Positions 1-64,000 of a stretch of 64,000 bases of DNA are shown here, in pieces. The DNA is taken from the NCBI RefSeq assembly GCF_900112255.1, contig NZ_FOLE01000008.1, positions 124,001 to 188,000 of the forward strand, in the 5' to 3' direction. Each line of letters begins with the position of its first letter. The first letter of the stretch is position 1. The notes under the pieces were generated by a model. The model searched no databases. It saw only the letters and a program-made list of their open reading frames with translations, and was not told where the DNA came from. Source of the DNA: Flexibacter flexilis DSM 6793 (lineage in GTDB: Bacteria; Bacteroidota; Bacteroidia; Cytophagales; Flexibacteraceae). The translations under genes were made by a program, and so were the position numbers.

Positions 1-146
1 AAAGAGTTTAGTGTTTGTGATTGCTTCATTGAGCAAATAAAGGCTATTTCTTTGAAAAAGCTAATGATTATAGTGTTATTATAAGAAACTTTCCATACGC
101 AAACATTGATACGTTATATTTAGTTACTTGTAACCCAAACTATTAG
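1..146 (+). pseudogene. possible 3' tail of an upstream gene (disrupted or cut by the window edge)
   Basis: From position 33 to the TAG at 144-146 one frame is open and reads like a natural protein C-terminus (ending ...VTCNPNY). The same frame is closed by stops at 9-11, 18-20 and 30-32. Frame 1 is open from base 1 to a TAA at 82-84. A single frameshift near base 30 would join the two into one tail. Either the first bases end a gene that is cut by the window edge, or this is a decayed remnant. No family is recognised, and AT-rich sequence can give such a run by chance. Confidence 0.2.
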
Positions 147-224
147 GCCATTAAGTTTGTTTAGGTAAGTAATAAAAATTTACCAAAAACAATGTTATAA
201 TAGATTCCGTATTGCAGCGTTCTA

Positions 225-253
225 TTGCATATTAGGCAAGTTTTGTATCTTTA
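225..253 (+). promoter_or_regulatory. probable promoter of the dCMP deaminase gene
   Basis: TTG (225-227) and TATCTTTA (246-253) are 18 bases apart. The second box has one mismatch to the Bacteroidetes -7 consensus TAnnTTTG. Transcription would start near 260, about 20 bases before the ATG. Confidence 0.45.
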
Positions 254-279
254 AACCCACAAACAATCAAAAACGCCTT

Positions 280-756
280 ATGCAGAAGCGACCCGCTTAC
301 GATGATATTTTTATGGAATTGGCCGTTAATTTGTCCAAACGCTCGCATTGCGTGAAACGACAAGTAGGGGCAGTGCTGGTGAAAGATACGCGCATTGTGT
401 CTATTGGCTACAACGGACCGCCCGCAGGAACGCACAATTGCGATGAGCAGTGGCCAGAAGAAGGTTGCCCGCGCGACTCAAAAGGGAGTTGCTCGTTGGC
501 ACTACACGCCGAAGAAAATGCCATTCTGTATGCTGTGCAAAATGGCACGAGTATTGAAGGATGCACGCTTTACGTTACGCTTTCGCCTTGTATTGCGTGT
601 GCGCGTATTGTGTTTAGTATGAAAATCAGCAAAGTAATTTATTTACAATCTTATGCGCAGTACAAAGGCTTGGCCATCGACGAAGGCGTAGATTTTCTGC
701 AACGTTTTGGCGTAGAAGTGGCTCAATATCAGGGTACACTCGCCAATTTAACATAA
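280..756 (+). CDS. dCMP/cytidine deaminase family protein (ComEB-like)
   Basis: A zinc-dependent deaminase of the deoxycytidylate deaminase type, expected to convert dCMP to dUMP for dTTP synthesis in the cytosol. At 158 residues it has the family's usual length. The zinc site is visible as HAEENAI, giving the His ligand and the catalytic Glu, followed by SPCIACA, giving the two Cys ligands of the PCxxC motif. An N-terminal stretch with KRSHCVKRQVGAVLV and YNGPP is typical of ComEB/dCMP deaminases. The rpoN gene starts 40 bases downstream on the same strand with no terminator between, so the two may be co-transcribed. Functional class is secure. The exact substrate (dCMP rather than a related nucleotide) is inferred. 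Confidence 0.9.
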   Translation: MQKRPAYDDIFMELAVNLSKRSHCVKRQVGAVLVKDTRIVSIGYNGPPAGTHNCDEQWPEEGCPRDSKGSCSLALHAEENAILYAVQNGTSIEGCTLYVTLSPCIACARIVFSMKISKVIYLQSYAQYKGLAIDEGVDFLQRFGVEVAQYQGTLANLT

Positions 757-796
757 TTTAATTTATTTTAACACTCACTAATTATTTGTTTACATC

Positions 797-2326
797 ATGC
801 AAAAACTTGGTCTGAACCTGTCGCTGAATCAAAAACTGTCACCGCAACAAATACAGTTTATCAAGCTATTGCAAGTTACTACTGCCGAACTTAGCTCTCG
901 TATTCAGGAAGAAATGGAAATCAATCCAGCCTTAGAAGAAGGCTTGGACGAGTTGCCCGACCGCGATAAAGACGACGATGAGTATGACAATGATAGCGAT
1001 TCGGACGAGAGCAACAATAATGATGACGATGATTATGGCGACGACTCGCGCCCCGAACGCAACGACGATGACGGCCCGGCCAGCGAAACGGGAGAACTGA
1101 ATCTGGACGACTATTTGGGTGATGATATTCCAGGTTATAAAATGCAAGGCGACGGCTATAATGCTGACAGTGAAGACGATAGAGAACGTCCGATTGGGGC
1201 GGGTTCGTCGTTGGCCGACGCGCTCATGGTGCAAATGAGCTATTTGCCTCTGACGGAAACGCAACAAAAAATAGGCGAGCAACTCATCGGAAGCATTGAT
1301 GCCGACGGTTACATTCGCCGTCCGCTCACGTCGATTGCCGATGATTTGGCTTTCAAACAAAATATCAATGTCTCGGACGAAGAGGTGGACGATATGCTGG
1401 CCATGATTCAGCAGTTCGACCCCGCAGGCATCGCCGCCCGCAACCTGCAAGAATGCTTGTTGCTGCAACTCGACCGCCGCACCGACAATTACGAGGTGGC
1501 TTCGCTGGCTATCAGGATTGTAGAAGATTGTTTTGATGAATTTACCAAAAAGCATTACGATAAAATCCAACGCCGCCTCGACATAGACGATGCCGCCGAA
1601 CTGAAGGAAGCCATCAAAATGATTACGCACCTGAATCCCAAACCTGGCGAATCGAGTGGGGCAGATGCCAAATCGCAGGTGATTATTCCTGATTTTATCG
1701 TAACAGAAAATGACGGCGAGTTGGAAATTTCGTTAGATGGCCGCAACGAACCGCAATTGCGCGTAAGCCGCCAATACACCGAAATGCTCGAAGCCTACGA
1801 CAAAAGCACCAAGAAAAACAAAGCAATTCGCGAAACCGTAACTTTTGTAAAGCAAAAATTAGACGCGGCGCGTTGGTTCATTGATGCCATTCGCCAACGC
1901 CAACAAACATTGTTGCACACCATGCACGCGATAGTTGGCTTGCAGCGCGACTTTTTTCTGGAAGGCGACGAAGCCAAACTTCGCCCCATGATTCTCAAAG
2001 ACGTAGCCGACCGCATCGGGATGGACATCTCGACGGTTTCGCGTGTGGCCAATAGTAAATACGTGCAAACGGATTTTGGCGTGTTTCCGCTCAAATTCTT
2101 TTTCTCGGAAGGTATCGCCACCGAATCGGGCGAGGACGTGAGTAGCCGCGAAGTGAAGCAGATTTTGAAGGAATTTATTGACAGTGAGAACAAACAAAAA
2201 CCTTTGTCGGATGAAAAGCTGGAAGAGTTGCTCAACCAAAAAGGCTATGAAATTGCGCGTCGGACGGTGGCCAAATACCGCGAACAGATGAATATTCCTG
2301 TGGCCAGACTGCGGAAAGAAATCTAA
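797..2326 (+). CDS. rpoN: RNA polymerase sigma-54 factor
   Basis: Alternative sigma factor that directs RNA polymerase to -24/-12 promoters and needs AAA+ activators. Region I is the Gln/Leu-rich N-terminus (residues 1-50, with NQKLSPQQIQFIKLLQ). A long acidic region II (about 51-130) is dominated by Asp, Glu and Asn. The core-binding and helix-turn-helix regions follow, with DISTVSRVANSKYVQT in the DNA-binding part. The RpoN box ARRTVAKYRE lies about 20 residues from the C-terminus, as expected. The 509-residue length is typical of Bacteroidota. No enhancer-binding activator gene is nearby. A terminator follows at 2343-2392. Confidence 0.96.
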   Translation: MQKLGLNLSLNQKLSPQQIQFIKLLQVTTAELSSRIQEEMEINPALEEGLDELPDRDKDDDEYDNDSDSDESNNNDDDDYGDDSRPERNDDDGPASETGELNLDDYLGDDIPGYKMQGDGYNADSEDDRERPIGAGSSLADALMVQMSYLPLTETQQKIGEQLIGSIDADGYIRRPLTSIADDLAFKQNINVSDEEVDDMLAMIQQFDPAGIAARNLQECLLLQLDRRTDNYEVASLAIRIVEDCFDEFTKKHYDKIQRRLDIDDAAELKEAIKMITHLNPKPGESSGADAKSQVIIPDFIVTENDGELEISLDGRNEPQLRVSRQYTEMLEAYDKSTKKNKAIRETVTFVKQKLDAARWFIDAIRQRQQTLLHTMHAIVGLQRDFFLEGDEAKLRPMILKDVADRIGMDISTVSRVANSKYVQTDFGVFPLKFFFSEGIATESGEDVSSREVKQILKEFIDSENKQKPLSDEKLEELLNQKGYEIARRTVAKYREQMNIPVARLRKEI

Positions 2327-2342
2327 ATACGCAAATTTTGAG

Positions 2343-2392
2343 TTCAATGTTTTGTTGTGAAAATTATATAAAACATTGAATTATGTTTTTTT
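2343..2392 (+). terminator. Rho-independent terminator after rpoN
   Basis: An 11-bp perfect stem (2343-2353 with 2370-2380, TTCAATGTTTT and its complement) is followed by TTATGTTTTTTTG. It lies 17 bases after the rpoN stop codon. Confidence 0.75.
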
Positions 2393-2592
2393 GTTTTATA
2401 ATTAAAATACTTGCTTAACATAATTATTTTTATTGTGTTATACTTTTTGTTTGTTCGCACAAACTATTTGCAATAGGCCTGCGTTATAGGAGTAGATAGA
2501 AAGAGTGTTTCATTGTTTTATTGTTTTTGTTTTTTTATGTTATAGTTCTGTCAGCCAATAACAGTAGATTGTTGGCTGACTTTTTTGTTTTT
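2393..2592 (+). other. 349-bp intergenic stretch: possible small RNA ending in a second terminator
   Basis: The region between rpoN and the M16 peptidase gene carries no credible ORF. After the rpoN terminator it continues for about 160 bases and then holds a second, independent terminator. A second terminator 200 bases downstream of the first implies either readthrough control or a separate short transcript. No full TAnnTTTG box was found between them (TATACTTTTTG at about 2440 is the nearest), so a small RNA is only a possibility. Confidence 0.3.
2550..2592 (+). terminator. Rho-independent terminator
   Basis: A 12-bp stem with one G-U pair (2550-2561 with 2569-2580, GTCAGCCAA and its complement) is followed by TTTTTTGTTTTT. 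It stands 220 bases after rpoN and before the M16 gene. Confidence 0.85.
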
Positions 2593-2624
2593 AGGAAAAT
2601 AGGTTTAAAATTCCTGTGGAATTG

Positions 2625-2632
2625 TATATTTG
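2625..2632 (+). promoter_or_regulatory. -7 promoter box of the M16 peptidase gene
   Basis: TATATTTG matches the Bacteroidetes -7 consensus TAnnTTTG exactly. Transcription would start near 2639, 37 bases before the ATG. No well-spaced TTG was seen at -33. Confidence 0.5.
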
Positions 2633-2675
2633 CTTTTTATCCAGTAATTGATATTTATTTAAGAAAAGAATATAA

Positions 2676-3914
2676 ATGATAGATTTTCAGTCTTTTACGC
2701 TTGATAATGGGTTGCGTGTGTATGTTCATTCCGACCATAGCACCCCGACAGCCGTCCTTAATATTTTGTACAATGTGGGTTCTCGCGATGAAGACCCCAA
2801 CAAAACAGGTTTTGCGCATTTGTTCGAACACCTCATGTTTGGCGGTTCGCAAAACGTGCCTTCTTACGATGAGCCTTTGCAAAGGGTAGGAGGCGAAAAC
2901 AATGCTTTTACGTCGCCTGACATCACGAACTACTACATTACCGTTCCGTCTGCGAATCTGGAAACGGCTTTTTGGTTGGAGTCAGACAGAATGTTAAGTC
3001 TTTCGTTTGACCCACAAGTACTTGAAGTTCAGCGCAAAGTAGTAATTGAAGAATTTAACCAACGTTACTTAAATCAGCCTTATGGCGATGTTTGGTTAAA
3101 GTTGCGCCCCTTGGCCTATACCACGCACCCCTACAATTGGGCAACGATTGGCAAGGAAATTAGCCATATCGAAAACGCCACGATGGAAGATGTGAAGGCA
3201 TTTTTCTATAAATATTATTTGCCAAACAATGCCGTAATGGTGGTGGCTGGTGATGTTACGGTAGAAAAAGCCCGCGAATTGTCCGAAAAATGGTTTGCGC
3301 CGATTCCTGCGGGGGCACCATATCACCGCAATTTGCCACAAGAACCCGTACAAACCCAAAAACGCAGCCTTACGGTTTCGGCCAAAGTGCCTACCAGTGC
3401 CATTTATAAAGCCTATCATGCTTGCGCGCGCACGGATGCCGACTATCATGCCACAGACTTGTTGAGCGATATTTTGGGGCGCGGCAAATCTTCGCGTTTG
3501 TACCAAAAACTGGTCAAAGAACTAAAAGTATTCACGTCCGTAAATGCCTATGTGATGGGTTCGATTGATGCGGGTTTGTTACTGATAGATGGCAAAGTCG
3601 CCAACGGAATTTCTTTAGAAGAAGCTGAAAAACAAATAGATAGCGTTGTAGCGGAATTTTTGGCGCAGCCGCTGGAGGCACAAGAACTGACGAAAGTAAA
3701 GAATCAGGCCGAATCTTCGTTGGTATTTGGGGAAGTGGAATTGCTGAATCGTGCCATGAGTTTGGCGTTTTTCGCGCTGCTCGGCAACCCAGACCAAATC
3801 AACCGCGAAGCGGCAGATATTCAGGCCGTTAGCACCGACGATATTAAACGCGTAGCGGCACAAGTATTACGTCCCGAAAACTGTTCGGTGCTGTATTATC
3901 AAGCCGAAAAATAG
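2676..3914 (+). CDS. M16 family zinc peptidase (pitrilysin/insulinase type)
   Basis: Predicted metalloprotease of the M16B class. The inverted zinc motif HxxEH is present as HLFEHLMFGG (about residues 49-58), and the third ligand is probably the Glu in VVIEEFNQR about 75 residues later, so the subunit should be catalytically competent. At 412 residues it is a single-subunit M16B protein with an N-terminal catalytic half and a C-terminal half of the same fold. No signal peptide is seen. Many Bacteroidota M16B genes are followed by an inactive partner subunit. Here the next gene is convergent, so this protein would act alone or pair with a partner encoded elsewhere. Confidence 0.9.
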   Translation: MIDFQSFTLDNGLRVYVHSDHSTPTAVLNILYNVGSRDEDPNKTGFAHLFEHLMFGGSQNVPSYDEPLQRVGGENNAFTSPDITNYYITVPSANLETAFWLESDRMLSLSFDPQVLEVQRKVVIEEFNQRYLNQPYGDVWLKLRPLAYTTHPYNWATIGKEISHIENATMEDVKAFFYKYYLPNNAVMVVAGDVTVEKARELSEKWFAPIPAGAPYHRNLPQEPVQTQKRSLTVSAKVPTSAIYKAYHACARTDADYHATDLLSDILGRGKSSRLYQKLVKELKVFTSVNAYVMGSIDAGLLLIDGKVANGISLEEAEKQIDSVVAEFLAQPLEAQELTKVKNQAESSLVFGEVELLNRAMSLAFFALLGNPDQINREAADIQAVSTDDIKRVAAQVLRPENCSVLYYQAEK

Positions 3915-3929
3915 GTGATTAATGAAATT

Positions 3930-3960
3930 GTAGATACGCATGCTGTGCGTATCTACTTTA
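3930..3960. terminator. bidirectional terminator between M16 peptidase and coaBC
   Basis: An 11-bp perfect stem (3930-3940 with 3946-3956, GTAGATACGCA and its complement), with a 5-base loop, lies between two convergent genes. The T-run on the plus side is short. Confidence 0.7.
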
Positions 3961-3986
3961 GCGTATTCACAATAACAATTTTTATT

Positions 3987-5195
3987 TTACAACCCCAGCC
4001 GTTGCAATAGCAATTGAACAATGTCTTCGGCTACGGTTTCTTTACTTTTGAGAGGAAAGGCTTGTACTTCTCCGCTACGATGCAAAACCGTTATTTTGTT
4101 TGTATCGTGCTGAAAACCAGCTCCTTCATCATTCAGAGAGTTAAGTACCACAAAATCCAAGTTCTTGCGTTCCAACTTAGATTGGGCGTTGGTTTGTTCG
4201 TTTTCGGTTTCGAGGGCAAAGCCAATGGTTATTTGATTGGCGGTTTTGAGCTTGCCCAATTCGGAGGCGATGTCTGTGGTTTTCTTGAGGTTCACAAACA
4301 TATCATTTTCCGATTTCTTAATTTTCTGATTGGCCACTTCCGAAGGCGTGTAATCGGCTACGGCTGCCGCAAAAATCGCAATATCGCTGCTGCCAAATGA
4401 TTCTTTGGCAGCTTCGTACATCTGTGCGGCGGTAGTTACGTGCTTTACTTTTACGCTCAACTGATGCGGTTTGTGAGAGGTTGGCCCTGCCACAACGGTT
4501 ACGTTTGCGCCTTGTCGGGCAAGTGCATCGGCGATAGCAAACCCCATTTTTCCGCTCGAATGATTTCCGATAAAACGCACTGGGTCAATGGGTTCGTGCG
4601 TTGGACCTGCGGTTACCAGCACATTTTTTCCTGCCAAAGGCTTGCCTTCTTTTTTGGCAAAATAGGCTTCCATGTAGGCGATGATGTTTTCAGGCTCGGC
4701 CATACGTCCTTGCCCAGAAAGTCCGCTGGCAAGCTCTCCAAATTCGGCTTCTATGATGTAATTCCCAAAACTGCGCAAGGTTTCCAAATTGCGGCGCGTG
4801 GCGGGGTGCACGTACATATCCAAATCCATAGCAGGCGCGAAAAATACAGGACAACGCGCCGATAAGTAGGTAGCTGCCAGTAAGTTATCACAAAGGCCAT
4901 TCGCAGATTTGGCCAGCGTATTGGCCGAAGCAGGAGCCATAATCATGGCATCTGCCCAAAGCCCAAGTTCTACGTGATTGTTCCAAACGCCCGTAGAATC
5001 GCGAACGTATTGCTGTAAAACTGGTCTTTTGGAAAGTGTGGCTAAGGTGAGTGGCGTTACAAATTCGGCCGCCGCTTGCGTGAGGATAATTTGTACATCT
5101 GCTCCCGCCTTGATGAGTAGGCGAGTCAAAAACGCAGATTTATACGCCGCAATGCTACCGCTAATGCCCAAAATGATTTTTTTCCCTTGAAGCAT
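3987..5195 (-). CDS. coaBC: bifunctional phosphopantothenoylcysteine decarboxylase / phosphopantothenate-cysteine ligase
   Basis: Two consecutive steps of coenzyme A synthesis. The N-terminal CoaC flavoprotein part begins with KIILGISGSIAAYKS and carries NNHVELGLWADAMIMAPASA with the catalytic His, and PAMDLDMY. The Cys of GLCDNLL lies in the substrate-covering region. The C-terminal CoaB part carries VLVTAGPTHEPIDPVRFI and NHSSGKMG. The start at 5195 gives MLQGKKIILG, the normal family N-terminus. A longer reading to 5270 would add 25 unrelated residues and run into the terminator at 5262-5309, so it is rejected. Transcribed in the same direction as tex but separated from it by that terminator. 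Confidence 0.96.
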   Translation of the reverse strand: MLQGKKIILGISGSIAAYKSAFLTRLLIKAGADVQIILTQAAAEFVTPLTLATLSKRPVLQQYVRDSTGVWNNHVELGLWADAMIMAPASANTLAKSANGLCDNLLAATYLSARCPVFFAPAMDLDMYVHPATRRNLETLRSFGNYIIEAEFGELASGLSGQGRMAEPENIIAYMEAYFAKKEGKPLAGKNVLVTAGPTHEPIDPVRFIGNHSSGKMGFAIADALARQGANVTVVAGPTSHKPHQLSVKVKHVTTAAQMYEAAKESFGSSDIAIFAAAVADYTPSEVANQKIKKSENDMFVNLKKTTDIASELGKLKTANQITIGFALETENEQTNAQSKLERKNLDFVVLNSLNDEGAGFQHDTNKITVLHRSGEVQAFPLKSKETVAEDIVQLLLQRLGL

Positions 5196-5261
5196 TGGTT
5201 TTGAATAGTTAAAAATGAATACTAAATCGTGTTGCTTTTGTGCTTTGGATAGGTTAAGCAA

Positions 5262-5309
5262 AGCCGCCAAAAGGCGTGTTTGGTTTGAACAATTAACCTT
5301 TTGGCGGCT
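5262..5309 (-). terminator. Rho-independent terminator after tex
   Basis: A 13-bp perfect inverted repeat (AGCCGCCAAAAGG at 5262-5274, complement at 5297-5309) with a 22-base loop lies 10 bases beyond the tex stop codon. The minus-strand tail TTTGCTTAACC is a weak T-run. Confidence 0.65.
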
Positions 5310-5318
5310 GTTTTAGTT

Positions 5319-7547
5319 TTATTTAAACATATTTTTGAGTTTGGCCAACTTGCTTGCCATGTCCTCATTGTCAGCAGGTTGGCTGCTGCTTTGTTTCTCT
5401 TTTTTGCCTTGTGGGGCGGTATTTTCGGTTTTCATAGAAAGGGCAATGCGTTTGCGTGCCTCATCTACTTCTATCACGGTTACGTTTACTTTTTGGTGTA
5501 CTTTTACCACTTCGTTGGGGTTGCTCACGTAGCGATTAGAAAGGTTGCTGATGTGTACCAAACCGTCTTGGTGTACGCCGATGTCCACGAACACGCCAAA
5601 GTTGGTGATATTCGTAACAATGCCTGGCAACTGCATTCCGATACGCAAATCCGACACTTTTTCTACGCCTTCCGTAAAGCTAAACGCTTCGAATTGCTCG
5701 CGCGGGTCGCGTCCTGGTTTGGCCAACTCGTTTACGATGTCGTTGAGGGTTGGCAAGCCAACTTTTTCCGAAACATATTTTTTAAGGTCAATTTGCTTGC
5801 GCAGTTGCGCATCTCGCATCAAATCAGCGACTTTGCAGCCCAAATCCGAAGCCATTTTTTCTACAATCACATAACTTTCGGGGTGAACGGCACTGGCATC
5901 AAGTGGGTTTTCTGCTTCGCGAATACGCAAGAAACCTGCGGCTTGTTCGAAGGCTTTTTCTCCCAAACGCGGCACTTTTTTGAGTTGTGCGCGGCTGCGG
6001 AATGGCCCGTTTTGGTTACGGAACTCCACGATATTTTGCGCTAATTGAGGGCCTAAACCTGAAATATACGTCAAAATTTGCTTGCTGGCCGTGTTTACTT
6101 CCACGCCAACGGCATTCACGCAACTCATTACTACATCGTCCAAACTGTTTTTGAGGGCGGTTTGGTCAACGTCGTGTTGGTATTGGCCTACGCCAATGGA
6201 TTTCGGGTCAATTTTCACCAACTCCGCCAACGGGTCTAACAAACGGCGACCAATCGAAACAGAGCCGCGAACCGTTACGTCGTAGTCAGGGAACTCCTCA
6301 CGCGCCACGTCCGAAGCTGAGTAAATCGAAGCTCCGCTTTCATTTACCACAACTATCTGAATATTAGGGAGTTTTAAGCCTCTTGCAAAACTTTCTGTCT
6401 CGCGGCTGGCCGTTCCGTTGCCGATGGCGATGGCTTCTATCTCGAATTTTTCACACAAATAACGAACCGTTGTTTCTGCGCGTTCGGTTTGGCGACTTTC
6501 GAGCAAATAAATCACGTCGTTGTGCAGGAGTTTGCCTTGTCTGTCCAAACAAACCACTTTGCAACCTGTGCGGTAGCCTGGGTCGATGGCCAACACGTTT
6601 TTTTGTCCCAATGGCGCAGCAAGCAGCAATTGGCGTAAATTTTCAGCAAAAACCTTAATTGCTTCCTCGTCGGCGCGTTTTTTAGAGGCCAAACGTATTT
6701 CCGTCTCCATCGAAGGGCGAAGCAAACGTTTGTAACCGTCTTTTACGGCCATTTGCACTTGTTGGGCTGCTGCGTTGTGTCCTTTTACAAAACGTTGTTC
6801 CAGAAGCGAAATAGCGTCTTCTTCAGGCGGATTGGTATCGAGCATCAAAATCATCTCGTTTTCGCCGCGACGCATGGCCAAGATGCGGTGCGAAGGCGCA
6901 TTTTTAACGGGTTCGTTCCATTCAAAATAGTCTTTGTATTTCTGACCTTCTTCTTCTTTGCCTGCCACCACTTTGCACTGAAATACGCCTTTTTCGGCAA
7001 AAAGCTCACGCATTTCTGTACGGGCTTCTGGCGATTCGTTGATGGTTTCGGCAATGATGTCGCGTGCGCCTGCTAAGGCTTCTTCTATGTCTTTTACTTG
7101 CTTTTCGTCGCTGATGTAGGCGGCTGCTTCGCTTTCCAAATCAAAATTTCCTTGTTCTAAAATTCTGATAGCCAATGGCTCCAAGCCTTTTTCGCGGGCA
7201 ATGGTGGCACGCGTGCGGCGTTTTGGTTTGTAGGGCAAATAAATATCTTCGAGCACCGAAAGCGTTTCGGCGGCATTGATTTTAGCTTCTAATTCGTCGG
7301 TGAGTTTGCCCTGTTCGCTGATAGATTTGAGGATAGACTCACGGCGTTTGTCCAACTCGCGCAACTGTTCGGCGCGGTCGCGAATGGCAGCGATGGCCAC
7401 TTCGTCGAGGCTGCCCGTTACTTCCTTACGATAGCGTGCGATAAAAGGCACGGTTGCGCCTCCGTCTAATAACGCAAGTGTCTCATTTACTTGGCGTTCT
7501 GTGATTTGTAATTCGTTGGCAATAATCCAAGAATGCTTATTTTCCAT
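5319..7547 (-). CDS. tex: Tex-type S1 RNA-binding transcription accessory protein
   Basis: Cytosolic nucleic-acid-binding protein of the Tex/YhgF family (human SRBD1 relative) that acts in transcription. Domains in order: N-terminal helical/HTH part with VPFIARYRKE; a YqgF/RNase H-like core starting at NVLAIDPGYRTGCKVVCLD; a double helix-hairpin-helix with YISGLGPQLAQNIVEFRN; and a C-terminal S1 domain with GIVTNITNFGVFVDIG followed by VHISNLS. The start at 7547 (MENKHSWIIANEL) is the family N-terminus. An upstream Met at 7586 would lie inside the promoter and is rejected. At 742 residues it has normal family length. The last 40 residues are Lys/Gln/Ser-rich. Confidence 0.95.
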   Translation of the reverse strand: MENKHSWIIANELQITERQVNETLALLDGGATVPFIARYRKEVTGSLDEVAIAAIRDRAEQLRELDKRRESILKSISEQGKLTDELEAKINAAETLSVLEDIYLPYKPKRRTRATIAREKGLEPLAIRILEQGNFDLESEAAAYISDEKQVKDIEEALAGARDIIAETINESPEARTEMRELFAEKGVFQCKVVAGKEEEGQKYKDYFEWNEPVKNAPSHRILAMRRGENEMILMLDTNPPEEDAISLLEQRFVKGHNAAAQQVQMAVKDGYKRLLRPSMETEIRLASKKRADEEAIKVFAENLRQLLLAAPLGQKNVLAIDPGYRTGCKVVCLDRQGKLLHNDVIYLLESRQTERAETTVRYLCEKFEIEAIAIGNGTASRETESFARGLKLPNIQIVVVNESGASIYSASDVAREEFPDYDVTVRGSVSIGRRLLDPLAELVKIDPKSIGVGQYQHDVDQTALKNSLDDVVMSCVNAVGVEVNTASKQILTYISGLGPQLAQNIVEFRNQNGPFRSRAQLKKVPRLGEKAFEQAAGFLRIREAENPLDASAVHPESYVIVEKMASDLGCKVADLMRDAQLRKQIDLKKYVSEKVGLPTLNDIVNELAKPGRDPREQFEAFSFTEGVEKVSDLRIGMQLPGIVTNITNFGVFVDIGVHQDGLVHISNLSNRYVSNPNEVVKVHQKVNVTVIEVDEARKRIALSMKTENTAPQGKKEKQSSSQPADNEDMASKLAKLKNMFK

Positions 7548-7583
7548 CGGAATAAGGTGCTGTAATTGTATAAAAAATGGTTG

Positions 7584-7611
7584 CAAACCTACACATTTTT
7601 TTCAATTACAA
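7584..7611 (-). promoter_or_regulatory. promoter of tex
   Basis: On the minus strand TAGGTTTG (7591 to 7584) is a perfect TAnnTTTG box and TTG (7611 to 7609) lies 17 bases upstream of it. The predicted start near 7577 supports the tex start codon at 7547. Confidence 0.6.
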
Positions 7612-7674
7612 CTCTAAAATAAAGCAATGAATCCGATACTATTTTACTATAGAAAAGAGTCGGATTCATTGCTT
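7611..7674 (-). terminator. terminator after the DoxX-like gene
   Basis: A 15-bp perfect stem (7622-7636 with 7660-7674), with a 23-base loop, begins 3 bases after the stop codon. The minus-strand tail is TTTATTTTAG. Confidence 0.75.
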
Positions 7675-7676
7675 GG

Positions 7677-8126
7677 TTATTTGATAGCCGATAAATACGT
7701 CCATACGATAAACAATAACTGCAAGGGTATTCTAAACCACAGATAAGTGAGTCCATTGCCGTCAAAGGTGCCTTTTTCAATATTGATATGCTTGATAGAA
7801 GCGTAAATATTGGAAGGAAGTATGAGTATGAAAAATATAACAATAACCCAGCCTGTGTATTCTGCTTTTGGCGGATACAATAGCCCTAAACCTAGTATCA
7901 TTTCGGCAATACCTGTCAAATACACTATTTCAGTTTTGAAAGGAACAAACGAAGGAAACATCAGGCTCATGCCTTTGGTGAATGCAAAATGACTGATAGC
8001 GGTAAATATCAGCATACAACACATGGCAATTCTGCCAGATAATTGTAGGTTATATTGCCCAAATAAAATTTTATTAACAGTTATGCTAATGCTAAATGCT
8101 GTTAAAAGTACGAATAATGGTTTCAT
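7677..8126 (-). CDS. DoxX-like membrane protein
   Basis: A 149-residue integral membrane protein with four predicted helices, resembling the DoxX/DUF417-like family of small quinone-linked or redox membrane proteins. Hydrophobic segments are near residues 3-20, 30-50, 68-90 and 95-115, with the DoxX-like GIAEMILGLGLLYPP in the third. The start at 8126 gives MKPLFVLLTAF. An in-frame Met at 8159 would add 11 polar residues and is less likely. The Crp-type regulator gene lies directly upstream on the same strand (71 bases), a pairing that is common in Bacteroidota and suggests joint control. Biochemical function is unknown. Confidence 0.7.
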   Translation of the reverse strand: MKPLFVLLTAFSISITVNKILFGQYNLQLSGRIAMCCMLIFTAISHFAFTKGMSLMFPSFVPFKTEIVYLTGIAEMILGLGLLYPPKAEYTGWVIVIFFILILPSNIYASIKHINIEKGTFDGNGLTYLWFRIPLQLLFIVWTYLSAIK

Positions 8127-8197
8127 ATATCTAATAGTGTTATTGAAATTATGATGCAAAATTCGCCTAGTTCGGGATGATTAACAATGAACCCAAG

Positions 8198-8770
8198 TTA
8201 ACAAATACGCCTTCGGATGCGACTTAGTGCCTGAGGGGTGATACCTATGTAAGAGGCAATGTATTTGAGCGGAATTTGTTTGAGTAGGTGAGGTTGTTCT
8301 GTAAATAGTTTCAGATAGCGAGTTTCAGGACTATCCATGAGTAAAGACAATTCACGTTTCGACTTTTTTAAAAATAGGTCTTCGCTCGCTAAACGGCCAA
8401 TTGTATTGCCGATGCTTGTATGCTCATAGATTTGGGCTAAATCTTGGTGGGTGAGCCGCCATAAAATAGTGTCAGATAGTGTTTCTATATAATAATTACA
8501 AGGTTGTTGTAATAAAAAAGAATCGTAGGCACTTACAAAGTAGTTTTCAAATGCAAATCCAAAAGTCGTTTGCTTTTCTTCGTCTCCGAGATAAAATCGA
8601 ACAATTCCTTTTTCTATAAAGGAGAGATGGGACTCTGTTTGACCTGCCGCCAAAACGGTACTTTTACGGTTAAATGATTGTTTGGTAAGTTTTGCTGCGA
8701 AAAACTGCCAATCGTCCTCACTTAAATTAGAATTAGCCATTCTTTCTAATACGAATCTGATGTTGTCCAT
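8198..8770 (-). CDS. Crp/Fnr-family cyclic-nucleotide-binding-fold regulator
   Basis: Predicted transcription regulator of 190 residues. An N-terminal cupin-like effector domain (about 20-120) holds GQTESHLSFIEKGIVRFYLGD. A C-terminal winged helix holds PLKYIASYIGITPQALSRIRR, a good helix-turn-helix. The conserved phosphate-binding residues of true cAMP sensors (RSA) are not evident, so the ligand is unknown. This subfamily in Bacteroidota is often found beside small membrane proteins such as the DoxX-like gene downstream, which is its probable target. No operator was identified. Confidence 0.8.
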   Translation of the reverse strand: MDNIRFVLERMANSNLSEDDWQFFAAKLTKQSFNRKSTVLAAGQTESHLSFIEKGIVRFYLGDEEKQTTFGFAFENYFVSAYDSFLLQQPCNYYIETLSDTILWRLTHQDLAQIYEHTSIGNTIGRLASEDLFLKKSKRELSLLMDSPETRYLKLFTEQPHLLKQIPLKYIASYIGITPQALSRIRRRIC

Positions 8771-8796
8771 AGCAATAAAAATGATTATATAAAGAT

Positions 8797-8841
8797 ACCG
8801 AAAACAAAAAAGCCTTGCAACGGATTAGGTTACAAGGCTTT
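8797..8841 (-). terminator. terminator after the cytochrome c gene
   Basis: A 13-bp stem with one G-U pair (8809-8821 with 8829-8841, AAAGCCTTGCAAC and complement) has a 7-base loop. On the minus strand it is followed by TTTTTTGTTTTC, so it serves the gene ending at 8880. Confidence 0.85.
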
Positions 8842-8879
8842 GTATAAACAACTGTTTTTCAGTATTTTAATGCAGTTTT

Positions 8880-9479
8880 TTATTTTTTCAATGTTGCGAT
8901 ATAGTCCGCCAACTCGTTTGCTTTTTCTGGGCTAATCGCGCCATTAAAGCCAGGCATCGCGCCTTTTCCATTCAGAATGATTTGGGCAGTTTCTTCGCGG
9001 CTAAGCGTCGATTCTTTCAAGTTTTTAGCTCCAAACTGGCCAGCGTCGCCGCTTTCGCCATGACAACGCACGCATTGCGCTGTGTAGATTTCGGCTACTG
9101 GACTTGCTGCCGTGTCTTGTTTCTTGAACGTAAGGCTGCGCGTTTCGGCCACACCATATACATACACAAAGCCAAGCAACGAAATTACCGCCAAAGCCTT
9201 ATTTCCTTTTTTCAGGCCAACGATAGCCATCGGAATCATTACTAACACAATCGCGACTTTTACCATGAGCCAAGTGGCTGGATGCCCGCCTTTGAACAAC
9301 AAATAACCGCCCGTTACCAAAATAAGTGTTCCCAAAATCATTTCTAAGACCTTGGTTTTGGCGCGTACCGTATCGAGTAGGGTAGTGTTATTGGCTAATA
9401 AAAGTACTGTTTTGAAGGCCAAAGAGAGTAAAAACACGATTACAACCGTCGTGTGTAAATGTAACATTCCTGTATCCAT
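8880..9479 (-). CDS. membrane-anchored c-type cytochrome
   Basis: A 199-residue protein combining four N-terminal membrane helices (about 8-28, 45-62, 70-88, 95-112) with one C-terminal cytochrome c domain. The heme-binding motif CVRCH is at about residue 136, and the Met of GAMPGF is the likely distal ligand. The membrane part resembles small SirB2-like proteins. The heme domain must face the periplasm, because cytochrome c maturation occurs there. It probably carries electrons in a respiratory chain, but no oxidase or reductase genes are adjacent. A clear terminator follows. Confidence 0.85.
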   Translation of the reverse strand: MDTGMLHLHTTVVIVFLLSLAFKTVLLLANNTTLLDTVRAKTKVLEMILGTLILVTGGYLLFKGGHPATWLMVKVAIVLVMIPMAIVGLKKGNKALAVISLLGFVYVYGVAETRSLTFKKQDTAASPVAEIYTAQCVRCHGESGDAGQFGAKNLKESTLSREETAQIILNGKGAMPGFNGAISPEKANELADYIATLKK

Positions 9480-9658
9480 GTTCTGATTTGTTTTGTGTAT
9501 TTATTGACTATCAGTAAGATATAACGTAAAGGTGTGTTATCCAAACCGAACAGCAATAATACGGCCTAAGCCGCAAACAGCCAAATTTCGGCGTGTTTTG
9601 TTTGTCGTTTTTCCTAAAAAAGATATGTTTTATAAACTTTTAAATTATGTAAAATAGA

Positions 9659-10525
9659 TTACTGTTTTTGTAGAACTACCCATGCCGTTTTTGCAAATTT
9701 GTCTTCACGTGAAAAGTTTTTGAATGGTTCGGCCAATGGCAAGGTTTCCAACATGGCGAGTGTTTGGGCATCTGGGTAGGCGAGGTCTTCGTAAATTGTG
9801 CGGAAACCTGCGGCTTTCCAAAGGGTTTTGTATTGGGAGTATCGGAGTCGGTTTTGATAGTGTATATCACTGTTAATCAAATCGTTATACACAAAATTAT
9901 TGTAGCGAAGAAAGTGGCCATAGGTAATACTGCTGTCCGTGTAACTGTAATGGTCTTGCATATCAATTACACAAATCATCAGGCCGTTGGGTTTTAAAAC
10001 CCTATAACCTTCCTTAAAAATAGCAGGAAGTGCGGCGGCGGGTATGTGTTCGAGTACGGAAGTGTTGGTGATACAATCAAATGTATTTGCCTCAAAATCC
10101 GTTTGTTGTGCGTCTGTTGGTGCGGCGTATTGTATATTAAATTGGGTTAGCTCTGGCAGATTGGTAATGGGCTGTGAAGTCCATAAACGAGCTAAGTTAT
10201 TGTTAATCAATGAAATTTTGGCGATGGGATACAAATCCGTTGCCGTGAGTCTGATGTCGTGTTTTATTCCAAAACATAAAGCCATACTCAAATCACTGCC
10301 CGAACCTATTTCATACCAAAGGCTTTGCGCGGCTTTTTTACCCGAAAATCGTTCAAACAAGGCTACTTGCTCGGCGGCGTCAAGTGCTTTTTGGGCAAAT
10401 TGTGCCTCCGAAATAGGGAGCGAATGCGTTACATGGCGTTGTAACAAATAATTGAGTTGGTGCGATTGGGGGAGAAGGCTTATTGTTTTTTGCAAAAAAA
10501 CCTTTAAAATCCATTTTTTTAGCAT
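9659..10525 (-). CDS. class I SAM-dependent methyltransferase
   Basis: A 288-residue Methyltransf_11-type protein. The SAM-binding segment is seen in SLWYEIGSGSDLSMALCFG, the acidic residue after strand 2 in LTATDLYPI, and the post-core segment in FDCITNTSVLEHIP. The target molecule is unknown. Similar proteins in Bacteroidota methylate small molecules or lipids. The start at 10525 (MLKKWILKVFLQKTI) is preferred over an upstream Met at 10567 that would add a short hydrophobic stretch. The stop codon directly abuts an AT-rich motif (9624-9658) that recurs elsewhere in this window. tRNA-Met lies just upstream on the same strand. Confidence 0.8.
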   Translation of the reverse strand: MLKKWILKVFLQKTISLLPQSHQLNYLLQRHVTHSLPISEAQFAQKALDAAEQVALFERFSGKKAAQSLWYEIGSGSDLSMALCFGIKHDIRLTATDLYPIAKISLINNNLARLWTSQPITNLPELTQFNIQYAAPTDAQQTDFEANTFDCITNTSVLEHIPAAALPAIFKEGYRVLKPNGLMICVIDMQDHYSYTDSSITYGHFLRYNNFVYNDLINSDIHYQNRLRYSQYKTLWKAAGFRTIYEDLAYPDAQTLAMLETLPLAEPFKNFSREDKFAKTAWVVLQKQ

Positions 10526-10592
10526 TCTAAAGTACAAAAATGGGTTGTATAGAAATAAAAAAAGCATTCATGTAACTGAATGCTTTTGCTTG

Positions 10593-10666
10593 TAGCGAGG
10601 AGCAGAATCGAACTGCCGACCTTAGGGTTATGAATCCTACGCTCTAACCATCTGAGCTACCTCGCC
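10593..10666 (-). tRNA. tRNA-Met (anticodon CAT)
   Basis: The reverse complement folds as a full cloverleaf. The acceptor is GGCGAGG with CCTCGCT (G-U at the first pair). The D arm is GCTC/GAGC and the anticodon loop TTCATAA. The T arm is GGCAG-TTCGATT-CTGCT, and the discriminator is A. CCA is not encoded. The lack of the initiator-type first-pair mismatch favours elongator Met. A lysidine-modified Ile2 identity is less likely given the TAGGATTCATAACCCTA arm. Confidence 0.92.
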
Positions 10667-10784
10667 GAATTGTGGTGCAAAACACGTAAAATAATTTTGA
10701 ATGTGCAAGCGTTTTAGAAAAAAAAGTTTTAAATTGTGGGCTTAGAACTCTAATCCAATTACTTAAAGCGCAAAAAAAATTAAG

Positions 10785-11183
10785 ATGATGGAAAAAATGA
10801 AGTTTATAAAAGAGTATGAGTTTAAATCATCTCCCAAAATATTGTTCCCGTACATAAGCACGGCGGAGGGTTTGCAGGCGTGGTTTGCGGAAAGGGCGGA
10901 TATTAATGCGGAGCAGATTTATAATTTTGTATGGGAAAAGTCGGATCATTTGGCGCGGTTAGTATTACAGAAAAGTAACAAACTGGCTCGTTTTGAGTTT
11001 TTGCCGACGCACGAAATAGACCAAGAAGACCCCGATTTTATAGAATTTAAGCTGGAAACCAGCGATATAACAAGGGCCGTGTATTTGTCCATTACGGACT
11101 ATTCCAAGAATACCAACGAGCATGATTTGCATGAATTATGGGACGACTTAGTAGAAACGCTCCGCGAAACGGTCGGAGGTTAA
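10785..11183 (+). CDS. START-like domain protein
   Basis: A 132-residue soluble protein of the START/SRPBCC (helix-grip) superfamily, resembling the small START-like domain proteins widespread in Cytophagales and other Bacteroidota. Typical features are the N-terminal IKEYEFKSSPKILFPYISTAEGLQAWF, a beta-rich middle, and a C-terminal helix DLHELWDDLVETLRETVGG. The hydrophobic cavity of the fold usually binds a lipid or small hydrophobic molecule, but no ligand is known here. Two further in-frame ATGs follow at 10788 and 10797, and the second codon is the commoner family start. The LptF-like gene follows on the same strand. Confidence 0.82.
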   Translation: MMEKMKFIKEYEFKSSPKILFPYISTAEGLQAWFAERADINAEQIYNFVWEKSDHLARLVLQKSNKLARFEFLPTHEIDQEDPDFIEFKLETSDITRAVYLSITDYSKNTNEHDLHELWDDLVETLRETVGG

Positions 11184-11278
11184 TACGAAGTAGCCCTATT
11201 TTTTTGTTCTAATAAAGATTATTATGTAAACCTGCGGCAAAAAAATGAGCGTTCTGTTATTTTGGACAGAACCTTTCT

Positions 11279-11286
11279 TACTTTTG
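11279..11286 (+). promoter_or_regulatory. -7 promoter box of the LptF/LptG-like gene
   Basis: TACTTTTG matches TAnnTTTG. It predicts a transcript start near 11293, downstream of the ATG at 11245 and upstream of the GTG at 11317, which argues for the GTG start. Confidence 0.5.
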
Positions 11287-11316
11287 CCTTTATTAAAAAT
11301 ACAACCTATTATAATA

Positions 11317-12747
11317 GTGATAAAGAAACTTGATAAACTTGTACTAAAGGCCTTTTTCGCGCCTTTTGTACTGACGTTTGTGGTGGTGGTTTTTATTTTG
11401 CTCACCCAAACAATGCTCAAATACTTTGAAGATTTGGTCGGTAAAAACTTAGGTTTTTCCGTTTTTGCCGAGCTGCTTTTTTATTTTAGCCTCAATACGA
11501 TCCCGATTGCCTTGCCGCTGGCCGTGTTGTTGTCGTCGCTGATGACTTTTGGCAATCTGGGCGAGCATCACGAACTAACGGCCATCAAAGGTTCTGGGAT
11601 TTCGTTATTACGTGTGATGCGTCCCATGTTTATTGTCGCGATATTTTTGTCAATAGGGGCGTTCTTTTTTAACAACTTCATCGTACCACGCGCCAATTTG
11701 AGAGCTTATAGTTTGCTTTACGACATTACGCACGCCAAAACAACCTTTAACATCAAAGAAGGTACTTTTTATTACGGTTTGCCGAATTATACGATCAAAG
11801 TAAACAAGAAAATGCCTGACGGGAAATCCATTCAAGACGTAATGATTTATGACCATACCGACGGACGAGGTAATACAAAAGTGATTTTAGCGGATTCGGG
11901 CAAAATGTACACGATTTACGATGACCGCTATTTGGTTCTGGAGCTTTTTCACGGAGAGAATTACTCGGAGTTTATCAATGACAAAGCCAAGCCGCAGGAA
12001 TTTGTTCGTAACAAGTTCGGAAAGAGTAAGTTAGTGTTTAATATGAGTAGTTTTAACTTCAGCCGAACCGACATTAACTTGTTTTCTTCTAACAAATGGA
12101 TGCGTAATATCAATGAGTTACATTCTGATATTGACTCGCTCAACAGAGAAAAAGACTATACAACCAACGGAATGCGCACCAATTTACCTAGTTATTATGC
12201 TTATACGTTTAGGGCAGATACGGCGAAAAAAGCGAATAACATTGATTTGACGAAGTGGATTGAAAAACAAAAACATTACGCAGAGCCGCAGAAACACGAG
12301 ATTTTATCGTTGGCAGCAGGGCAGGCACGAAACGTAAGGGCATTGTCGCAAAGTTATTCGGAGCGCATCGCTTCCAACGAAAGAGATATAAATGTGTTTA
12401 CCATCGAAGTATTTAGAAAATATACGCAAGCCTTTGCTTGTTTGGCTTTCTTCTTAATCGGTGCGCCGCTTGGAGCGATTATTAAAAAAGGTGGTTTTGG
12501 TGTTCCTGTCTTGATCTCGATAGTATTCTTTATCTTCTTCTATGTGATTTCGATTACTGGCGAGAAATGGGCGAAGGAGGGACTCGTAGAAGTTTCTTAC
12601 GGAATGTGGACGGCCAATGTAGTTTTGCTGATGTTCGGATTTATGTTCTTACGCCAAGCCCGCAACGACTCAGCACTGTTTGAAACCGATTATTATGCAG
12701 TCCTATTCGGCAAGGTAAAAGCTGTTTTTGCGCGAAATAAGAATTAA
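11317..12747 (+). CDS. LptF/LptG family permease (YjgP/YjgQ)
   Basis: Inner-membrane permease of the lipopolysaccharide export system, which with LptB extracts LPS from the inner membrane. Helices 1-3 lie near the N-terminus (FFAPFVLTFVVVVFILL; IPIALPLAVLLSSLMTFG; MFIVAIFLSIGAFFFNNF). A large periplasmic beta-jellyroll-like region follows, then three C-terminal helices (ACLAFFLIGAPLGAIIKKGG onward). The GTG at 11317 gives MIKKLDKLVLKAFF, the usual family start. The ATG at 11245 adds 24 residues and precedes a -7 box, so it is doubtful. In Bacteroidota a single LptF/LptG-type gene often stands alone, as here. Confidence 0.9.
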   Translation: MIKKLDKLVLKAFFAPFVLTFVVVVFILLTQTMLKYFEDLVGKNLGFSVFAELLFYFSLNTIPIALPLAVLLSSLMTFGNLGEHHELTAIKGSGISLLRVMRPMFIVAIFLSIGAFFFNNFIVPRANLRAYSLLYDITHAKTTFNIKEGTFYYGLPNYTIKVNKKMPDGKSIQDVMIYDHTDGRGNTKVILADSGKMYTIYDDRYLVLELFHGENYSEFINDKAKPQEFVRNKFGKSKLVFNMSSFNFSRTDINLFSSNKWMRNINELHSDIDSLNREKDYTTNGMRTNLPSYYAYTFRADTAKKANNIDLTKWIEKQKHYAEPQKHEILSLAAGQARNVRALSQSYSERIASNERDINVFTIEVFRKYTQAFACLAFFLIGAPLGAIIKKGGFGVPVLISIVFFIFFYVISITGEKWAKEGLVEVSYGMWTANVVLLMFGFMFLRQARNDSALFETDYYAVLFGKVKAVFARNKN

Positions 12748-12777
12748 ACAAAATCTTAGATTTCTTACATCATTTTT

Positions 12778-12810
12778 GCCTGTACTCGCTATGAGTACAG
12801 GCTTTTTTTA
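12778..12810 (+). terminator. Rho-independent terminator after the LptF/LptG-like gene
   Basis: GCCTGTACTC (12778-12787) pairs perfectly with 12793-12802 across a 5-base loop and is followed by TTTTTTTA. Confidence 0.93.
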
Positions 12811-12931
12811 TGCCTGTTATTTAATAGAAGAGTGGGGGAGGCTTTTAGTATATCAGACACCATAACAGCGTAGTAGTACTGCTGAGTATTGTATAAATAA
12901 GGATTGCCGAAATATATTAGCAGAATTGTAT

Positions 12932-14014
12932 TTAGTTAGTGGTCTGTAGTAGGAGGTTAGTTAGTTTTTTGGCGTCATAATATGAATTAGCAAATCCCAT
13001 GTTGCTTACTAAGTTTATATTAGTATTGTATGTTGCTAAAATTTGTAGTTTATTGTTTTTTGCCAATTTTAGTAATATTTTATTTTGGGTAATTAGTACC
13101 GATAGGTTGTTTGCTAAATACTCATAGTATTTAGTAGGGACGCGGTTGTTGTGTGTGCTAATATCCTGATAAGTTAGTAAACCGATATTGTGCGTTTTTA
13201 TTTCTGCTAAAATCTCTTGATGGGGGACTAATTGGTTTCCGCCTTTTAGTATAATGAATGAATGTTTACTAATCTCTTTTTTCAGTTCCTGCCAAAGACT
13301 TTCTTTAGCACAATAGCCAATAATCGTGAGTTTAGTGCTTTTATCGTACTCGTAAAAGGATTTCGCGATCTCGATTGCCTCCCAAATACCATAATGCTCT
13401 GCAATTGTACCCGAATAAAGTAGTTTGATGTTGCCTTTAGTAGGAATACGTGGCGGCGGCGGTGTCCAGTCGGGTATTGGAGGCAGAAACTTGTTTTCTA
13501 TAATAGTGTAGCGGTCGCTAATAAACGAAAGCTCTTGTTCGTAGCATTGTTCGGCCAAAATGAAGTGGTCAAACGTGCGCGAAAGTATCGTTTCGTAGAA
13601 TCTGACAAAATGTCCTAAGGGTTTGCGTACCCAAGCAGGGTACACAGGCGTATAGACAATGTTAGCGAAGTAGTTTTCTTGCACGTCATATAATATTTTC
13701 GTTCCAAATATTATTTTGTGTACAGAGGTAAACAGCAGTAAATCAGGAGAACTAACTATTATTACTTCAGGTTTTAGTTTAAGTAGTAAATTGAAATATT
13801 TTAAGCCAATGCCTAAACGCTTTATACTTAATCTTTTGCCTGAAAATAGCGTATGAAAGGTGATATTTTCAGCGGCTTGGGCTTGTTTGGCCTCAAATCC
13901 GATTACATGAACATCATATTGGTTGGTTTGTGCGATCGGTACGGCGAACTTTTCGTACATTCTCGTATCGTTCACGGGTTTTAGCAATGAAGCTAATACT
14001 ATGCGACGTTTCAT
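12932..14014 (-). CDS. glycosyltransferase, GT4-like (GT-B fold)
   Basis: A 360-residue predicted cytosolic glycosyltransferase. The N-terminal acceptor half starts with RRIVLASLLKPVNDTRMYEKFA. The C-terminal donor half contains KGNIKLLYSGTIAEHYGIWEAIEIA, the phosphate-binding region of GT-B enzymes, and the late RVPTKYYEYLANNLSVLITQ, matching the conserved P-x-K-x-x-E-Y-x-A/L motif. The sugar donor and acceptor are unknown; cell-surface polysaccharide or glycolipid is likely. It stands alone, not in a polysaccharide cluster. Together with the next two genes it lies in a stretch with a noticeably high density of GCTAA/TTAGC. Confidence 0.85.
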   Translation of the reverse strand: MKRRIVLASLLKPVNDTRMYEKFAVPIAQTNQYDVHVIGFEAKQAQAAENITFHTLFSGKRLSIKRLGIGLKYFNLLLKLKPEVIIVSSPDLLLFTSVHKIIFGTKILYDVQENYFANIVYTPVYPAWVRKPLGHFVRFYETILSRTFDHFILAEQCYEQELSFISDRYTIIENKFLPPIPDWTPPPPRIPTKGNIKLLYSGTIAEHYGIWEAIEIAKSFYEYDKSTKLTIIGYCAKESLWQELKKEISKHSFIILKGGNQLVPHQEILAEIKTHNIGLLTYQDISTHNNRVPTKYYEYLANNLSVLITQNKILLKLAKNNKLQILATYNTNINLVSNMGFANSYYDAKKLTNLLLQTTN

Positions 14015-14084
14015 TAATTCAAAGGTAATGGTTGTTTTATTTATACTTTCTTGTAAATTCTCTAAACATGACAGATGTAACTTT

Positions 14085-14092
14085 TATATTTG
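14085..14092 (+). promoter_or_regulatory. -7 promoter box of dapD
   Basis: TATATTTG is an exact TAnnTTTG match 33 bases before the dapD ATG. No TTG at suitable spacing was found. Confidence 0.5.
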
Positions 14093-14124
14093 CCTTATGT
14101 TAAATTAAACGCAAAATCAAGCGC

Positions 14125-14937
14125 ATGACAACGAAAGAAATAGTAGAAGCCGCATGGCTCGACCGTAATTTATTAAATGATTCTACTACTATTCAGGCCA
14201 TAGAGCAGGTAATAGAGGATTTGGACAAAGGGCGTGTGCGTGTGGCCGAACCTACCGCAACAGATTGGCAAGTCAATGACTGGGTCAAAAAAGCCGTAAT
14301 TTTGTATTTCCCTATTAGAAAAATGCAAACTATCGAAACGCCACCGTTTGAATATTATGATAAAATGGCGCTCAAATCTGATTATGAGGCATTGGGCGTG
14401 CGCGTTGTGCCGCCAGCAACGGCGCGTTATGGTGCTTTTATTAGTAAAGGTGTAATTTTAATGCCTTCTTATGTCAATATTGGGGCGTATGTTGGTGCCG
14501 GGACGATGGTCGATACTTGGGCGACTGTCGGAAGTTGTGCTCAAATCGGCGAAAATGTGCATTTGAGCGGCGGTGTAGGGATAGGAGGGGTGTTAGAACC
14601 TGTGCAAGCTGCCCCCGTAATTATTGAAGATGGTGCTTTTGTAGGCTCGCGTTGTATCGTAGTTGAGGGTGCAAGGGTAGGGAAGGAAGCCGTTTTGGGT
14701 GCTAATGTCGTGATTACTGGCTCTTCTAAGATTATAGATGTGACTGGAAGTGAACCTGTAGAGTATAAAGGATATGTTCCCGAACGCTCAGTGGTTATCC
14801 CTGGTAGTTATGCTAAAAAGTTTCCAGCAGGAGAGTTTCATGTGCCTTGCTGCCTTATTATTGGCAAACGCAAAGCAAGCACAGATTTGAAAACTTCTCT
14901 AAATGACGCACTTAGAGAAAATAATGTAGTAGTTTAG
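14125..14937 (+). CDS. dapD: 2,3,4,5-tetrahydropyridine-2,6-dicarboxylate N-succinyltransferase
   Basis: Lysine/diaminopimelate pathway enzyme that succinylates tetrahydrodipicolinate using succinyl-CoA. The 270-residue length is typical. A helical N-terminal domain is followed by a left-handed beta-helix of hexapeptide repeats (GAFISKGVILMPSYVNIGAYVGAG, then IGENVHLSGGVGIGGV). The active-site regions MVDTWATVGSCAQIG and GVLEPVQAAPVIIEDGAFVGS are both present. It is a single-gene unit closed by a strong bidirectional terminator. Other dap genes are not in the window. The presence of DapD implies the succinylase branch of the pathway rather than the DapL aminotransferase branch. Confidence 0.96.
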   Translation: MTTKEIVEAAWLDRNLLNDSTTIQAIEQVIEDLDKGRVRVAEPTATDWQVNDWVKKAVILYFPIRKMQTIETPPFEYYDKMALKSDYEALGVRVVPPATARYGAFISKGVILMPSYVNIGAYVGAGTMVDTWATVGSCAQIGENVHLSGGVGIGGVLEPVQAAPVIIEDGAFVGSRCIVVEGARVGKEAVLGANVVITGSSKIIDVTGSEPVEYKGYVPERSVVIPGSYAKKFPAGEFHVPCCLIIGKRKASTDLKTSLNDALRENNVVV

Positions 14938-14962
14938 TTTGCTAAAATAATTGAATTAGCAT

Positions 14963-15001
14963 AAAAAGGCCGATATACTAAATCTGTATATCGGCCTTTT
15001 T
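14963..15001. terminator. bidirectional terminator between dapD and the 3-hydroxyacyl-CoA dehydrogenase gene
   Basis: A 16-bp perfect stem, AAAAAGGCCGATATAC (14963-14978) with 14986-15001, has a 7-base loop. A-run and T-run flank the stem, so it works for both convergent genes. Confidence 0.93.
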
Positions 15002-15025
15002 ATAAATAGTATATTGCTAAAATAA

Positions 15026-15934
15026 TTAAACTGTAGCGAATGGTTGTTTTTTGCTAAAACGATTTGCTACAATTAGTTCTTTGCTGCCGTGCCCCCATTG
15101 GTAAAAACCTTCACCAGACTTAACGCCTTTGTAGCCAGCAGTTACCATATTTACTAAAAGCGGGCAAGGGGCATATTTAGGATTACCAAAACCATCATGC
15201 AATACATTCAAGATAGAAAGGCACACATCCAAACCTATAAAGTCTGCTAATTGCAAAGGCCCCATTGGGTGCGCCATGCCCAGTTTCATTACAGTATCAA
15301 TTTCTTCTACGCCCGCCACACCTTCATAAAGAGCATAAATCGCTTCGTTAATCATTGGAAGCAAAATGCGGTTTGAAATAAAGCCAGGGTAGTCATTTAC
15401 TTCTGTTGGCACTTTTTCTAATTGCTTAGAAAGTTCCATTATAGCATTAGTAGTTTCGTCGGATGTAGCGTAGCCGCGAATAATCTCTACTAATTTCATT
15501 ACAGGCACTGGGTTCATGAAGTGCATCCCAATTACTTTATCGGCACGTTTAGTAACAGAACCTATTTTAGTAATAGAAATAGAAGATGTGTTGCTTGCTA
15601 GAATTGTTTTAGCAGGAGATATTTCGCAAAGATTTGCGAATATTTTTAGTTTAGTGTCGATGTTCTCTGTTGCAGCCTCTACTACTAAGTCAGCATCGCT
15701 TACTGCATCGCTAATATTAGTAAAGGTTTTGATATTGGCTAAGGTTGCTAATTTAACTTCCTCTGGCAATCCTTTACTAACTTGGCGATCTAAGTTTTTG
15801 CTAATAGTTGCCAGTGCCTTATTTAGCGAATCTTGCGAAATATCTACTAAGTTAACGCTAAAACCGTGTTGTGCAAATACGTGAGCAATACCATTGCCCA
15901 TCGTACCCGAACCAATTACTACTATGTTTTTCAT
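15026..15934 (-). CDS. 3-hydroxybutyryl-CoA (3-hydroxyacyl-CoA) dehydrogenase
   Basis: NAD-dependent dehydrogenase acting on 3-hydroxyacyl-CoA in fatty-acid degradation or butanoate metabolism. The Rossmann motif is GSGTMGNGIAHVFA at the N-terminus. LASNTSSISITKIGSVTKRADKVIGMHFMNPVPVMKLVEII carries the catalytic Ser/His region, and NDYPGFISNRILLPMINEAI opens the C-terminal dimerisation domain. The 302-residue length fits the Hbd/PaaH single-domain form. Thr and Ala are written mostly as ACT and GCT, unlike neighbours, giving a striking density of GCTAA. Promoter on the minus strand at 15989-16022. Confidence 0.93.
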   Translation of the reverse strand: MKNIVVIGSGTMGNGIAHVFAQHGFSVNLVDISQDSLNKALATISKNLDRQVSKGLPEEVKLATLANIKTFTNISDAVSDADLVVEAATENIDTKLKIFANLCEISPAKTILASNTSSISITKIGSVTKRADKVIGMHFMNPVPVMKLVEIIRGYATSDETTNAIMELSKQLEKVPTEVNDYPGFISNRILLPMINEAIYALYEGVAGVEEIDTVMKLGMAHPMGPLQLADFIGLDVCLSILNVLHDGFGNPKYAPCPLLVNMVTAGYKGVKSGEGFYQWGHGSKELIVANRFSKKQPFATV

Positions 15935-15988
15935 TGGATAAATGAGATAAATTTTGGGTTGAAAATTTCGGAATATCTGAAATTAATG

Positions 15989-16022
15989 CAAATATACAAC
16001 ACTCTATTTGATTGTTATGCAA
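15989..16022 (-). promoter_or_regulatory. promoter of the 3-hydroxyacyl-CoA dehydrogenase gene
   Basis: On the minus strand TTG (16022 to 16020) and TATATTTG (15996 to 15989) are 23 bases apart, a full Bacteroidetes-type promoter. The leader would be about 48 bases. Confidence 0.6.
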
Positions 16023-16096
16023 ACGATGTCTTTATTTGCGCTTTATTCGCTTGTTTTATAAATATTATAGTTATGTAAAATAAAAAATACTAACTT

Positions 16097-16537
16097 TTAG
16101 CGCAAATAGTACATGGAAATCAGGAGCTTTTGGTGCGAAACATTGAGTTCAAACTTTGCTTTTTCGTAACGCGGAAGGCTAAACAAACTCATAGATTGAC
16201 CAGAAACGGCATAACCTTCTTGAGGCATGCCCAGCAAGTTATAATCCATACGATGATTGCCGTTTTCGTCGTGCAAAAAGCTAATGGCATACGTGCCGTA
16301 AGGTAGGGATTCGAAACGTACAGGCGATTTTAAAGTACTAACTGAAATTGATTTTGTTATATAGGTTTTGGCGGGATTGTTCGGGAATCCATCGGCTTGG
16401 CGATACACAGAGATAAGCAATTGGCCTTTTTCGTTGCGTAGATTTTGGATGTTTATTTCGATAGTCCCCGTCGGTTCGTGTGGTGCAGCGGTCGTTTGAA
16501 AAGAAAAGAATGTTGCTAAAATGAAAGAATATAACAT
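16097..16537 (-). CDS. DUF2141 exported protein
   Basis: A 146-residue secreted protein with a signal peptide (MLYSFILATFFSFQTTAAP) followed by a single beta-sandwich domain of the DUF2141 family. Family features seen are GTIEINIQNLRNEKGQLLISVYR near the N-terminus and LPYGTYAISFLHDENGNHRMDYNLLGMPQEGYAVS in the middle. The N-x-N-x-x-D-x-N part looks like a possible calcium or surface loop. Function is unknown across the family. It is the third gene of a minus-strand series after rpoD but is separated from rpoD by a terminator. The AT-rich recurring motif (16051-16085) lies just past its stop codon. Confidence 0.85.
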   Translation of the reverse strand: MLYSFILATFFSFQTTAAPHEPTGTIEINIQNLRNEKGQLLISVYRQADGFPNNPAKTYITKSISVSTLKSPVRFESLPYGTYAISFLHDENGNHRMDYNLLGMPQEGYAVSGQSMSLFSLPRYEKAKFELNVSHQKLLISMYYLR

Positions 16538-16562
16538 AGGCTATTTTTAGAAAGAGAAAGAC

Positions 16563-16598
16563 AAAAAAAGAGGCTGCCACTTTTGTAGCAACCTCTTT
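16563..16598 (-). terminator. Rho-independent terminator after rpoD
   Basis: A 14-bp stem with two G-U pairs in the minus-strand RNA (16567-16580 with 16585-16598) has a 4-base loop and is followed by TTTTTTT. Confidence 0.92.
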
Positions 16599-16619
16599 GT
16601 AGGGCAATTTGTTTTACTT

Positions 16620-17483
16620 TTAACCTAAATAAGGTTTCAATGCTTTGCTGCGGCTCGTATGGCGTAGGCGGCGAATCGCTTTTTCTTTGATTTGGCGCAC
16701 ACGCTCACGCGTAAGATTGAATTTCTCGCCGATTTCTTCCAGCGTCATGGCATGTTCGCCATTCAGACCGAAATAGTAAGTGATTACTTCGGCTTCGCGC
16801 ATGGTAAGCGTCGAAAGGGCGCGTTGCACTTCGCGGCGCAAAGAATCGTTCATTAGTTCGGAGTCTGGCGTTACTTCGCTGTCATTCTCCAACACGTCCA
16901 ACAAACTATTTTCTTCGCCTTGTACGAATGGTGCATCCATCGAAACGTGACGGCCAGAGATTTTGAGCGTGTCCACGATTTCGGAAGTACTTACTTCCAA
17001 TACTTCGGCCAACTCGTCTGGCGATGGCTCGCGTTCATATTTTTGTTCAAGCTCCGAGAAGGTCTTAGAAATTTTGTTCAAAGAACCCACGCGGTTGAGC
17101 GGAAGGCGTACGATACGCGACTGTTCGGCCAAAGCTTGCAAAATAGATTGACGAATCCACCAAACGGCATAAGAAATGAACTTAAAACCGCGCGTTTCGT
17201 CGAAACGTTGAGCTGCTTTGATAAGCCCTAAGTTACCTTCGTTGATAAGGTCGCCGAGTGATAAACCCTGATTCTGATATTGTTTTGCTACCGAAACCAC
17301 AAAGCGTAAGTTGGCTTTGGTGAGTTTTTCGAGTGCATATTGGTCTCCGTCGCGGATACGTTTTGCCAAATCTACTTCTTCATCGGGTGAGAGCAAATCC
17401 ACCTTGCCAATTTCTTGTAAATATTTGTCAAGTGACTGGCTTTCGCGGTTGGTAATTTGCTTGCTTATTTTGAGCTGTCTCAT
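16620..17483 (-). CDS. rpoD: primary RNA polymerase sigma factor (sigma-70, short Bacteroidetes form)
   Basis: The housekeeping sigma factor, 287 residues, lacking region 1.1 and the large non-conserved insert, as is normal in Bacteroidota. Region 1.2 is [27 protein letters not shown]. Region 2 holds [43 protein letters not shown] and the melting motif [15 protein letters not shown]. Region 3 starts at [22 protein letters not shown]. Region 4.2 is [30 protein letters not shown]. This factor should recognise the TTG/TAnnTTTG promoters noted throughout the window. A strong terminator follows 22 bases after the stop. Confidence 0.97.
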
Positions 17484-17617
17484 GGTTGGCGCGGCAAAAG
17501 GTTAATATTATAAATGTGAAATCAAAAGCGTTTTTACAAAAAGCTTCATGTTCAGAAAACACAAAAGCTAACTACAAAGTTCTTACTTTTTTCGTTTAGT
17601 TCAAAATAAAAAATTGC

Positions 17618-18259
17618 CTATACGAACGGATTATAGCGTTTTTCGTGCGCGATGGTGGTGCTTGGGCCATGTCCTGCGTACACACGTGTGTCGTCGGGCA
17701 GCGCAAACATTTTTGTTTTGATGCTATCTATCAGGTCGTTATGGTTGCAGTAGGGGAAGTCGGTGCGGCCTACGCTTTCCCGAAACAATACATCGCCACT
17801 AATACAAAATCTTTCGGCTGTGTTATAAAAAGCAACGTGACCAGGTGCATGACCTGGCACAAAGAGAATATCTAAAGCGTTATTTCCCAATAAAATTTGC
17901 TGGCCTTCTTCCAAATAAATATCAGCTTCGCAACGTTCATAGTTCATAAATCCGTACATGGTGGCCGAAGCGTAAGAATTATCCAAAATCACTTGCTCCA
18001 AACGATGAATCATGAGTGGAACATTGTACTGATTTTTGACAAAAGTATTGCCCAACACATGGTCTATGTGACAATGCGTATTGAGTAAATATTTGACTGT
18101 AAGAGAATTTTGAGCAATGAATTTTTCTAAGGCGGCTTGCTCGTGCGCGTTGTAACAACCTGGGTCAATAATGGCCGTTTCGAGGCTTTCGCTATCAAAA
18201 ACCACGTAGGTGTTTTCCTGAAAACCGTTGAATGTAAAGGACTGAATTTTGAAACTCAT
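17618..18259 (-). CDS. MBL-fold metallo-hydrolase (glyoxalase II-like)
   Basis: A 213-residue single-domain metallo-beta-lactamase fold hydrolase. The metal motif HxHxDH is seen as NTHCHIDHVLG, further ligands are the His in FVPGHAPGHVAF and the Asp in CISGDVLF, and the last His is in YAGHGPSTTIAHEKRYNPFV. The sequence resembles the YcbL/GloB-like group that hydrolyses thioesters, but the C-terminal substrate-binding domain of true glyoxalase II is absent. A minus-strand box TACTTTTA (18290 to 18283), one mismatch from TAnnTTTG, is a likely -7 element 24 bases from the ATG. Confidence 0.9.
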   Translation of the reverse strand: MSFKIQSFTFNGFQENTYVVFDSESLETAIIDPGCYNAHEQAALEKFIAQNSLTVKYLLNTHCHIDHVLGNTFVKNQYNVPLMIHRLEQVILDNSYASATMYGFMNYERCEADIYLEEGQQILLGNNALDILFVPGHAPGHVAFYNTAERFCISGDVLFRESVGRTDFPYCNHNDLIDSIKTKMFALPDDTRVYAGHGPSTTIAHEKRYNPFV

Positions 18260-18583
18260 ACGACTTAATTAAAATTTAAGGATAAAAGTAAACGATAATT
18301 GTCAGCTTTGCAGAAAACATTCCCCTTAAACTTACATTAAGAATTTGATAATTTGGATATAAAATGCGTATCTTGCTAACAATTTAAGTGTAAACAGGTG
18401 TATTAATCAAATATCTAAAAGGTTGTAAAGGCCTTAACGTGTTACTATACAGTATGTTGTTTTTATAAACATCGCCTTTGTTTTTGTGTGGATAACTTCT
18501 GCGGCATTGTTTTTGATACAAATCTGATGTAGTTTTTTTTAAAAAGATAAAAGTGTATTCAGCTAAAAAGCTCACTCCAAACT
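18260..18583. other. 324-bp intergenic stretch between divergent genes
   Basis: AT-rich region between the MBL-fold gene (minus) and a lipoprotein gene (plus). Besides the near-consensus -7 box at 18283-18290 for the minus-strand gene, no RNA gene, strong hairpin or convincing ORF was found. A 63-codon minus-strand ORF here has no protein-like character. Confidence 0.4.
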
Positions 18584-19078
18584 ATGCGTATTAACACAAA
18601 TACTATATTCGTATTGTTGCTGCTGGCAGTGGTGGCCGTGTATAATATGGCGTGCAATCGCACCCAGTACATTTGCCCTGCGTATCAGAGTGCGTTTTAC
18701 CTTAGTGGGCCGGTGGAGACCAAATCTTTTATGATTATCGGTAAAGATTCGAGTTTGTATGCCTTCGACTCGTCGGCGGCAGAAGGCGAGCAAGCCGAGC
18801 AAATTTTTATTTCGCCAGTGCAGCAGCCCAAACGTACCAAAAATTCGATGTTAGGCGTTACGCCAGAGCAATTTGCGCTGTTTGATATGGAAGATACCGC
18901 CTCCGCGCCAATTATAGACAATATGGTGCGAAAAAATAAGGTTTTGCTTATTGAGCGCATGCACAAAAAGAAGAAAGAAAAGCTAATGGCGACCGTGCCC
19001 ATGATTACGGTGTTCCCAGACTCGGCGCAAGCAGATACCAACTTGTTTGAGACCGACAAAACCAGAATAAAACAATAA
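18584..19078 (+). CDS. small lipoprotein of unknown function
   Basis: A 164-residue protein with an N-terminal hydrophobic helix (residues 7-20) ending in VYNMAC, a plausible lipobox with Cys at about residue 24, so it is probably membrane-anchored in the periplasm or outer membrane. The mature part contains a short Cys (TQYICPAYQSAFYLSG), a Ser/Ala/Glu-rich stretch and, near residues 124-135, a Lys-rich segment RMHKKKKEKLM. No family is recognised. It stands alone and is closed by a terminator. The distinctive CPAYQSAFYLSG segment could help find homologues. Confidence 0.65.
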   Translation: MRINTNTIFVLLLLAVVAVYNMACNRTQYICPAYQSAFYLSGPVETKSFMIIGKDSSLYAFDSSAAEGEQAEQIFISPVQQPKRTKNSMLGVTPEQFALFDMEDTASAPIIDNMVRKNKVLLIERMHKKKKEKLMATVPMITVFPDSAQADTNLFETDKTRIKQ

Positions 19079-19085
19079 AAATATT

Positions 19086-19119
19086 AAAGGGTAATGTAGC
19101 AAATACGTTACCCTTTTTG
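19086..19119 (+). terminator. Rho-independent terminator after the lipoprotein gene
   Basis: A 13-bp stem with one G-U pair (19086-19098 with 19104-19116, AAAGGGTAATGTA side), with a 5-base loop, ends in TTTTTG. Confidence 0.9.
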
Positions 19120-19141
19120 ATGCTTTGAAAAGAATATTACC

Positions 19142-20203
19142 ATGAACCAAATTTTATCCCAAAGAATAACTTCATTAAGATTTTTATTGATAGTATTTGT
19201 TATTTTTATCCACAATAATATCTTTTTTATAAACTTAGGCACGGGGACTGTTGTATTGGATATTCCGCCGTATGTTAGCCATATAAAATATTTGGTTTCT
19301 GATATAATTGCGCGTATTGCTGTTCCTTTATTTTTTTTAATATCAGGCTATTTGTTGTATTTGAAAGAAAATACTTTTTTTCAAATTTTAACTAAAAAGA
19401 CTAAAACAATTGCAGTTCCGTATCTTGTTTGGACAAGTTTAGCGATTCTTTTATTTGCATTAGGCCAGCATTTGACTTTCACAAAAGCATTTTTTGCAAA
19501 TCCACAAAACAATATTACTAATTTTGATATATTAGATTATATAGATGCTGTTGTAGGCCGATTTACGGTACGTTCGCCATATCCGTTGGTTTATCAATTT
19601 TGGTTTTTAAGAGATTTAATTTTGCTTAATTTCTCTGCAATTATTTTTAAGAAAATAATAGATAAATTCCCGATAGCATTCCTTTTTCTTGCTATATTTT
19701 TTTGGATAGTAGATTATAATTTGTACTTATATTCAGCCGAATCTATGTTGTTTTTTGTATTGGGTTATTATATTCATAAATATAATTTGACTACGGATAA
19801 AATAGATAGTATCCAATATTTTGACATTTTATTGCTTTATGCTATCACTATTTGTATAGAATTGTTTTGCCCTCAATATAGACAGATTATCCATAAAATA
19901 AATATTATTATTGGCGCAGTATTGGCAATAAAATTATCGTTAGTTTTTGTATTGAAAGAACGTATTTTTAATGTATTATCTCAGCTTAGTGCGTATGCTT
20001 TTTTTGTATATGCCATGCATGAACCTTTGCTAACGGTATTACGCAAAATAAGTATTAAAATAATGCCGACTTATGGAATCTATGTATTAATACAATATTT
20101 TATGGTCGCATTTGTTTGTATTGCTATTTGCTTGGTAGTGGGTGTGGTTCTGAGAAAGAGCGTTCCCAAACTGTATGAGTTCCTGAGTGGAGGAAGGGCA
20201 TAG
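19142..20203 (+). CDS. acyltransferase family 3 membrane protein
   Basis: A 353-residue polytopic membrane protein of the Acyl_transf_3 (OafA/WecH-like) family, which O-acylates surface sugars or related molecules. About ten hydrophobic segments are visible. The family's N-terminal Arg...His pair appears as RITSLRFLLIVFVIFIHNN, and FFLISGYLLYLK and FWFLRDLILLNF are also family-like. The C-terminal YAMHEPLLTVLRK holds a conserved late-helix motif. The gene is distinctly more AT-rich than neighbouring housekeeping genes, suggesting horizontal acquisition. It lies at the head of a small accessory patch (19.1-21.4 kb). Confidence 0.88.
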   Translation: MNQILSQRITSLRFLLIVFVIFIHNNIFFINLGTGTVVLDIPPYVSHIKYLVSDIIARIAVPLFFLISGYLLYLKENTFFQILTKKTKTIAVPYLVWTSLAILLFALGQHLTFTKAFFANPQNNITNFDILDYIDAVVGRFTVRSPYPLVYQFWFLRDLILLNFSAIIFKKIIDKFPIAFLFLAIFFWIVDYNLYLYSAESMLFFVLGYYIHKYNLTTDKIDSIQYFDILLLYAITICIELFCPQYRQIIHKINIIIGAVLAIKLSLVFVLKERIFNVLSQLSAYAFFVYAMHEPLLTVLRKISIKIMPTYGIYVLIQYFMVAFVCIAICLVVGVVLRKSVPKLYEFLSGGRA

Positions 20204-20862
20204 ATTAAAAAATATACCACAAAAAAGCCGCGACTCGTATGGGTTGCGGCTTTTGCGTTTAGGAGAGGGAATTTTTGTAATAGTCTATGATACATCGACA
20301 ACAATAAACTGTCTATTTCACTTAAATAGTATTTATTGTTGTCGATGTATAATTTATTGTCTGTAAACTCAATGAATTGCCACACGTCGCCTGTGGTCGT
20401 ACAGCCAAAAAGTTTGTTTAAGCGTATTCCTTTTTTGTCATTGTACTTTTTTGCTCCAACTAATTGCGCAGAACATTGCCTAACGCCTTCTTCTAAATCG
20501 TTGCGCTTGGCTTCTACCACATGAAAAATGGGTACGCTGATGTCGTAGGACTTGGTGTCTTTGCTCAAAATGAAATCACATTCGCCCTGTAATCCTTTTT
20601 CTTTGTCCCCTATAAGATTATCGCCAGAATAGATAGTGAAAAATTTATTATTGAGATTGCGTAACTCTTTAAGGATTGGCACAACAATCCATTCACTTCG
20701 TGCCTTTTCGCTTTTGATAGGCATTTCTTTGCTGTCTGTCAATTCTTTTTGCAGCCATTGAGTGGGTTTGATGGGCGTTACGGGAAAATATAATTCCTTT
20801 CGCTCATTGGTTATGCTAAATTTTTCCTCTAAATCAGACAAAGTAAAATCAGAATAAGCCAT
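20080..20862 (-). CDS. PD-(D/E)XK nuclease-like protein with a readthrough 3' end
   Basis: The first ~190 residues look like a known family of ~200-residue proteins with a restriction-endonuclease-like core: Glu in KARSEWIVVPILKEL, Asp in GECDFILS, and the E-x-K of HVVEAKRNDLEEG. The region CTTTGDVWQFIEF near the end of the normal domain is also family-like. After YYLSEIDSLL the frame does not stop. It reads through the terminator at 20222-20254 and 120 bases antisense into the acyltransferase gene. In the +1 frame a stop (20261-20259) lies just before that terminator. A frameshift or templated change at the 18-bp inverted repeat (20291-20349) probably altered the native C-terminus. Function is unknown; a defence role is possible. 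Confidence 0.6.
   Translation of the reverse strand: MAYSDFTLSDLEEKFSITNERKELYFPVTPIKPTQWLQKELTDSKEMPIKSEKARSEWIVVPILKELRNLNNKFFTIYSGDNLIGDKEKGLQGECDFILSKDTKSYDISVPIFHVVEAKRNDLEEGVRQCSAQLVGAKKYNDKKGIRLNKLFGCTTTGDVWQFIEFTDNKLYIDNNKYYLSEIDSLLLSMYHRLLQKFPLLNAKAATHTSRGFFVVYFLIYALPPLRNSYSLGTLFLRTTPTTKQIAIQTNATIKYCINT
20222..20254. terminator. bidirectional terminator-like hairpin
   Basis: AAAAGCCGCGAC pairs with GTTGCGGCTTTT (one G-U) across 8 bases, with A-run and T-run. It lies between the acyltransferase stop and the expected end of the PD-(D/E)XK-like gene, yet it is inside the latter's extended open frame. Confidence 0.8.
20291..20349. repeat. 18-bp perfect inverted repeat inside a gene
   Basis: TACATCGACAACAATAAA at 20291-20308 is repeated in inverted form at 20332-20349 with 23 bases between. 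Both arms lie in coding sequence of the nuclease-like gene, encoding YIDNNK and SLLLSM. Such a perfect repeat inside a reading frame is unusual. Confidence 0.85.
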
Positions 20863-20919
20863 AGTTTGGATATAAAGTTAGTTATGTTTTGTTGATGATG
20901 GGGGGCGTATTATATGGTT

Positions 20920-21348
20920 TTACTTATTTTCAACTGTAGATAGGATTCCTATGCCTTTTATTAAGCCTTCTATCTCATTGGAGATATTTACACTCTCAAT
21001 CGCTCTATATTTATCATTGTCATATTTTTCAAAAATCTTTTTTGCTCTCTCATATGAGTCTGGAAAATCTTTTTTGTTTTGTTCTAAAAAACTTAGAGCA
21101 GCAAGAATAAAACCTTCAGAGGTAAACTCTGTTTGCTTTTTTTCTATTAATAAGTTGGCTGATTTTGAAACTTTTTCAATTCTATCTACTTTAGAATTAA
21201 GAAAAACGATGTATGATGTAAGAGTTAAGATTATTAGCGTAAACACTATTTTAATGATAATTTTCTCTTTCCACTCGGAAGGAAAGAAAAATCCTATAAT
21301 TCCTGTGATTCCGCTAACAAGTCCAAGAATTGTAATAGTATTATCCAT
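20920..21348 (-). CDS. small membrane protein of unknown function
   Basis: A 142-residue protein with two N-terminal membrane helices (about 5-23 and 30-50) separated by a short loop with SEWKEK, and a C-terminal soluble part of about 90 mostly helical residues. The latter includes EGFILAALSFLEQNKKDFPDSYERAKKIFEKYDNDKY, which looks like a single TPR-like helical hairpin. No family is recognised. The gene is AT-rich and Lys/Ile-rich like the other accessory genes in this patch and follows the same direction as the nuclease-like gene, 57 bases upstream of it, so the two may be one unit. Confidence 0.6.
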   Translation of the reverse strand: MDNTITILGLVSGITGIIGFFFPSEWKEKIIIKIVFTLIILTLTSYIVFLNSKVDRIEKVSKSANLLIEKKQTEFTSEGFILAALSFLEQNKKDFPDSYERAKKIFEKYDNDKYRAIESVNISNEIEGLIKGIGILSTVENK

Positions 21349-21427
21349 ATTTATTCATTTTAATTATTGTATATAAATAATATATTGTATTTTATGCTTA
21401 TAATTTGCAAGTTAGTATCTTATATAA

Positions 21428-23185
<1,758 letters not shown>

Positions 23186-23225
23186 TTTGTTTATAATCAA
23201 TAATTTAAACTTAATTTTTAACTCA

Positions 23226-23250
23226 AAAAGGCCACTGGTTGGCCTTCTTT
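23226..23250 (+). terminator. Rho-independent terminator after pyrG
   Basis: AAGGCCA (23228-23234) pairs with TGGCCTT (23240-23246), with a 5-base loop, A-run before and TCTTTT after. Confidence 0.8.
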
Positions 23251-23277
23251 TAATTTAATTACATACACTAAAAAAGA

Positions 23278-25077
23278 ATGGATAGGAACCAACTCACTGG
23301 ACTATTGCTCATTTTCTTGATGCTTTTAGTCTATTTCCAGTTTATTGCTCCCAAACCTGAGGAGTTACCAGAGGTAAAGAATAAGATTTCGGCAGATAGT
23401 TTGGCCGCAGTTCGGGCAGCTGCTCCCGCTTTGCCTGCCAGCGACCAAGCACTTAGCGACTCGGCCTTAAAAGCCAAATATTCAGTAGCTTATGGCGAAT
23501 TTACACCAGCTTTGCGCGGTGAAGAAAAAAAAGTAGTGCTCGAAAACAAAGATATTCGTGTTACACTGAGCACTTTGGGCGGTAAAATCACTTCGGTTTT
23601 GCTTAAAAACTATAAGACTTACGACCAAAAGCCGCTTTTGCTTACCGAGAAAAACAATAGCTCTTGCAACTTACAACTTCCGACAGCCGCAGGCAATATT
23701 GATTTGTCAAAGCTGTATTTCGTAGCGCAAAACACGTCGGCTAATGCGGCGGCTTTCCGCTTGGAAGTGGCGCAAGGTCGTTTTGTAGAACAAACGTACT
23801 CGCTTGGAGCAGAAGGTTTTACATTGGATTATGACTTGAAAGTAAACGGCATCAGCCTTAACCAACCTGCGCGTTTGGTGTGGCAAGAACGCCTCAAAAA
23901 CTTTGAGAAAGACCCAGAACAAAGCCGCAACGCCGCCACAATCAATTACTTAGCTGCCGACGGTTTCGACCATTTGTCAGCTACAGCCAGCGGCGAGGAG
24001 AAAGAAGATGTAACTGCCGTGAAATGGGTTGCTTTCAAACAAAAGTTCTTTAACATGGCTCTTGTGTCGGAAGGCGCACCATTCGAGAAAGGCGAGGTTC
24101 GTACGAACATTACTTCTGCGATTTCTAACAACTACATCAAAACCGCAGAGGCGACACTTTTCATTCCTGCTGCCGACCTTAACGCAGGCAAAGCCAATTT
24201 CAAATACTATTTTGGGCCAAACCAATACAGTATCCTGAAATCGACAGAAATCGAAGACTTTTCTAAAAACGTAGAATTAGGTCTGCCTGTTATCAACTGG
24301 ATTAACCGTTTCGTCGTAATTCCAGTGTTCCATTTGCTCGAAAAGTCGATTAGCAACTACGGCATTATCATTGTTATTTTGGTATTGCTTATCAAATTGG
24401 TATTGTTCCCACTTTCTTATAAGTCTTATGTTTCGATGGCCAAAATGAAGGTTTTGAAGCCAGAACTTGACGAAATCAAAGAAAAACACGGCGACGATAT
24501 GGCCGCCGCCCAACAAGACCAAATGAAACTGTACGGCCAAGTGGGCGTAAGTCCGTTTAGTGGTTGTATTCCGTTGTTGTTGCAAATGCCTGTGTTATTG
24601 GCGATGTTCAACTTCTTCCCGAACTCTATCGAATTGCGCCAACAGGCTTTCTTGTGGGCAGGTGATTTGTCCGTGTACGATTCTATTTTGGATTTACCTT
24701 TCAAAATTCCAAGCTACGGCTCGCACGTGAGTTTGTTCACTATCTTGATGACGGCTTCTACGTTGGTGCTTACGTGGTTCAACAACCAAACTTCTACGGT
24801 GGCAGGCCCAATGCAATACATGTCGTACATTATGCCTGTGGTGTTCATGTTCATTCTTAACTCGTTGCCTGCTGGTTTGAGTTTCTACTACTTGGTTTCC
24901 AACGTAGTAAGTATCGGTCAACAAATGCTTATCCGCAACTTTGTAGATGAAGGAGCTATCCGCCGCAAATTGGACGAAACACGCGAGAAAAACGCCAATA
25001 AGCCGAAATCTTCGTTCCAGCAACGCATCGAACAAGCCATGCGCAATGCTGACCAAGCGAAAAAATCGCAAAAATAA
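23278..25077 (+). CDS. yidC: membrane protein insertase YidC
   Basis: Oxa1-type insertase that places proteins in the inner membrane, with or without SecYEG. It has an N-terminal helix (residues 5-24) and a large periplasmic domain of about 300 residues with FTPALRGEEKKVVLENKDIRVTLSTLGGKI. The C-terminal core of five helices includes SNYGIIIVILVLLIKLVLFPLSYKSYVSM, the conserved Arg-equivalent groove region, and GVSPFSGCIPLLLQMPVLLAMFNFF. The tail is basic and Gln/Lys-rich. At 599 residues it is the usual Bacteroidota length. The pyrG-yidC order is common in this phylum. Confidence 0.96.
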   Translation: MDRNQLTGLLLIFLMLLVYFQFIAPKPEELPEVKNKISADSLAAVRAAAPALPASDQALSDSALKAKYSVAYGEFTPALRGEEKKVVLENKDIRVTLSTLGGKITSVLLKNYKTYDQKPLLLTEKNNSSCNLQLPTAAGNIDLSKLYFVAQNTSANAAAFRLEVAQGRFVEQTYSLGAEGFTLDYDLKVNGISLNQPARLVWQERLKNFEKDPEQSRNAATINYLAADGFDHLSATASGEEKEDVTAVKWVAFKQKFFNMALVSEGAPFEKGEVRTNITSAISNNYIKTAEATLFIPAADLNAGKANFKYYFGPNQYSILKSTEIEDFSKNVELGLPVINWINRFVVIPVFHLLEKSISNYGIIIVILVLLIKLVLFPLSYKSYVSMAKMKVLKPELDEIKEKHGDDMAAAQQDQMKLYGQVGVSPFSGCIPLLLQMPVLLAMFNFFPNSIELRQQAFLWAGDLSVYDSILDLPFKIPSYGSHVSLFTILMTASTLVLTWFNNQTSTVAGPMQYMSYIMPVVFMFILNSLPAGLSFYYLVSNVVSIGQQMLIRNFVDEGAIRRKLDETREKNANKPKSSFQQRIEQAMRNADQAKKSQK

Positions 25078-25105
25078 TTGCCGCAAGGCTTTTAATAAAA
25101 TTCAG

Positions 25106-25138
25106 AAAACGGCTCTCTGCAAAGGGAGTCGTTTTTTT
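25106..25138 (+). terminator. Rho-independent terminator after yidC
   Basis: AAAACGGCTCTC (25106-25117) pairs with 25124-25135 with two G-U pairs, followed by a T-run to 25138. Confidence 0.88.
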
Positions 25139-25163
25139 GTTGAGATGGGCTTGTGTATTTTTG
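25137..25163 (+). promoter_or_regulatory. promoter of the class IV aminotransferase gene
   Basis: TATTTTTG (25156-25163) matches TAnnTTTG exactly. A TTG (25137-25139) lies 16 bases upstream, inside the T-run of the yidC terminator. Confidence 0.5.
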
Positions 25164-25185
25164 TGTTGGAAGTAAAAAGAAAATT

Positions 25186-26007
25186 ATGAAGTGTTATTAT
25201 AACGGTCAAATGATTGATATTGAGCAATTTAATGTAACCTCCAAAAGCCGTGCGTTTTGTTATGGTGATGGTGTTTTTGAAACAATCATCACTGATGCCG
25301 CAGGTTTTCCGCGCCATTGGGCGGCGCATTGGCAAAGGCTTACGGCTGGGCTTATGGCCTTGCAAATTGCTGTTGATGAGTATTTTACATCAGATTTTTT
25401 ATTGAAAAAAATACAAGAACTTGCTCAAATCAACGCCCCGAACGTGGCCGCACGCGTGCGTTTGCAGGTCTGGCGCAAAACTGGCGGACTTTATACGCCT
25501 ACCCAAAACGGAGCAGATTGGCTTTTGGAGGCGCAACCGCACGAAGCATTTGTGGGGGAAAAGCAAACGACCATTCTCGCGCAAAGCGTGCATTTGCAGG
25601 CTTCGGCGTGGTCGGCTTACAAAACTTGCAATAGTTTGCCATACATCTTGGCGGGTTTGGAACGCGTGCGCTACGCCGCCGACGAGATTATCCTGACCGA
25701 TACCGCAGGGCATTTGGCTGAATGTCAGGCGGCTAACTTGTTTTGGGTGAAAAATAACACACTTTTTACGCCTTCCTTGCAAACGGGCTGTATTGCAGGC
25801 ATTACGCGCAGTTGGCTGTTGCGCAATGCGGCGCGATTGGGTTGGCAAGTGCAAGAGATTTGCGCCAAACCTGATGTTTTACAAGAAACCGAAATTGTTT
25901 TTGGGGGAAATGTAGCAGGTGTGTTTCCGATTCGCCGCCTCCACGACTGGCATTTTCGGGGAAATACACCTGCTGTAATTGAGCTACTTACGCAGTTTTA
26001 TGAATGA
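25186..26007 (+). CDS. class IV PLP-dependent aminotransferase
   Basis: A 273-residue fold-type IV PLP enzyme, either a branched-chain/D-amino-acid aminotransferase or an aminodeoxychorismate lyase. The N-terminus MKCYYNGQMIDIEQFNVTSKSRAFCYGDGVFETI is typical. The PLP Lys is in WSAYKTCNSLPYILAGLERV, followed by ADEIILTDTAGHLAECQAANLFWVK and FTPSLQTGCIAGITRSWLL. The start at 25186 is chosen over a Met at 25153, which precedes the -7 box. The last 10 bases overlap the 3' end of the convergent methyltransferase gene. Substrate is not resolvable by motif alone; folate (PabC-like) is a fair guess. Confidence 0.85.
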   Translation: MKCYYNGQMIDIEQFNVTSKSRAFCYGDGVFETIITDAAGFPRHWAAHWQRLTAGLMALQIAVDEYFTSDFLLKKIQELAQINAPNVAARVRLQVWRKTGGLYTPTQNGADWLLEAQPHEAFVGEKQTTILAQSVHLQASAWSAYKTCNSLPYILAGLERVRYAADEIILTDTAGHLAECQAANLFWVKNNTLFTPSLQTGCIAGITRSWLLRNAARLGWQVQEICAKPDVLQETEIVFGGNVAGVFPIRRLHDWHFRGNTPAVIELLTQFYE

Positions 26008-26885
26008 AAACGGTAATACGTGCCCAGCGGCAAGCGTTTTTTGTGTTTATCTTCCAAATACAACTCGCCAGCTTCGGGATTTTTCACTTGCCCAAACGAG
26101 CAATTAATTAGGTTTTCGACGATAAGCGTAGAAAATCCCAACGAATACAGATTCAGGATAAAGAAGTGATTTTGTTTGTCCAAAAGCTGCGAGCAGAGTT
26201 TAAGTAATTCGTTAATGTGTTCTTCCAAAACCCATTTTTCACCATCGGGGCCACGTCCGTAGGCGGGCGGGTCAAGGATAATTCCCTGATACACAGAGCC
26301 ACGTTTTACTTCGCGCTTCACAAACTTGAGGGCATCTTCCACCACCCAGCGAATGTTATCCAATTTGCTGGCCTCCATGTTTTCACGCGCCCAGCTTACC
26401 ACTTGCTTCACCGAATCCACGTGCGCCACGTCTGCCCCAGCCGCTTTGGCGGCCAACGATGCGCCACCCGTATAAGCAAACAAGTTAAGCACGCGAGGCG
26501 TTTGTACAGGCATTTTTTGGGTGTGCGTAAAAATATACTCCCAATTGGCGGCCTGTTCGGGGAAAATTCCCACGTGTTTGAACGAAGAAAGCGCGATTTT
26601 GAAGCTAAGGCGCATTTGTGGGCTGCGATAGTCCATAAACCAACGTTCTGGCGTGCCTTTGCGCACAATCCATTCGCCTTTTTCTTGGCTGCCTTTTTCG
26701 CGGCGGAAGGTTGCACCCGCCAAATTTTCCCAATCCGTTTCGGAGAGAGATTTGTCCCAAGCGGCTTGCGGTTCGGGACGTGCCAAAATATGGTCGCCGA
26801 AGCGTTCTAATTTCTCAAAATTGCCCGAGTCGATGAGTTGGTACGTGCTCCAGTGTTCGGGGGTCAGTAATGCAATTGATTTCAA
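25998..26885 (-). CDS. RlmI-like SAM-dependent methyltransferase
   Basis: A 295-residue class I methyltransferase resembling the RlmI/RlmK group that makes 5-methylcytosine or 7-methylguanine in 23S rRNA. The SAM-binding motif is VLNLFAYTGGASLAAKAAGADVAHVDSVKQVVSWARENMEAS, and the catalytic-type motif is IILDPPAYGRGPDGEKW. The PUA domain found at the N-terminus of E. coli RlmI is missing; instead there is a ~100-residue family-specific N-terminus (HWSTYQLIDSGNFEKLERFG). Target site is unknown. Its 3' end overlaps the convergent aminotransferase gene by 10 bases, and no terminator separates them. Confidence 0.85.
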   Translation of the reverse strand: MKSIALLTPEHWSTYQLIDSGNFEKLERFGDHILARPEPQAAWDKSLSETDWENLAGATFRREKGSQEKGEWIVRKGTPERWFMDYRSPQMRLSFKIALSSFKHVGIFPEQAANWEYIFTHTQKMPVQTPRVLNLFAYTGGASLAAKAAGADVAHVDSVKQVVSWARENMEASKLDNIRWVVEDALKFVKREVKRGSVYQGIILDPPAYGRGPDGEKWVLEEHINELLKLCSQLLDKQNHFFILNLYSLGFSTLIVENLINCSFGQVKNPEAGELYLEDKHKKRLPLGTYYRFHS

Positions 26886-26911
26886 GGTATTTATCTATCT
26901 AAAATTTGATA

Positions 26912-27898
26912 TTAGGCTTGTGCTTGTTGGGCGGCGTGACGGCGCAACAAATAGCTTTTGAGTGTCCAGTACAGCACGGCCAACGAAAGCAAAATAGCGG
27001 CGGCAATGCCTGTTTGTGTCGCGCCGCTCAAATCCGTTGTTTGGAATACTATAACGTTGATAATGAGCTGAATAATTCCGTAAATAATCGAAACGTTTAC
27101 GTGAGGTATTTTGGTTTCGTTGGCCAAAACTTGGTACAAATGCGTGCGGTGCGGCTGGAAAATGTTTTCGCGGCGCATGAGGCGTTGCACAATCGTAAGC
27201 ACGCTATCCACACCATAAACACCCAGCAGCAAAATATAATAAATGTTTTTGGCTTGGAAAATAAGGCCAGCCAACAAATAAATCACGATAAAGGCCACCG
27301 AAACACTGCCCACGTCTCCCGCAAAACATTTGGCTTTGGGGCGGCAATTAAAAAAGTTGAACACGGCAACGCCCACCGCAACCCATACAGGCAATTGCGT
27401 ATCTGTGAAGGTGATTGTGTCCAATGTATTGAGATAAGCCAACGAGAGCAATGTTATTAGACTGTAAATCCCCGTAATGCCATTGATGCCGTCCATGAAG
27501 TTGTAAGCGTTCAGGATTCCGACGGCCAACACAAAAAAGCAAGCCAAAATCCACCAACTTTGCATATAAGCATCTAATTGATAAGCCATTAGGAGCATGG
27601 CTGTAAGTTGTAAGGCACTGCGTACGCCACTCGATACGCTGCTAATGTCGTCGTAAAAGCTGATAACCGTTACGATGGTCAGGCCAACAAAAAAATAGGG
27701 GAGGGGAAAGCCAAAATAAAAAAAGTAGGCGATGGCCGCCATATAAAAAACCACACCGCCGCCGCGAATCGTAATGCGTGTGTGCGAACTGCGTTGGTTG
27801 GGTTTATCGATGATGTTGAAGCGGTCGGCCAACCGAAAATACAGCAATTCGATAATAAATAAGCTGATAGCCAACGGGATAAGTAAAGTGTAATTCAC
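26912..27898 (-). CDS. polyprenyl-phosphate sugar-1-phosphate transferase (WecA/MraY family)
   Basis: A 328-residue integral membrane enzyme of glycosyltransferase family 4, which transfers a sugar-1-phosphate to undecaprenyl phosphate to start surface-polysaccharide synthesis. About ten helices are visible. Family motifs are the Asp pair in VISFYDDISSVSSGVRS, the catalytic loop NAYNFMDGINGITG and the later KCFAGDVGSVSVAFI, plus the basic loop RRENIFQPHRTHLYQ. WecA-like (GlcNAc-1-P) activity is more likely than MraY because it lies outside a peptidoglycan cluster. A minus-strand -7 box lies at 27964-27971. Confidence 0.9.
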   Translation of the reverse strand: MNYTLLIPLAISLFIIELLYFRLADRFNIIDKPNQRSSHTRITIRGGGVVFYMAAIAYFFYFGFPLPYFFVGLTIVTVISFYDDISSVSSGVRSALQLTAMLLMAYQLDAYMQSWWILACFFVLAVGILNAYNFMDGINGITGIYSLITLLSLAYLNTLDTITFTDTQLPVWVAVGVAVFNFFNCRPKAKCFAGDVGSVSVAFIVIYLLAGLIFQAKNIYYILLLGVYGVDSVLTIVQRLMRRENIFQPHRTHLYQVLANETKIPHVNVSIIYGIIQLIINVIVFQTTDLSGATQTGIAAAILLSLAVLYWTLKSYLLRRHAAQQAQA

Positions 27899-27963
27899 GG
27901 TAATGAATGATTTGTGTGTAAAAAATGCCCGTACAAATCCAAAAAATACGCGGCAAATCGGGG

Positions 27964-27971
27964 CAAAGGTA
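27964..27971 (-). promoter_or_regulatory. -7 promoter box of the WecA-like gene
   Basis: TACCTTTG on the minus strand (27971 to 27964) matches TAnnTTTG exactly, 66 bases before the start codon. No TTG at the right spacing was found. Confidence 0.45.
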
Positions 27972-28105
27972 TAGAATTTGAAGAGAATTTGTAAACAGAA
28001 TTTTTGTTATATAAATTTTTAAAATTATGTAAAATAAAATCAAAAAGAAAATAATGAATAAATTGCGACGTTTGGAAGGGGACACTTTATAACATATCAT
28101 CAAAA

Positions 28106-28858
28106 ATGAAAAAAATTGTACTCATTTTCGGAGTATTGGCGGCTTTGAGCACCCAAGTTGCTACGGCGCAATATGTAAATTTGCCGCCTGCCGCCACGCC
28201 TGTGTTGCGTAGCAAAATACAATTAGGTTTGTCGGCTGGGGCTGGCGTATCGCGTACACGTATTGCCGACTCGCCGTACAGCATGAAATGGCGCACTTCT
28301 GCGCAAATCGGGCTTACCTCGCGCTATTATTTCAAAGACGAAAAAACCTATTTGCAAGCTGATTTTCTGTTGAATAGAAGAGGCTATAACATTGATTACA
28401 ACACCAAGCAATTAGGAAGCATGGGCAGCGACACCATTAGCACCAATATCAAAGGCTTTCAGAATATTTATTATTTGGATTTGCCGATTATGGTGGGCAC
28501 TTTTCTGGACAAAAAGAAAAAATGGAGTGCCTATGCTGGCCTAACTTTCTCGCTTAGAGCTTTTTCGGTATTTGATTATAGCGGAAAAACCGTTTATACA
28601 ACACCCGATACAATCTATGTAACGCACATCAAACAGCGCGATTACTCCAATAACGCCATTGATTTGGTGGATTTGGGGTTTTGTGCGGGTCTGCGCTATC
28701 ATCTGCGCCCCAAGCTCAATATTTTTGCGCGTTATTCGCGGGATTTGGCGGGTGTGAGCCTCGGAGAAGCTGGCGGCCTGACCAACCGCAATGCGAATGT
28801 TTGGGCGGTGGCTGGTGTGGAACTTTATTTACAAGAATTTAAAAATATATTCTGGTAA
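28106..28858 (+). CDS. outer-membrane beta-barrel protein
   Basis: A 250-residue exported protein with signal peptide MKKIVLIFGVLAALSTQVATAQ and a mature part built of alternating strands (KIQLGLSAGAGVS, TYLQADFLLNRRGYNI, KKWSAYAGLTFSLRAF, GLRYHLRPKLNIFARYSRDLAG, ANVWAVAGVELYLQEF), typical of the PorT-like/OMP_b-brl_2 barrels of Bacteroidota. The C-terminus ends in an aromatic-containing strand (NIFW), a usual barrel-insertion signal. Function is unknown. A second outer-membrane protein gene follows 42 bases later after a weak hairpin, so the two are probably related in location. Confidence 0.8.
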   Translation: MKKIVLIFGVLAALSTQVATAQYVNLPPAATPVLRSKIQLGLSAGAGVSRTRIADSPYSMKWRTSAQIGLTSRYYFKDEKTYLQADFLLNRRGYNIDYNTKQLGSMGSDTISTNIKGFQNIYYLDLPIMVGTFLDKKKKWSAYAGLTFSLRAFSVFDYSGKTVYTTPDTIYVTHIKQRDYSNNAIDLVDLGFCAGLRYHLRPKLNIFARYSRDLAGVSLGEAGGLTNRNANVWAVAGVELYLQEFKNIFW

Positions 28859-28860
28859 AA

Positions 28861-28887
28861 GAAGGCATGATTATTGCCTTCGCTTTG
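28861..28887 (+). terminator. weak terminator-like hairpin
   Basis: GAAGGCA (28861-28867) pairs with 28875-28881, but only CGCTTTG follows, so termination would be partial. Confidence 0.4.
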
Positions 28888-28895
28888 TAAATTTG
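28888..28895 (+). promoter_or_regulatory. -7 promoter box of the putative porin gene
   Basis: TAAATTTG matches TAnnTTTG exactly. The predicted start (about 28901-28903) coincides with the GTG start codon at 28901, so any transcript from here would be leaderless or nearly so. Confidence 0.4.
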
Positions 28896-28900
28896 CCCTC

Positions 28901-30781
28901 GTGAAAAAGAAATTATTAATACTTAGCTTTAGTCTTTGGGCTTGCCAACAGGGTTTTGCCCAAATCGTAGATGATACTACACATCAAAAATACGGACCTC
29001 AAACGGTGCGCTATTTTCTCGAAAAAGAAATTTATGAAAATAAACGAGTGTTGCACACGCTGGACACTACGTTGCGCGACGTTCATAACACTGATGATTT
29101 TTTGTATTCCGACCAAAATTCATTTCGCCCAAACAAAAATTTAGGCAATTGGGGTTCGGCTATTCAATCGCAATATTTTGCCTTGCCCAAACAAATTGGT
29201 ACCAACTACGGCGTAGATGTTTTTACGCCTTACGCACTTGATGCGGGGGCGGCGCGTTATTTCAATACGTTTTCGCCTTACACGTATGCGCATTATTATC
29301 AAGGTGGATTTGGTCGCCAAATGCTGAAAGCGGGTTTTAATCGCAATTTTACGACCCGTTTTAACTTTGGTTTTGATTATCGCCGCATCACGTCCCAAAA
29401 ACAAATCGGCGTAACCAAAAACCGCGACCCAGAAGCCAGCCAACACGCAGGCCTTGTGTATGCGAGCTATGTTTCCAAAAATGGCAAATACGTTTTCTTG
29501 GGCAATTATTCGCACCTGAACCAATACACTTACGAAACGGGCGGCGTGAAACCAGCCCAAGAAGATTTTGTAGATGGGCAGTTGGACAAAGACAAATTGT
29601 TTGATTATAAAATCGAGCAAATCAATCTGTCGGCTACGGCGCACAACCGCGATTTGCGCAACAAATGGCATATTTATCAGCAATATACGCTTGATAATCA
29701 AGATGCTGTGCAGTTGTTTTATTTGTTTGAAAGAAGCCGCCAAACCAACCGTTACACAGACCCGTCCGTAGATAGTTCACAGATTTATGGGGCTGGGATT
29801 TATGATTCAAGTGCTACTTTTCAGCAACAAATCTATACGCTTTGGGAGCAAAGGGGCGGCATAAAAGGCAAGTTGGGCGGCGCGGCGCATTATGCTGTGT
29901 ATTTCCGTCGCAAAGATTTTACGCTGAATAGCCTTTTCCCGATAGCGCAAACGCTTAAAAATGAGAACTTTGTAGGTGGACAATTGCGTTATCATTTGCC
30001 TGCTGATAGCACCTATTTTGTGAGTGTGGATGCCGAAATGCAGCCTTCGCGCGATTATTGGGCTAAAGTGTTGTTGCATACGGATTTGGTAGAGGCTGGC
30101 GCGGAGCAAATGCGTTATGCGCCGACGATGGTACAGCGTTATTACAATGGCAATCATTTTGTTTGGGAAAATCCCAATTTTGAATACACAGACGCTACGC
30201 ACCTTTGGGGAAATGCCAATTTGAAATTAGGTAAAAAAATGGTTATCAAGCCAATGGCCGAGTTTACGACCCTGAAAAACTATATTTATTACGGTACAGA
30301 TGCCAAAGCCCATCAAGTAGGAAAAGATACGACTATTAAGGTGTTGGCGGCGGGAACGGAACTTAATTTGACGCTTGGTAAATGGCACTTGAACCATTTG
30401 TTCCGCTATACCAAAACGTCGGGTGCGGACGTAATCCGTATGCCTGACAAGTACGCACAACTTCGTTACTACTACGAAAGTCCAATGTTTAAAAGTGCGT
30501 TGCTTGTGCAAGTCGGCTTGGATATGCGTTGGCGTTCGTCGTATTATGCCGATGCGTATATGCCTGCTACACAGCAGTTTCGGTTGCAAAATGACTTCTT
30601 AGTTTCGCCGTATATGGTGACGGATTTGTTTGTGAATATGCGCATCAAACGCGTTCAGATATTTTTTAAACTCAATAACATTACGCAAGGAATTGGCGGA
30701 AAAGGCTATTTTGCTGCACCTTATTACCCTGGCACGCGCCGTATGTTGGACTTTGGTCTGATTTGGCAATTCTTTGATTAA
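28901..30781 (+). CDS. putative porin (large outer-membrane beta-barrel)
   Basis: A 626-residue exported protein with signal peptide MKKKLLILSFSLWACQQGFAQ and a long beta-strand-rich mature part (for example FTTRFNFGFDYRRIT, KYVFLGNYSHLNQYTY, MRWRSSYYADAYMPATQQFRLQ) ending with MLDFGLIWQFFD, an aromatic C-terminal strand. This matches the family annotated as putative porins in Bacteroidota. The start is a GTG at 28901. A TTG 27 bases upstream would add residues before the signal peptide and is rejected. The Cys in the signal region (WACQQ) could also be a lipobox, but the following AQ cleavage site is a better fit. Confidence 0.8.
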   Translation: MKKKLLILSFSLWACQQGFAQIVDDTTHQKYGPQTVRYFLEKEIYENKRVLHTLDTTLRDVHNTDDFLYSDQNSFRPNKNLGNWGSAIQSQYFALPKQIGTNYGVDVFTPYALDAGAARYFNTFSPYTYAHYYQGGFGRQMLKAGFNRNFTTRFNFGFDYRRITSQKQIGVTKNRDPEASQHAGLVYASYVSKNGKYVFLGNYSHLNQYTYETGGVKPAQEDFVDGQLDKDKLFDYKIEQINLSATAHNRDLRNKWHIYQQYTLDNQDAVQLFYLFERSRQTNRYTDPSVDSSQIYGAGIYDSSATFQQQIYTLWEQRGGIKGKLGGAAHYAVYFRRKDFTLNSLFPIAQTLKNENFVGGQLRYHLPADSTYFVSVDAEMQPSRDYWAKVLLHTDLVEAGAEQMRYAPTMVQRYYNGNHFVWENPNFEYTDATHLWGNANLKLGKKMVIKPMAEFTTLKNYIYYGTDAKAHQVGKDTTIKVLAAGTELNLTLGKWHLNHLFRYTKTSGADVIRMPDKYAQLRYYYESPMFKSALLVQVGLDMRWRSSYYADAYMPATQQFRLQNDFLVSPYMVTDLFVNMRIKRVQIFFKLNNITQGIGGKGYFAAPYYPGTRRMLDFGLIWQFFD

Positions 30782-30799
30782 TAGCTTTTTATCTCAAAA

Positions 30800-31231
30800 A
30801 TGAATTTTTATAATTTGTCTTTACTACTGATTGTAGCCGTTTTGATGGGCGGCTACAATTTTTTTATTAAGGCCTCCGCAGGCAGCATTCACGAGGTAGT
30901 GGGTGCCGTGATTCTGCAAACCGTAGCGGCGTGTTTGGGGGCGGCGGTGTTGGCTTACCTTAAATTCCAGAAAATAAGCGACATACACGCAACAGGGCAG
31001 GGCATAGGCTTCGCCGTGGCGGCGGGTGTATGCGTGGGCTTGGCCGAAATCGTGTCGTTTTATGCTTTTGGGAAAGAAATACCCGTGTCGGTGGGCTTGC
31101 CGATTGTGTTGGGCGGTACGATTTTGGCGGGCGTAGCTTTAGGAATGTTATTTTTGGGTGAAACCTTTACGCTCAAACAATGGTTGGGAATTGTGTGTAT
31201 TATTGCGGGAATAATGCTTATTAAAAGCTGA
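30800..31231 (+). CDS. EamA-type half transporter
   Basis: A 143-residue membrane protein corresponding to one EamA/DMT repeat, with five helices rather than the ten of full-length transporters, so it probably works as a dimer as SMR proteins do. Family motifs appear at the end as PIVLGGTILAGVALGMLFLGETFTLKQWLGIVCIIAGIMLIKS, the usual ExxTxxQxxGxxLIxxG signature region. Substrate is unknown. The gene starts 18 bases after the porin gene, and nuoB begins 12 bases after its stop, so the three could share a transcript. Confidence 0.8.
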   Translation: MNFYNLSLLLIVAVLMGGYNFFIKASAGSIHEVVGAVILQTVAACLGAAVLAYLKFQKISDIHATGQGIGFAVAAGVCVGLAEIVSFYAFGKEIPVSVGLPIVLGGTILAGVALGMLFLGETFTLKQWLGIVCIIAGIMLIKS

Positions 31232-31243
31232 TTTTTGGACAAA

Positions 31244-31774
31244 ATGAATAATACTTTAACCGAACAACAGAAAACAGGCGAATTGGGCTTGGTCGTTACG
31301 CGCTTAGATGATTTGATGAACTGGGCGCGGCTCTCGTCTTTGTGGCCGATGGGCTTCGGGCTGGCTTGCTGTGCTATCGAAATGATGCAAACTTACGCTT
31401 CGGGCTACGACCTCGACCGCTTCGGCGTGATTCCCAGAGCCTCACCGCGCCAATCCGATGTAATGATTGTGTCGGGGACGGTTACGTTCAAGATGGCTGA
31501 CCGCGTGCGCCGACTCTACGAGCAAATGCCTGAGCCGCGTTACGTGATTTCGATGGGGAGCTGTGCCAACTGTGGCGGCCCGTATTGGGAACACGGCTAT
31601 CACGTCGTAAAAGGTGTGGATAGAATCGTGCCCGTTGATGTGTATGTGCAAGGTTGTCCGCCGCGCCCTGAGGCATTGATTGGGGCTTTTCTGAAGCTAC
31701 AAGAAAAAGTGCGCGAAGAGCATCTGATTGCGCCTTTGGCGGTGGCCAGACTCATGGGAAAAACTAAAACATAG
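31244..31774 (+). CDS. nuoB: NADH-quinone oxidoreductase subunit B (stand-alone copy)
   Basis: Complex I subunit that carries the N2 [4Fe-4S] cluster next to the quinone site. The four expected Cys are all present: tandem C42-C43 in [12 protein letters not shown]107 in [10 protein letters not shown] and C138 in [10 protein letters not shown]. At 176 residues it has full length. The ATG at 31244 is used; a TTG three codons upstream is unlikely. No other nuo gene is within the window: the neighbours are an EamA transporter and malate dehydrogenase. It is therefore either a relocated nuoB or an extra paralogue, and it looks intact. Confidence 0.92.
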
Positions 31775-31929
31775 ATATATTTTAACGGTCGTTGAATTAT
31801 TTTGCGGAATTTCGCGAAAAACTGACCTTTGTCATGGTTGATGGATAAATTCTTTTGATAATTTTACACCCAAAGGATAAGTATCAGAATCCCCCAATAA
31901 ATATTTGTCAAAACTAATTTTATAAAAAC

Positions 31930-32862
31930 ATGAAAGTTACCGTAGTAGGTGCTGGCGCAGTAGGGGCTACCGCTGCCGACAACATTGTTCGTCGCGACAT
32001 TGCAGAAGAAGTTGTATTGCTCGACATCAAAGAAGGTTTTGCAGAAGGCAAAGCAATGGACATTATGCAAACAGCTACGCTTGCTGGTTTCAATGGCAAA
32101 CTTAAAGGCGTAACTAATGATTATGCGGCTACAGCCAATTCTGATGTAGTAGTAGTTACTTCAGGCTTGCCACGCAAACCTGGTATGACACGCGAAGACC
32201 TTATCGGCATTAATGCTGGTATCGTTAAGTCTGTTACAGAAAACATTCTAAAATATTCTCCAAATACTATTCTTATCATCGTGTCTAACCCAATGGATAC
32301 CATGACGTATTTGGCTCTTAAATCGTCTGGCTTGCCTAAAAACCGCGTAATCGGTATGGGTGGTATTTTGGACAGCTCACGCTTCAAGTATTTCTTGTCT
32401 GAAGCACTTGGTTGCACTGCAAACGAGTTGCAAGCAAACGTAATCGGTGGTCACGGTGATACAACCATGATTCCGCTTACTCGTTTGGCTACTTACAACA
32501 CATTGCCTGTGTCTGAGTTCCTTTCGGCTGATGCGCTTGCCAAAATCTCTGCCGACACTATGGTAGGTGGTGCAACGCTTACAAAATTGCTTGGAACATC
32601 TGCTTGGTATGCACCAGGTGCAGCGGTTGCCAAATTGGTAGAAAGCATTTTGTTGAACCAAAAACTAATTCTTCCTTGCTGCGTGTCGCTTGACGGCGAG
32701 TACGGCCAAAACGATATTTGTTTGGGCGTGCCTGTGGTTATCGGCAAAGATGGTTGGGAAAAAATCATTGATTTCAAACTCAACGCCGAAGAACAAGCAT
32801 TGTTCAACAAATCTGCTGACGCAGTGCGTAGCATGAACGATGTATTGGCTACTTTAGCATAG
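31930..32862 (+). CDS. mdh: malate dehydrogenase (LDH-type)
   Basis: NAD-dependent oxidation of malate to oxaloacetate in the TCA cycle. The Rossmann motif is KVTVVGAGAVGATAADNI. The adenine-ribose-binding Asp is in VVLLDIKEGFAEGKAMD. Substrate residues lie in TSGLPRKPGMTREDLIGIN (Arg pair typical of malate rather than lactate enzymes), and the catalytic His is in NVIGGHGDTTMIP. The 310-residue length matches LDH-like bacterial Mdh. Codon use (GCT, CGT, AAC rich) suggests high expression. A terminator follows at 32911-32947. Confidence 0.95.
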   Translation: MKVTVVGAGAVGATAADNIVRRDIAEEVVLLDIKEGFAEGKAMDIMQTATLAGFNGKLKGVTNDYAATANSDVVVVTSGLPRKPGMTREDLIGINAGIVKSVTENILKYSPNTILIIVSNPMDTMTYLALKSSGLPKNRVIGMGGILDSSRFKYFLSEALGCTANELQANVIGGHGDTTMIPLTRLATYNTLPVSEFLSADALAKISADTMVGGATLTKLLGTSAWYAPGAAVAKLVESILLNQKLILPCCVSLDGEYGQNDICLGVPVVIGKDGWEKIIDFKLNAEEQALFNKSADAVRSMNDVLATLA

Positions 32863-32910
32863 GTTTTAAATAAATTTATTTTAGTGTAATTGTTTGATAT
32901 TATGATACTT

Positions 32911-32947
32911 AGCCGACAGGAATATTTCTTGTCGGTTATTTTTTTGT
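32911..32947 (+). terminator. Rho-independent terminator after mdh
   Basis: AGCCGACAGGAA (32911-32922) pairs with TTCTTGTCGGTT (32926-32937) with G-U pairs across 3 bases, followed by ATTTTTTTG. Confidence 0.8.
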
Positions 32948-32978
32948 GTAAAATCCAAGAATTGGATACGACCTCATA

Positions 32979-33021
32979 TTTTACCGTTCTGCCTCATTTG
33001 GCAGTAAAATGAGGCAGAACG
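32979..33021. repeat. 15-bp perfect hairpin with an alternative fold, no T-run
   Basis: CGTTCTGCCTCATTT (32985-32999) pairs perfectly with 33007-33021, loop GGCAGTA. The loop and flanks can instead form TTTTA/TAAAA plus CTGCC/GGCAG, excluding the long stem. The 325-bp gap between mdh and the HAD gene also holds the mdh terminator and an AT-rich motif (33059-33093). Confidence 0.75.
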
Positions 33022-33187
33022 CCGCCAAGAAAGGGTAGTTTTTATCTATCGTGAAACTCTACTTAACATAATATAAATTATAAAACTTTTGAATGTAAAC
33101 AAAAAAGCGGTATTTTCAAAGCTAAATACTAAATTGGAAGGGAAATAACATAAGAACCCTTGATTTACACCAAAGGACGCTTTAGAA

Positions 33188-33919
33188 ATGGAAAACGAAA
33201 TAAAAATTATCAGTTTTGATTTGTGGCAAACGATTATAATGCCTAATCGCGCATTCCGTGCGCAACGCGTGGCGGCTTTGGCGCAAGCTCTCGGCCAAAC
33301 GCCAAGCCTTGAATTAGAACAACTTATGCTCGAAACTGACAAACAACTGGATTTGCAGACCGATGCCACTGGCCGCCAATTTAGTTCTTTGGTGCGTACG
33401 CATGCTTTGGCGCAGCGTTTACATTATGTTAAGCCGATAGATTTTGAATGGCTATACACACGCATCAACGAAGCGTTTCTTTCTGACCCGCCAACCCTGA
33501 TAGAACCCTCATTTCCAGCGACTTTACAAGCCTTGCGCGATAAAAACTACAAAATAACATTGCTTAGCAATACGGGTTTTGTAGAAGGAAAAACGCTACG
33601 AGCATTTTTTGAAAATCTGAAAATCAATGATTTGTTTGATTTACTGCTTTTTTCGGACGAACACGACATGGCCAAGCCGCAACCCGCTTTTTTCGAGAAA
33701 ATAACCCAACATTTTGGTTGTGCGGCGGCGCAAGTCTTGCACATCGGCGACAATCCCGTAGCTGATTACGCGGGAGCTTTGGCCAGCAACATGAACGCTT
33801 TGTTGTTTGCACCCGAATCCTTGCCAAATCTTCCTGACTTTCAGGTAATTAATAGTTTGTCTGATACACATACTTTTATTGCCCAAAACGCCCATGCAAG
33901 CGCAAAGAATTATTCTTAA
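33188..33919 (+). CDS. HAD-superfamily hydrolase
   Basis: A 243-residue haloacid-dehalogenase-type hydrolase, probably a phosphatase. Motif I is ISFDLWQTI, with the nucleophile Asp; the second Asp of the phosphatase-type DxD is replaced by Trp, as in some dehalogenase-like members. Motif II is ITLLSNTG, and motifs III/IV are FEKITQHFG then VLHIGDNPVADYAGAL. A helical cap lies between residues 18 and 110. The next gene, a phosphoribosyltransferase, overlaps its 3' end by 26 bases, a strong sign of joint expression and probably linked function, such as nucleotide or PRPP-derived phosphate processing. Confidence 0.88.
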   Translation: MENEIKIISFDLWQTIIMPNRAFRAQRVAALAQALGQTPSLELEQLMLETDKQLDLQTDATGRQFSSLVRTHALAQRLHYVKPIDFEWLYTRINEAFLSDPPTLIEPSFPATLQALRDKNYKITLLSNTGFVEGKTLRAFFENLKINDLFDLLLFSDEHDMAKPQPAFFEKITQHFGCAAAQVLHIGDNPVADYAGALASNMNALLFAPESLPNLPDFQVINSLSDTHTFIAQNAHASAKNYS

Positions 33920-34730
33920 TGATATACAAACAATTGATAATCAGTTTGTTTGTGCCGATGAGCGGCTTTTTGATTCGGCGTTGTATAGTCGTTTTAAATA
34001 TGGTTCTGGGCAGGCGGCGGCGCATTATGCTGCGCAAATGTATGAAGTGTTACGGGATAAATTAACCCAAGTTTCTGGCCAGTGGCTCATTACGGCCTCG
34101 GCTTATAAGTACGTCCCGACGGCCTCTAATGCGATTGCAGACGCGATTTATGCTTTGATTACCAATAATTTGCCAGCAATAAAAATTGAGAAAATAAAAA
34201 TCAGGAGACAACGGCTTTTTGCGTCAGACTACGGGAATCTGGACGAGGAGCAGCGCAAAAACCTGATGCGCCAAACCGATTTGCAAATAGACGAGGAGCA
34301 AGTAAAAGGCCGAAATCTGATTGTAGTGGATGATATTTGTGTAACAGGTTCGCATGAGCGGCGCATCGCCGAAATGCTAGGGAAGACGCAAGTGGCACAA
34401 GTATATTTTTTGTATGTGGGGCAGTGTAGGCCGCCAGTCGTGCCAAACGTAGAACATCGTTTGAATCATGAGTGGATGAAAAGCGTAGAAAATTTATTAT
34501 ATATTATTGAAAATGAATATTTTATAATAAATGCAAGAGTTTGTAAATTTCTTCTCTCCTACCCTTACCTACCTGATTTACAGGCGTTTTATGCGCAGCT
34601 GTCGTTGGATTGGCTGCTCTCCTTTCAGGCCAATATGTGCGGTGACGGCTATGACCAAATGCCCGAATATGCCGACAATTATCAAATATTAAGCAATGTT
34701 ATACAACAAAAAAGGTGCTTTACAATATAA
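33894..34730 (+). CDS. phosphoribosyltransferase-like protein
   Basis: A 278-residue protein with a type I PRTase core: the PRPP-binding loop is LIVVDDICVTGSHERR (about residues 143-158), preceded by ITASAYKYVPTASNAIADAI, which resembles the PPi-loop region. An additional ~100-residue C-terminal helical part follows. The acceptor base is unknown. Start is the ATG at 33894; a TTG 15 bases earlier is possible. The gene overlaps the HAD hydrolase gene by 26 bases. HAD and PRTase genes of this kind also co-occur in tellurite-resistance-associated nucleoside-like biosynthesis modules, but no other member of such a module is here. Confidence 0.8.
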   Translation: MQAQRIILNDIQTIDNQFVCADERLFDSALYSRFKYGSGQAAAHYAAQMYEVLRDKLTQVSGQWLITASAYKYVPTASNAIADAIYALITNNLPAIKIEKIKIRRQRLFASDYGNLDEEQRKNLMRQTDLQIDEEQVKGRNLIVVDDICVTGSHERRIAEMLGKTQVAQVYFLYVGQCRPPVVPNVEHRLNHEWMKSVENLLYIIENEYFIINARVCKFLLSYPYLPDLQAFYAQLSLDWLLSFQANMCGDGYDQMPEYADNYQILSNVIQQKRCFTI

Positions 34731-34741
34731 AGCACCTTTTT
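34709..34741. terminator. bidirectional terminator overlapping the PRTase stop codon
   Basis: AAAAAGGTGCTTTA (34709-34722) pairs perfectly with 34728-34741 across 5 bases. The stop codon lies inside the stem. On the minus strand it ends in TTTTTTG. Confidence 0.92.
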
Positions 34742-34869
34742 ATCTTTAGACACACATGTTGTTTTAATTTAGCTAACCACAAAATCATGAAAAATTTTGT
34801 ACCTCCATTGTTTAACAAAACGGCTGGTTAGACTCGCTTTGCCTCTCTCTAAACAATAAGACAAAGGTA
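34742..34869 (-). ncRNA. candidate small RNA or long 3' region (minus strand)
   Basis: On the minus strand an exact TAnnTTTG box (TACCTTTG, 34869 to 34862) is followed about 125 bases later by the terminator at 34709-34741. The span includes a hairpin (CTAACCA/TGGTTAG with inner CACAAAAT/ATTTTGT) and only tiny ORFs. It may be a small RNA, or merely the 3' untranslated part of the aminotransferase transcript. Confidence 0.25.
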
Positions 34870-34951
34870 TAAGTGAAATAAGATTTTACCTAAGTTGTTT
34901 GTAAACTCAAAAAGGCTGTTCGTAAACTTAAACACTAATTTCGTTGTGTTA

Positions 34952-36166
34952 TTAGCTACGGTGTGCGTTTAGGAATGTTTTTATTCGGCCTACGGCCACA
35001 TTAATTTCCTCTACCGTTGGCAAAAACACTACACGGAAATGGTTGTTTTGGGGATAATTAAAACCTGAGCCATGCACCAAGAAAACGTGCTGCTCGGCCA
35101 AAAGATCCAATACAAATTCTTGATCCGAATTAAAATCAAAGCGTTCTAAATCTATCTTTGGGAACATATAAAACGCGCCTTGTGCTTTTACGCAGCTCAC
35201 GCCGTCTATGCTGGTCAGAAGTTTGTGGCAAATATCGCGTTGGCGTGTCAGGCGGCCTGTCGGCAATACCAAATCATCAATACTTTGGTAGCCGCCCAGT
35301 GCTGTTTGGATACCTAATTGCGCTATCACATTGCTACACAGACGCATACTCGAAAGCAAGGTAAGTCCTTCAATGAAAGAACTCGCTCTTGATTTCGTGC
35401 CGCTCAAGATGAGCCAACCCGCCCGAAATCCTGCTGCACGGTAGTTTTTGGAAAGACCGCCCATCGTAACGCAAAGCGTTTGTTTGGTGAAGGCGGCGGG
35501 CGAATGATGCGCTACGCCATCGTACAGGATTTTGTCGTAAATCTCATCGGAGAAAATAATAAGGTGGTGTTTTTCGGCAGTAGCCACCATTTTTTCTATA
35601 ATTTCTTTGGGATAAACCGTTCCCGTTGGGTTATTGGGGTTAATAATTACCAATGCTTTCGTGCGTGAAGTGATTTTACTTTCCAAATCTGCCAAATCTG
35701 GGTACCAGTTGGACGCCTCATCACAAAGGTAATGCACAGCTTTTCCGCTTGAAAGTGTGGTGGCTGCTGTCCAAAGCGGATAATCTGGCGCAGGAATCAA
35801 GACTTCGTCCCCCTCATTAAGCAGGGCTTGCATACAAAGCAAAATAAGTTCGCTTACGCCATTGCCGATATAGACATCATCTACTTGTACATCTGGAATA
35901 TGTTTAGTTTGCGCATAGTGAACAACTGCTTTACGAGCAGCAAACAGACCTTTAGAATCAGAATAGCCTTGCGCCTGACGGAGATTTAATATAATATCTT
36001 GGATAATTTCGTCAGGTACATCAAAGCCAAAGGGCGCAGGATTCCCGATATTGAGTTTAATAATCTTATGCCCTAATTTTTCTAAAGCAGCAGCTTTTTC
36101 GGCAATTGGGCCACGTATTTCGTAGTGAACGTTGTTTAGCCTTTCGCTTTTTTCAAAAAAAATCAT
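34952..36166 (-). CDS. alaA: PLP-dependent aminotransferase, AlaA-like
   Basis: A 404-residue fold-type I class I/II aminotransferase strongly resembling E. coli AlaA, which forms alanine from pyruvate and glutamate. The N-terminus FFEKSERLNNVHYEIRGPIAEKAAALEKLGHKIIKLNIGNPAPFGFDVPDEI is the AlaA signature. The PLP region is in VIINPNNPTGTVYP and SDEIYDKILYDG. The Schiff-base Lys is in MGGLSKNYRAAGFRAGW, and the terminal Arg in FRVVFLPT binds the substrate carboxylate. Divergently transcribed from the FecR-like gene. Confidence 0.9.
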   Translation of the reverse strand: MIFFEKSERLNNVHYEIRGPIAEKAAALEKLGHKIIKLNIGNPAPFGFDVPDEIIQDIILNLRQAQGYSDSKGLFAARKAVVHYAQTKHIPDVQVDDVYIGNGVSELILLCMQALLNEGDEVLIPAPDYPLWTAATTLSSGKAVHYLCDEASNWYPDLADLESKITSRTKALVIINPNNPTGTVYPKEIIEKMVATAEKHHLIIFSDEIYDKILYDGVAHHSPAAFTKQTLCVTMGGLSKNYRAAGFRAGWLILSGTKSRASSFIEGLTLLSSMRLCSNVIAQLGIQTALGGYQSIDDLVLPTGRLTRQRDICHKLLTSIDGVSCVKAQGAFYMFPKIDLERFDFNSDQEFVLDLLAEQHVFLVHGSGFNYPQNNHFRVVFLPTVEEINVAVGRIKTFLNAHRS

Positions 36167-36269
36167 AGTTTTATGAGGTTATGCCAATACAAAAACGAAT
36201 GTAATAGCATTTTGTATAAAAAACATACTTTTAATTCAAAAAAATGTTTTTATTATTCTTTGCGTATTA

Positions 36270-36304
36270 AATATGTATTTTTTTATAAAGTTTGTTTACC
36301 TTTG
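36270..36304 (+). promoter_or_regulatory. promoter of the FecR-like gene, with 5' leader hairpin
   Basis: TTG (36270-36272) and TACCTTTG (36297-36304, exact) are 24 bases apart. The leader is about 100 bases and holds an 8-bp hairpin, TTTTATGC (36340-36347) with 36355-36362, 50 bases before the ATG. Confidence 0.6.
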
Positions 36305-36411
36305 TTACGGTTTCAGCATATACGCAAAAAAGAAGTTAGTTTTATGCGATTTTGGCATAAAAAATGCTACATAAGTTTTCATTTGGTCTTAAAAAATTAA
36401 CAACAATAAAC

Positions 36412-37347
36412 ATGAAAAAAGTATTCTCTACCTTATTTTTGGGCTTGACAGTAGTGGCAGCTCAGGCGCAAGACGAAGTTTTTAAAGTGTTGGCTTCGCG
36501 TGGAAGCATCACGACTGCCGACAAAGCCACTATTTCGGCAGGGAAAAAACTTTATAAAGATGATGTTGTAGAAGTTGGTAATAGCGCGTTTGTGGGTTTG
36601 GTGCACAAATCAGGCAAAACGTTGGAGCTTCGCGCAGCGGGTTCTTATGCTGTAAGCGAATTGGCGGCAAAAGTCGGAACAAGCGGCTCAAGCGTAAGCG
36701 AGCGTTATGCCAATTACGTGATTCAGGAGGTTTCTAAAGATAAAGAAAGTAGTGTTAAGAAAAACCACCAGCAATACATGGCCGTAACAGGGGCTGTAAC
36801 CCGTGAGGCAAAAGTCTTGACACCAGAAGTAGAAGTAAAGGCCTTAGTGCCTTCTATGACGGAGCTAAACGCTACACAGAATGCTACATTTTACTGGCAT
36901 AAAGTGCCTAACGTAAAAACCTATGTGGTTTCGGTAACGAATCTGGGCGAAGAAGTTTTGTTCCAGAAAGAAACAACCGATACGACGCTTACCATAGATT
37001 TTGCAAAAGTACCTGTGGGAAAAGCTAAAATGTGTCTGTGGCACGTAACGGCAAAAGGCCATAACAGCAAAGACCATAAATCAGACAAACACGGTTTGCA
37101 GATTATCCCGACGGCCAAAGCCGAGACCATCAATAAAGATTTGACTGCGCTAAAAGCTGACATTGACCCAAAATCTTCGTTGAGCAAAATCATGTTGGCG
37201 GCGTTTTATGAAGACAATCACATGTACGTTGATGCGCTTAACGCCTACCAAGAAGCCCTCAAAATCGAAACAAATGCCGATTATGAGGCCATGTATCAAA
37301 ATTTCTTATACCGTGCAGGCCTAACAGACAAGCCAGCCAGCCACTAA
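36412..37347 (+). CDS. exported FecR-like protein with TPR-like C-terminus
   Basis: A 311-residue exported protein with signal peptide MKKVFSTLFLGLTVVAAQAQ. The first mature domain (about 25-90) resembles the FecR fold: LASRGSITTADKATISAGKKLYKDDVVEVGNSAFVGLVHKSGKTLELRAAGSYAVSEL. A middle domain (about 145-225) looks like a beta-sandwich (ATFYWHKVPNVKTYVVSVTNLGEEVLF). The C-terminus holds one TPR-like hairpin (LAAFYEDNHMYVDALNAYQEALKIE). It may sit in the periplasm as a sensor or scaffold. No anti-sigma or ECF sigma gene is adjacent, so classical FecR signalling is not supported. The start at 36412 matches the signal peptide. Confidence 0.7.
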   Translation: MKKVFSTLFLGLTVVAAQAQDEVFKVLASRGSITTADKATISAGKKLYKDDVVEVGNSAFVGLVHKSGKTLELRAAGSYAVSELAAKVGTSGSSVSERYANYVIQEVSKDKESSVKKNHQQYMAVTGAVTREAKVLTPEVEVKALVPSMTELNATQNATFYWHKVPNVKTYVVSVTNLGEEVLFQKETTDTTLTIDFAKVPVGKAKMCLWHVTAKGHNSKDHKSDKHGLQIIPTAKAETINKDLTALKADIDPKSSLSKIMLAAFYEDNHMYVDALNAYQEALKIETNADYEAMYQNFLYRAGLTDKPASH

Positions 37348-37352
37348 AAAGG

Positions 37353-37385
37353 AAAGCCACCCGTAACAAGGTGGCTTTTTTGTTT
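37353..37385 (+). terminator. Rho-independent terminator after the FecR-like gene
   Basis: AAAGCCACC (37353-37361) pairs with GGTGGCTTT (37370-37378) and is followed by TTTTGTTTT. Confidence 0.92.
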
Positions 37386-37418
37386 TTATAAATAATGTTT
37401 GTTTGCCTGAAAGTGAAT

Positions 37419-38387
37419 TTAATTTTTCCCCAATAAAAAGGACTCACAGCGTAACTCCGACCAATAAACATCGTGCAGGCCTGTTTGCGTAAAACCACAA
37501 TGTCCGCCCTGTTCGGGTGTTTCCAAAGTAACAAATTCATGTTTTTGGGTCAGATGCTTTGGGTAGCAGGCTGCCGACAAAAACGGGTCGTTTTGGGCAT
37601 TGACAATGAGTGTAGGAGTCTGAATATCAGCAATAAATCTGTTGGCCGAACAACTCGCGTAATAATTAGCTGCCGTCCCGAAACCATGCAAAGGCGCAGT
37701 ATAAACATCGTCAAAATCTTTGAGCGTTTTGAGTAAAGCCAGTGGCGCAAGGTCGATTTCGGGAACTTTAGCCGCTTTTAAACGGATTTTTTGGGTAAGC
37801 GTTCGCATAAATCTATCCGAATACACTTTGCTGAATCCCGTAGAAATACGCTCCGACGCGCCGCCCAAGTCCGTAGGTACTGAAAACACGACCGATTTGC
37901 CGATAATTGGCGGCGGCGTTTCTTCTCCTAAATATTTGAGTGTCAAGTTTCCACCTAAGCTAAAGCCCACCAAATCAATTTGTTGGTATTGCTGTTTTTC
38001 ATTTACCCAATTCACCAAAAAACGTAAATCTTCTGTTGCGCCGCTATGATAAAAACGTTTTTGCAGGTTCATTTCCCCACTACAACTCCTAAAATTCCAC
38101 GCCAACACATCATAACCGCAATTGTACAAATGCTTGGCCATGCCCATCAGGTACGGACGATGCGAGTCGCCTTCCAGCCCATGCGAAAGTATGGCAAGGC
38201 GTGGCGACGTGGCCGCTGGGTGGCGCAACCAATCCAAATCCAAAAAATCTTCGTCGGGCAACCAAAGTCTTTCGCGATGATAGTCAATGCCTTCTACTTT
38301 TCGGTAAAGTGCGGGCAATATGGTTTGTAAATGGCCGCCGCCGAGCCGAAGCCAAGCGGGCGGCCTGTAAGTTGGGGTAAAGTTCAT
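37419..38387 (-). CDS. YheT-family alpha/beta hydrolase
   Basis: A 322-residue hydrolase of the YheT/ABHD1-3 family. Characteristic segments are PAWLRLGGGHLQTILPALYR at the N-terminus, ILSHGLEGDSHRPYLMGMAKHLYNCGYDVLAWNFRSCSGE for the oxyanion region, and the nucleophile elbow LVGFSLGGNLTLKYLG with the catalytic Ser. The Asp is probably in NAQNDPFLS and the His in GGHCGF near the end. Substrate is unknown; ABHD relatives act on lipid esters. The gene begins 21 bases after mutS2 on the same strand with no terminator between, so the two are probably co-transcribed. Confidence 0.9.
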   Translation of the reverse strand: MNFTPTYRPPAWLRLGGGHLQTILPALYRKVEGIDYHRERLWLPDEDFLDLDWLRHPAATSPRLAILSHGLEGDSHRPYLMGMAKHLYNCGYDVLAWNFRSCSGEMNLQKRFYHSGATEDLRFLVNWVNEKQQYQQIDLVGFSLGGNLTLKYLGEETPPPIIGKSVVFSVPTDLGGASERISTGFSKVYSDRFMRTLTQKIRLKAAKVPEIDLAPLALLKTLKDFDDVYTAPLHGFGTAANYYASCSANRFIADIQTPTLIVNAQNDPFLSAACYPKHLTQKHEFVTLETPEQGGHCGFTQTGLHDVYWSELRCESFLLGKN

Positions 38388-38408
38388 GTTTAAATCAAGA
38401 AAAATACA

Positions 38409-40838
38409 TTAGCGCAACGTAATGAGCGTAACGCCTGCACCGCCTCTGTCGGGGTGTTCGTCTTGCATGGTGGCCACTTGTTTGTAACGGCGCAAATGCG
38501 TCCGAATCAGGTTGCGCAAAATCCCGTCCCCTTTTCCGTGCACAATGCGCAGCTCTGGCGTACCGAGCATAATGGCATTGTCTATAAAATTATCTACCTC
38601 CGTGATAGCCTCTTCGCCGCGTTTGCCCCGAAGGTCAAGGTTAAAGCTAAAGGCCATCATTTTTTCGTTCAGGTCAATGCCTTGCATCCGTGACTGCGGG
38701 CTTTCGGGTGCGCCCAAGCTGTTGCGGTAGTCTTTGCGGCTAATGCGTTCGAGTCGGTTTATTTTAATCAAAGATTTTAATTCACCCATTCTAATTTCAG
38801 CTTCTTTGCCCCGAACAGTCAAGACTTCGGCCACCGTACCCGTATCGCGCACGCGAACATAGTCGCCTTCTTCTATCGCGCCGCCAATAAGGTTAATTAC
38901 TGGCTCATTTTTATTTGCATCTTTCTTCGAATCAGGAACATTTGCGAGAATTTCAGGTGCAAGACTTTCTTTGAAAATTTCTATACTTTTGCGTACCTCT
39001 TTGGTTTGCTCTTTGTCGGCGTTGCTCTCCCGAATTTCGCGAATAGCTGTTTCAATTCGTTGGTTGGCTTCCTGCACTAAGGCACGGGCTTTGGCACGCG
39101 CGTCGTTAAGTTCGGCTTTTCGGCGATTGTCCAACGTATTTTTCAGTTCCGTGTAGTCGGTAATGGCTTTGGACAATTGGCGGTCTTTGATTTGGAGTTG
39201 CAAGTTGCGGTCGGCATATACTTTGCGTTCTATTTCCAACTCGCGTAGCAGTTTATCCAAATTCACTTGCTTTTCGCCTACATTATTTTTAGCGTGCTCA
39301 ATTACGATGTTAGGTAAACCAATTTTTTCGGCAATTTCCAACGCAAACGAACTACCAGGTTTACCGATTTCCAACTGATACAGCGGTTCAAGATTTTGCA
39401 CATCAAAACGCATCGCGCCGTTGATAAGGCCTTGTGTAAGTTGGGCATAATCTTTCAGGTTGCCGTAGTGCGTCGTTACTACACCAAAGGCACGTACTTT
39501 GTTCAGCTCTTCCAAAATGGCTTGGGCAATTGCGCCGCCAAAATTGGGTTCTGTGCCTGTGCCGAACTCATCTATCAGAAACAGCGACCTACGCCCCGCC
39601 AATTTTATGAACTGGCGCATATTGGTAAGGTGCGAACTGTAAGTACTTAGGTCATTTTCAAGCGATTGCTCATCGCCAATGTCAATGAATATTTCTTCAA
39701 AAATACCAGCTTCCGAGCCTAAATCCATGGGCGGCAGCAAGCCACATTGTATCATATATTGCACCAACCCAACGGTTTTGAGACAAACGGATTTACCGCC
39801 AGCGTTGGGCCCCGAAATCACCAAAATACGTTTGTCGTGTGCCAGCTCGATGTTAAGCGGCTGAATACTACGGCCTTGTTTGCGATGACTCAGCAGCAAA
39901 AGCGGATGTTTGGCATTTTGCCAGCTAATGTGTTGCCTTTTGGTGAAATTGGGCATATTGCCGCCAATTTCGAGTGCGAAACGGGCTTTGGCTCTAATGA
40001 AATCAATTAATCCCAAAAAAGTATAAGCCTTGCGCAAAGCGGGCACGTAAGGACGCACAAAATCAGTGAGTTGTAGCAGGATTCGGAACACTTCGCGGCG
40101 TTCTTCGTACTCTAATTCACGAATGTTATTATTAGCATCGAAAATCTCGGCAGGCTCAATATATACGGTTTGGCCTGTGGCCGACTCGTCGTGCACGAAG
40201 CCCTTTACTTTGCGTTTGTGTTCGGCGGCGATGGGAATCACCATGCGGCCACTGCGCACGGTCAAGTTTACGTCATCGTCTATAAATCCTTGATTTTTAG
40301 CACTTTTCAGAATGTTATCGAGGCGGCGGCGCAAGGTGCTTTGCTCTGAGATAATGGCGCGGCGGATTCGTTGCAGCTCCGAAGATGCTGTATCGCGTAC
40401 TTTACCGCGTTCGTCTATTACAAATTCAATGCGTTCTTGCAATTTTTTATCCAACTCCACCAGTTGCGTCAGCTCCCGCAATTGCGTGTAGCGGTCTTCT
40501 TCTTTTTGCTTGAAAAAACGCAAACAAGCCATTATCGTCCCTAACGAGAGTTTCAGGTCGGTAAATTCTTGTTCGTCGAGGCAAGTGCCTTCTATTTCGG
40601 CTTTGCGCAAATGCGTGCTTACATCGTTGAAATGTTGGTTGGGAAAACTGTCCTCGTACAACACGATGTCTTTAAACTCGTTGGTTTGTGCCAGCAGTTT
40701 TTGGAGGTTATCAAATTTATCCGAAAAACGGATTTTATCTACAAAAGCATGGCCGAGCGTGCCTGCACATTCGGCTTTGAGTAAGAGGCGGATTTGGTCG
40801 AATCCGATTTTTTGTTCAAAATTCTTAGGGTAAATCAA
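38409..40838 (-). CDS. mutS2: MutS2 endonuclease/ATPase
   Basis: MutS-family ATPase with a Smr nuclease domain, implicated in suppressing recombination and in rescue of collided ribosomes. The MutS core and clamp occupy residues 1-300. Walker A is VISGPNAGGKSVCLK and Walker B is LFLIDEFGTGTEPN. A coiled coil follows (about 500-610). The Smr domain at the end holds LDLRGKRGEEAI and RIVHGKGDGILRNLI. The family N-terminus IYPKNFEQKIGFDQIRLLL has no ATG. The TTG at 40838 is chosen because the ATG at 40898 overlaps the -7 box and no other Met lies between. Confidence 0.93.
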   Translation of the reverse strand: MIYPKNFEQKIGFDQIRLLLKAECAGTLGHAFVDKIRFSDKFDNLQKLLAQTNEFKDIVLYEDSFPNQHFNDVSTHLRKAEIEGTCLDEQEFTDLKLSLGTIMACLRFFKQKEEDRYTQLRELTQLVELDKKLQERIEFVIDERGKVRDTASSELQRIRRAIISEQSTLRRRLDNILKSAKNQGFIDDDVNLTVRSGRMVIPIAAEHKRKVKGFVHDESATGQTVYIEPAEIFDANNNIRELEYEERREVFRILLQLTDFVRPYVPALRKAYTFLGLIDFIRAKARFALEIGGNMPNFTKRQHISWQNAKHPLLLLSHRKQGRSIQPLNIELAHDKRILVISGPNAGGKSVCLKTVGLVQYMIQCGLLPPMDLGSEAGIFEEIFIDIGDEQSLENDLSTYSSHLTNMRQFIKLAGRRSLFLIDEFGTGTEPNFGGAIAQAILEELNKVRAFGVVTTHYGNLKDYAQLTQGLINGAMRFDVQNLEPLYQLEIGKPGSSFALEIAEKIGLPNIVIEHAKNNVGEKQVNLDKLLRELEIERKVYADRNLQLQIKDRQLSKAITDYTELKNTLDNRRKAELNDARAKARALVQEANQRIETAIREIRESNADKEQTKEVRKSIEIFKESLAPEILANVPDSKKDANKNEPVINLIGGAIEEGDYVRVRDTGTVAEVLTVRGKEAEIRMGELKSLIKINRLERISRKDYRNSLGAPESPQSRMQGIDLNEKMMAFSFNLDLRGKRGEEAITEVDNFIDNAIMLGTPELRIVHGKGDGILRNLIRTHLRRYKQVATMQDEHPDRGGAGVTLITLR

Positions 40839-40895
40839 ACTGATTATGTAGTTGTTAGAGATTAAAAAATAATCGTTTTTGTTCCGAACAGGCTG

Positions 40896-40903
40896 CAAAG
40901 GTA
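40896..40903 (-). promoter_or_regulatory. -7 promoter box of mutS2
   Basis: TACCTTTG on the minus strand (40903 to 40896) is an exact TAnnTTTG match. The predicted start near 40889 lies downstream of the apparent ATG at 40898, implying the TTG start at 40838. Confidence 0.5.
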
Positions 40904-41025
40904 TGATAATTCGATGGATTATGCTACTTTGGCGGCGAGGCGGCGGGTTTACTTATAGAACCAATTTTAGGTAATAATTTGTTTCCTAACAGGAGCTTGT
41001 CTAATCCTTTTTTGCTTTAATTTTT

Positions 41026-41559
41026 ATGACAGAAGAAAATAACATTGTTAATCGCGTTGCCAATAGCGGACTAATTACGATCAATTTGGAAGATTATTAT
41101 CATGCTGGAGAAAGAGTGTTATGGGACATTGCGCCGCATTTGTTTCAGGGGCTTTTGTTGCGCGAAAAAGATTTCAGAGACTTTATCAAACAACACGACT
41201 GGGCACAATACGAAGGTAAAAACATTGCTATTACGTGCAGTGCCGATGCCATCGTCCCGACGTGGGCGTATATGTTGTTGGCCACGCAGTTTGAGCCATA
41301 CGCGCACCGCGTGGTATTCGGGGACTTGCAAACGCTGGAGCAGGCTTTGTACCAAGAGGCCATCGCCCGAATAGACAAAACCGCCCTGACCGATGCCAAA
41401 GTAATCGTGAAAGGCTGCAACAAATATGATGTGCCCGTGTTTGCTTATACGGAACTGGCCTATCAACTAAAGCCGTATGTGGCCAGCCTCATGTTTGGGG
41501 AAGCGTGCAGCAACGTGCCTTTGTACAAGAAAAAAGCCGCCAAGAAAGCCACAGAATAA
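41026..41559 (+). CDS. DUF2480 protein
   Basis: A 177-residue cytosolic protein of the DUF2480 family, found mainly in Bacteroidota and of unknown function. Family-like segments are IVNRVANSGLITINLEDYY near the N-terminus, LRDFIKQHDW-type sequence (KDFRDFIKQHDWAQYEGK) and CSADAIVPTWAYMLLATQFEPY in the middle, and KGCNKYDVPVFAYTELAYQLKPYVASLMFGEACSNVPLYKK at the end. Conserved Cys and His are not arranged as an obvious metal site. The tail is Lys/Ala-rich. It is a single-gene unit closed by a strong bidirectional terminator shared with the ferredoxin gene. Confidence 0.88.
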   Translation: MTEENNIVNRVANSGLITINLEDYYHAGERVLWDIAPHLFQGLLLREKDFRDFIKQHDWAQYEGKNIAITCSADAIVPTWAYMLLATQFEPYAHRVVFGDLQTLEQALYQEAIARIDKTALTDAKVIVKGCNKYDVPVFAYTELAYQLKPYVASLMFGEACSNVPLYKKKAAKKATE

Positions 41560-41560
41560 A

Positions 41561-41595
41561 CTAAAAAAAGCCTTGATTATCAAGGCTTTTTTTAG
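41561..41595. terminator. bidirectional terminator between DUF2480 and ferredoxin genes
   Basis: CTAAAAAAAGCCTTGA (41561-41576) pairs perfectly with 41580-41595 across 3 bases, with T-runs on both strands. Confidence 0.95.
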
Positions 41596-41607
41596 TTGGT
41601 GTCCATA

Positions 41608-41955
41608 CTATTCGTTGTGCAACCATGCTTTCTTTTCGAGCAGTTCTTCGTCTGTTTCGCGGTAGTCTGGATCATCTACGCAGCAATCCACAGGGCAAAC
41701 CGCAGCGCATTGCGGTTCTTCGTGGAAGCCTTTACATTCAGTACATTTATTGGGTACGATGTAATAAAACTCGTCAGAAACTGGCGTTTGTTTCTCTTTT
41801 CCATCCACAAAAACGCCTTCTTCAATTTCTACTTTCGTAAGGCTGGTACCGCCGCCCCAAGTCCATTCTACGCCACCTTCATAGATAGCAGTGTTTGGGC
41901 ACTCGGGTTCGCAAGCTCCGCAGTTAATACATTCGTCTGTTATTATAATAGCCAT
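41608..41955 (-). CDS. 4Fe-4S dicluster ferredoxin
   Basis: A 115-residue soluble electron carrier predicted to bind two [4Fe-4S] clusters. The first motif is [12 protein letters not shown] near the N-terminus. The second is [22 protein letters not shown], with the long insertion between the second and third Cys that is typical of the Bacteroidota/Alphaproteobacteria type. The middle ([30 protein letters not shown]) is a family-specific insert. The tail is acidic. It probably serves a general reductase; no specific partner is adjacent. Confidence 0.93.
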
Positions 41956-42121
41956 TGTTTGTCGTGCTGTTGGTTATTATCTTGATAAAACAAAAAAGTT
42001 AGCTTAAAATATACCGTTTTCACGGATACGTTTCTGCAAAAATAACAATCCATTGTTGCGAAAACAGTGCAAAACGCAATATTGTTCCTATTTTTTTGTA
42101 TTTGGCTAAAATAATCCAGTA

Positions 42122-43969
42122 TTACAGGCTTTGCATCATATTGAGTTTTCGGTACAAACCCGCTTCATTTTCAAGTAATTGGGTGTGTGTGCCACGTTCC
42201 ACGATGCGGCCTTGTTGGATTACCAAAATTTCGTCGGCGTGCTGAATCGTACTGAGTCGGTGCGCAATGACCAATGAGGTACGGTTTTTCATCAGATTGA
42301 ACAAGGCTTCTTGTACGAGTTTTTCGGATTCGGTATCCAAAGCACTGGTAGCCTCGTCCAGAATCAAGATAGACGGATTTTTCAGGACGGCGCGTGCAAT
42401 GTTAAGGCGTTGGCGTTGGCCACCCGAAAGTTTCATGCCTCTGTCGCCGATGGCGGTTTGATAGCCGTTTTCGGTTTGCATAATGAAATCATGCGCATTG
42501 GCGATTTTGGCGGCCTGAATTACTTCTTCTGGCGTGGCATCGGTTTTACAAAAAGCAATGTTATTAAAAATGGTATCGTTAAAAAGAATAGATTCTTGCG
42601 TTACGATACCCATTTGCGCACGCACGGACTCAATGTCGCAGTCGCGTAGGTCGTGGCCGTCTATGCTAATACTTCCCGACAAAGGGTCATAGAAACGCGG
42701 TAGTAAATCGGCAATGGTGGACTTGCCGCCGCCCGAAGGTCCGACAAGTGCAATGGTTTTTCCTTTTTGGAGGGTGAAACTCAAATCCGACAATACGATT
42801 TTATCCCCATAACCGAAGCTAACCTCCTTAAAATCAATGGCTTTTTCAAACGAAGGCAATTTTTGTGCATTTGGTTTGTCCTGAAGCTCAACGGGCGTGT
42901 CAAGGAGTTTAAAAATTCTATCTCCCGAAACGATACCTTTTTGGATATTGCTCAACGACGTTGATAGTGCTTTGGCTGGGCGCAACACTTGCGAGAAAAT
43001 CGCCAAATACGTCATAAATTCACTGGCTTTGAGCGCGTCGGCATCGCCCGAAATCACCAAGCCGCCGCCATACAATAAAATGCCCGAAATCACTAAAATA
43101 CTGCTAAATTCTGAAAACGGCGAAGCCTGTTCGCGGCGTTTGGCAGTTTTGAAAGACAACTCCGCAAAGTTTTGGTTTTCTTTGGCAAACTTGTCGCGAA
43201 TGTATTGTTGGCCGTTAAAGGCTTTAATTACACGCATTCCGCCAAGTGTTTCGTCCAGAATGGTCAGGGTTCTACTCCAAGATTCTTGGCCTGCGTTGGC
43301 GGCGGATTTCATGCGTTTGGAAATAGAGCCAATAATTAACCCCGAAATAGGAATAACAATGAGTGTAAACAGTGTTAGCTCTACCGAAATTTTGAGCAAA
43401 ACCACAAAATAGCCGATAATGGTCAGCGGTTCGCGGAAAATCACAGTCAGCGAGTTAGCCACCGAGTATTCTACTTCCGACACGTCCGAAGTCATACGCG
43501 CCATGATGTCGCCTTTGCGTTCGTTCGAGAAAAAGCCCAAGTGCATGCCCGAAACTTTATCGAAAAGTACTTGTTTTAAATTGCGTAACGTATTGGTTCT
43601 AAGGGACTCTATTACGAGAATAGACAAATATTTGAACACATTGGAAAGTAAAACCGATATAATCAGAATGATGCAAACGAACTGCAACGCCGCCATTTTG
43701 CCTTCTACGCCGCTGCCGCCCTCTAATACTTTTTGTGCCAAATTGTAGTTAAACCAATTTTGGGCATAATCTATTGTAAGCGCAAATTCTGGTTTTTTGA
43801 TGGCCAACATTTCGGGCGAAACTTTCCCGAAAAGCACATCTAACACAGGAATAAGGAGCGAGAAATTAACTAAACCGAAAAAAATACTCAACACCGATGT
43901 AATGGAATACGGCAATGCGTAACGACCAATCGGTTGAGCGAAAGAAAGAATACGAAAATATGTTTTCAT
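42122..43969 (-). CDS. MsbA-like ABC exporter (fused permease and ATPase)
   Basis: A 615-residue half transporter with six N-terminal membrane helices (about residues 1-330) and a C-terminal ATPase. Walker A is ALVGPSGGGKSTIADLLPRF, the Q-loop region IVTQESILFNDTIFNNIAF, the signature KLSGGQRQRLNIARA and Walker B SILILDEATSALD; the switch His is in VIAHRLSTI. In Bacteroidota such proteins are usually annotated as MsbA/lipid A flippase or multidrug exporters; the substrate is not determined by sequence. The start at 43969 (MKTYFRIL) is preferred over one nine codons upstream. Confidence 0.88.
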   Translation of the reverse strand: MKTYFRILSFAQPIGRYALPYSITSVLSIFFGLVNFSLLIPVLDVLFGKVSPEMLAIKKPEFALTIDYAQNWFNYNLAQKVLEGGSGVEGKMAALQFVCIILIISVLLSNVFKYLSILVIESLRTNTLRNLKQVLFDKVSGMHLGFFSNERKGDIMARMTSDVSEVEYSVANSLTVIFREPLTIIGYFVVLLKISVELTLFTLIVIPISGLIIGSISKRMKSAANAGQESWSRTLTILDETLGGMRVIKAFNGQQYIRDKFAKENQNFAELSFKTAKRREQASPFSEFSSILVISGILLYGGGLVISGDADALKASEFMTYLAIFSQVLRPAKALSTSLSNIQKGIVSGDRIFKLLDTPVELQDKPNAQKLPSFEKAIDFKEVSFGYGDKIVLSDLSFTLQKGKTIALVGPSGGGKSTIADLLPRFYDPLSGSISIDGHDLRDCDIESVRAQMGIVTQESILFNDTIFNNIAFCKTDATPEEVIQAAKIANAHDFIMQTENGYQTAIGDRGMKLSGGQRQRLNIARAVLKNPSILILDEATSALDTESEKLVQEALFNLMKNRTSLVIAHRLSTIQHADEILVIQQGRIVERGTHTQLLENEAGLYRKLNMMQSL

Positions 43970-44067
43970 TTTTTTGATTGATGAAGGAATGCCCAAAAAG
44001 TCAAAATATGGGCTAAATAGCTAAACGGGGCGCAAGATACACCAAAAATGTACATCTTTACAATTCA

Positions 44068-45249
44068 CTATTCTTTTAGAATGATACGAAACGTAGTGCC
44101 TTTGCCTATTTCGGAATGTTTGATGAAAATTTTGCCTTTGTGATACTCCTCTATAATGCGTTTGGCCAGTGTAAGCCCCAAGCCCCAACCGCGTTTTTTG
44201 CTGGTTACACCTGGTTCAAACACCTTTTTAAGCATATTTTTGGGTAAGCCTTTACCCGTGTCGCTGATGTCTATGGCGATTTTGTCGTCGGGAATGCGCG
44301 TAAGCACTATATCAATGCGGCCTGTGCCGTTCATGGCATCAACGGCGTTTTTACAAATATTCTCCACCACCCAATCCAGTAGCGGCGGGCTTATCATCGA
44401 AGTAGATTCTTGTACGCGCCCTTCGGCTACCAAATTGATGCTTACTTTGCTGGAAACGCGTTTGCGCAGATACTCAACATTTTGATTAATAAGGTCATAC
44501 ACCACTGCTTCCTGAAAGGCTGGCACCGAACCAATATTAGAGAAACGCGCCGTTACGGTTTCCAGTCGCTTAATGTCTTTGTCCAGTTCGTTGAGAATCT
44601 CGTCGTTTTCGCCATCAAAACGCGGGTCGGTGCGCAAATATTCTACCCATGCCATGAGTGCCGAAATCGGCGTGCCTAACTGGTGCGCTGTTTCTTTGGC
44701 CAGCCCCACCCAAACGCGGTTTTGTTCGGCGCGGCGCGAATAGCTAAATGCCAAATACGCGATTAAGCCCAAAATCCCAATGACCGAGAGTTGTATGTAC
44801 GGATAATAACGCAACTGCCTGAGCAGCATGGAGTTTTCGTAATAAATATAATTGGTAACCGTGCCTTCGTAAGTGATGATTATGGGTTCGTGTTGGCCTT
44901 TCATCAGGGCAATTTCGTTGTCAAACCATTCTTTTCGCTTGGCATCGTTTTTGAATTTTGGGATGTCGATGTTGGCCGTAGCCGAAATATTGCCTTCCGC
45001 ATCAGTCAGAATGACGGGAATGGTGTTGTTGGCGGCGATAATTTCGTGGGTAAGAAATGTTACGTCGTCCGTTAAGTTTGAATTATTAATGGATTCAAAG
45101 GCTTTGGCGTACAGGTCGATGAGTTTTTTTTCACGCTCAGAGAGTTGTTTGGCCAAACGGTTGGTATAGAGCACCGACACCGAACCAATCAGGGCGGCCA
45201 GCAATACAATACCAATTTTAAAACGTGAACGGTTCTGATAAATATTCAT
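44068..45249 (-). CDS. membrane sensor histidine kinase
   Basis: A 393-residue two-component sensor. Two membrane helices (about 12-30 and 150-168) flank a periplasmic domain of about 120 residues with no recognised ligand fold. No HAMP domain is evident: the second helix leads almost directly to the H-box GLAKETAHQLGTPISALMAWVEYL. ATPase motifs are VVENICKNAVDAM (N box), IDISDTGKGLPKNM (G1) and KKRGWGLGLTLAKRII (G2). There is no response-regulator gene next to it, so it is an orphan kinase. It lies upstream of the MsbA-like gene on the same strand, separated by about 100 bases. Confidence 0.9.
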   Translation of the reverse strand: MNIYQNRSRFKIGIVLLAALIGSVSVLYTNRLAKQLSEREKKLIDLYAKAFESINNSNLTDDVTFLTHEIIAANNTIPVILTDAEGNISATANIDIPKFKNDAKRKEWFDNEIALMKGQHEPIIITYEGTVTNYIYYENSMLLRQLRYYPYIQLSVIGILGLIAYLAFSYSRRAEQNRVWVGLAKETAHQLGTPISALMAWVEYLRTDPRFDGENDEILNELDKDIKRLETVTARFSNIGSVPAFQEAVVYDLINQNVEYLRKRVSSKVSINLVAEGRVQESTSMISPPLLDWVVENICKNAVDAMNGTGRIDIVLTRIPDDKIAIDISDTGKGLPKNMLKKVFEPGVTSKKRGWGLGLTLAKRIIEEYHKGKIFIKHSEIGKGTTFRIILKE

Positions 45250-45371
45250 TTTACGAAGGAAAAATATAGGATAATTCAGTGAAAAATCGCGGTAATTAGC
45301 TATTTTATTTGTAATCTTTCTAAATTACTATGGTTTTGATTTTTATCATACAGCCACACGCAATTAAACGA

Positions 45372-45379
45372 TACTTTTG
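45372..45379 (+). promoter_or_regulatory. -7 promoter box of hemA
   Basis: TACTTTTG matches TAnnTTTG exactly. The transcript would have a leader of about 90 bases, ending in a strong ribosome binding site. Confidence 0.5.
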
Positions 45380-45462
45380 CAAAACTAATACGGGAAGAAG
45401 TGTGTTTTTGCTTTATTCCCCCATTTTTAAGACACAAAGGAACTGTTTTTACTTATACGCTT

Positions 45463-45469
45463 AGGAGGT
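45463..45469 (+). promoter_or_regulatory. strong Shine-Dalgarno sequence of hemA
   Basis: AGGAGGT lies 8 bases before the hemA ATG. Nearly all other genes here lack any Shine-Dalgarno sequence, as is usual in Bacteroidota, so this full match is exceptional. Confidence 0.75.
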
Positions 45470-45476
45470 TTCTTCT

Positions 45477-46748
45477 ATGTACTACCATTTTAAAGCAACT
45501 ATTTTATCTTATAAAACTGCTTCTGTAGAACTGCGTGAGCGTGTTGCGCTCAACGAGGATGATTGCAAAATGCTTTTGCAACAGCTGCGAGATATTATCG
45601 ACGTTACAGACCTTTTTATTCTTTCGACTTGTAACCGCACCGAGATATATTATAGCGCACCACAGGACTACACACACGAAATCTTGACGATGCTTGCCAC
45701 GCACAAAGGCGTGAGCTACAGCGAAATAGCGTCTTGTTTCGTGTCCATCACCGATCACCGCCAAGCCGCCCAACACTTGTTTGAAGTGGCCATTGGGTTG
45801 GAGTCGCAAGTGGTGGGCGATATGCAAATCATCAATCAGGTGAAACACGCCTACCAATGGTGTGCGGATGCTGACTTGGCTGGGCCTTTCTTGCACCGTT
45901 TGTTACACACGATTTTCTTTGCCAACAAAAAAGTAGTACAAGAAACAAATTTCCGCGATGGCGCGGCCTCTGTGTCGTATGCAGCGATGGAATTGGTGGA
46001 AGAACTTACCGCAGATATTGCTCAACCGCGTGTTTTGGTGGTAGGTGTCGGAGAAATTGGTGCGGACGTTTGCCGCAATTTGGCCAATACACGCATCAAA
46101 AACGTAACGATTTGCAACCGCACGCAATCTAAGGCCGAAGAGTTGGCCGCCGAATGCGAAATGCGCGTTGCGCCTTTCGAGCAGTTGTGGGAAGAAATTG
46201 CCGCCGCCGACGTGATTATTAGCTCTGTGGCACGCAACGAACCGTTGATTAGCAAAGAAGAAGTAAAAGCTCTTAACAGCTTGTCTTACAAATATTTCCT
46301 TGACCTTTCGATGCCGCGCAGCGTAGCCGCCGACGTGGAAGAAGTGGCGGGAGCTTTGGTTTATAACATCGACCATATCAATAACCGCGCAACGGAGGCT
46401 TTGGAGCGTCGTTTGGCGGCGATTCCGAAAGTAAAAAGCATTGTCAATGACGCAATGGCCGAGTTTTCGGACTGGACAAAAGAAATGGAAGTGTCGCCGA
46501 CCATTAACAAACTCAAAAACGCGTTGGAGCAAATTCGCCAAGAGGAAATGGCTCGTTATATGAAGCAACTTTCGGAAGATGATGTTAAGCTAATGGACAA
46601 AATCACCAAAGGCATGATGCAGAAAATCATTAAACTGCCAGTGCTTCAGCTTAAAGCGGCCTGCAAACGCGGCGAAGCCGATACTTTGATAGATGTGTTG
46701 AACGATTTGTTTAATCTGGAAGCACATTCGGATACGGTTTCTCATTAG
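45477..46748 (+). CDS. hemA: glutamyl-tRNA reductase
   Basis: First committed step of tetrapyrrole (heme) synthesis by the C5 route: reduces glutamyl-tRNA to glutamate-1-semialdehyde using NADPH. The catalytic Cys is C52 in FILSTCNRTEIYY. The active-site His and linker follow (EVAIGLESQVVGDMQIINQVKHAY), and the Rossmann NADPH-binding motif is RVLVVGVGEIGADVCRNLANTRIKNVTICNRT. The C-terminal dimerisation helices are RQEEMARYMKQLSEDDVKLMDKITKGMMQKIIKLPVLQLK. At 423 residues it is full length. A full Shine-Dalgarno sequence precedes it, suggesting special translational control. Confidence 0.96.
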   Translation: MYYHFKATILSYKTASVELRERVALNEDDCKMLLQQLRDIIDVTDLFILSTCNRTEIYYSAPQDYTHEILTMLATHKGVSYSEIASCFVSITDHRQAAQHLFEVAIGLESQVVGDMQIINQVKHAYQWCADADLAGPFLHRLLHTIFFANKKVVQETNFRDGAASVSYAAMELVEELTADIAQPRVLVVGVGEIGADVCRNLANTRIKNVTICNRTQSKAEELAAECEMRVAPFEQLWEEIAAADVIISSVARNEPLISKEEVKALNSLSYKYFLDLSMPRSVAADVEEVAGALVYNIDHINNRATEALERRLAAIPKVKSIVNDAMAEFSDWTKEMEVSPTINKLKNALEQIRQEEMARYMKQLSEDDVKLMDKITKGMMQKIIKLPVLQLKAACKRGEADTLIDVLNDLFNLEAHSDTVSH

Positions 46749-46773
46749 ATTTTAATTCATTACAAATAGATTT

Positions 46774-46853
46774 AGCCCAATTAAAACAATGCAGTTGATG
46801 TTATTACTTACCGCGAATACTTCATTTACATGGTTTTTAATTGGGCTTATTTT
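46774..46853 (+). terminator. terminator-like inverted repeat with a 48-base loop
   Basis: AGCCCAATTAAAA (46774-46786) pairs perfectly with 46835-46847 and is followed by TATTTTTT. The loop contains the start codon of the 72-residue ORF at 46789. Confidence 0.55.
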
Positions 46854-47007
46854 TTCCGTTCTGATGCTGCTTTTGGCGGCTTCGTCGGCTCTTTTGGCCA
46901 TCAAAACCCCAAGTAAACGTAATCAATATTTTCTTTTTGCAAGCGTAAGTAGTGCGTTAGCTTTGTATTTTATCTACTTGGCTTACACAACATATCGTAT
47001 GCTTTAA
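46789..47007 (+). CDS. small two-helix membrane protein
   Basis: A 72-residue ORF predicted to span the membrane twice (about residues 13-37, WFLIGLIFSVLMLLLAASSALLA, and 47-66, LFASVSSALALYFIYLAYTT), with a short basic loop KTPSKRN that would face the cytosol. No family is recognised. Its start codon and first codons lie in the loop of a terminator-like inverted repeat that probably ends the hemA transcript, so the ORF may be translated only from readthrough RNA, or may not be a gene. Composition is protein-like. Confidence 0.5.
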   Translation: MQLMLLLTANTSFTWFLIGLIFSVLMLLLAASSALLAIKTPSKRNQYFLFASVSSALALYFIYLAYTTYRML

Positions 47008-47150
47008 TGTAATTTTAATAGTATTTATCTTATATAACGAAACAATATTTCTGTATTAAATTTGATTTTTGTAGAATTTTTACAATTTATATACAAATAC
47101 AATTTAATATTTTGGTTGTTTTGGTTACTTTCGTGGAAATTTAACAGCCA

Positions 47151-48125
47151 ATGGAAGCCATTATATTAGAAAAGGAAACGTATCTACCCGCCGTCGTTTT
47201 AGATGCTCAAAACGAACGCTTTGAATTTATGGGCAAATCTATTCCCGAAAATGCTTCCGAATTTTTTGCCCCTATTCTTGTGTGGATAGATAATTACATA
47301 GTTATTCCCAATGAAGAGACGAATGTAAAATTTCATTTGGAATACTTTAATACCAGCACGTCCAAGTATTTACTGGAAATCATGCGTAAGCTGGAAAAAT
47401 TGTATCAAAACACAGACAAAGCAGTAATGATTAGCTGGTTTGTGGAAGATGGCGATACGGATGTGGAAGAAGCGGGTTTGGATTATAAAGCTATTCTGAA
47501 AGTTCCGTTTGAAGTAATTACGGTTGATGCAGACGGTAGCATAGTGAATGTAATAGAATCTACGACACCTCCCCGAAATGGCGTAACAGCGAATACGGCA
47601 AGGCCATCGGAATCTATTCCGCAAAATATTCGGGATTTGGCCAAAGAGCTACTCAATATGGGCGACGATTTGCCGCCGCTCGTGCCAGCCACAGTACATC
47701 ATGCCGAAACAGTGGCCAATGATACCGCCGCCGCCGATTTGGACGTAGTAACGTCTATTTCGGACAGGTTGCAGAAAAAACTGAATCAGGCTAACGAAAC
47801 GTTGCAACAGCAAGCCGAAGAAATTCGACAAATCAATCAAGATTTGAACTTCAAAAACAAAGAACTACAAGAAACGGTGGACGCGCTGACCAAAGCACGT
47901 GCAGGCCGCAGGGCTGCTACCATTGTGTTATTTATTGCCGTGGGGCTTTTCATTGTGTCGGAGGCCATCGAATGGGTAATCGAGAACATGACCCAAAACG
48001 TGTTGGCAGTATATTGGGTGATTTTGATCAAACTCCTCATTGCGCTTTTGCTTAAACCAATAGAATCTGTATTGGAAACCAATATTTTACAACACAATGC
48101 CAAAGCATCCGTACAAGAAGACTAA
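47151..48125 (+). CDS. SiaC/DUF1987-like protein with coiled coil and two membrane helices
   Basis: The N-terminal ~125 residues match DUF1987/SiaC, the small phosphoprotein switched by the SiaA phosphatase and SiaB kinase: FEFMGKSIPENASEFFAPILVWIDNYI, then FHLEYFNTSTSKYLLEI, where T68-S71 surround the SiaC phosphosite region, and ISWFVEDGDTDVEEAGLDYKAI. A linker of about 75 residues follows, then a coiled coil (about 205-252, with many Gln, Leu and Lys) and two helices near 256-276 and 285-306. SiaC proteins are normally about 125 residues and soluble, so this is a membrane-anchored fusion. No SiaA or SiaB homologue is adjacent. Confidence 0.78.
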   Translation: MEAIILEKETYLPAVVLDAQNERFEFMGKSIPENASEFFAPILVWIDNYIVIPNEETNVKFHLEYFNTSTSKYLLEIMRKLEKLYQNTDKAVMISWFVEDGDTDVEEAGLDYKAILKVPFEVITVDADGSIVNVIESTTPPRNGVTANTARPSESIPQNIRDLAKELLNMGDDLPPLVPATVHHAETVANDTAAADLDVVTSISDRLQKKLNQANETLQQQAEEIRQINQDLNFKNKELQETVDALTKARAGRRAATIVLFIAVGLFIVSEAIEWVIENMTQNVLAVYWVILIKLLIALLLKPIESVLETNILQHNAKASVQED

Positions 48126-48179
48126 TTTTTGTATGATAAAAAATTTGCTTTTGTGATAATAATCAATCATCTTGCTTAC

Positions 48180-48263
48180 ATGAGAAACAACAAGACTACA
48201 TATTACTGCTATTATTACACTTGCGGCCAAAAGCTCGGAAAGTGCGATACGGTGTACGTGTAG
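48180..48263 (+). CDS. Tyr-rich leader peptide upstream of phhA
   Basis: A 27-codon ORF starting at ATG 48180 and ending at TAG 48263. Six codons are Tyr: two in tandem (48201-48206), three in tandem (48210-48218) and one at 48255-48257. Three Cys also occur (codons 10, 15, 22). It lies directly before a terminator and the gene for phenylalanine hydroxylase, whose product is tyrosine. This is the arrangement of a ribosome-stalling attenuator peptide sensing Tyr-tRNA. An alternative is a small Cys-rich peptide with its own function. The likely promoter is weak: TGCTTTTG at 48146-48153, one mismatch to TAnnTTTG. Confidence 0.7.
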   Translation: MRNNKTTYYCYYYTCGQKLGKCDTVYV

Positions 48264-48345
48264 CGTTTTGATTTTTATTCGACGATACTAAAGATACTAC
48301 CAAAGAGGCCATTTCCGAGCAAGGATTTGGCCTCTTTTCTTTTTG
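48225..48345 (+). promoter_or_regulatory. transcription attenuator with mutually exclusive antiterminator and terminator
   Basis: Segment 48225-48241 (GGCCAAA, A, GCTCGGAAA), inside the leader ORF just after the Tyr run, can pair perfectly with 48312-48332 (TTTCCGAGC, 5 bases, TTTGGCC): 9 + 7 base pairs. That pairing uses GGCC 48329-48332, the 3' arm of the terminator, so the two structures exclude each other. Ribosome stalling at the Tyr codons would leave the antiterminator segment free to pair. Confidence 0.72.
48302..48345 (+). terminator. terminator between the leader ORF and phhA
   Basis: AAAGAGGCC (48302-48310) pairs with GGCCTCTTT (48329-48337) over an 18-base loop with some inner pairing, followed by TCTTTTTG. 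It lies 33 bases before the phhA start codon. Confidence 0.85.
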
Positions 48346-48377
48346 ACATTCAATCATTTAACTATTTCAAAAATCCC

Positions 48378-49130
48378 ATGAATTTATTACAACAACAGTA
48401 CGACGGTTACACGCCCGAAGATTTTGAAGTTTGGCGCATCTTGTTTGAGAGACAAATGAAACGTTTGCCCGCCGCCGCTTCTGCCGAGTACCAAGAATCA
48501 CTCAAACGCATTGGCTTTACGGCAGACCGAATCCCGCATTTCGACGAAGTGAAAGAACGTTTAGCGGATTTTACGGGTTGGTCGTTGGCCGTAGTGCCTG
48601 GCATTGTGCCCAATGACATTTTCTTTAATCTGTTGCTAAACAAGCAGTTCCCCGCTACTACCTGGTTGCGCAAAATGAGCCAATTGGATTATCTGGAAGA
48701 ACCCGATATGTTCCATGACGTATTCGGACACGTGCCTTTGCTTACCAACACCGCATACACGGACTTTTTGCAAGCCGTGAGCCGCATTGCGCTCAAGCAC
48801 TTGGACAGCGAATTGGCGATTGAAGTACTGGGGCGTGTGTATTGGTTTACGGTGGAGTTTGGGCTTATCCGCGAAAACGGCCAATTGCGTATCTATGGCG
48901 CGGGGATTCTCTCCTCTGGCGGCGAAACGGAATATTCACTTTCGGACGTACCGCGTCATTTGCCCTTTGATATTGAGGAGATTATGCGCAGCCCTTACCG
49001 CAAAGACGTTTTCCAAGAAAAATATTTTGTGATAGACAGTTACGAACAACTCTATTTGTCCGTTAGTACTATAGAGCAAGTTTTGGATAAAATGCTCCAA
49101 GAGGAAGCCTTAGAAGCCAAAAGCGAATAA
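48378..49130 (+). CDS. phhA: phenylalanine 4-hydroxylase (aromatic amino acid hydroxylase)
   Basis: Pterin- and iron-dependent monooxygenase that converts phenylalanine to tyrosine. The catalytic domain is complete at 250 residues. The iron ligands are His113 and His118 in EPDMFHDVFGHVPLL and Glu160 in VYWFTVEFGLI. LSSGGETEYSLSD and the DFTGWSLAVVPGIVPNDIFFNLL segment are family-typical. There is no regulatory ACT domain, as in other bacterial forms. The start at 48378 is downstream of the terminator; an in-frame Met at 48327 lies within the terminator loop and is rejected. Expression is probably set by the upstream Tyr-codon attenuator. Confidence 0.94.
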   Translation: MNLLQQQYDGYTPEDFEVWRILFERQMKRLPAAASAEYQESLKRIGFTADRIPHFDEVKERLADFTGWSLAVVPGIVPNDIFFNLLLNKQFPATTWLRKMSQLDYLEEPDMFHDVFGHVPLLTNTAYTDFLQAVSRIALKHLDSELAIEVLGRVYWFTVEFGLIRENGQLRIYGAGILSSGGETEYSLSDVPRHLPFDIEEIMRSPYRKDVFQEKYFVIDSYEQLYLSVSTIEQVLDKMLQEEALEAKSE

Positions 49131-49151
49131 ACGCTTTCCTTTTGAATAAAC

Positions 49152-49208
49152 AAATCGCCCCTACGAAGTTAGTAAAATGGTTAGCTACTAACGGATTAGG
49201 GGCGATTT
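49152..49208. terminator. large bidirectional terminator after phhA
   Basis: AAATCGCCCCTA (49152-49163) pairs perfectly with 49197-49208, and an inner GTTAGTA/TACTAAC stem stacks inside. It separates phhA from the convergent lipoprotein gene. Confidence 0.85.
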
Positions 49209-49216
49209 TGTGTTTA

Positions 49217-50377
49217 TTATTGATTCAAATAATTTGTAATTTCTGCATTAGATTGGTTAGTATGCACTCTAACATCATCTATCAAACGGTCTATTTCTCT
49301 GCGAGATTCATCATCTTCGTATAAGGGTTTAACATTTGATAAATAATTGATGATTATATTCGCTTTGGTGTCATCGTATAATACAGACTCGGCTTGGGGA
49401 TTTCTTACCAAACTTGTAGTCATCCCAAGAACAACATTTTCTATAAAATCAATCGTTTGTACCGCGAAATCATAAGTAATGCGCTCTGATGGTAGTCTGT
49501 CGCTTAACTGATAGTATAAATCTATGTAATGTTGCCCATTGTTTCCATTAGTCAATACATTATCTCGAAAATCATACAGATTTGTTAGTAAATCATCATG
49601 ATTGTTCCCTTCTACATGGACTACATCGTTAATTCTACAAACAGTGTTATCTGGATTTGCACATAGAACTGGAGGCTGAATGAAAAAATAAAATTTACAA
49701 TCCCCAGCAGAGCTCTCACAAGGCCTCTTACAATATTTCACAGGACCTCCTCCAGGAGCCATTGGAGTATTTATTTTATTTAACTCTCTTTTTATAACCC
49801 ATTGCAAATAGTCTCGTTTATTATTACTATTGTTAGGCACGATTACATTTCCCATAAAACCAATAAAAGAATGCATTTTTTTGAAGTTTATGATACCGAT
49901 ATCGTAAATATCATTAGAGGAAATATAATTACTTGATAAGCGGTATTTAGGGTATTCCACTAATTTAGAATTCTTATATGCAAATAGTCTTGTATTTATT
50001 TTATTTTTATTTTTTATATAAAATAAAACACCTAAAAAATTATTATTAGTTAGACTGTCTTGATTTTTTATAAACTTATCCAAATAGATAGAATACATTA
50101 CAATACTATCTTTATTGGGTATTAATTTATTTAAATCAAATCCATCAAACACTAAATTAGTTGTATTCAAATTTTTAATGCCACTTCCATCAAGATATGA
50201 GTAGTTGTATAGTGTATCTACAAATAATCTCAAATTAAGGGTTTTGTTAGGAAATTTTATATTGACAAAACTATAGTTCTCCGACATACAAGAGGTACAA
50301 GAAGTTTCATTTACTTTGTTACAAGATTGTAGTAAAGTAAAGATTGTTACAAAGAGTAATAAACTAATTTTTTTCAT
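49217..50377 (-). CDS. lipoprotein of unknown function
   Basis: A 386-residue exported protein. The N-terminus MKKISLLLFVTIFTLLQSCNK is a lipoprotein signal with lipobox LLQSC at Cys19. Many Cys follow (TSCTSCMSENY and later YCKRPCESSAGDCKFYF), suggesting disulfides. The C-terminal third (about 255-386) is helical and polar. The gene is AT-rich, with Asn, Ile and Lys in excess, unlike the neighbouring phhA, and no family is recognised. It lies downstream of the TPR-CHAT gene on the same strand but is separated from it by a terminator. Possibly horizontally acquired. Confidence 0.65.
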   Translation of the reverse strand: MKKISLLLFVTIFTLLQSCNKVNETSCTSCMSENYSFVNIKFPNKTLNLRLFVDTLYNYSYLDGSGIKNLNTTNLVFDGFDLNKLIPNKDSIVMYSIYLDKFIKNQDSLTNNNFLGVLFYIKNKNKINTRLFAYKNSKLVEYPKYRLSSNYISSNDIYDIGIINFKKMHSFIGFMGNVIVPNNSNNKRDYLQWVIKRELNKINTPMAPGGGPVKYCKRPCESSAGDCKFYFFIQPPVLCANPDNTVCRINDVVHVEGNNHDDLLTNLYDFRDNVLTNGNNGQHYIDLYYQLSDRLPSERITYDFAVQTIDFIENVVLGMTTSLVRNPQAESVLYDDTKANIIINYLSNVKPLYEDDESRREIDRLIDDVRVHTNQSNAEITNYLNQ

Positions 50378-50513
50378 TTTAATAAAGTTTAAATATGTTA
50401 CCTATCTAACTTTGAAATGGAGTAGATAGGAATTTAACAGCCCATTTTTATATAAGACGTTTCTCGAAAGGAAAAAGGGTGACACGCTTTGAAAAAAGTT
50501 TTCCACATTCATA

Positions 50514-50533
50514 AAAAAAGCCGCAAATGCGGC
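50514..50533 (-). terminator. Rho-independent terminator after the TPR-CHAT gene
   Basis: GCCGC (50520-50524) pairs with GCGGC (50529-50533). On the minus strand the stem is followed by TTTTTTT. It is 28 bases past the stop codon. Confidence 0.85.
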
Positions 50534-50561
50534 CTTAATCAACTGTATTACAGTAAATTAA

Positions 50562-53500
50562 TTATCTTCCTTGCAAAATAAACGCCGCCCAAAAGAAAGG
50601 CGAAGCCGTTTGCGGTTGGCCAATGAGTTTGAGTTTGGCGGCGCGTAAGGCTTCGGCGTTGTTGGGTTGCTGGGAAAGTTTCCTGAACATGGAAATCATT
50701 AGTTCGGAGGTCGATTGGTCGGCTACTTGCCACAAAGACACCACCACGCCATTTGCTCCCGCGTGAAAAAAGCCCGTAGCCAAGCCCGTAAGCCCTTCGC
50801 CGTTCACTTCCTTGCCAAGTCCCGTTTCGCAGGCTGAGAGCACCACCAATTTAGCGTTGAGGCGCAAGCCATACACTTCCCCCGAATACAAAACACCGTC
50901 GTCGTATTTGTTGCCTTCTTGCGAAAGAATGATACCCGCCGCGTCGGTGGCGTTGTGGTCGGTACAGAAGCCGTGTGTCGCGAAATGCACGTATTTGTAA
51001 CTGTCCAAATCCATGCCTTTGAGCTGTGTTTCGTGCGCTTCGCCGAAAGTATAAACCTTGGTTTTGCCTTGTTGTTGGGTAAAAATCTTCTCCACCGCCG
51101 CCACTTCCGTCGCTGTTTCGGGAATTGGGGCAATGGTTTCGTTTCTTAAATAACCGCGCACGCCGTTTTCGTTGGTTTTTAGCGGCCTGAAAATGCCCGT
51201 TTGTTCTTTTACCTTACCCACGCCCGAACCTTCCGCAAACACAGGCGCAAAGGCCAAATAATCATTCGGGGCATTACGTTCGTTGCGCGCCGTAAGTTCT
51301 GCCAATACCGCCGCCGAACTCGCGTACCGTACCGTGTGGCTTTTGAGCAAATAATCCAAACGGCTGTAATCCTGCTCATTGCTTGTGTATTCTTTGGTCA
51401 GTAGCACTTCAAACGGCAACTGGTTTAGTTCGCGGTCGGCCACAATGATAAGGTCTTTGCCCGCGATAAGTCCTTCTACGGGTGCAAGCAGCGTTTTGTA
51501 AAGTTCGTGGGCTGTTTGGGTAAAATATCTGAACGTCGGGTAAAGTCGCAGTGCTTTTTCGCTGGCGATTTGCTTGCGCAAAAGCCCCACATCGTAGGCC
51601 AAAATATTTTCTTGTGGCAATACAAAACTTTGAATCTGGGTGCGCGTGGCCGCAAACGCATAAATCGAATCTTTGCCTACATAATATTCTATCAAGGCTT
51701 CATTTTCTTTTAATAAATTATGCTTAATCGCCTTCAAATCAATGGTTTTGTTGCTGTAACGCAAGGCGTAGTATTTCGGATAATTTTTCTCCAAATTCTT
51801 TAGAAAATAATTGTACTCACGGCGAATTTCGGCCAATGCCACACCGTAACGCATTAGTTTTACGCTGTCTAAGGCTTCTTTGTCGGCGGCGTGTTCGCTG
51901 AGTTGGCGTTGCAGATAATCGGCGGCATTTTTCAAACGGTTTTCTTGTGCTTGTACCGAATCGGGCAAACCTGAAAAACGCACGGCGTTAGCGTCCTGAA
52001 TGGCATTGAGCAGTGTTCCCGCCTTGCTTTTTTCGGCTACGGCCATGCCTCTATACAAAAAATCATCGTTTTGGGTAATGCGTTGCAGACCTCGCGCCGT
52101 GCGCAAAGCCTTTTCGTATAGCCCCGAACCCGCATTGCCAATGTACAGGCGCATATATTCCGTGTCGTAGTTGTTGCGCATAATGCTCAGTAGCGCGATG
52201 GCCGTTTCGTAGGTCTCGAAGGCCGCCAACAAATCTTGTTGCTTGTGTGTGGCGGCGTATTGCGTTTCTAAGGCTTGCCCTTTGTCTGAGAGCAACAACA
52301 ATACATCCAAGGTCGGGGCAAGTTGCTCTGCTTTGGGATTGGTGTAAATGTCGGGGTTATTGAATGTTTCGGACGAAGAACGTAGGCCGTTTTGCAGTTG
52401 TGTGAGGGCTTGCGCGGTTTTGCCTTGCATCAAATGTACAACGGCTATTTCGTGATACACGCTGGCAAGTCTTTCGCTTTTTTCACCAAAAACAGGACGC
52501 ACGCAAGCCTGCGCCGCCTCCAAACTAACCAAAGCCTTGCTATACTGTTTGTTATAAATGTAGGATTTTCCCAAATTCACATACGAATTTTGTAATTGCA
52601 AATGCTTTGCGCCCAAAATGCCTTTCTTGATTTGTACGGATTTTTCAAAATACTGTTGCGCCTTCGCGTAATCCTTTAAGCCATAGTACGCGCCGCCGAT
52701 GTGATGGTAACAAGTGGCTGTTTGCAAATTGTTTTCCCCATAGGATTTTTTGACAATCACCAAAGACTGCTCAAAAAGCTCTAAAGCCTCTTTGTATTTG
52801 GTTTCGGCCAAAAGCACCAAGCCCAACAAATTGTAACTGTTCACCAAACGCACGTCGTCAGCTTTAAGCGTAAAGCCTTGTATTTTAATGGCTTCTGCGA
52901 AATATTCGGCGGCGCGAATGTGGTTGTCTTGTCTGAGGTGCAAAACCCCGATGTTAAGAAAATCTGTGGCGATTTCGGGGTGATTGCGCGTGCCAATTAC
53001 GGCCTCATCTATCTGCAAGGCTTTCTCCAAACACAACACGCCACTCTGAAAGTCGCCTTGTTCTGCGTAAATGATGCCTAATTTGCTCATATTCGCCGCC
53101 AATGGCACACTTTGACCTTCGGTCTGCATTTGAATCTGAACGGCCTTGAGCATCAAATTTTCGGCTTGTTTGTAATCGGGTTTCTCGGCATAGGCCGAAG
53201 CCAAACCCGCATAAGAGGCGGCGGTTTCGCGGTGGTTGTCGCCAAATACGGCTTGGTGAATCTTCAGGGCTTTGTCAAAATACTCAATGGCTTTATCCGT
53301 TTTGCTGCCTTCCAAACAAGCGTAACCCATGTTTCGGTAGGTTTTGGCTACATCGTTGCTGTTGTCGCCATATACTTTTTGCCTGATTTTGAGGGCTTTT
53401 TCTTGCTGTTCGAGGGCTTGCGCCAACTTGCCTTGTTGGGCATAAGCCACGCCGATGGCATTGTACAAATTGGCGGTTTCGGGGTGTTGCTCTCCCAGAA

Positions 53501-54044
53501 TCTGCCGAAAATCCGCCACAAGCTCCTGATAAATCCCGATAGCCAGTTCAAACTCACCTTTGCGGTCGTAGGCCATCGCCAAATTGCCGCGCGTATAGAG
53601 CAAACTCGCGTTGGTTTTGTCTAAGAGTGGTGTCCAGATGGCAATGGTTTGTTTGTAGTCGGCGATGGCTTGGTCGTAGTGTAGCAAGTGCATGGCGGCC
53701 TGTGCGCGGTTGTTGTAGGCCATGCCTACGCTCGTGTTGGCTTGTCCGAGTTTGGCCGTGCCTGTCTTGATGGCTTCATCAAATACTTTAATGCCTTCTT
53801 CGGTTTGGCCAAGCTCCACGAAGTTCCAGCCGCGCCCATTTTGACACGAAACGTATTTTTGCCAAGCGTTTTGGGCGGCGTACAGTTTGGCGGCCTTCTC
53901 AAAGTCCGTGTTGGCTTCCTTGAATTGCTGTTGGTCGGTTTTGCGCAAGGCCGATTCGTAAAGCGCGTCGGCTTCCGATGTCTGAGCAAACAGAAAAGTA
54001 TTGCTTTGTAGTATAATTAAAACAAGAAAAAATAACTTCTTCAT
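50562..54044 (-). CDS. secreted TPR-CHAT protein (caspase-like protease fold)
   Basis: A 1160-residue exported protein with signal peptide MKKLFFLVLIILQSNTFLFAQ. About 14 tetratricopeptide repeats fill residues 25-600 (for example ANLYNAIGVAYAQQGKLAQALEQQEKALKIR). A helical linker follows, then a C-terminal CHAT domain of caspase-like fold with both catalytic residues: His in YKYVHFATHGFC and Cys in VVLSACETGLGKEVNGEGL. CHAT domains are proteases or pseudo-proteases in several bacterial signalling and defence systems. This one is secreted, so an extracytoplasmic role is more likely. The ATG at 54044 gives the signal peptide; an earlier Met at 54092 is rejected. Confidence 0.88.
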   Translation of the reverse strand: MKKLFFLVLIILQSNTFLFAQTSEADALYESALRKTDQQQFKEANTDFEKAAKLYAAQNAWQKYVSCQNGRGWNFVELGQTEEGIKVFDEAIKTGTAKLGQANTSVGMAYNNRAQAAMHLLHYDQAIADYKQTIAIWTPLLDKTNASLLYTRGNLAMAYDRKGEFELAIGIYQELVADFRQILGEQHPETANLYNAIGVAYAQQGKLAQALEQQEKALKIRQKVYGDNSNDVAKTYRNMGYACLEGSKTDKAIEYFDKALKIHQAVFGDNHRETAASYAGLASAYAEKPDYKQAENLMLKAVQIQMQTEGQSVPLAANMSKLGIIYAEQGDFQSGVLCLEKALQIDEAVIGTRNHPEIATDFLNIGVLHLRQDNHIRAAEYFAEAIKIQGFTLKADDVRLVNSYNLLGLVLLAETKYKEALELFEQSLVIVKKSYGENNLQTATCYHHIGGAYYGLKDYAKAQQYFEKSVQIKKGILGAKHLQLQNSYVNLGKSYIYNKQYSKALVSLEAAQACVRPVFGEKSERLASVYHEIAVVHLMQGKTAQALTQLQNGLRSSSETFNNPDIYTNPKAEQLAPTLDVLLLLSDKGQALETQYAATHKQQDLLAAFETYETAIALLSIMRNNYDTEYMRLYIGNAGSGLYEKALRTARGLQRITQNDDFLYRGMAVAEKSKAGTLLNAIQDANAVRFSGLPDSVQAQENRLKNAADYLQRQLSEHAADKEALDSVKLMRYGVALAEIRREYNYFLKNLEKNYPKYYALRYSNKTIDLKAIKHNLLKENEALIEYYVGKDSIYAFAATRTQIQSFVLPQENILAYDVGLLRKQIASEKALRLYPTFRYFTQTAHELYKTLLAPVEGLIAGKDLIIVADRELNQLPFEVLLTKEYTSNEQDYSRLDYLLKSHTVRYASSAAVLAELTARNERNAPNDYLAFAPVFAEGSGVGKVKEQTGIFRPLKTNENGVRGYLRNETIAPIPETATEVAAVEKIFTQQQGKTKVYTFGEAHETQLKGMDLDSYKYVHFATHGFCTDHNATDAAGIILSQEGNKYDDGVLYSGEVYGLRLNAKLVVLSACETGLGKEVNGEGLTGLATGFFHAGANGVVVSLWQVADQSTSELMISMFRKLSQQPNNAEALRAAKLKLIGQPQTASPFFWAAFILQGR

Positions 54045-54138
54045 GTAAGTAAAGGGCTTTTGTTCGGCTAAAAGTATGTTTTTTCTTACCAAACGCCAAT
54101 CCTACATTTGTGTTAGATTTTTAGTTTTAGATAAATGA

Positions 54139-54297
54139 AGATACCACGCCTAACGGCGTTAAGGACGTGTTGTAATTATTTGCTACAAAGATTTCCAATC
54201 CTAACGGATTTATTTCAAAATCTATTAAAGCCCTTGGGCTTGTTATCTTTGTAGCAATCTATATTTTTAATAAACAAACGCCGTAGGCGTGACATCT
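54139..54297. repeat. multi-hairpin, cloverleaf-like intergenic element
   Basis: Between the TPR-CHAT gene and ispE. A 13-bp perfect stem (TTGCTACAAAGAT 54180-54192 with 54245-54257) encloses two hairpins, AATCC-TAAC-GGATT (54197-54210) and AAGCC/GGCTT (54228-54241). It is flanked by two more, ACGCC-TAAC-GGCGT (54146-54159) and ACGCC-GTA-GGCGT (54278-54290). The outer ends are also complementary (AGAT..CACGCCTA versus TAGGCGTG..ATCT). It resembles the REP/MITE-like interspersed repeats of Bacteroidota genomes. Confidence 0.7.
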
Positions 54298-54305
54298 ATA
54301 CAAAA

Positions 54306-55139
54306 TTATTCTAAAATCCCTGCCCAAACGCTGTATTGTTTTTGCTCGAAATGTGCTAATACAGAGTCATTTACACTTTTCTCTAAAATCCCGAAGACTG
54401 CCGAACCCGAACCCGTCATGCTCGCATACGCCGCCCCAAATCCATACAAATCTGTTTTTAGGTCAGTGATTTGCGAATATTTGGCCGCTACGCTACCTTC
54501 AAAATCATTCTGCACGGTTTCACGCCACGTTTCAAGCGGAGCTTTAAGCAAAACATCTAAAGCCGTTGCGGGTTGCGTGGGTTTTACGCCGCTGTACGCT
54601 TCGGCAGTGCTTACGTGCAAACTCGGATACACAATCACGATATATTTTCCAGCCAACGACAGCCCCAACGGACTAAAAACGTCGCCTTTTTCGGTGGCTA
54701 AAGTGGGTTTATTTTCTACAAAAAAAGCGCAATCGCTGCCCAATTTTCTGGCATAATCTTCTAATTGTGAGTTATTTAAACCTAAATTAAAGAGTTGGTT
54801 TAAGCCTTTGAGTGTAAAGGCCGCATCGGAAGAACCGCCACCCATGCCTGCCCCAATCGGTACGTTTTTGACCAAATGAATATGTACGTCGGGTAGCGCG
54901 GGAAAGTCTTTTTTGAGGGAATAATACGCTTTCAGGCACAAATTATCGGCGGTTGCGCCTTGTATGGGCAAACCTTCGTAACTGAAAGTAGTTTGCTCGA
55001 CCACGCTGATTTGTATCTCGTCCGCCCAACCGACAGGGTAAAAACAAGACTCAATGTCGTGGTAACCGTCGGGGCGTTTGGCCGTAATGTGTAGCCCAAT
55101 GTTAATTTTGGCGTTGGCGCGTAAGGATATTTTTTGCAT
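54306..55139 (-). CDS. ispE: 4-diphosphocytidyl-2-C-methyl-D-erythritol kinase
   Basis: GHMP kinase that phosphorylates CDP-methylerythritol in the MEP isoprenoid pathway. The substrate-binding N-terminus is LRANAKINIGLHITAKRPDGYHDIES. The ATP loop is VPIGAGMGGGSSDAAFTLKGLNQLF, and DCAFFV with the catalytic Asp follows. The C-terminal TGSGSAVFGIL is the third GHMP motif. The 277-residue length is normal. The fused Idi-IspH gene of the same pathway lies 3.7 kb downstream. Single-gene unit; the multi-hairpin element lies just past its stop codon. Confidence 0.95.
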   Translation of the reverse strand: MQKISLRANAKINIGLHITAKRPDGYHDIESCFYPVGWADEIQISVVEQTTFSYEGLPIQGATADNLCLKAYYSLKKDFPALPDVHIHLVKNVPIGAGMGGGSSDAAFTLKGLNQLFNLGLNNSQLEDYARKLGSDCAFFVENKPTLATEKGDVFSPLGLSLAGKYIVIVYPSLHVSTAEAYSGVKPTQPATALDVLLKAPLETWRETVQNDFEGSVAAKYSQITDLKTDLYGFGAAYASMTGSGSAVFGILEKSVNDSVLAHFEQKQYSVWAGILE

Positions 55140-55281
55140 TTAATATAAAAAATATTGAATAATAATTATTTCAAAATTACAAAAAAAGATGTAATAAAAA
55201 AATTAAGTAAAATTTATTTGATAGGTAATAAACTGATAATCATTTGGATATACGCAATACTGATTTACAAATTCTTACGTT

Positions 55282-55315
55282 TTGGTGAGCAAACGCACAA
55301 TAAATACTAAATTTG
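55282..55315 (+). promoter_or_regulatory. promoter of the GH3 gene
   Basis: TTG (55282-55284) and TAAATTTG (55308-55315, exact TAnnTTTG) are 23 bases apart. The transcript would have a leader of about 80 bases. Confidence 0.65.
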
Positions 55316-55404
55316 TTTTCGATAAAAAGAATTTCAAAACCCCGAAAGTTGCAGGAAGGAAAGCAACGACGTTTTACCAATTTTTTACATAAGAAACAGA
55401 TAAT

Positions 55405-56952
55405 ATGGCCTTATTGGGTGCTTTATTAAAAAAAGGTTTAGCCATTCGCAAACGCGCCGAGCGTAAGCCCAAACCTCCTTTTGTGTTGCAGAAGAAAGAG
55501 TTGAACAAGCTACTTTTCAAAGCCCAAGACACTGCCTTTGGTCGCGCCTACCAGTTCGATAAAATCATTGATTCGATGTACGATGCCGACCCTCATAAAT
55601 TTTATGAAGAATACACCAAACGTGTGCCTATATTCACTTATAACGAAATGTTTACGAAATGGTGGCACAGAGCTTTGGAAGGCCAAGAAGACGTTTGTTG
55701 GCCGGGCAAAACCATGTATTTTGCCTTGAGTTCGGGCACTTCGGAGGCGGCTACCAAGCACATTCCCATTACGAAGGCCATGACCAAAGCCATACAGAAG
55801 ACCAGTATCCAACAAATTTTGTCGTTGCCGTCTTACAACGTTCCTAACGAAGCGTTTGAAAAAGGCGTGTTAATGCTGGGCGGAAGTACCAAACTTACCT
55901 ACAAAGGTCCGTATTTTGAAGGCGATTTGAGCGGCATTCAGGCCAAACAATTGCCGTTTTGGTTTCAGAGTTTTTACAAACCTGGCAAGCAAATCGCTGA
56001 AAATCAGAACTGGGCGAAGAAATTAGACGAAATTACGCTTCAAGCCAAAGACTGGGATATTTCCGTAATTGTGGGTGTTCCTGCGTGGATTCAGCTTTTG
56101 ATGGAAAAAATCATAGCGCACTATAACGTAAAAACAATCCATGACATTTGGCCGAATCTGACCATTTACACGCACGGCGGCGTTTCGTTTGAGCCGTACA
56201 AAAAGGGTTTTGAATCGCTTTTGGCCAAGCCTTTGCAGTACATGGAAACCTATTTGGCTTCGGAAGGTTTCATTGCCTACCAAGCACGCCCCGAAGACAA
56301 AGGAATGTCTATGTCGTTGGGTAGCGGTATTTTCTTTGAATTTATCCCGTTTACGGACGATAATTTCAATGCCGACGGCGATTTGGTGTCTAATCCCCAA
56401 ACGCTGATGATAGACCAAGTAGAAGAAGGCAAAGATTACGCGCTGCTGCTTTCGACTTGTGCGGGCACGTGGCGGTATATGATTGGTGATGTAATTCGTT
56501 TTATTGATAAAGAAAAGGCCGAAATCGTAATTACAGGCCGTACCAAACACTATATCAGTATGTGCGGCGAGCATTTGTCCGTAGAAAATATGAACAAAGC
56601 CATTCAGCTCACTAACGAAGATTTTAACATTGATATTCGCGAATTTGCGGTGGCTGGCGTGCCACACGGCAATTTGTTTGCGCACCAATGGTACATTGGC
56701 ACGGACGACGAGGCTAACGCCGATGAGCTGATTCAGAAAATAGACAAATACCTGAACGTACTTAACGACGATTATCGTGTAGAACGCCAACACGCTTTGC
56801 GTGATGTGTCAGCTAAAGTATTGCCTACCAGCGTGTTTTATGACTTTATGCGAATGAGAGGCAAAGAAGGCGGACAAAATAAATTTCCGCGTGTACTCAA
56901 AAAACAAATTCTGGCCGATTGGGAACAATTCCTCAAAGACAGAAACCTATAA
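55405..56952 (+). CDS. GH3 acyl-acid-amido synthetase family protein
   Basis: A 515-residue member of the GH3 family (ANL superfamily of adenylating enzymes), best known from plants where they conjugate hormones to amino acids; the bacterial homologues common in Bacteroidota have no assigned substrate. Family segments are the ATP-binding FALSSGTSEAATKHIPIT, the GVPAWIQLLMEKI region, LSTCAGTWRYMIGDVIRF and ITGRTKHYISMCGEHLSVENM. No signal peptide or membrane helix is present. It is a single-gene unit with a good promoter and terminator, and its function here is unknown. Confidence 0.92.
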   Translation: MALLGALLKKGLAIRKRAERKPKPPFVLQKKELNKLLFKAQDTAFGRAYQFDKIIDSMYDADPHKFYEEYTKRVPIFTYNEMFTKWWHRALEGQEDVCWPGKTMYFALSSGTSEAATKHIPITKAMTKAIQKTSIQQILSLPSYNVPNEAFEKGVLMLGGSTKLTYKGPYFEGDLSGIQAKQLPFWFQSFYKPGKQIAENQNWAKKLDEITLQAKDWDISVIVGVPAWIQLLMEKIIAHYNVKTIHDIWPNLTIYTHGGVSFEPYKKGFESLLAKPLQYMETYLASEGFIAYQARPEDKGMSMSLGSGIFFEFIPFTDDNFNADGDLVSNPQTLMIDQVEEGKDYALLLSTCAGTWRYMIGDVIRFIDKEKAEIVITGRTKHYISMCGEHLSVENMNKAIQLTNEDFNIDIREFAVAGVPHGNLFAHQWYIGTDDEANADELIQKIDKYLNVLNDDYRVERQHALRDVSAKVLPTSVFYDFMRMRGKEGGQNKFPRVLKKQILADWEQFLKDRNL

Positions 56953-56959
56953 CAAAGCC

Positions 56960-56998
56960 AAAGGCGGTGAGATTTTACATTTCGCCGCCTTTTTTTAT
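56960..56998 (+). terminator. Rho-independent terminator after the GH3 gene
   Basis: AAAGGCGGTGA (56960-56970) pairs with CGCCGCCTTT and its flank (G-U included), followed by a run of T. Confidence 0.85.
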
Positions 56999-57061
56999 TT
57001 CATTTTTGGGAAAATGCTTTTATCTTCGTTGTAGTGTTAGGCATTAAAACAAACAATAACA

Positions 57062-57838
57062 ATGCGAAAATCTCAAGAAATCGAGTACAAAATCATTGGT
57101 GATGACATTCAGATTGTAGAAGTAGAACTCGACCCACAAGAAACCGTTGTGGCGGAAGCGGGTTCGATGCTTTACATGGAAGAAGGCATACAGTTTGAGG
57201 CCAAAATGGGCGATGGTTCTAATCCGCACGGCGGCTTTTTTGACAAATTAAAGGCTGTCGGCTCGCGTATCATTACGGGCGAATCGCTTTTCATGACACA
57301 TTTTACCAATCAAGGCCACCGCAAAAGTAAAGTTGGTTTTGCGGCACCTTACCCTGGTACGATTATCCCCGTAGATTTGCAAACCGTTAAAGGTCAGTGT
57401 CTTATTGTGCAAAAAGATGCTTTTTTGTGTGCCGTGTTGGGTACAAAAGTGAGTATGCACTTCAATCAAAAGATTGGTTCGGGCTTTTTTGCGGGCGAAG
57501 GTTTTATTTTGCAAAAATTACAAGGCGACGGCATGGCATTTGTTCACGCTGGCGGCACGGTGATAGAAAAACAATTGAACAACGAAACCTTGCGCGTGGA
57601 TACGGGTTGCGTGGTGGCTTTTGAGCCGCAAATTTCGTTTGATATTCAGCGCACTGGCGGACTTACGTCTATGTTTTTCGGTGGTGAAGGAATGTTTTTA
57701 GCTACGCTAAGCGGCACGGGTCGCGTTTGGTTACAGTCTATGCCAATCAGTAAACTGGTACAGGCACTCGCACCGCACGGCAGTAACAGCCACAAAGAAA
57801 GCGGCGGCATTTTGGGCAACTTGCTGGATTCTGATTAG
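57062..57838 (+). CDS. TIGR00266 / AIM24-family protein
   Basis: A 258-residue protein of the TIGR00266 (AIM24-like) beta-rich family. Conserved segments are [82 protein letters not shown] and [31 protein letters not shown]. Gly-rich C-terminus. The biochemical role is unknown in bacteria; the yeast homologue is mitochondrial. A near-consensus -7 box (TATCTTCG) lies about 35 bases upstream. Closed by a bidirectional terminator shared with kdsA. Confidence 0.9.
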
Positions 57839-57862
57839 TATTTTTCTTTGTTAAAAAATATG

Positions 57863-57900
57863 CAAAAAAGCCTTTAGATGTGTATCCAAAGGCTTTTTTG
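57863..57900. terminator. bidirectional terminator between the TIGR00266 gene and kdsA
   Basis: CAAAAAAGCCTTT (57863-57875) pairs perfectly with 57888-57900, with an inner GAT/ATC pairing and T-runs on both strands. Confidence 0.93.
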
Positions 57901-57919
57901 GTTTGTATAAAATATATTT

Positions 57920-58729
57920 TTACTGTACTGCTTTACGGATTTTAACCAAAACCGTCAAAAGCTCTTCCAACTTGTCCAGATGCAGCATATTGGCACCATC
58001 GGATTTGGCTTCGGCTGGGCGTGGGTGCGTTTCAATGAACAAACCGTCTGCGCCTACGGCAATCGCTGCCTTCGCAATCGTGCCAATAAGTTCGGGTTTG
58101 CCGCCCGTAACCCCCGACGATTGGTTGGGCTGTTGGAGCGAGTGCGTTACGTCCATGAGTACTGGCACTTTGTTTTCTTGCATATCTGGAATGTTACGGA
58201 AATCAACCACCAAATCCGAGTATCCGAAACTATTGCCCCTGTCCGTAAGAATAATGTTAGGGTTGCCCGATTCGCGGATTTTGTCCACTGCAAAGCGCAT
58301 GGCCGAACCCGACAGGAATTGCCCTTTTTTCACGTTAATGGTTTTGCCTGTTTTGGCGGCAGCCACCAACAAATCCGTTTGGCGGCACAAAAACGCAGGA
58401 ATTTGCAACACGTCCACGTAAGCGGCGGCCATGGCGGCTTCTTCGGCGGCGTGAATGTCCGTTACCGTCGGAACGCCAAAGTGTTTGCTTACTTCAGCCA
58501 ACACTTGAAGTGCTTTTTCGTCGCCGATACCCGTAAAAGAGTCTAAGCGCGTGCGGTTGGCTTTGCGGTAAGAGCCTTTGAAAATCCAAGGAATCTCTAA
58601 TTTGTCCGTGATTTTCTGAATGCGTTCTGCTATTTCAAAAGCTACTTCGCGGCTTTCGATGGCGCAAGGCCCTGCCATTAGCAAGAAATTGCCTGATTCT
58701 GTGTATTTTAATTGAGGAATTGCGTACAT
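57920..58729 (-). CDS. kdsA: 3-deoxy-8-phosphooctulonate synthase
   Basis: Makes KDO-8-phosphate from arabinose-5-phosphate and phosphoenolpyruvate for the LPS inner core. The TIM-barrel enzyme begins at MYAIPQLKYTESGNFLLMAGPCAIESREVAFEIAERI. PEP and substrate residues lie in FKGSYRKANRTRLDSFTGIGDEKAL, PTVTDIHAAEEAAMAAAYVDVLQIPAFLCRQTDLL, and KKGQFLSGSAMRFAVDKI. The start at 58729 is the family start; the frame is open 159 bases further but that part is past the promoter. At 269 residues it is full length. Divergent from the idi-ispH gene. Confidence 0.96.
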   Translation of the reverse strand: MYAIPQLKYTESGNFLLMAGPCAIESREVAFEIAERIQKITDKLEIPWIFKGSYRKANRTRLDSFTGIGDEKALQVLAEVSKHFGVPTVTDIHAAEEAAMAAAYVDVLQIPAFLCRQTDLLVAAAKTGKTINVKKGQFLSGSAMRFAVDKIRESGNPNIILTDRGNSFGYSDLVVDFRNIPDMQENKVPVLMDVTHSLQQPNQSSGVTGGKPELIGTIAKAAIAVGADGLFIETHPRPAEAKSDGANMLHLDKLEELLTVLVKIRKAVQ

Positions 58730-58772
58730 TTTTTGTTGAACTAAATAAAAAATTTGGGGTTTACTGTATGGG

Positions 58773-58805
58773 CAAAGGTAGTTAAAAAATATACCTTGCC
58801 AGCAA
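58773..58805 (-). promoter_or_regulatory. promoter of kdsA
   Basis: On the minus strand TTG (58805 to 58803) and TACCTTTG (58780 to 58773, exact) are 22 bases apart. It interlocks with the opposite promoter at 58796-58829. Confidence 0.65.
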
Positions 58806-58829
58806 CTAACCATTGTTTTTGTATCTTTG
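58796..58829 (+). promoter_or_regulatory. promoter of the idi-ispH fusion gene
   Basis: TTG (58796-58798) and TATCTTTG (58822-58829, exact) are 23 bases apart. Its -33 box sits inside the kdsA promoter on the other strand, so the two should interfere. Confidence 0.65.
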
Positions 58830-58878
58830 TCGGCTGCTACCCCCAAAACATTTGGAAAAGGCGCAAAGTTTATCAGAC

Positions 58879-60735
58879 ATGACATCAACAGAAGAATTTG
58901 TAATATTAGTAAATGCCGCTGATGAACCTCAGGGGCTTATGGAAAAAATGCAAGCGCACCACGAAGGCAAGTTGCACCGTGCTATTTCCGTGTTGATTTT
59001 TGACCGAAATAACCGTATGCTTATTCATCGCAGAGCCGCTACCAAATATCATTCGGCTGGTCTTTGGACAAATGCTTGTTGCAGCCATCCACGAGAGGCC
59101 GAAACCAACGAAGCCGCCGCGCATCGCCGCCTACAAGAAGAAATGGGTTTTGATTGCGCGTTGTATGAGCTGTTTACGTTCACGTATCGCGCCGATGTGG
59201 GACACGGACTCATTGAACACGAACTTGACCATGTTTTTGTAGGGATTTATGAGGGAGAAATTCACCCCAACCCTGCTGAGGCCGACGCTTACGAGTATGT
59301 TTCTTTGGAGAAACTGGAAGCACGTATGCAGGCCGAGCCGCATACTTTTACGGAATGGTTTAAAATCATTGTTCCGCAACTGACTGATTATCTGCTAAAA
59401 ATTCCGTATTTGGGTCAAAAAAATATTTCGCGAGCATTCAAACACAGCAAAGCGCAGGAATATGAAATGAATTTTGCCAATTCGCCACTATACCAAAGTC
59501 AAATTTGTACGGCTCTCAAACAAACGTTGCGCCGCCAAGAAGGAAGTGCAGGCTCTGCGGGTTTGCTGGATTTTGGAGCTGTTAAATATTTGGTAGCCAG
59601 TCATTTTGGTTTTTGTTTGGGCGTTTCTAATGCCATAGATATTGCGTACTCTGCCCTTACGGAAAACCCCGACAAGCGTATTTTTATGCTTAGTGAGTTG
59701 ATTCATAATCCTTTCGTCAATGAAGATTTGGCGCGTCGTGGACTTTCGTATTTGCAAAATGAAAAAGGCGTAGCCACCAAAGCCCCAGACGGAACACTGC
59801 TTTGGGATAAGATAGAAGAAAATGATGTCGTGATTGTGCCTGCCTTCGGCGCGACCAACGAAGATAAAACAAAATTGATTCGTAAAGGATTGAATATCAC
59901 GTATTACGATGCTACGTGTAGGCTCGTGGAAAATGTTTGGAACAGAGCCAGTGATTACGCGCGCAAAGGTTTTACGGTGATTATTCACGGAAAATTTGAA
60001 CATGAAGAAACACGCGCGAGCTTTTCGCAAGCGGCGCAATATGGCCATGTGCTGGTAGTTCGGGATTTGTTCGAGGCGCAAATCGTGGCAAATGTGATAG
60101 CTGGTGCGCCTGATGCAATTGATGATTTCAACCAATATTTATTTGGTCGTCATTCGGAAGGTTTCGAGCCGCTCAAGCATTTGGAAAAAATAGCCCTCGT
60201 AAACCAAACAACGCTATTGGCTTCCGAAACGCTTGAAATTTCAGCACTTTTCAAAAAAACACTGACCGAAAAATATGGTGCGGAACAAATTAATCAGCAT
60301 TTGGGCAGAACGCAAGACACGCTTTGTTATGCCACAAACGTAAACCAAAACGCCGCCGCCAAGCTCTTCGACAATCAAGGAGATTATGCTTTTGTGATTG
60401 GTGGAAAAAATAGCTCTAACACCTCGCAGCTTTACAAAATGGCGCAACAGCAATTTGGAGATAAAGCCTATTATATTGAAAGTGAGATAGATATACTTTC
60501 GGCGCACGAAATCAGGCATTATGATTATGGCCAAAAGAAAACGGTCATTGCTTCGTTTTTGCCTGAAACGCCAATCGCCGCCGCGCCGCCTAAAATCCTG
60601 ATTACGGCGGGAGCTTCTTGTCCTGATGGCATTATTCAGCAAGTAATCGTGCGTATCAATTCGTTTTTTGCGCCGTCTGCTTTGCGCGACGTGTCGGAAG
60701 TGTTACAGGATTTAACGCAACAAGAAATTTCTTAG
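58879..60735 (+). CDS. isopentenyl-diphosphate isomerase fused to HMBPP reductase (Idi-IspH)
   Basis: One 618-residue polypeptide with two enzymes of isoprenoid synthesis. Residues 1-175 are type I Idi (Nudix-like), with the catalytic Cys in GLWTNACCSHP, metal-binding His, and Glu113/Glu115 in GLIEHELDHVF. After a ~20-residue linker, residues 200-618 are a large Bacteroidetes-type IspH with three [4Fe-4S] Cys: C246 (HFGFCLGV), C347 (DATCRLVENVW) and C581 (AGASCPDG), plus the substrate motif KNSSNTSQL. IspH yields IPP and DMAPP, which Idi interconverts. There is no stop between them; an internal Met at 59467 could give free IspH. ATG at 58879 is the Idi family start. Confidence 0.93.
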   Translation: MTSTEEFVILVNAADEPQGLMEKMQAHHEGKLHRAISVLIFDRNNRMLIHRRAATKYHSAGLWTNACCSHPREAETNEAAAHRRLQEEMGFDCALYELFTFTYRADVGHGLIEHELDHVFVGIYEGEIHPNPAEADAYEYVSLEKLEARMQAEPHTFTEWFKIIVPQLTDYLLKIPYLGQKNISRAFKHSKAQEYEMNFANSPLYQSQICTALKQTLRRQEGSAGSAGLLDFGAVKYLVASHFGFCLGVSNAIDIAYSALTENPDKRIFMLSELIHNPFVNEDLARRGLSYLQNEKGVATKAPDGTLLWDKIEENDVVIVPAFGATNEDKTKLIRKGLNITYYDATCRLVENVWNRASDYARKGFTVIIHGKFEHEETRASFSQAAQYGHVLVVRDLFEAQIVANVIAGAPDAIDDFNQYLFGRHSEGFEPLKHLEKIALVNQTTLLASETLEISALFKKTLTEKYGAEQINQHLGRTQDTLCYATNVNQNAAAKLFDNQGDYAFVIGGKNSSNTSQLYKMAQQQFGDKAYYIESEIDILSAHEIRHYDYGQKKTVIASFLPETPIAAAPPKILITAGASCPDGIIQQVIVRINSFFAPSALRDVSEVLQDLTQQEIS

Positions 60736-60738
60736 TTT

Positions 60739-60806
60739 AAATAACAAAATGCCTCATAATCAACTACTTAAATTCAGAAGTGCGATTGTGAGGCATTTTG
60801 TTATTT
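60739..60806. terminator. bidirectional terminator after idi-ispH
   Basis: An 18-bp perfect stem (60739-60756 with 60789-60806, AAATAACAAAATGCCTCA side) with a 32-base loop lies between convergent genes. Confidence 0.85.
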
Positions 60807-60826
60807 ATCAATTTTTTGCCGCGCCA

Positions 60827-61744
60827 TTACCGCAACAATAAATTTTGTAGGGCTTCGGGCAATTGCGGAAACTGAAAAATAAAACCTTCTTTTTCAATGC
60901 GTTGGCAAGATACGCGATTGCTACCCGCCACTACGTCGGCCATGTCGGAGGCGATGAGGCGCAGCGCAAAAAGTGGCACGTTGGGCAACCACAAAGGGCG
61001 GTGTAACGTCTTGGCGATTTGCTTGGTCAGTTCGGCATTGGTAACGGGTGTCGGCGCGACGGCGTTGTATGTGCCTTCGGCTTTCGGGTTCTCGATTGCC
61101 CACACGAACATACGGCAAAGGTCGTCGATGTGTATCCAAGACGTATATTGTTTGCCCGAAGCCAAAGCCGCCCCAAACCCAAACCGAACAGGTGCGGCCA
61201 TTTGCGGCAATGCGCCACCTTTTTCGCTCAATACAATTCCAATGCGCATTTTTACAAGTCTAATTCCTTGTGCGGCAATGGGTTGTACGGCTTTTTCCCA
61301 AAGCCTTGTAACTTCCGCTGGAAAACCTGCGCCATTGTCGGGCGTTTGGTTTTCGTACAACCACGCATCACCCGTGTCTATGCCATAAATGCCAATCGCC
61401 GAAGCTGATACAAATGTTCGGACGTGGTGGTTGGGCAAAGTGGCAAGCGTTTCGGCCAAAAGCGTAGCCGAATCCGTGCGGCTTTCGATGATGTTGCGGC
61501 GTTTTTCGGGAGTCCAAGGCGCATCAGCAATATTTGCCCCTGCCAAATGCACGATGGCATCGGCTTGCAGCAAGGCTTCCGTATCTATTTGTTTTTGGAC
61601 AATGTCCCAAGCATAAGCCGCAAATTTCGCGTTTGGGTTTCGGTGGCGACTCAGGTGCAAAACGCGATAACCTTTTTCTTGCAATATTTCCGACAGGCGC
61701 AAACCGACTAAACCCGTGCCGCCTGTGATAAGAATTGTTTTCAT
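60827..61744 (-). CDS. TIGR01777-family NAD(P)-binding epimerase-like protein
   Basis: A 305-residue short-chain dehydrogenase-like protein of the TIGR01777 (YfcH/SulA-like) family. The Rossmann motif is TILITGGTGLVGLRLSEIL. VSASAIGIYGIDTGDA holds the catalytic-type Tyr region, and the conserved C-terminal (DUF1731-like) end is RVSCQRIEKEGFIFQFPQLPEALQNLL. The mid-protein WTPEKRRNIIESR motif is also typical. Substrate is unknown. Its start codon overlaps the stop of the DUF6702-like gene by 4 bases (61741-61744), so the two are translationally coupled. Confidence 0.92.
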   Translation of the reverse strand: MKTILITGGTGLVGLRLSEILQEKGYRVLHLSRHRNPNAKFAAYAWDIVQKQIDTEALLQADAIVHLAGANIADAPWTPEKRRNIIESRTDSATLLAETLATLPNHHVRTFVSASAIGIYGIDTGDAWLYENQTPDNGAGFPAEVTRLWEKAVQPIAAQGIRLVKMRIGIVLSEKGGALPQMAAPVRFGFGAALASGKQYTSWIHIDDLCRMFVWAIENPKAEGTYNAVAPTPVTNAELTKQIAKTLHRPLWLPNVPLFALRLIASDMADVVAGSNRVSCQRIEKEGFIFQFPQLPEALQNLLLR

Positions 61745-62229
61745 TGGATAGAAGTTTTTTCGATGTCGAAAAGATAGCTTTTTTTGTTATCCTTAGCACA
61801 TTGAACATTTACAATATTTTTTTGGTCTCCAAAAACGTCTGTAAGAAATCGGCAGTCCAGTTGTAGGCGGTCGCAATGGCGAGCAGGCACTTCCAAATAA
61901 ATCCAAGTAACTTCGTTTTCGATCTCTTTTCCTACAAACTGAAAAGGCAAGATTTTGTTTTTTTCTTTGAAAACAAAGCATTTGCGAACATAACTTTCCG
62001 TTAGGGCATTGGCTTGCGCATGGCGGTCTATCCTGAAATCAGGCAGATGCGCGGCCTTACCTACACCTTTTTCCAAATCGTCGGAAAAGGTGCGAATGGA
62101 TATTTCAAAATGCTTGGTTTGGGCATTGTAATCTATCTGCGTAATGCTGCTATGAAATTGATGTTCAGGGCTTTTAGTAAAAAACGAAAGTAATAGCCCC
62201 GCTCCTATAATGGTGTTTTTGAGGAACAT
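61741..62229 (-). CDS. DUF6702-like exported protein
   Basis: A 162-residue protein resembling the DUF6702 family of Bacteroidota. An N-terminal hydrophobic segment (MFLKNTIIGAGLLLSFFTKS) is a signal peptide or anchor. Family-like segments are HQFHSSITQIDYNAQTKHFEISIRTFSDDLEKGV and WIYLEVPARHCDRLQLDCRFLTDVFGDQKNIVNVQC. The ATG at 62229 is chosen because the ATG at 62250 lies inside the -7 box. The stop overlaps the next gene's start by 4 bases. Function is unknown. Confidence 0.8.
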   Translation of the reverse strand: MFLKNTIIGAGLLLSFFTKSPEHQFHSSITQIDYNAQTKHFEISIRTFSDDLEKGVGKAAHLPDFRIDRHAQANALTESYVRKCFVFKEKNKILPFQFVGKEIENEVTWIYLEVPARHCDRLQLDCRFLTDVFGDQKNIVNVQCAKDNKKSYLFDIEKTSIQ

Positions 62230-62247
62230 AAATAAATACAGTTTGTG

Positions 62248-62255
62248 CAAATTTA
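62248..62255 (-). promoter_or_regulatory. -7 promoter box of the DUF6702-like gene
   Basis: TAAATTTG on the minus strand (62255 to 62248) is an exact TAnnTTTG match. The predicted start near 62241 leaves a 12-base leader to the ATG at 62229. Confidence 0.55.
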
Positions 62256-62363
62256 TTGTTTTATTTGATAGTTTACTGTTTTACATATTTATAAAATTTA
62301 TATAACAAACATTTTAAACCAAAACAAAACGCTTCTTAATATTATATTATTCTATTTGTTCAT

Positions 62364-62371
62364 TATATTTG
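62364..62371 (+). promoter_or_regulatory. -7 promoter box of the lipoprotein gene
   Basis: TATATTTG (exact) lies 32 bases before the lipoprotein ATG. A 14-bp direct repeat, ATAACAAACATTTT, stands on either side (62302-62315 and 62373-62386). Confidence 0.5.
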
Positions 62372-62402
62372 CATAACAAACATTTTGTCTTTTATTTTTA
62401 TC

Positions 62403-63086
62403 ATGAAAACATTACCGCTACTCACCATTGCCGCCGTGTTGCTACTCATAACAGGTTGTGGCACACCTTATTACAGAGATGACTCTGCTATTAACGTAGG
62501 TTGTACAGATAACTGCATGACATTCAATGTAAAAATAACTACGGGCGAAGGCTCTATTACGCCCTTGGCCAATACTTTAGTAGAACTTGAATGGAGTGAA
62601 TCATCTGTTGGCCGCCTGATAGGCAGAGGAGTAACGGCAGCTGACGGTACTATCTCTTTTTCTTTCAAAGCAAAAGAAGAAGAACTACACAGCGGAAGTT
62701 ATTATATTACGGCACAAAGAGGTGGTGGTTATATTACCCAAAGTCGAAAATTCTATGTTACTAATGGGAGTGCTATTGTTAATACAGAAATCCATGTGCC
62801 AAGTATCGCTACACTGAAGGTCGTCTATAAAAACTTCAACCCTGTGGCCGACGGAGACTATTTTAGCTGTAACCGCTATTACAACGGAGGAACATATACG
62901 AGGATTGGTAGATCATTCACCAAAAACGGTGGCGCATTTACACAAATCGAAGAAATAAGCACAACAGCTGGAAATCAATATACCTATTTCGATATCAAAA
63001 GAATTAAAAATGGTATAACGACAATTACCAAAGACAGTGCTTTTGTAGGTCGTGGCCAAACAAAAATCTACGAAATAGAATATTAA
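62403..63086 (+). CDS. lipoprotein with Ig-like/CarboxypepD_reg-like domains
   Basis: A 227-residue exported lipoprotein. The signal MKTLPLLTIAAVLLLITGC ends in the lipobox ITGC with Cys19. The mature part is beta-rich: TFNVKITTGEGSITPLANTLVELEWSESSVGRLIGRGVTAADGTISFSFKAKEEELHSGSYYITAQRGGGY reads like a carboxypeptidase-regulatory-like/Ig-like domain, with the G-x-T-x-x-D-G-T turn typical of that fold. A second strand-rich region follows (about 140-227). No specific family is recognised. The start at 62403 gives the lipoprotein signal. Confidence 0.7.
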   Translation: MKTLPLLTIAAVLLLITGCGTPYYRDDSAINVGCTDNCMTFNVKITTGEGSITPLANTLVELEWSESSVGRLIGRGVTAADGTISFSFKAKEEELHSGSYYITAQRGGGYITQSRKFYVTNGSAIVNTEIHVPSIATLKVVYKNFNPVADGDYFSCNRYYNGGTYTRIGRSFTKNGGAFTQIEEISTTAGNQYTYFDIKRIKNGITTITKDSAFVGRGQTKIYEIEY

Positions 63087-63118
63087 TTTCCTGATTGTAA
63101 GCACATTACGCATAATTA

Positions 63119-63165
63119 AAACACACAGTAAGCCTAGCTCAACTCCCCTACTGTGTGTTTTTTAT
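63119..63165 (+). terminator. Rho-independent terminator after the lipoprotein gene
   Basis: AAACACACAGTA (63119-63130) pairs perfectly with 63149-63160 and is followed by TTTATT. The 294-bp gap to the next gene also holds an AT-rich recurring motif (63176-63213). Confidence 0.88.
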
Positions 63166-63320
63166 TGTCGTTCTATTTTTACTTAACATATTTACAAAAT
63201 TTATATAACAAATATTAATAAAAACAACAATAACCATCATACAAATACCTGAATTACAGCAAATTACATTTTATTATAACTTTATTTAACTAAAATTTTT
63301 AGTATAACACCGCTATTTGC

Positions 63321-63328
63321 TATATTTG
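63321..63328 (+). promoter_or_regulatory. -7 promoter box of the XRE regulator gene
   Basis: TATATTTG (exact) lies 53 bases before the GTG start. No well-spaced TTG was seen. Confidence 0.45.
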
Positions 63329-63380
63329 TGCATACTACAATTTTGTAAATAACTGATTATCAATATTTTTTAGTCTGCTT

Positions 63381-64000
63381 GTGAGAAGTATCGTTAGCAA
63401 TAATATCCGTTTTTTGCGTAAGCGCATGGGGCTAACCCAAGAAAAAATGGCCGCCATGATTGGGATAAAACGCTCATTGTTAGGAGCTTATGAAGAAGCA
63501 CGCGCCGACCCTCGCCTAAATAACTTGCAAAACATGGCCGAAGTGTTCGGCGTTTCGGTGGATAGCCTCATGAACGAGGATTTGACCAGCAACAGCGAAG
63601 ACGCTTTGCCGACCAAAAGCCACCAAACCGAACGGAAATTTGATGCGCCGCGCCCAAGGCCTGAGCCATTGCCACGCTATACAACACCTATGCAGCCAAC
63701 CTACACGCCCCCTCCTACTCCTCCACAACCTGTGCGCCAGGCACCTTCGCCTATGCCGCAATCACGCTATAATGCTCATAATCAGGAGTATGCAGAAGCA
63801 AAAAAAATACGAGTGTTGTCTGTTACGGTGGATAATAACAACCAAGAAAACATCGAATACGTTACCCAAAACAACGTGCCAGCGTACCTAAAAGGCTTCG
63901 CAAGTCCTGAGTTTTTGGAAAAATTGCCCAAATTTTCGTTACCAACGCTGCCACAAGGCCAAGTTTATCGCGCTTTTGAGGCTGGAAACGAGACCATGCT
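63381..64000 (+). CDS. XRE-family regulator with S24-like C-terminal part (cut by window end)
   Basis: Starts at GTG 63381 and is open to the window end. An N-terminal HTH_3 domain (residues 1-60) contains NNIRFLRKRMGLTQEKMAAMIGIKRSLLGAYEEARADP and a recognition-helix region. A Pro-rich linker follows (about 95-130). The C-terminal part begins with a LexA/CI-like S24 segment (QVYRAFEAGNETML). In active S24 proteins the corresponding motif is GDSM with the catalytic Ser; here the Ser position is Thr. Self-cleavage may therefore be lost. The rest of the domain, with any Lys, is beyond the window. It probably regulates neighbouring genes. Confidence 0.75.
   Translation, partial: MRSIVSNNIRFLRKRMGLTQEKMAAMIGIKRSLLGAYEEARADPRLNNLQNMAEVFGVSVDSLMNEDLTSNSEDALPTKSHQTERKFDAPRPRPEPLPRYTTPMQPTYTPPPTPPQPVRQAPSPMPQSRYNAHNQEYAEAKKIRVLSVTVDNNNQENIEYVTQNNVPAYLKGFASPEFLEKLPKFSLPTLPQGQVYRAFEAGNETM

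Follow-up and report, generated by a model that had tools for sequence, protein, structure and literature searches.

What governs phhA in Flexibacter flexilis DSM 6793, where the gene lies close behind a short reading frame packed with tyrosine codons? The window, that is, the whole stretch of 64,000 nucleotides that was analysed (contig C8, positions 124001-188000), comes from a genome of 4.25 Mb in 48 contigs that is 99.84% complete, and this genome alone represents its genus among the compared genomes. Judging from the sequence, we consider it very likely that phhA is controlled by a ribosome-mediated transcription attenuator sensing charged tRNA-Tyr. The gene is probably switched on only in tyrosine shortage, and related bacteria probably keep the device, in most cases with extra histidine codons where the operon continues with histidine genes.

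The phhA product can be assigned with confidence to phenylalanine 4-monooxygenase (PF00351, E 7.2e-50; TIGR01267, 279.8 bits against a cut-off of 264.75). The gene 3' of it (49217-50377) is on the opposite strand, and phhA, without a same-strand partner downstream, appears to be monocistronic. The leader ORF translates as MRNNKTTYYCYYYTCGQKLGKCDTVYV, 27 residues followed by a stop, and its Tyr codons begin at 48201, 48204, 48210, 48213 and 48216, with a sixth at 48255; the run thus spells the amino acid made by phhA, as in an attenuator, and an intrinsic terminator stands between the leader ORF and the gene (Table 1). On the 5' side, the same-strand neighbour (47151-48125) encodes a SiaC-domain protein (PF09345) with a C-terminal hydrophobic stretch predicted by eye, and its 3' end is about 55 bases upstream of the leader ORF.

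Table 1. Features of the phhA leader region, numbered from the first base of the window.
Feature	Position	Strand	Basis and remarks
TTTG, candidate -33 promoter element	48144-48147	+	position relative to leader ATG common to many relatives by eye; weak alone
TCATCTTG, candidate -7 element (consensus TAnnTTTG)	48167-48174	+	5 bases before leader ATG; analogy with relatives only
Leader ORF, 27 codons + stop	48180-48263	+	ORF translation; similar Tyr-run ORFs before phhA of relatives
Regulatory Tyr codons, five in six	48201-48218	+	sequence and translation; sixth Tyr codon at 48255-48257
Candidate protector hairpin (segments 1 + 2)	48196-48263	+	fold -17.6 kcal/mol; 10 of 200 shuffles pair equally well
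Antiterminator 5' strand, GGCCAAA + GCTCGGAAA	48225-48241	+	9 + 7 bp; own-partner duplex -23.0 kcal/mol, z -3.1
Antiterminator 3' strand (48312-48320 + 48326-48332)	48312-48332	+	overlaps terminator loop and 3' arm
Intrinsic terminator hairpin	48302-48337	+	-22.0 kcal/mol; compensatory change, on both sides, in 8 of 10 consensus pairs of 26 aligned leaders
U-tract TTTTCTTTTT	48335-48344	+	sequence
phhA, phenylalanine 4-monooxygenase	48378-49130	+	profile matches; appears monocistronic

The original prediction had read from this DNA a leader ORF with six Tyr codons, a terminator between it and a gene taken to be phhA, and a 9 + 7 bp alternative pairing. Sequence and translation confirm the ORF, the profile matches bear out the gene, the terminator is there as a stem with its U-tract, and the pairing is present exactly as described. 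Its core is the 9 bp helix between GCTCGGAAA (48233-48241) and TTTCCGAGC (48312-48320), and the 7 bp extension, GGCCAAA (48225-48231) with TTTGGCC (48326-48332), invades the 3' arm of the terminator. A convincing third, anti-antiterminator segment had been missed at that time; a candidate can now be proposed, a hairpin with the Tyr codons in its 5' arm and a 3' arm that ends at the leader stop codon, which does not win at equilibrium when the window is folded. Taken as a whole, the region 48146-48378 gave a more stable fold than its shuffled versions in 199 of 200 cases (z -2.78).

From these segments the following course of events would be expected. Transcription would start near the leader ATG. 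With ample tyrosine, the ribosome would pass the Tyr codons, and either the protector hairpin or the ribosome itself would occupy the antiterminator strand; the terminator would form and transcription would halt before phhA. When charged Tyr-tRNA is scarce, the ribosome would stall at the five-codon run and block the protector hairpin, the two antiterminator strands would pair while the terminator is still incomplete, and the polymerase would continue into phhA, whose product would make tyrosine from phenylalanine. For the window, we infer leader translation, stalling, timing and the tyrosine response.

The relatives of phhA were collected as the best 80 of 579 loci confirmed in named genomes, together with the best 29 further loci and 80 hand-chosen upstream regions (about 1-2 per genus) from a sample of the order, in which 265 of 390 genomes carry the gene. 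Once copies had been removed, there were 181 distinct upstream regions of at most 450 bases each. At least five Tyr codons in 10 were found on the coding strand of 18 regions, compared to 2 on the reverse strand, and at least four in 10 on 35 and 16, respectively. A terminator 25-170 bases past the run was present in all 18 regions with at least five Tyr codons, and in 11/16 with four, 9/31 with three and 30/116 with one or two, respectively. The occurrence of a Tyr run and a terminator before phhA exceeds chance. The most extreme Tyr-rich leaders read MNFSAQNYYYYYYYREASCFGAGTGMRSL (L094) and MKTMNNYYYYYYYRMMSFGMGVVCS (L189). The trait is patchy, 147 of the 181 regions having fewer than four Tyr codons in a run, and within the window's own family phhA was found in only 2 of 11 genomes, the sole relative there with the gene (G007/L003, 54% identity) having neither a Tyr run nor a match to our model R1. 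An initial screen for ATG-initiated ORFs with at least four Tyr in 12 residues was abandoned for its background (5/181 reverse-strand and 35/905 shuffled regions passed); the five-in-10 cut is cleaner. The original prediction had asked for an alignment with relatives and named a lack of conservation of the Tyr run or of the alternative pairing as evidence against itself. Both recurred across families of the order, the Tyr-run ORFs being accompanied by a covarying terminator and a partner-specific antiterminator.

The pairing segments themselves are conserved by compensation. In the relatives, a UUCGGAA-like segment between the Tyr run and the stop pairs with the 5' arm and loop of the terminator, and changed yet matching partners can be seen by eye (CCGUUUUGGA/UCCAAAACGG in L185, CUCUUGGAG/CUCCAAGAG in L190, GGAUUAGG/CCUAAUCC in L049 and L077). 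The antiterminator pairing of 27 Tyr leaders with their own terminators averaged -19.7 kcal/mol (z -3.24), compared to -14.6 kcal/mol (z -1.35) with foreign ones, and none of 10,000 partner permutations matched the former. For the leaders with both Tyr and His codons, no such signal was seen with a segment ending at the leader stop, and one appeared (3/5000) once the segment was extended past it, an extension chosen after the data had been seen. An antiterminator that excludes the terminator and is conserved by compensation is therefore found in the 27 Tyr leaders, and more weakly in the Tyr/His group. Pairing of the Tyr codons with the segment before the stop was matched by at most 10 of 200 shuffles in 15 of 26 leaders (L168 could not be scored). 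Trp attenuators are built on a plan in which segments pair as 1:2, 2:3 and 3:4, and by analogy this would also be the layout of the Tyr leaders. Three loci were left out of the antiterminator, promoter and folding analyses, namely L131 (a weak, short leader), L058 (a near copy of L049) and L138 (a near copy of L137), and L168 was left out of the folding with a ribosome in place.

In that folding, the stalled state was modelled by placing the ribosome on the second of the regulatory codons, with the 3' arm of the terminator still unmade. For 25 Tyr leaders, the expected number of antiterminator pairs before the 3' arm was 11.9 with a stalled ribosome, 6.2 with none and 2.1 with the ribosome past the stop, a figure that takes all RNA upstream of the ribosome as unavailable, and stalling raised the number in 21 of them. 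The same numbers for 29 Tyr/His leaders were 12.1, 3.2 and 5.4, with a rise in 28. In the window, the stalled and ribosome-free states were the same (13.2 pairs each) and only passage to the stop changed the antiterminator (2.4 pairs). Because the window antiterminator is favoured with and without a ribosome alike, the protector hairpin would be weak there. In the finished RNA the terminator of the window wins at equilibrium despite a stalled ribosome (P 0.95), and it dominates in 41 of the 47 listed loci, with P below 0.5 in just 6 of 47; antitermination must therefore be kinetic. The comparison of both folds that was suggested with the original prediction came out in two parts for the window: the antiterminator is favoured before the 3' arm has been made, and the terminator wins in the finished RNA, where no switch is seen at equilibrium.

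Where the leader transcripts begin was judged from promoter boxes. The Bacteroidota promoter consensus is given as TTTG at -33 and TAnnTTTG at -7 in the available text of PMC7366714. Within 32 bases upstream of 53 leaders (a set with many close relatives; L066 and L168 are without a start codon found), the best TAnnTTTG was perfect in 17 (2.6% of controls) and matched at least 5/6 fixed positions in 44 (about 22% of controls), and 26 of the latter had their box end 4-6 bases before the start codon. The box of the window matches 4/6 fixed positions, as do 48% of control stretches, which is no better than chance. In the promoter passages of PMC9723704, the box sits at -12 to -5, and 5.5% leaderless mRNAs were counted. 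That position, taken with the spacing between box and start codon, would give the leaders 5' UTRs of about 0-2 bases, and we infer that they are read from nearly leaderless transcripts.

The codons of the leader change with the genes that follow. At least two His codons were found in the leaders of 45/48 loci with a HisH homologue downstream of phhA on the same strand, and in 1/17 loci without one (L288); in this count L131 was left out, and L168, whose leader is truncated because upstream regions were limited to 450 bases, was scored as without His. Typical Tyr/His leaders contain AYHHHYYHL, TYHYHYYH, YYSHYYHFF or RTYVHHSYH. The exceptions with hisH are G033/L137 and G048/L138, which have no His codon, and L066, which has one in the counted stretch. 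In the former two, the leader is Tyr-only despite hisH, and about 240 bases separate the terminator from phhA. Selection of the Tyr/His group itself required five Tyr + His codons; in the unbiased subset of leaders with at least four Tyr, His codons were present in 16/19 with hisH vs 1/16 without (p 4e-6), and after collapsing by hand to genera in 11/13 vs 1/14 (p 6.9e-5). Two genera hold both states, g10 (G062 vs G014) and g118 (G368 vs G309), with His codons where hisH is present and none or one where it is not. On a phhA tree of 64 rows, made by a quick method without L058 and with several long branches including that of the window, His codons and hisH agree in 60/64 and hisH changes 6 times. 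It contains 3 independent pairs on supported branches (mean 2.4 the same way, 0.1 opposite), which are too few for significance. In the window, a Tyr-only leader precedes a phhA that lacks a same-strand partner downstream, as the rule expects. It is an evenly poised proposition that these leaders form one codon-programmed, nearly leaderless attenuator family of Bacteroidota whose alphabet is re-tuned with the operon, Tyr only where phhA stands alone or is followed by aminotransferase and tyrA, and Tyr with His where hisH follows, such that one leader reports two unrelated amino acids. The paired gain or loss of His codons and hisH provides a natural experiment on codon-specific sensing.

A simpler reading would be that the hairpin just ends the SiaC-domain gene, that phhA has a promoter downstream of the terminator and that the Tyr run is due to chance. 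The terminator does lie 3' of that gene on the same strand, and at other sites of the genome the model picks up plain terminators. This reading is nevertheless highly unlikely, because the combination of a Tyr run, a terminator and phhA is a recurrent one (18/18), the antiterminator pairing is specific to its partner and His codons appear with hisH. The latter change, which follows the amino acids that the operon produces, also bears on whether the nascent peptide, rather than a shortage of Tyr-tRNA, arrests the ribosome, with free tyrosine as a conceivable effector. Arrest peptides are known, TnaC being one (PMC8429421, in its available text), and the Algoriphagus-type sequence NPTPRTY(V/I)HHS is conserved at the amino acid level. 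Outside that group, however, the peptides share little except runs of Tyr and His, and where codons further downstream are conserved they lie in segments that base-pair, so that we regard peptide arrest as very improbable indeed.

A terminator controlled by a protein or ligand (riboswitch, T-box or RNA-binding protein), with an incidental Tyr ORF, is scarcely probable at all. Terminator/antiterminator switches of such kinds exist, and in equilibrium folds the switch of the window is independent of P1. However, no Rfam family reached its gathering score over 47000-49500, where two weak matches lay on the minus strand and not in the leader, or in the loci of 10 relatives, where 7 sub-threshold matches were found, the best of a leader type being Trp_leader in L190 (27.4 bits vs 41). 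An assignment of the window's leader region and these 10 loci to a known Rfam leader or T-box family was rejected on this basis. The attenuator sensing charged tRNA-Tyr remains our preferred explanation.

Such an attenuator would suit an enzyme that supplies tyrosine. The window's genome has a prephenate dehydratase (E 3.7e-56) and no match to TyrA (PF02153) in a profile search whose control matched 13/14 genomes; the search was run on a 99.84% complete assembly in 48 contigs, and a missed or divergent TyrA is possible. As phenylalanine is made and TyrA was not detected, tyrosine would most simply come from phenylalanine through PhhA, which is probably biosynthetic here and likely the only tyrosine-forming enzyme. 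The hydroxylase had originally been described as catabolic-type, and we amend this to probably biosynthetic in view of the prephenate dehydratase, the absence of TyrA and PF04209 matches and the operon of G252, in which the Tyr leader is followed by phhA, an aminotransferase (placed only as such) and prephenate dehydrogenase (TyrA over the cut-off). Homogentisate dioxygenase (HgmA, PF04209) had no match in 77 genomes including that of the window, a result that we use lightly because the control matched just 1/14 genomes. Neither prephenate dehydratase nor TyrA was matched by profile in two Tyr-leader genomes, G305 and G245. Among 15 Tyr-leader genomes, TyrA was over the cut-off in 7, weak in 1 and without a match in 7, compared to 38/62 over the cut-off among the others; absence of TyrA does not track the Tyr leader. 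For Echinicola vietnamensis, the available text of PMC7311316 reports an important role of PAH in defined media; the fitness data indicate that the enzyme makes tyrosine, and tyrosine synthesis through PAH was proposed there. Four Echinicola loci (L049, L058, L075 and L077) carry leaders of this type.

Ribosome-mediated attenuators of the trp/his/phe type are represented in Escherichia coli by trpL, hisL and pheL. The leader of the window is like them in having a leader ORF with regulatory codons, an antiterminator and a terminator, besides a candidate protector, and a target that makes the sensed amino acid. Unlike them, it has Tyr codons and PhhA as its target, occurs in Bacteroidota, has a 5' UTR that is likely very short or absent, and uses an antiterminator that takes the loop and 3' arm of the terminator. 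Bacteroid-trp RNA (RF01692, Weinberg 2010, PMC2864571) is likewise a candidate RNA of Bacteroidetes, linked to trp by its name in the available text, and has no match in the window region or the 10 relatives' loci. The text of PMC9723704 that we draw on reports 'strong clues' for leader-peptide attenuation before amino-acid operons in Flavobacterium psychrophilum, and Table 7 of PMC1173090 predicts an attenuator before the pheA operon of Bacteroides thetaiotaomicron. Both concern amino-acid biosynthesis operons in the same phylum as the window, and in view of the former the mechanism is not new there. In the available text of both papers no Tyr leader of phhA is named, and that of the former contains the word 'phenylalanine' 0 times. 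The ilvBNC leader of Corynebacterium glutamicum, cited in PMC10272879, is likewise an attenuator, with a leader peptide that is reported to lack a ribosome binding site, but concerns branched-chain amino acids in Actinobacteria. Searches of the open-access literature, within their top matches, found neither a Tyr-codon leader nor an attenuator of phhA, and no open-access paper combining 'attenuation', 'leader peptide', 'tyrosine' and 'phhA'. The original prediction had held that Tyr-leader attenuation of an aromatic hydroxylase is not a textbook system, and this agrees with the literature searched, where control of PhhA by Tyr codons was not found. A tyrosine-specific attenuator of phhA would thus be added to a known trp-like mechanism and would give a regulatory reason to view bacterial phenylalanine hydroxylase as biosynthetic. 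In the same literature, little is said about amino-acid regulation in Cytophagales-type bacteria.

Covariance models were also searched against whole genomes, with scores that for both R1 and R2 lean on the terminator. With the window excluded from its making, model R2 scored highest within the 64 kb at 48195-48342 (31.8 bits, E 0.0011), and genome-wide this site ranked third (E 0.074), behind two matches resembling ordinary terminators. At E 0.01, model R1 had matches in 130 of the 390 genomes searched in the order; each of its 22 best-scoring matches, checked by hand, is upstream of phhA and no more than about 320 bases from it, 9 being training sequences, 2 near copies and 11 new. Across the class, 37/395 genomes had model matches at E 0.001. 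Among 9 further loci read in other families of the same class, with genes named by eye, 4 had Tyr-containing leaders before phhA-like genes and 5 preceded aspartokinase-like genes, 4 of the latter with a Thr/Ile-rich ORF (L265, L266, L271 and L273, e.g. MTINNTTIITIITTG).

Leaders with runs of His, Phe/Tyr, Tyr and Thr/Ile codons suggest that attenuation of this kind is widely used by Cytophagales-type bacteria. The R1 matches that score below the 22 best include the His leaders of L225 and L247, the Phe/Tyr leaders of L227 and others, and the Tyr leaders of L234, L246 and L248. The His-run leaders THHHHHLIS before hisH (TIGR01855) in L225 (G378:C27) and YHHHHHHFN before hisG (TIGR00070) in L247 (G285:C7) are candidate His attenuators, as are the His-run peptides of L228, L229, L231, L232 and L260, where the downstream genes were named by eye except that of L231. 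Mixed Phe/Tyr leaders (e.g. YFTFFYFYFR) stand before DAHP-synthase-like genes in L227, L236-L242, L254, L257 and L258, of which L227 was profile-scanned, with matches under the curated cut-offs. Tyr leaders (TYRTYYYYYG, TYRAYYYYALQA) precede an aminotransferase in L234, L246 and L248, with TyrA further downstream in G319 and G378, and in L253 (G234:C8) Leu or Phe/Tyr-run ORFs precede a prephenate dehydratase (NCBIfam 188.5 bits, cut-off 219). In the Algoriphagus-type loci (e.g. L011, L034 and L063), the leader peptide MNPTPRTY(V/I)HHS is highly conserved, sometimes with a GTG start, and this conservation beyond the Tyr and His codons could reflect base pairing or a function of the nascent peptide.
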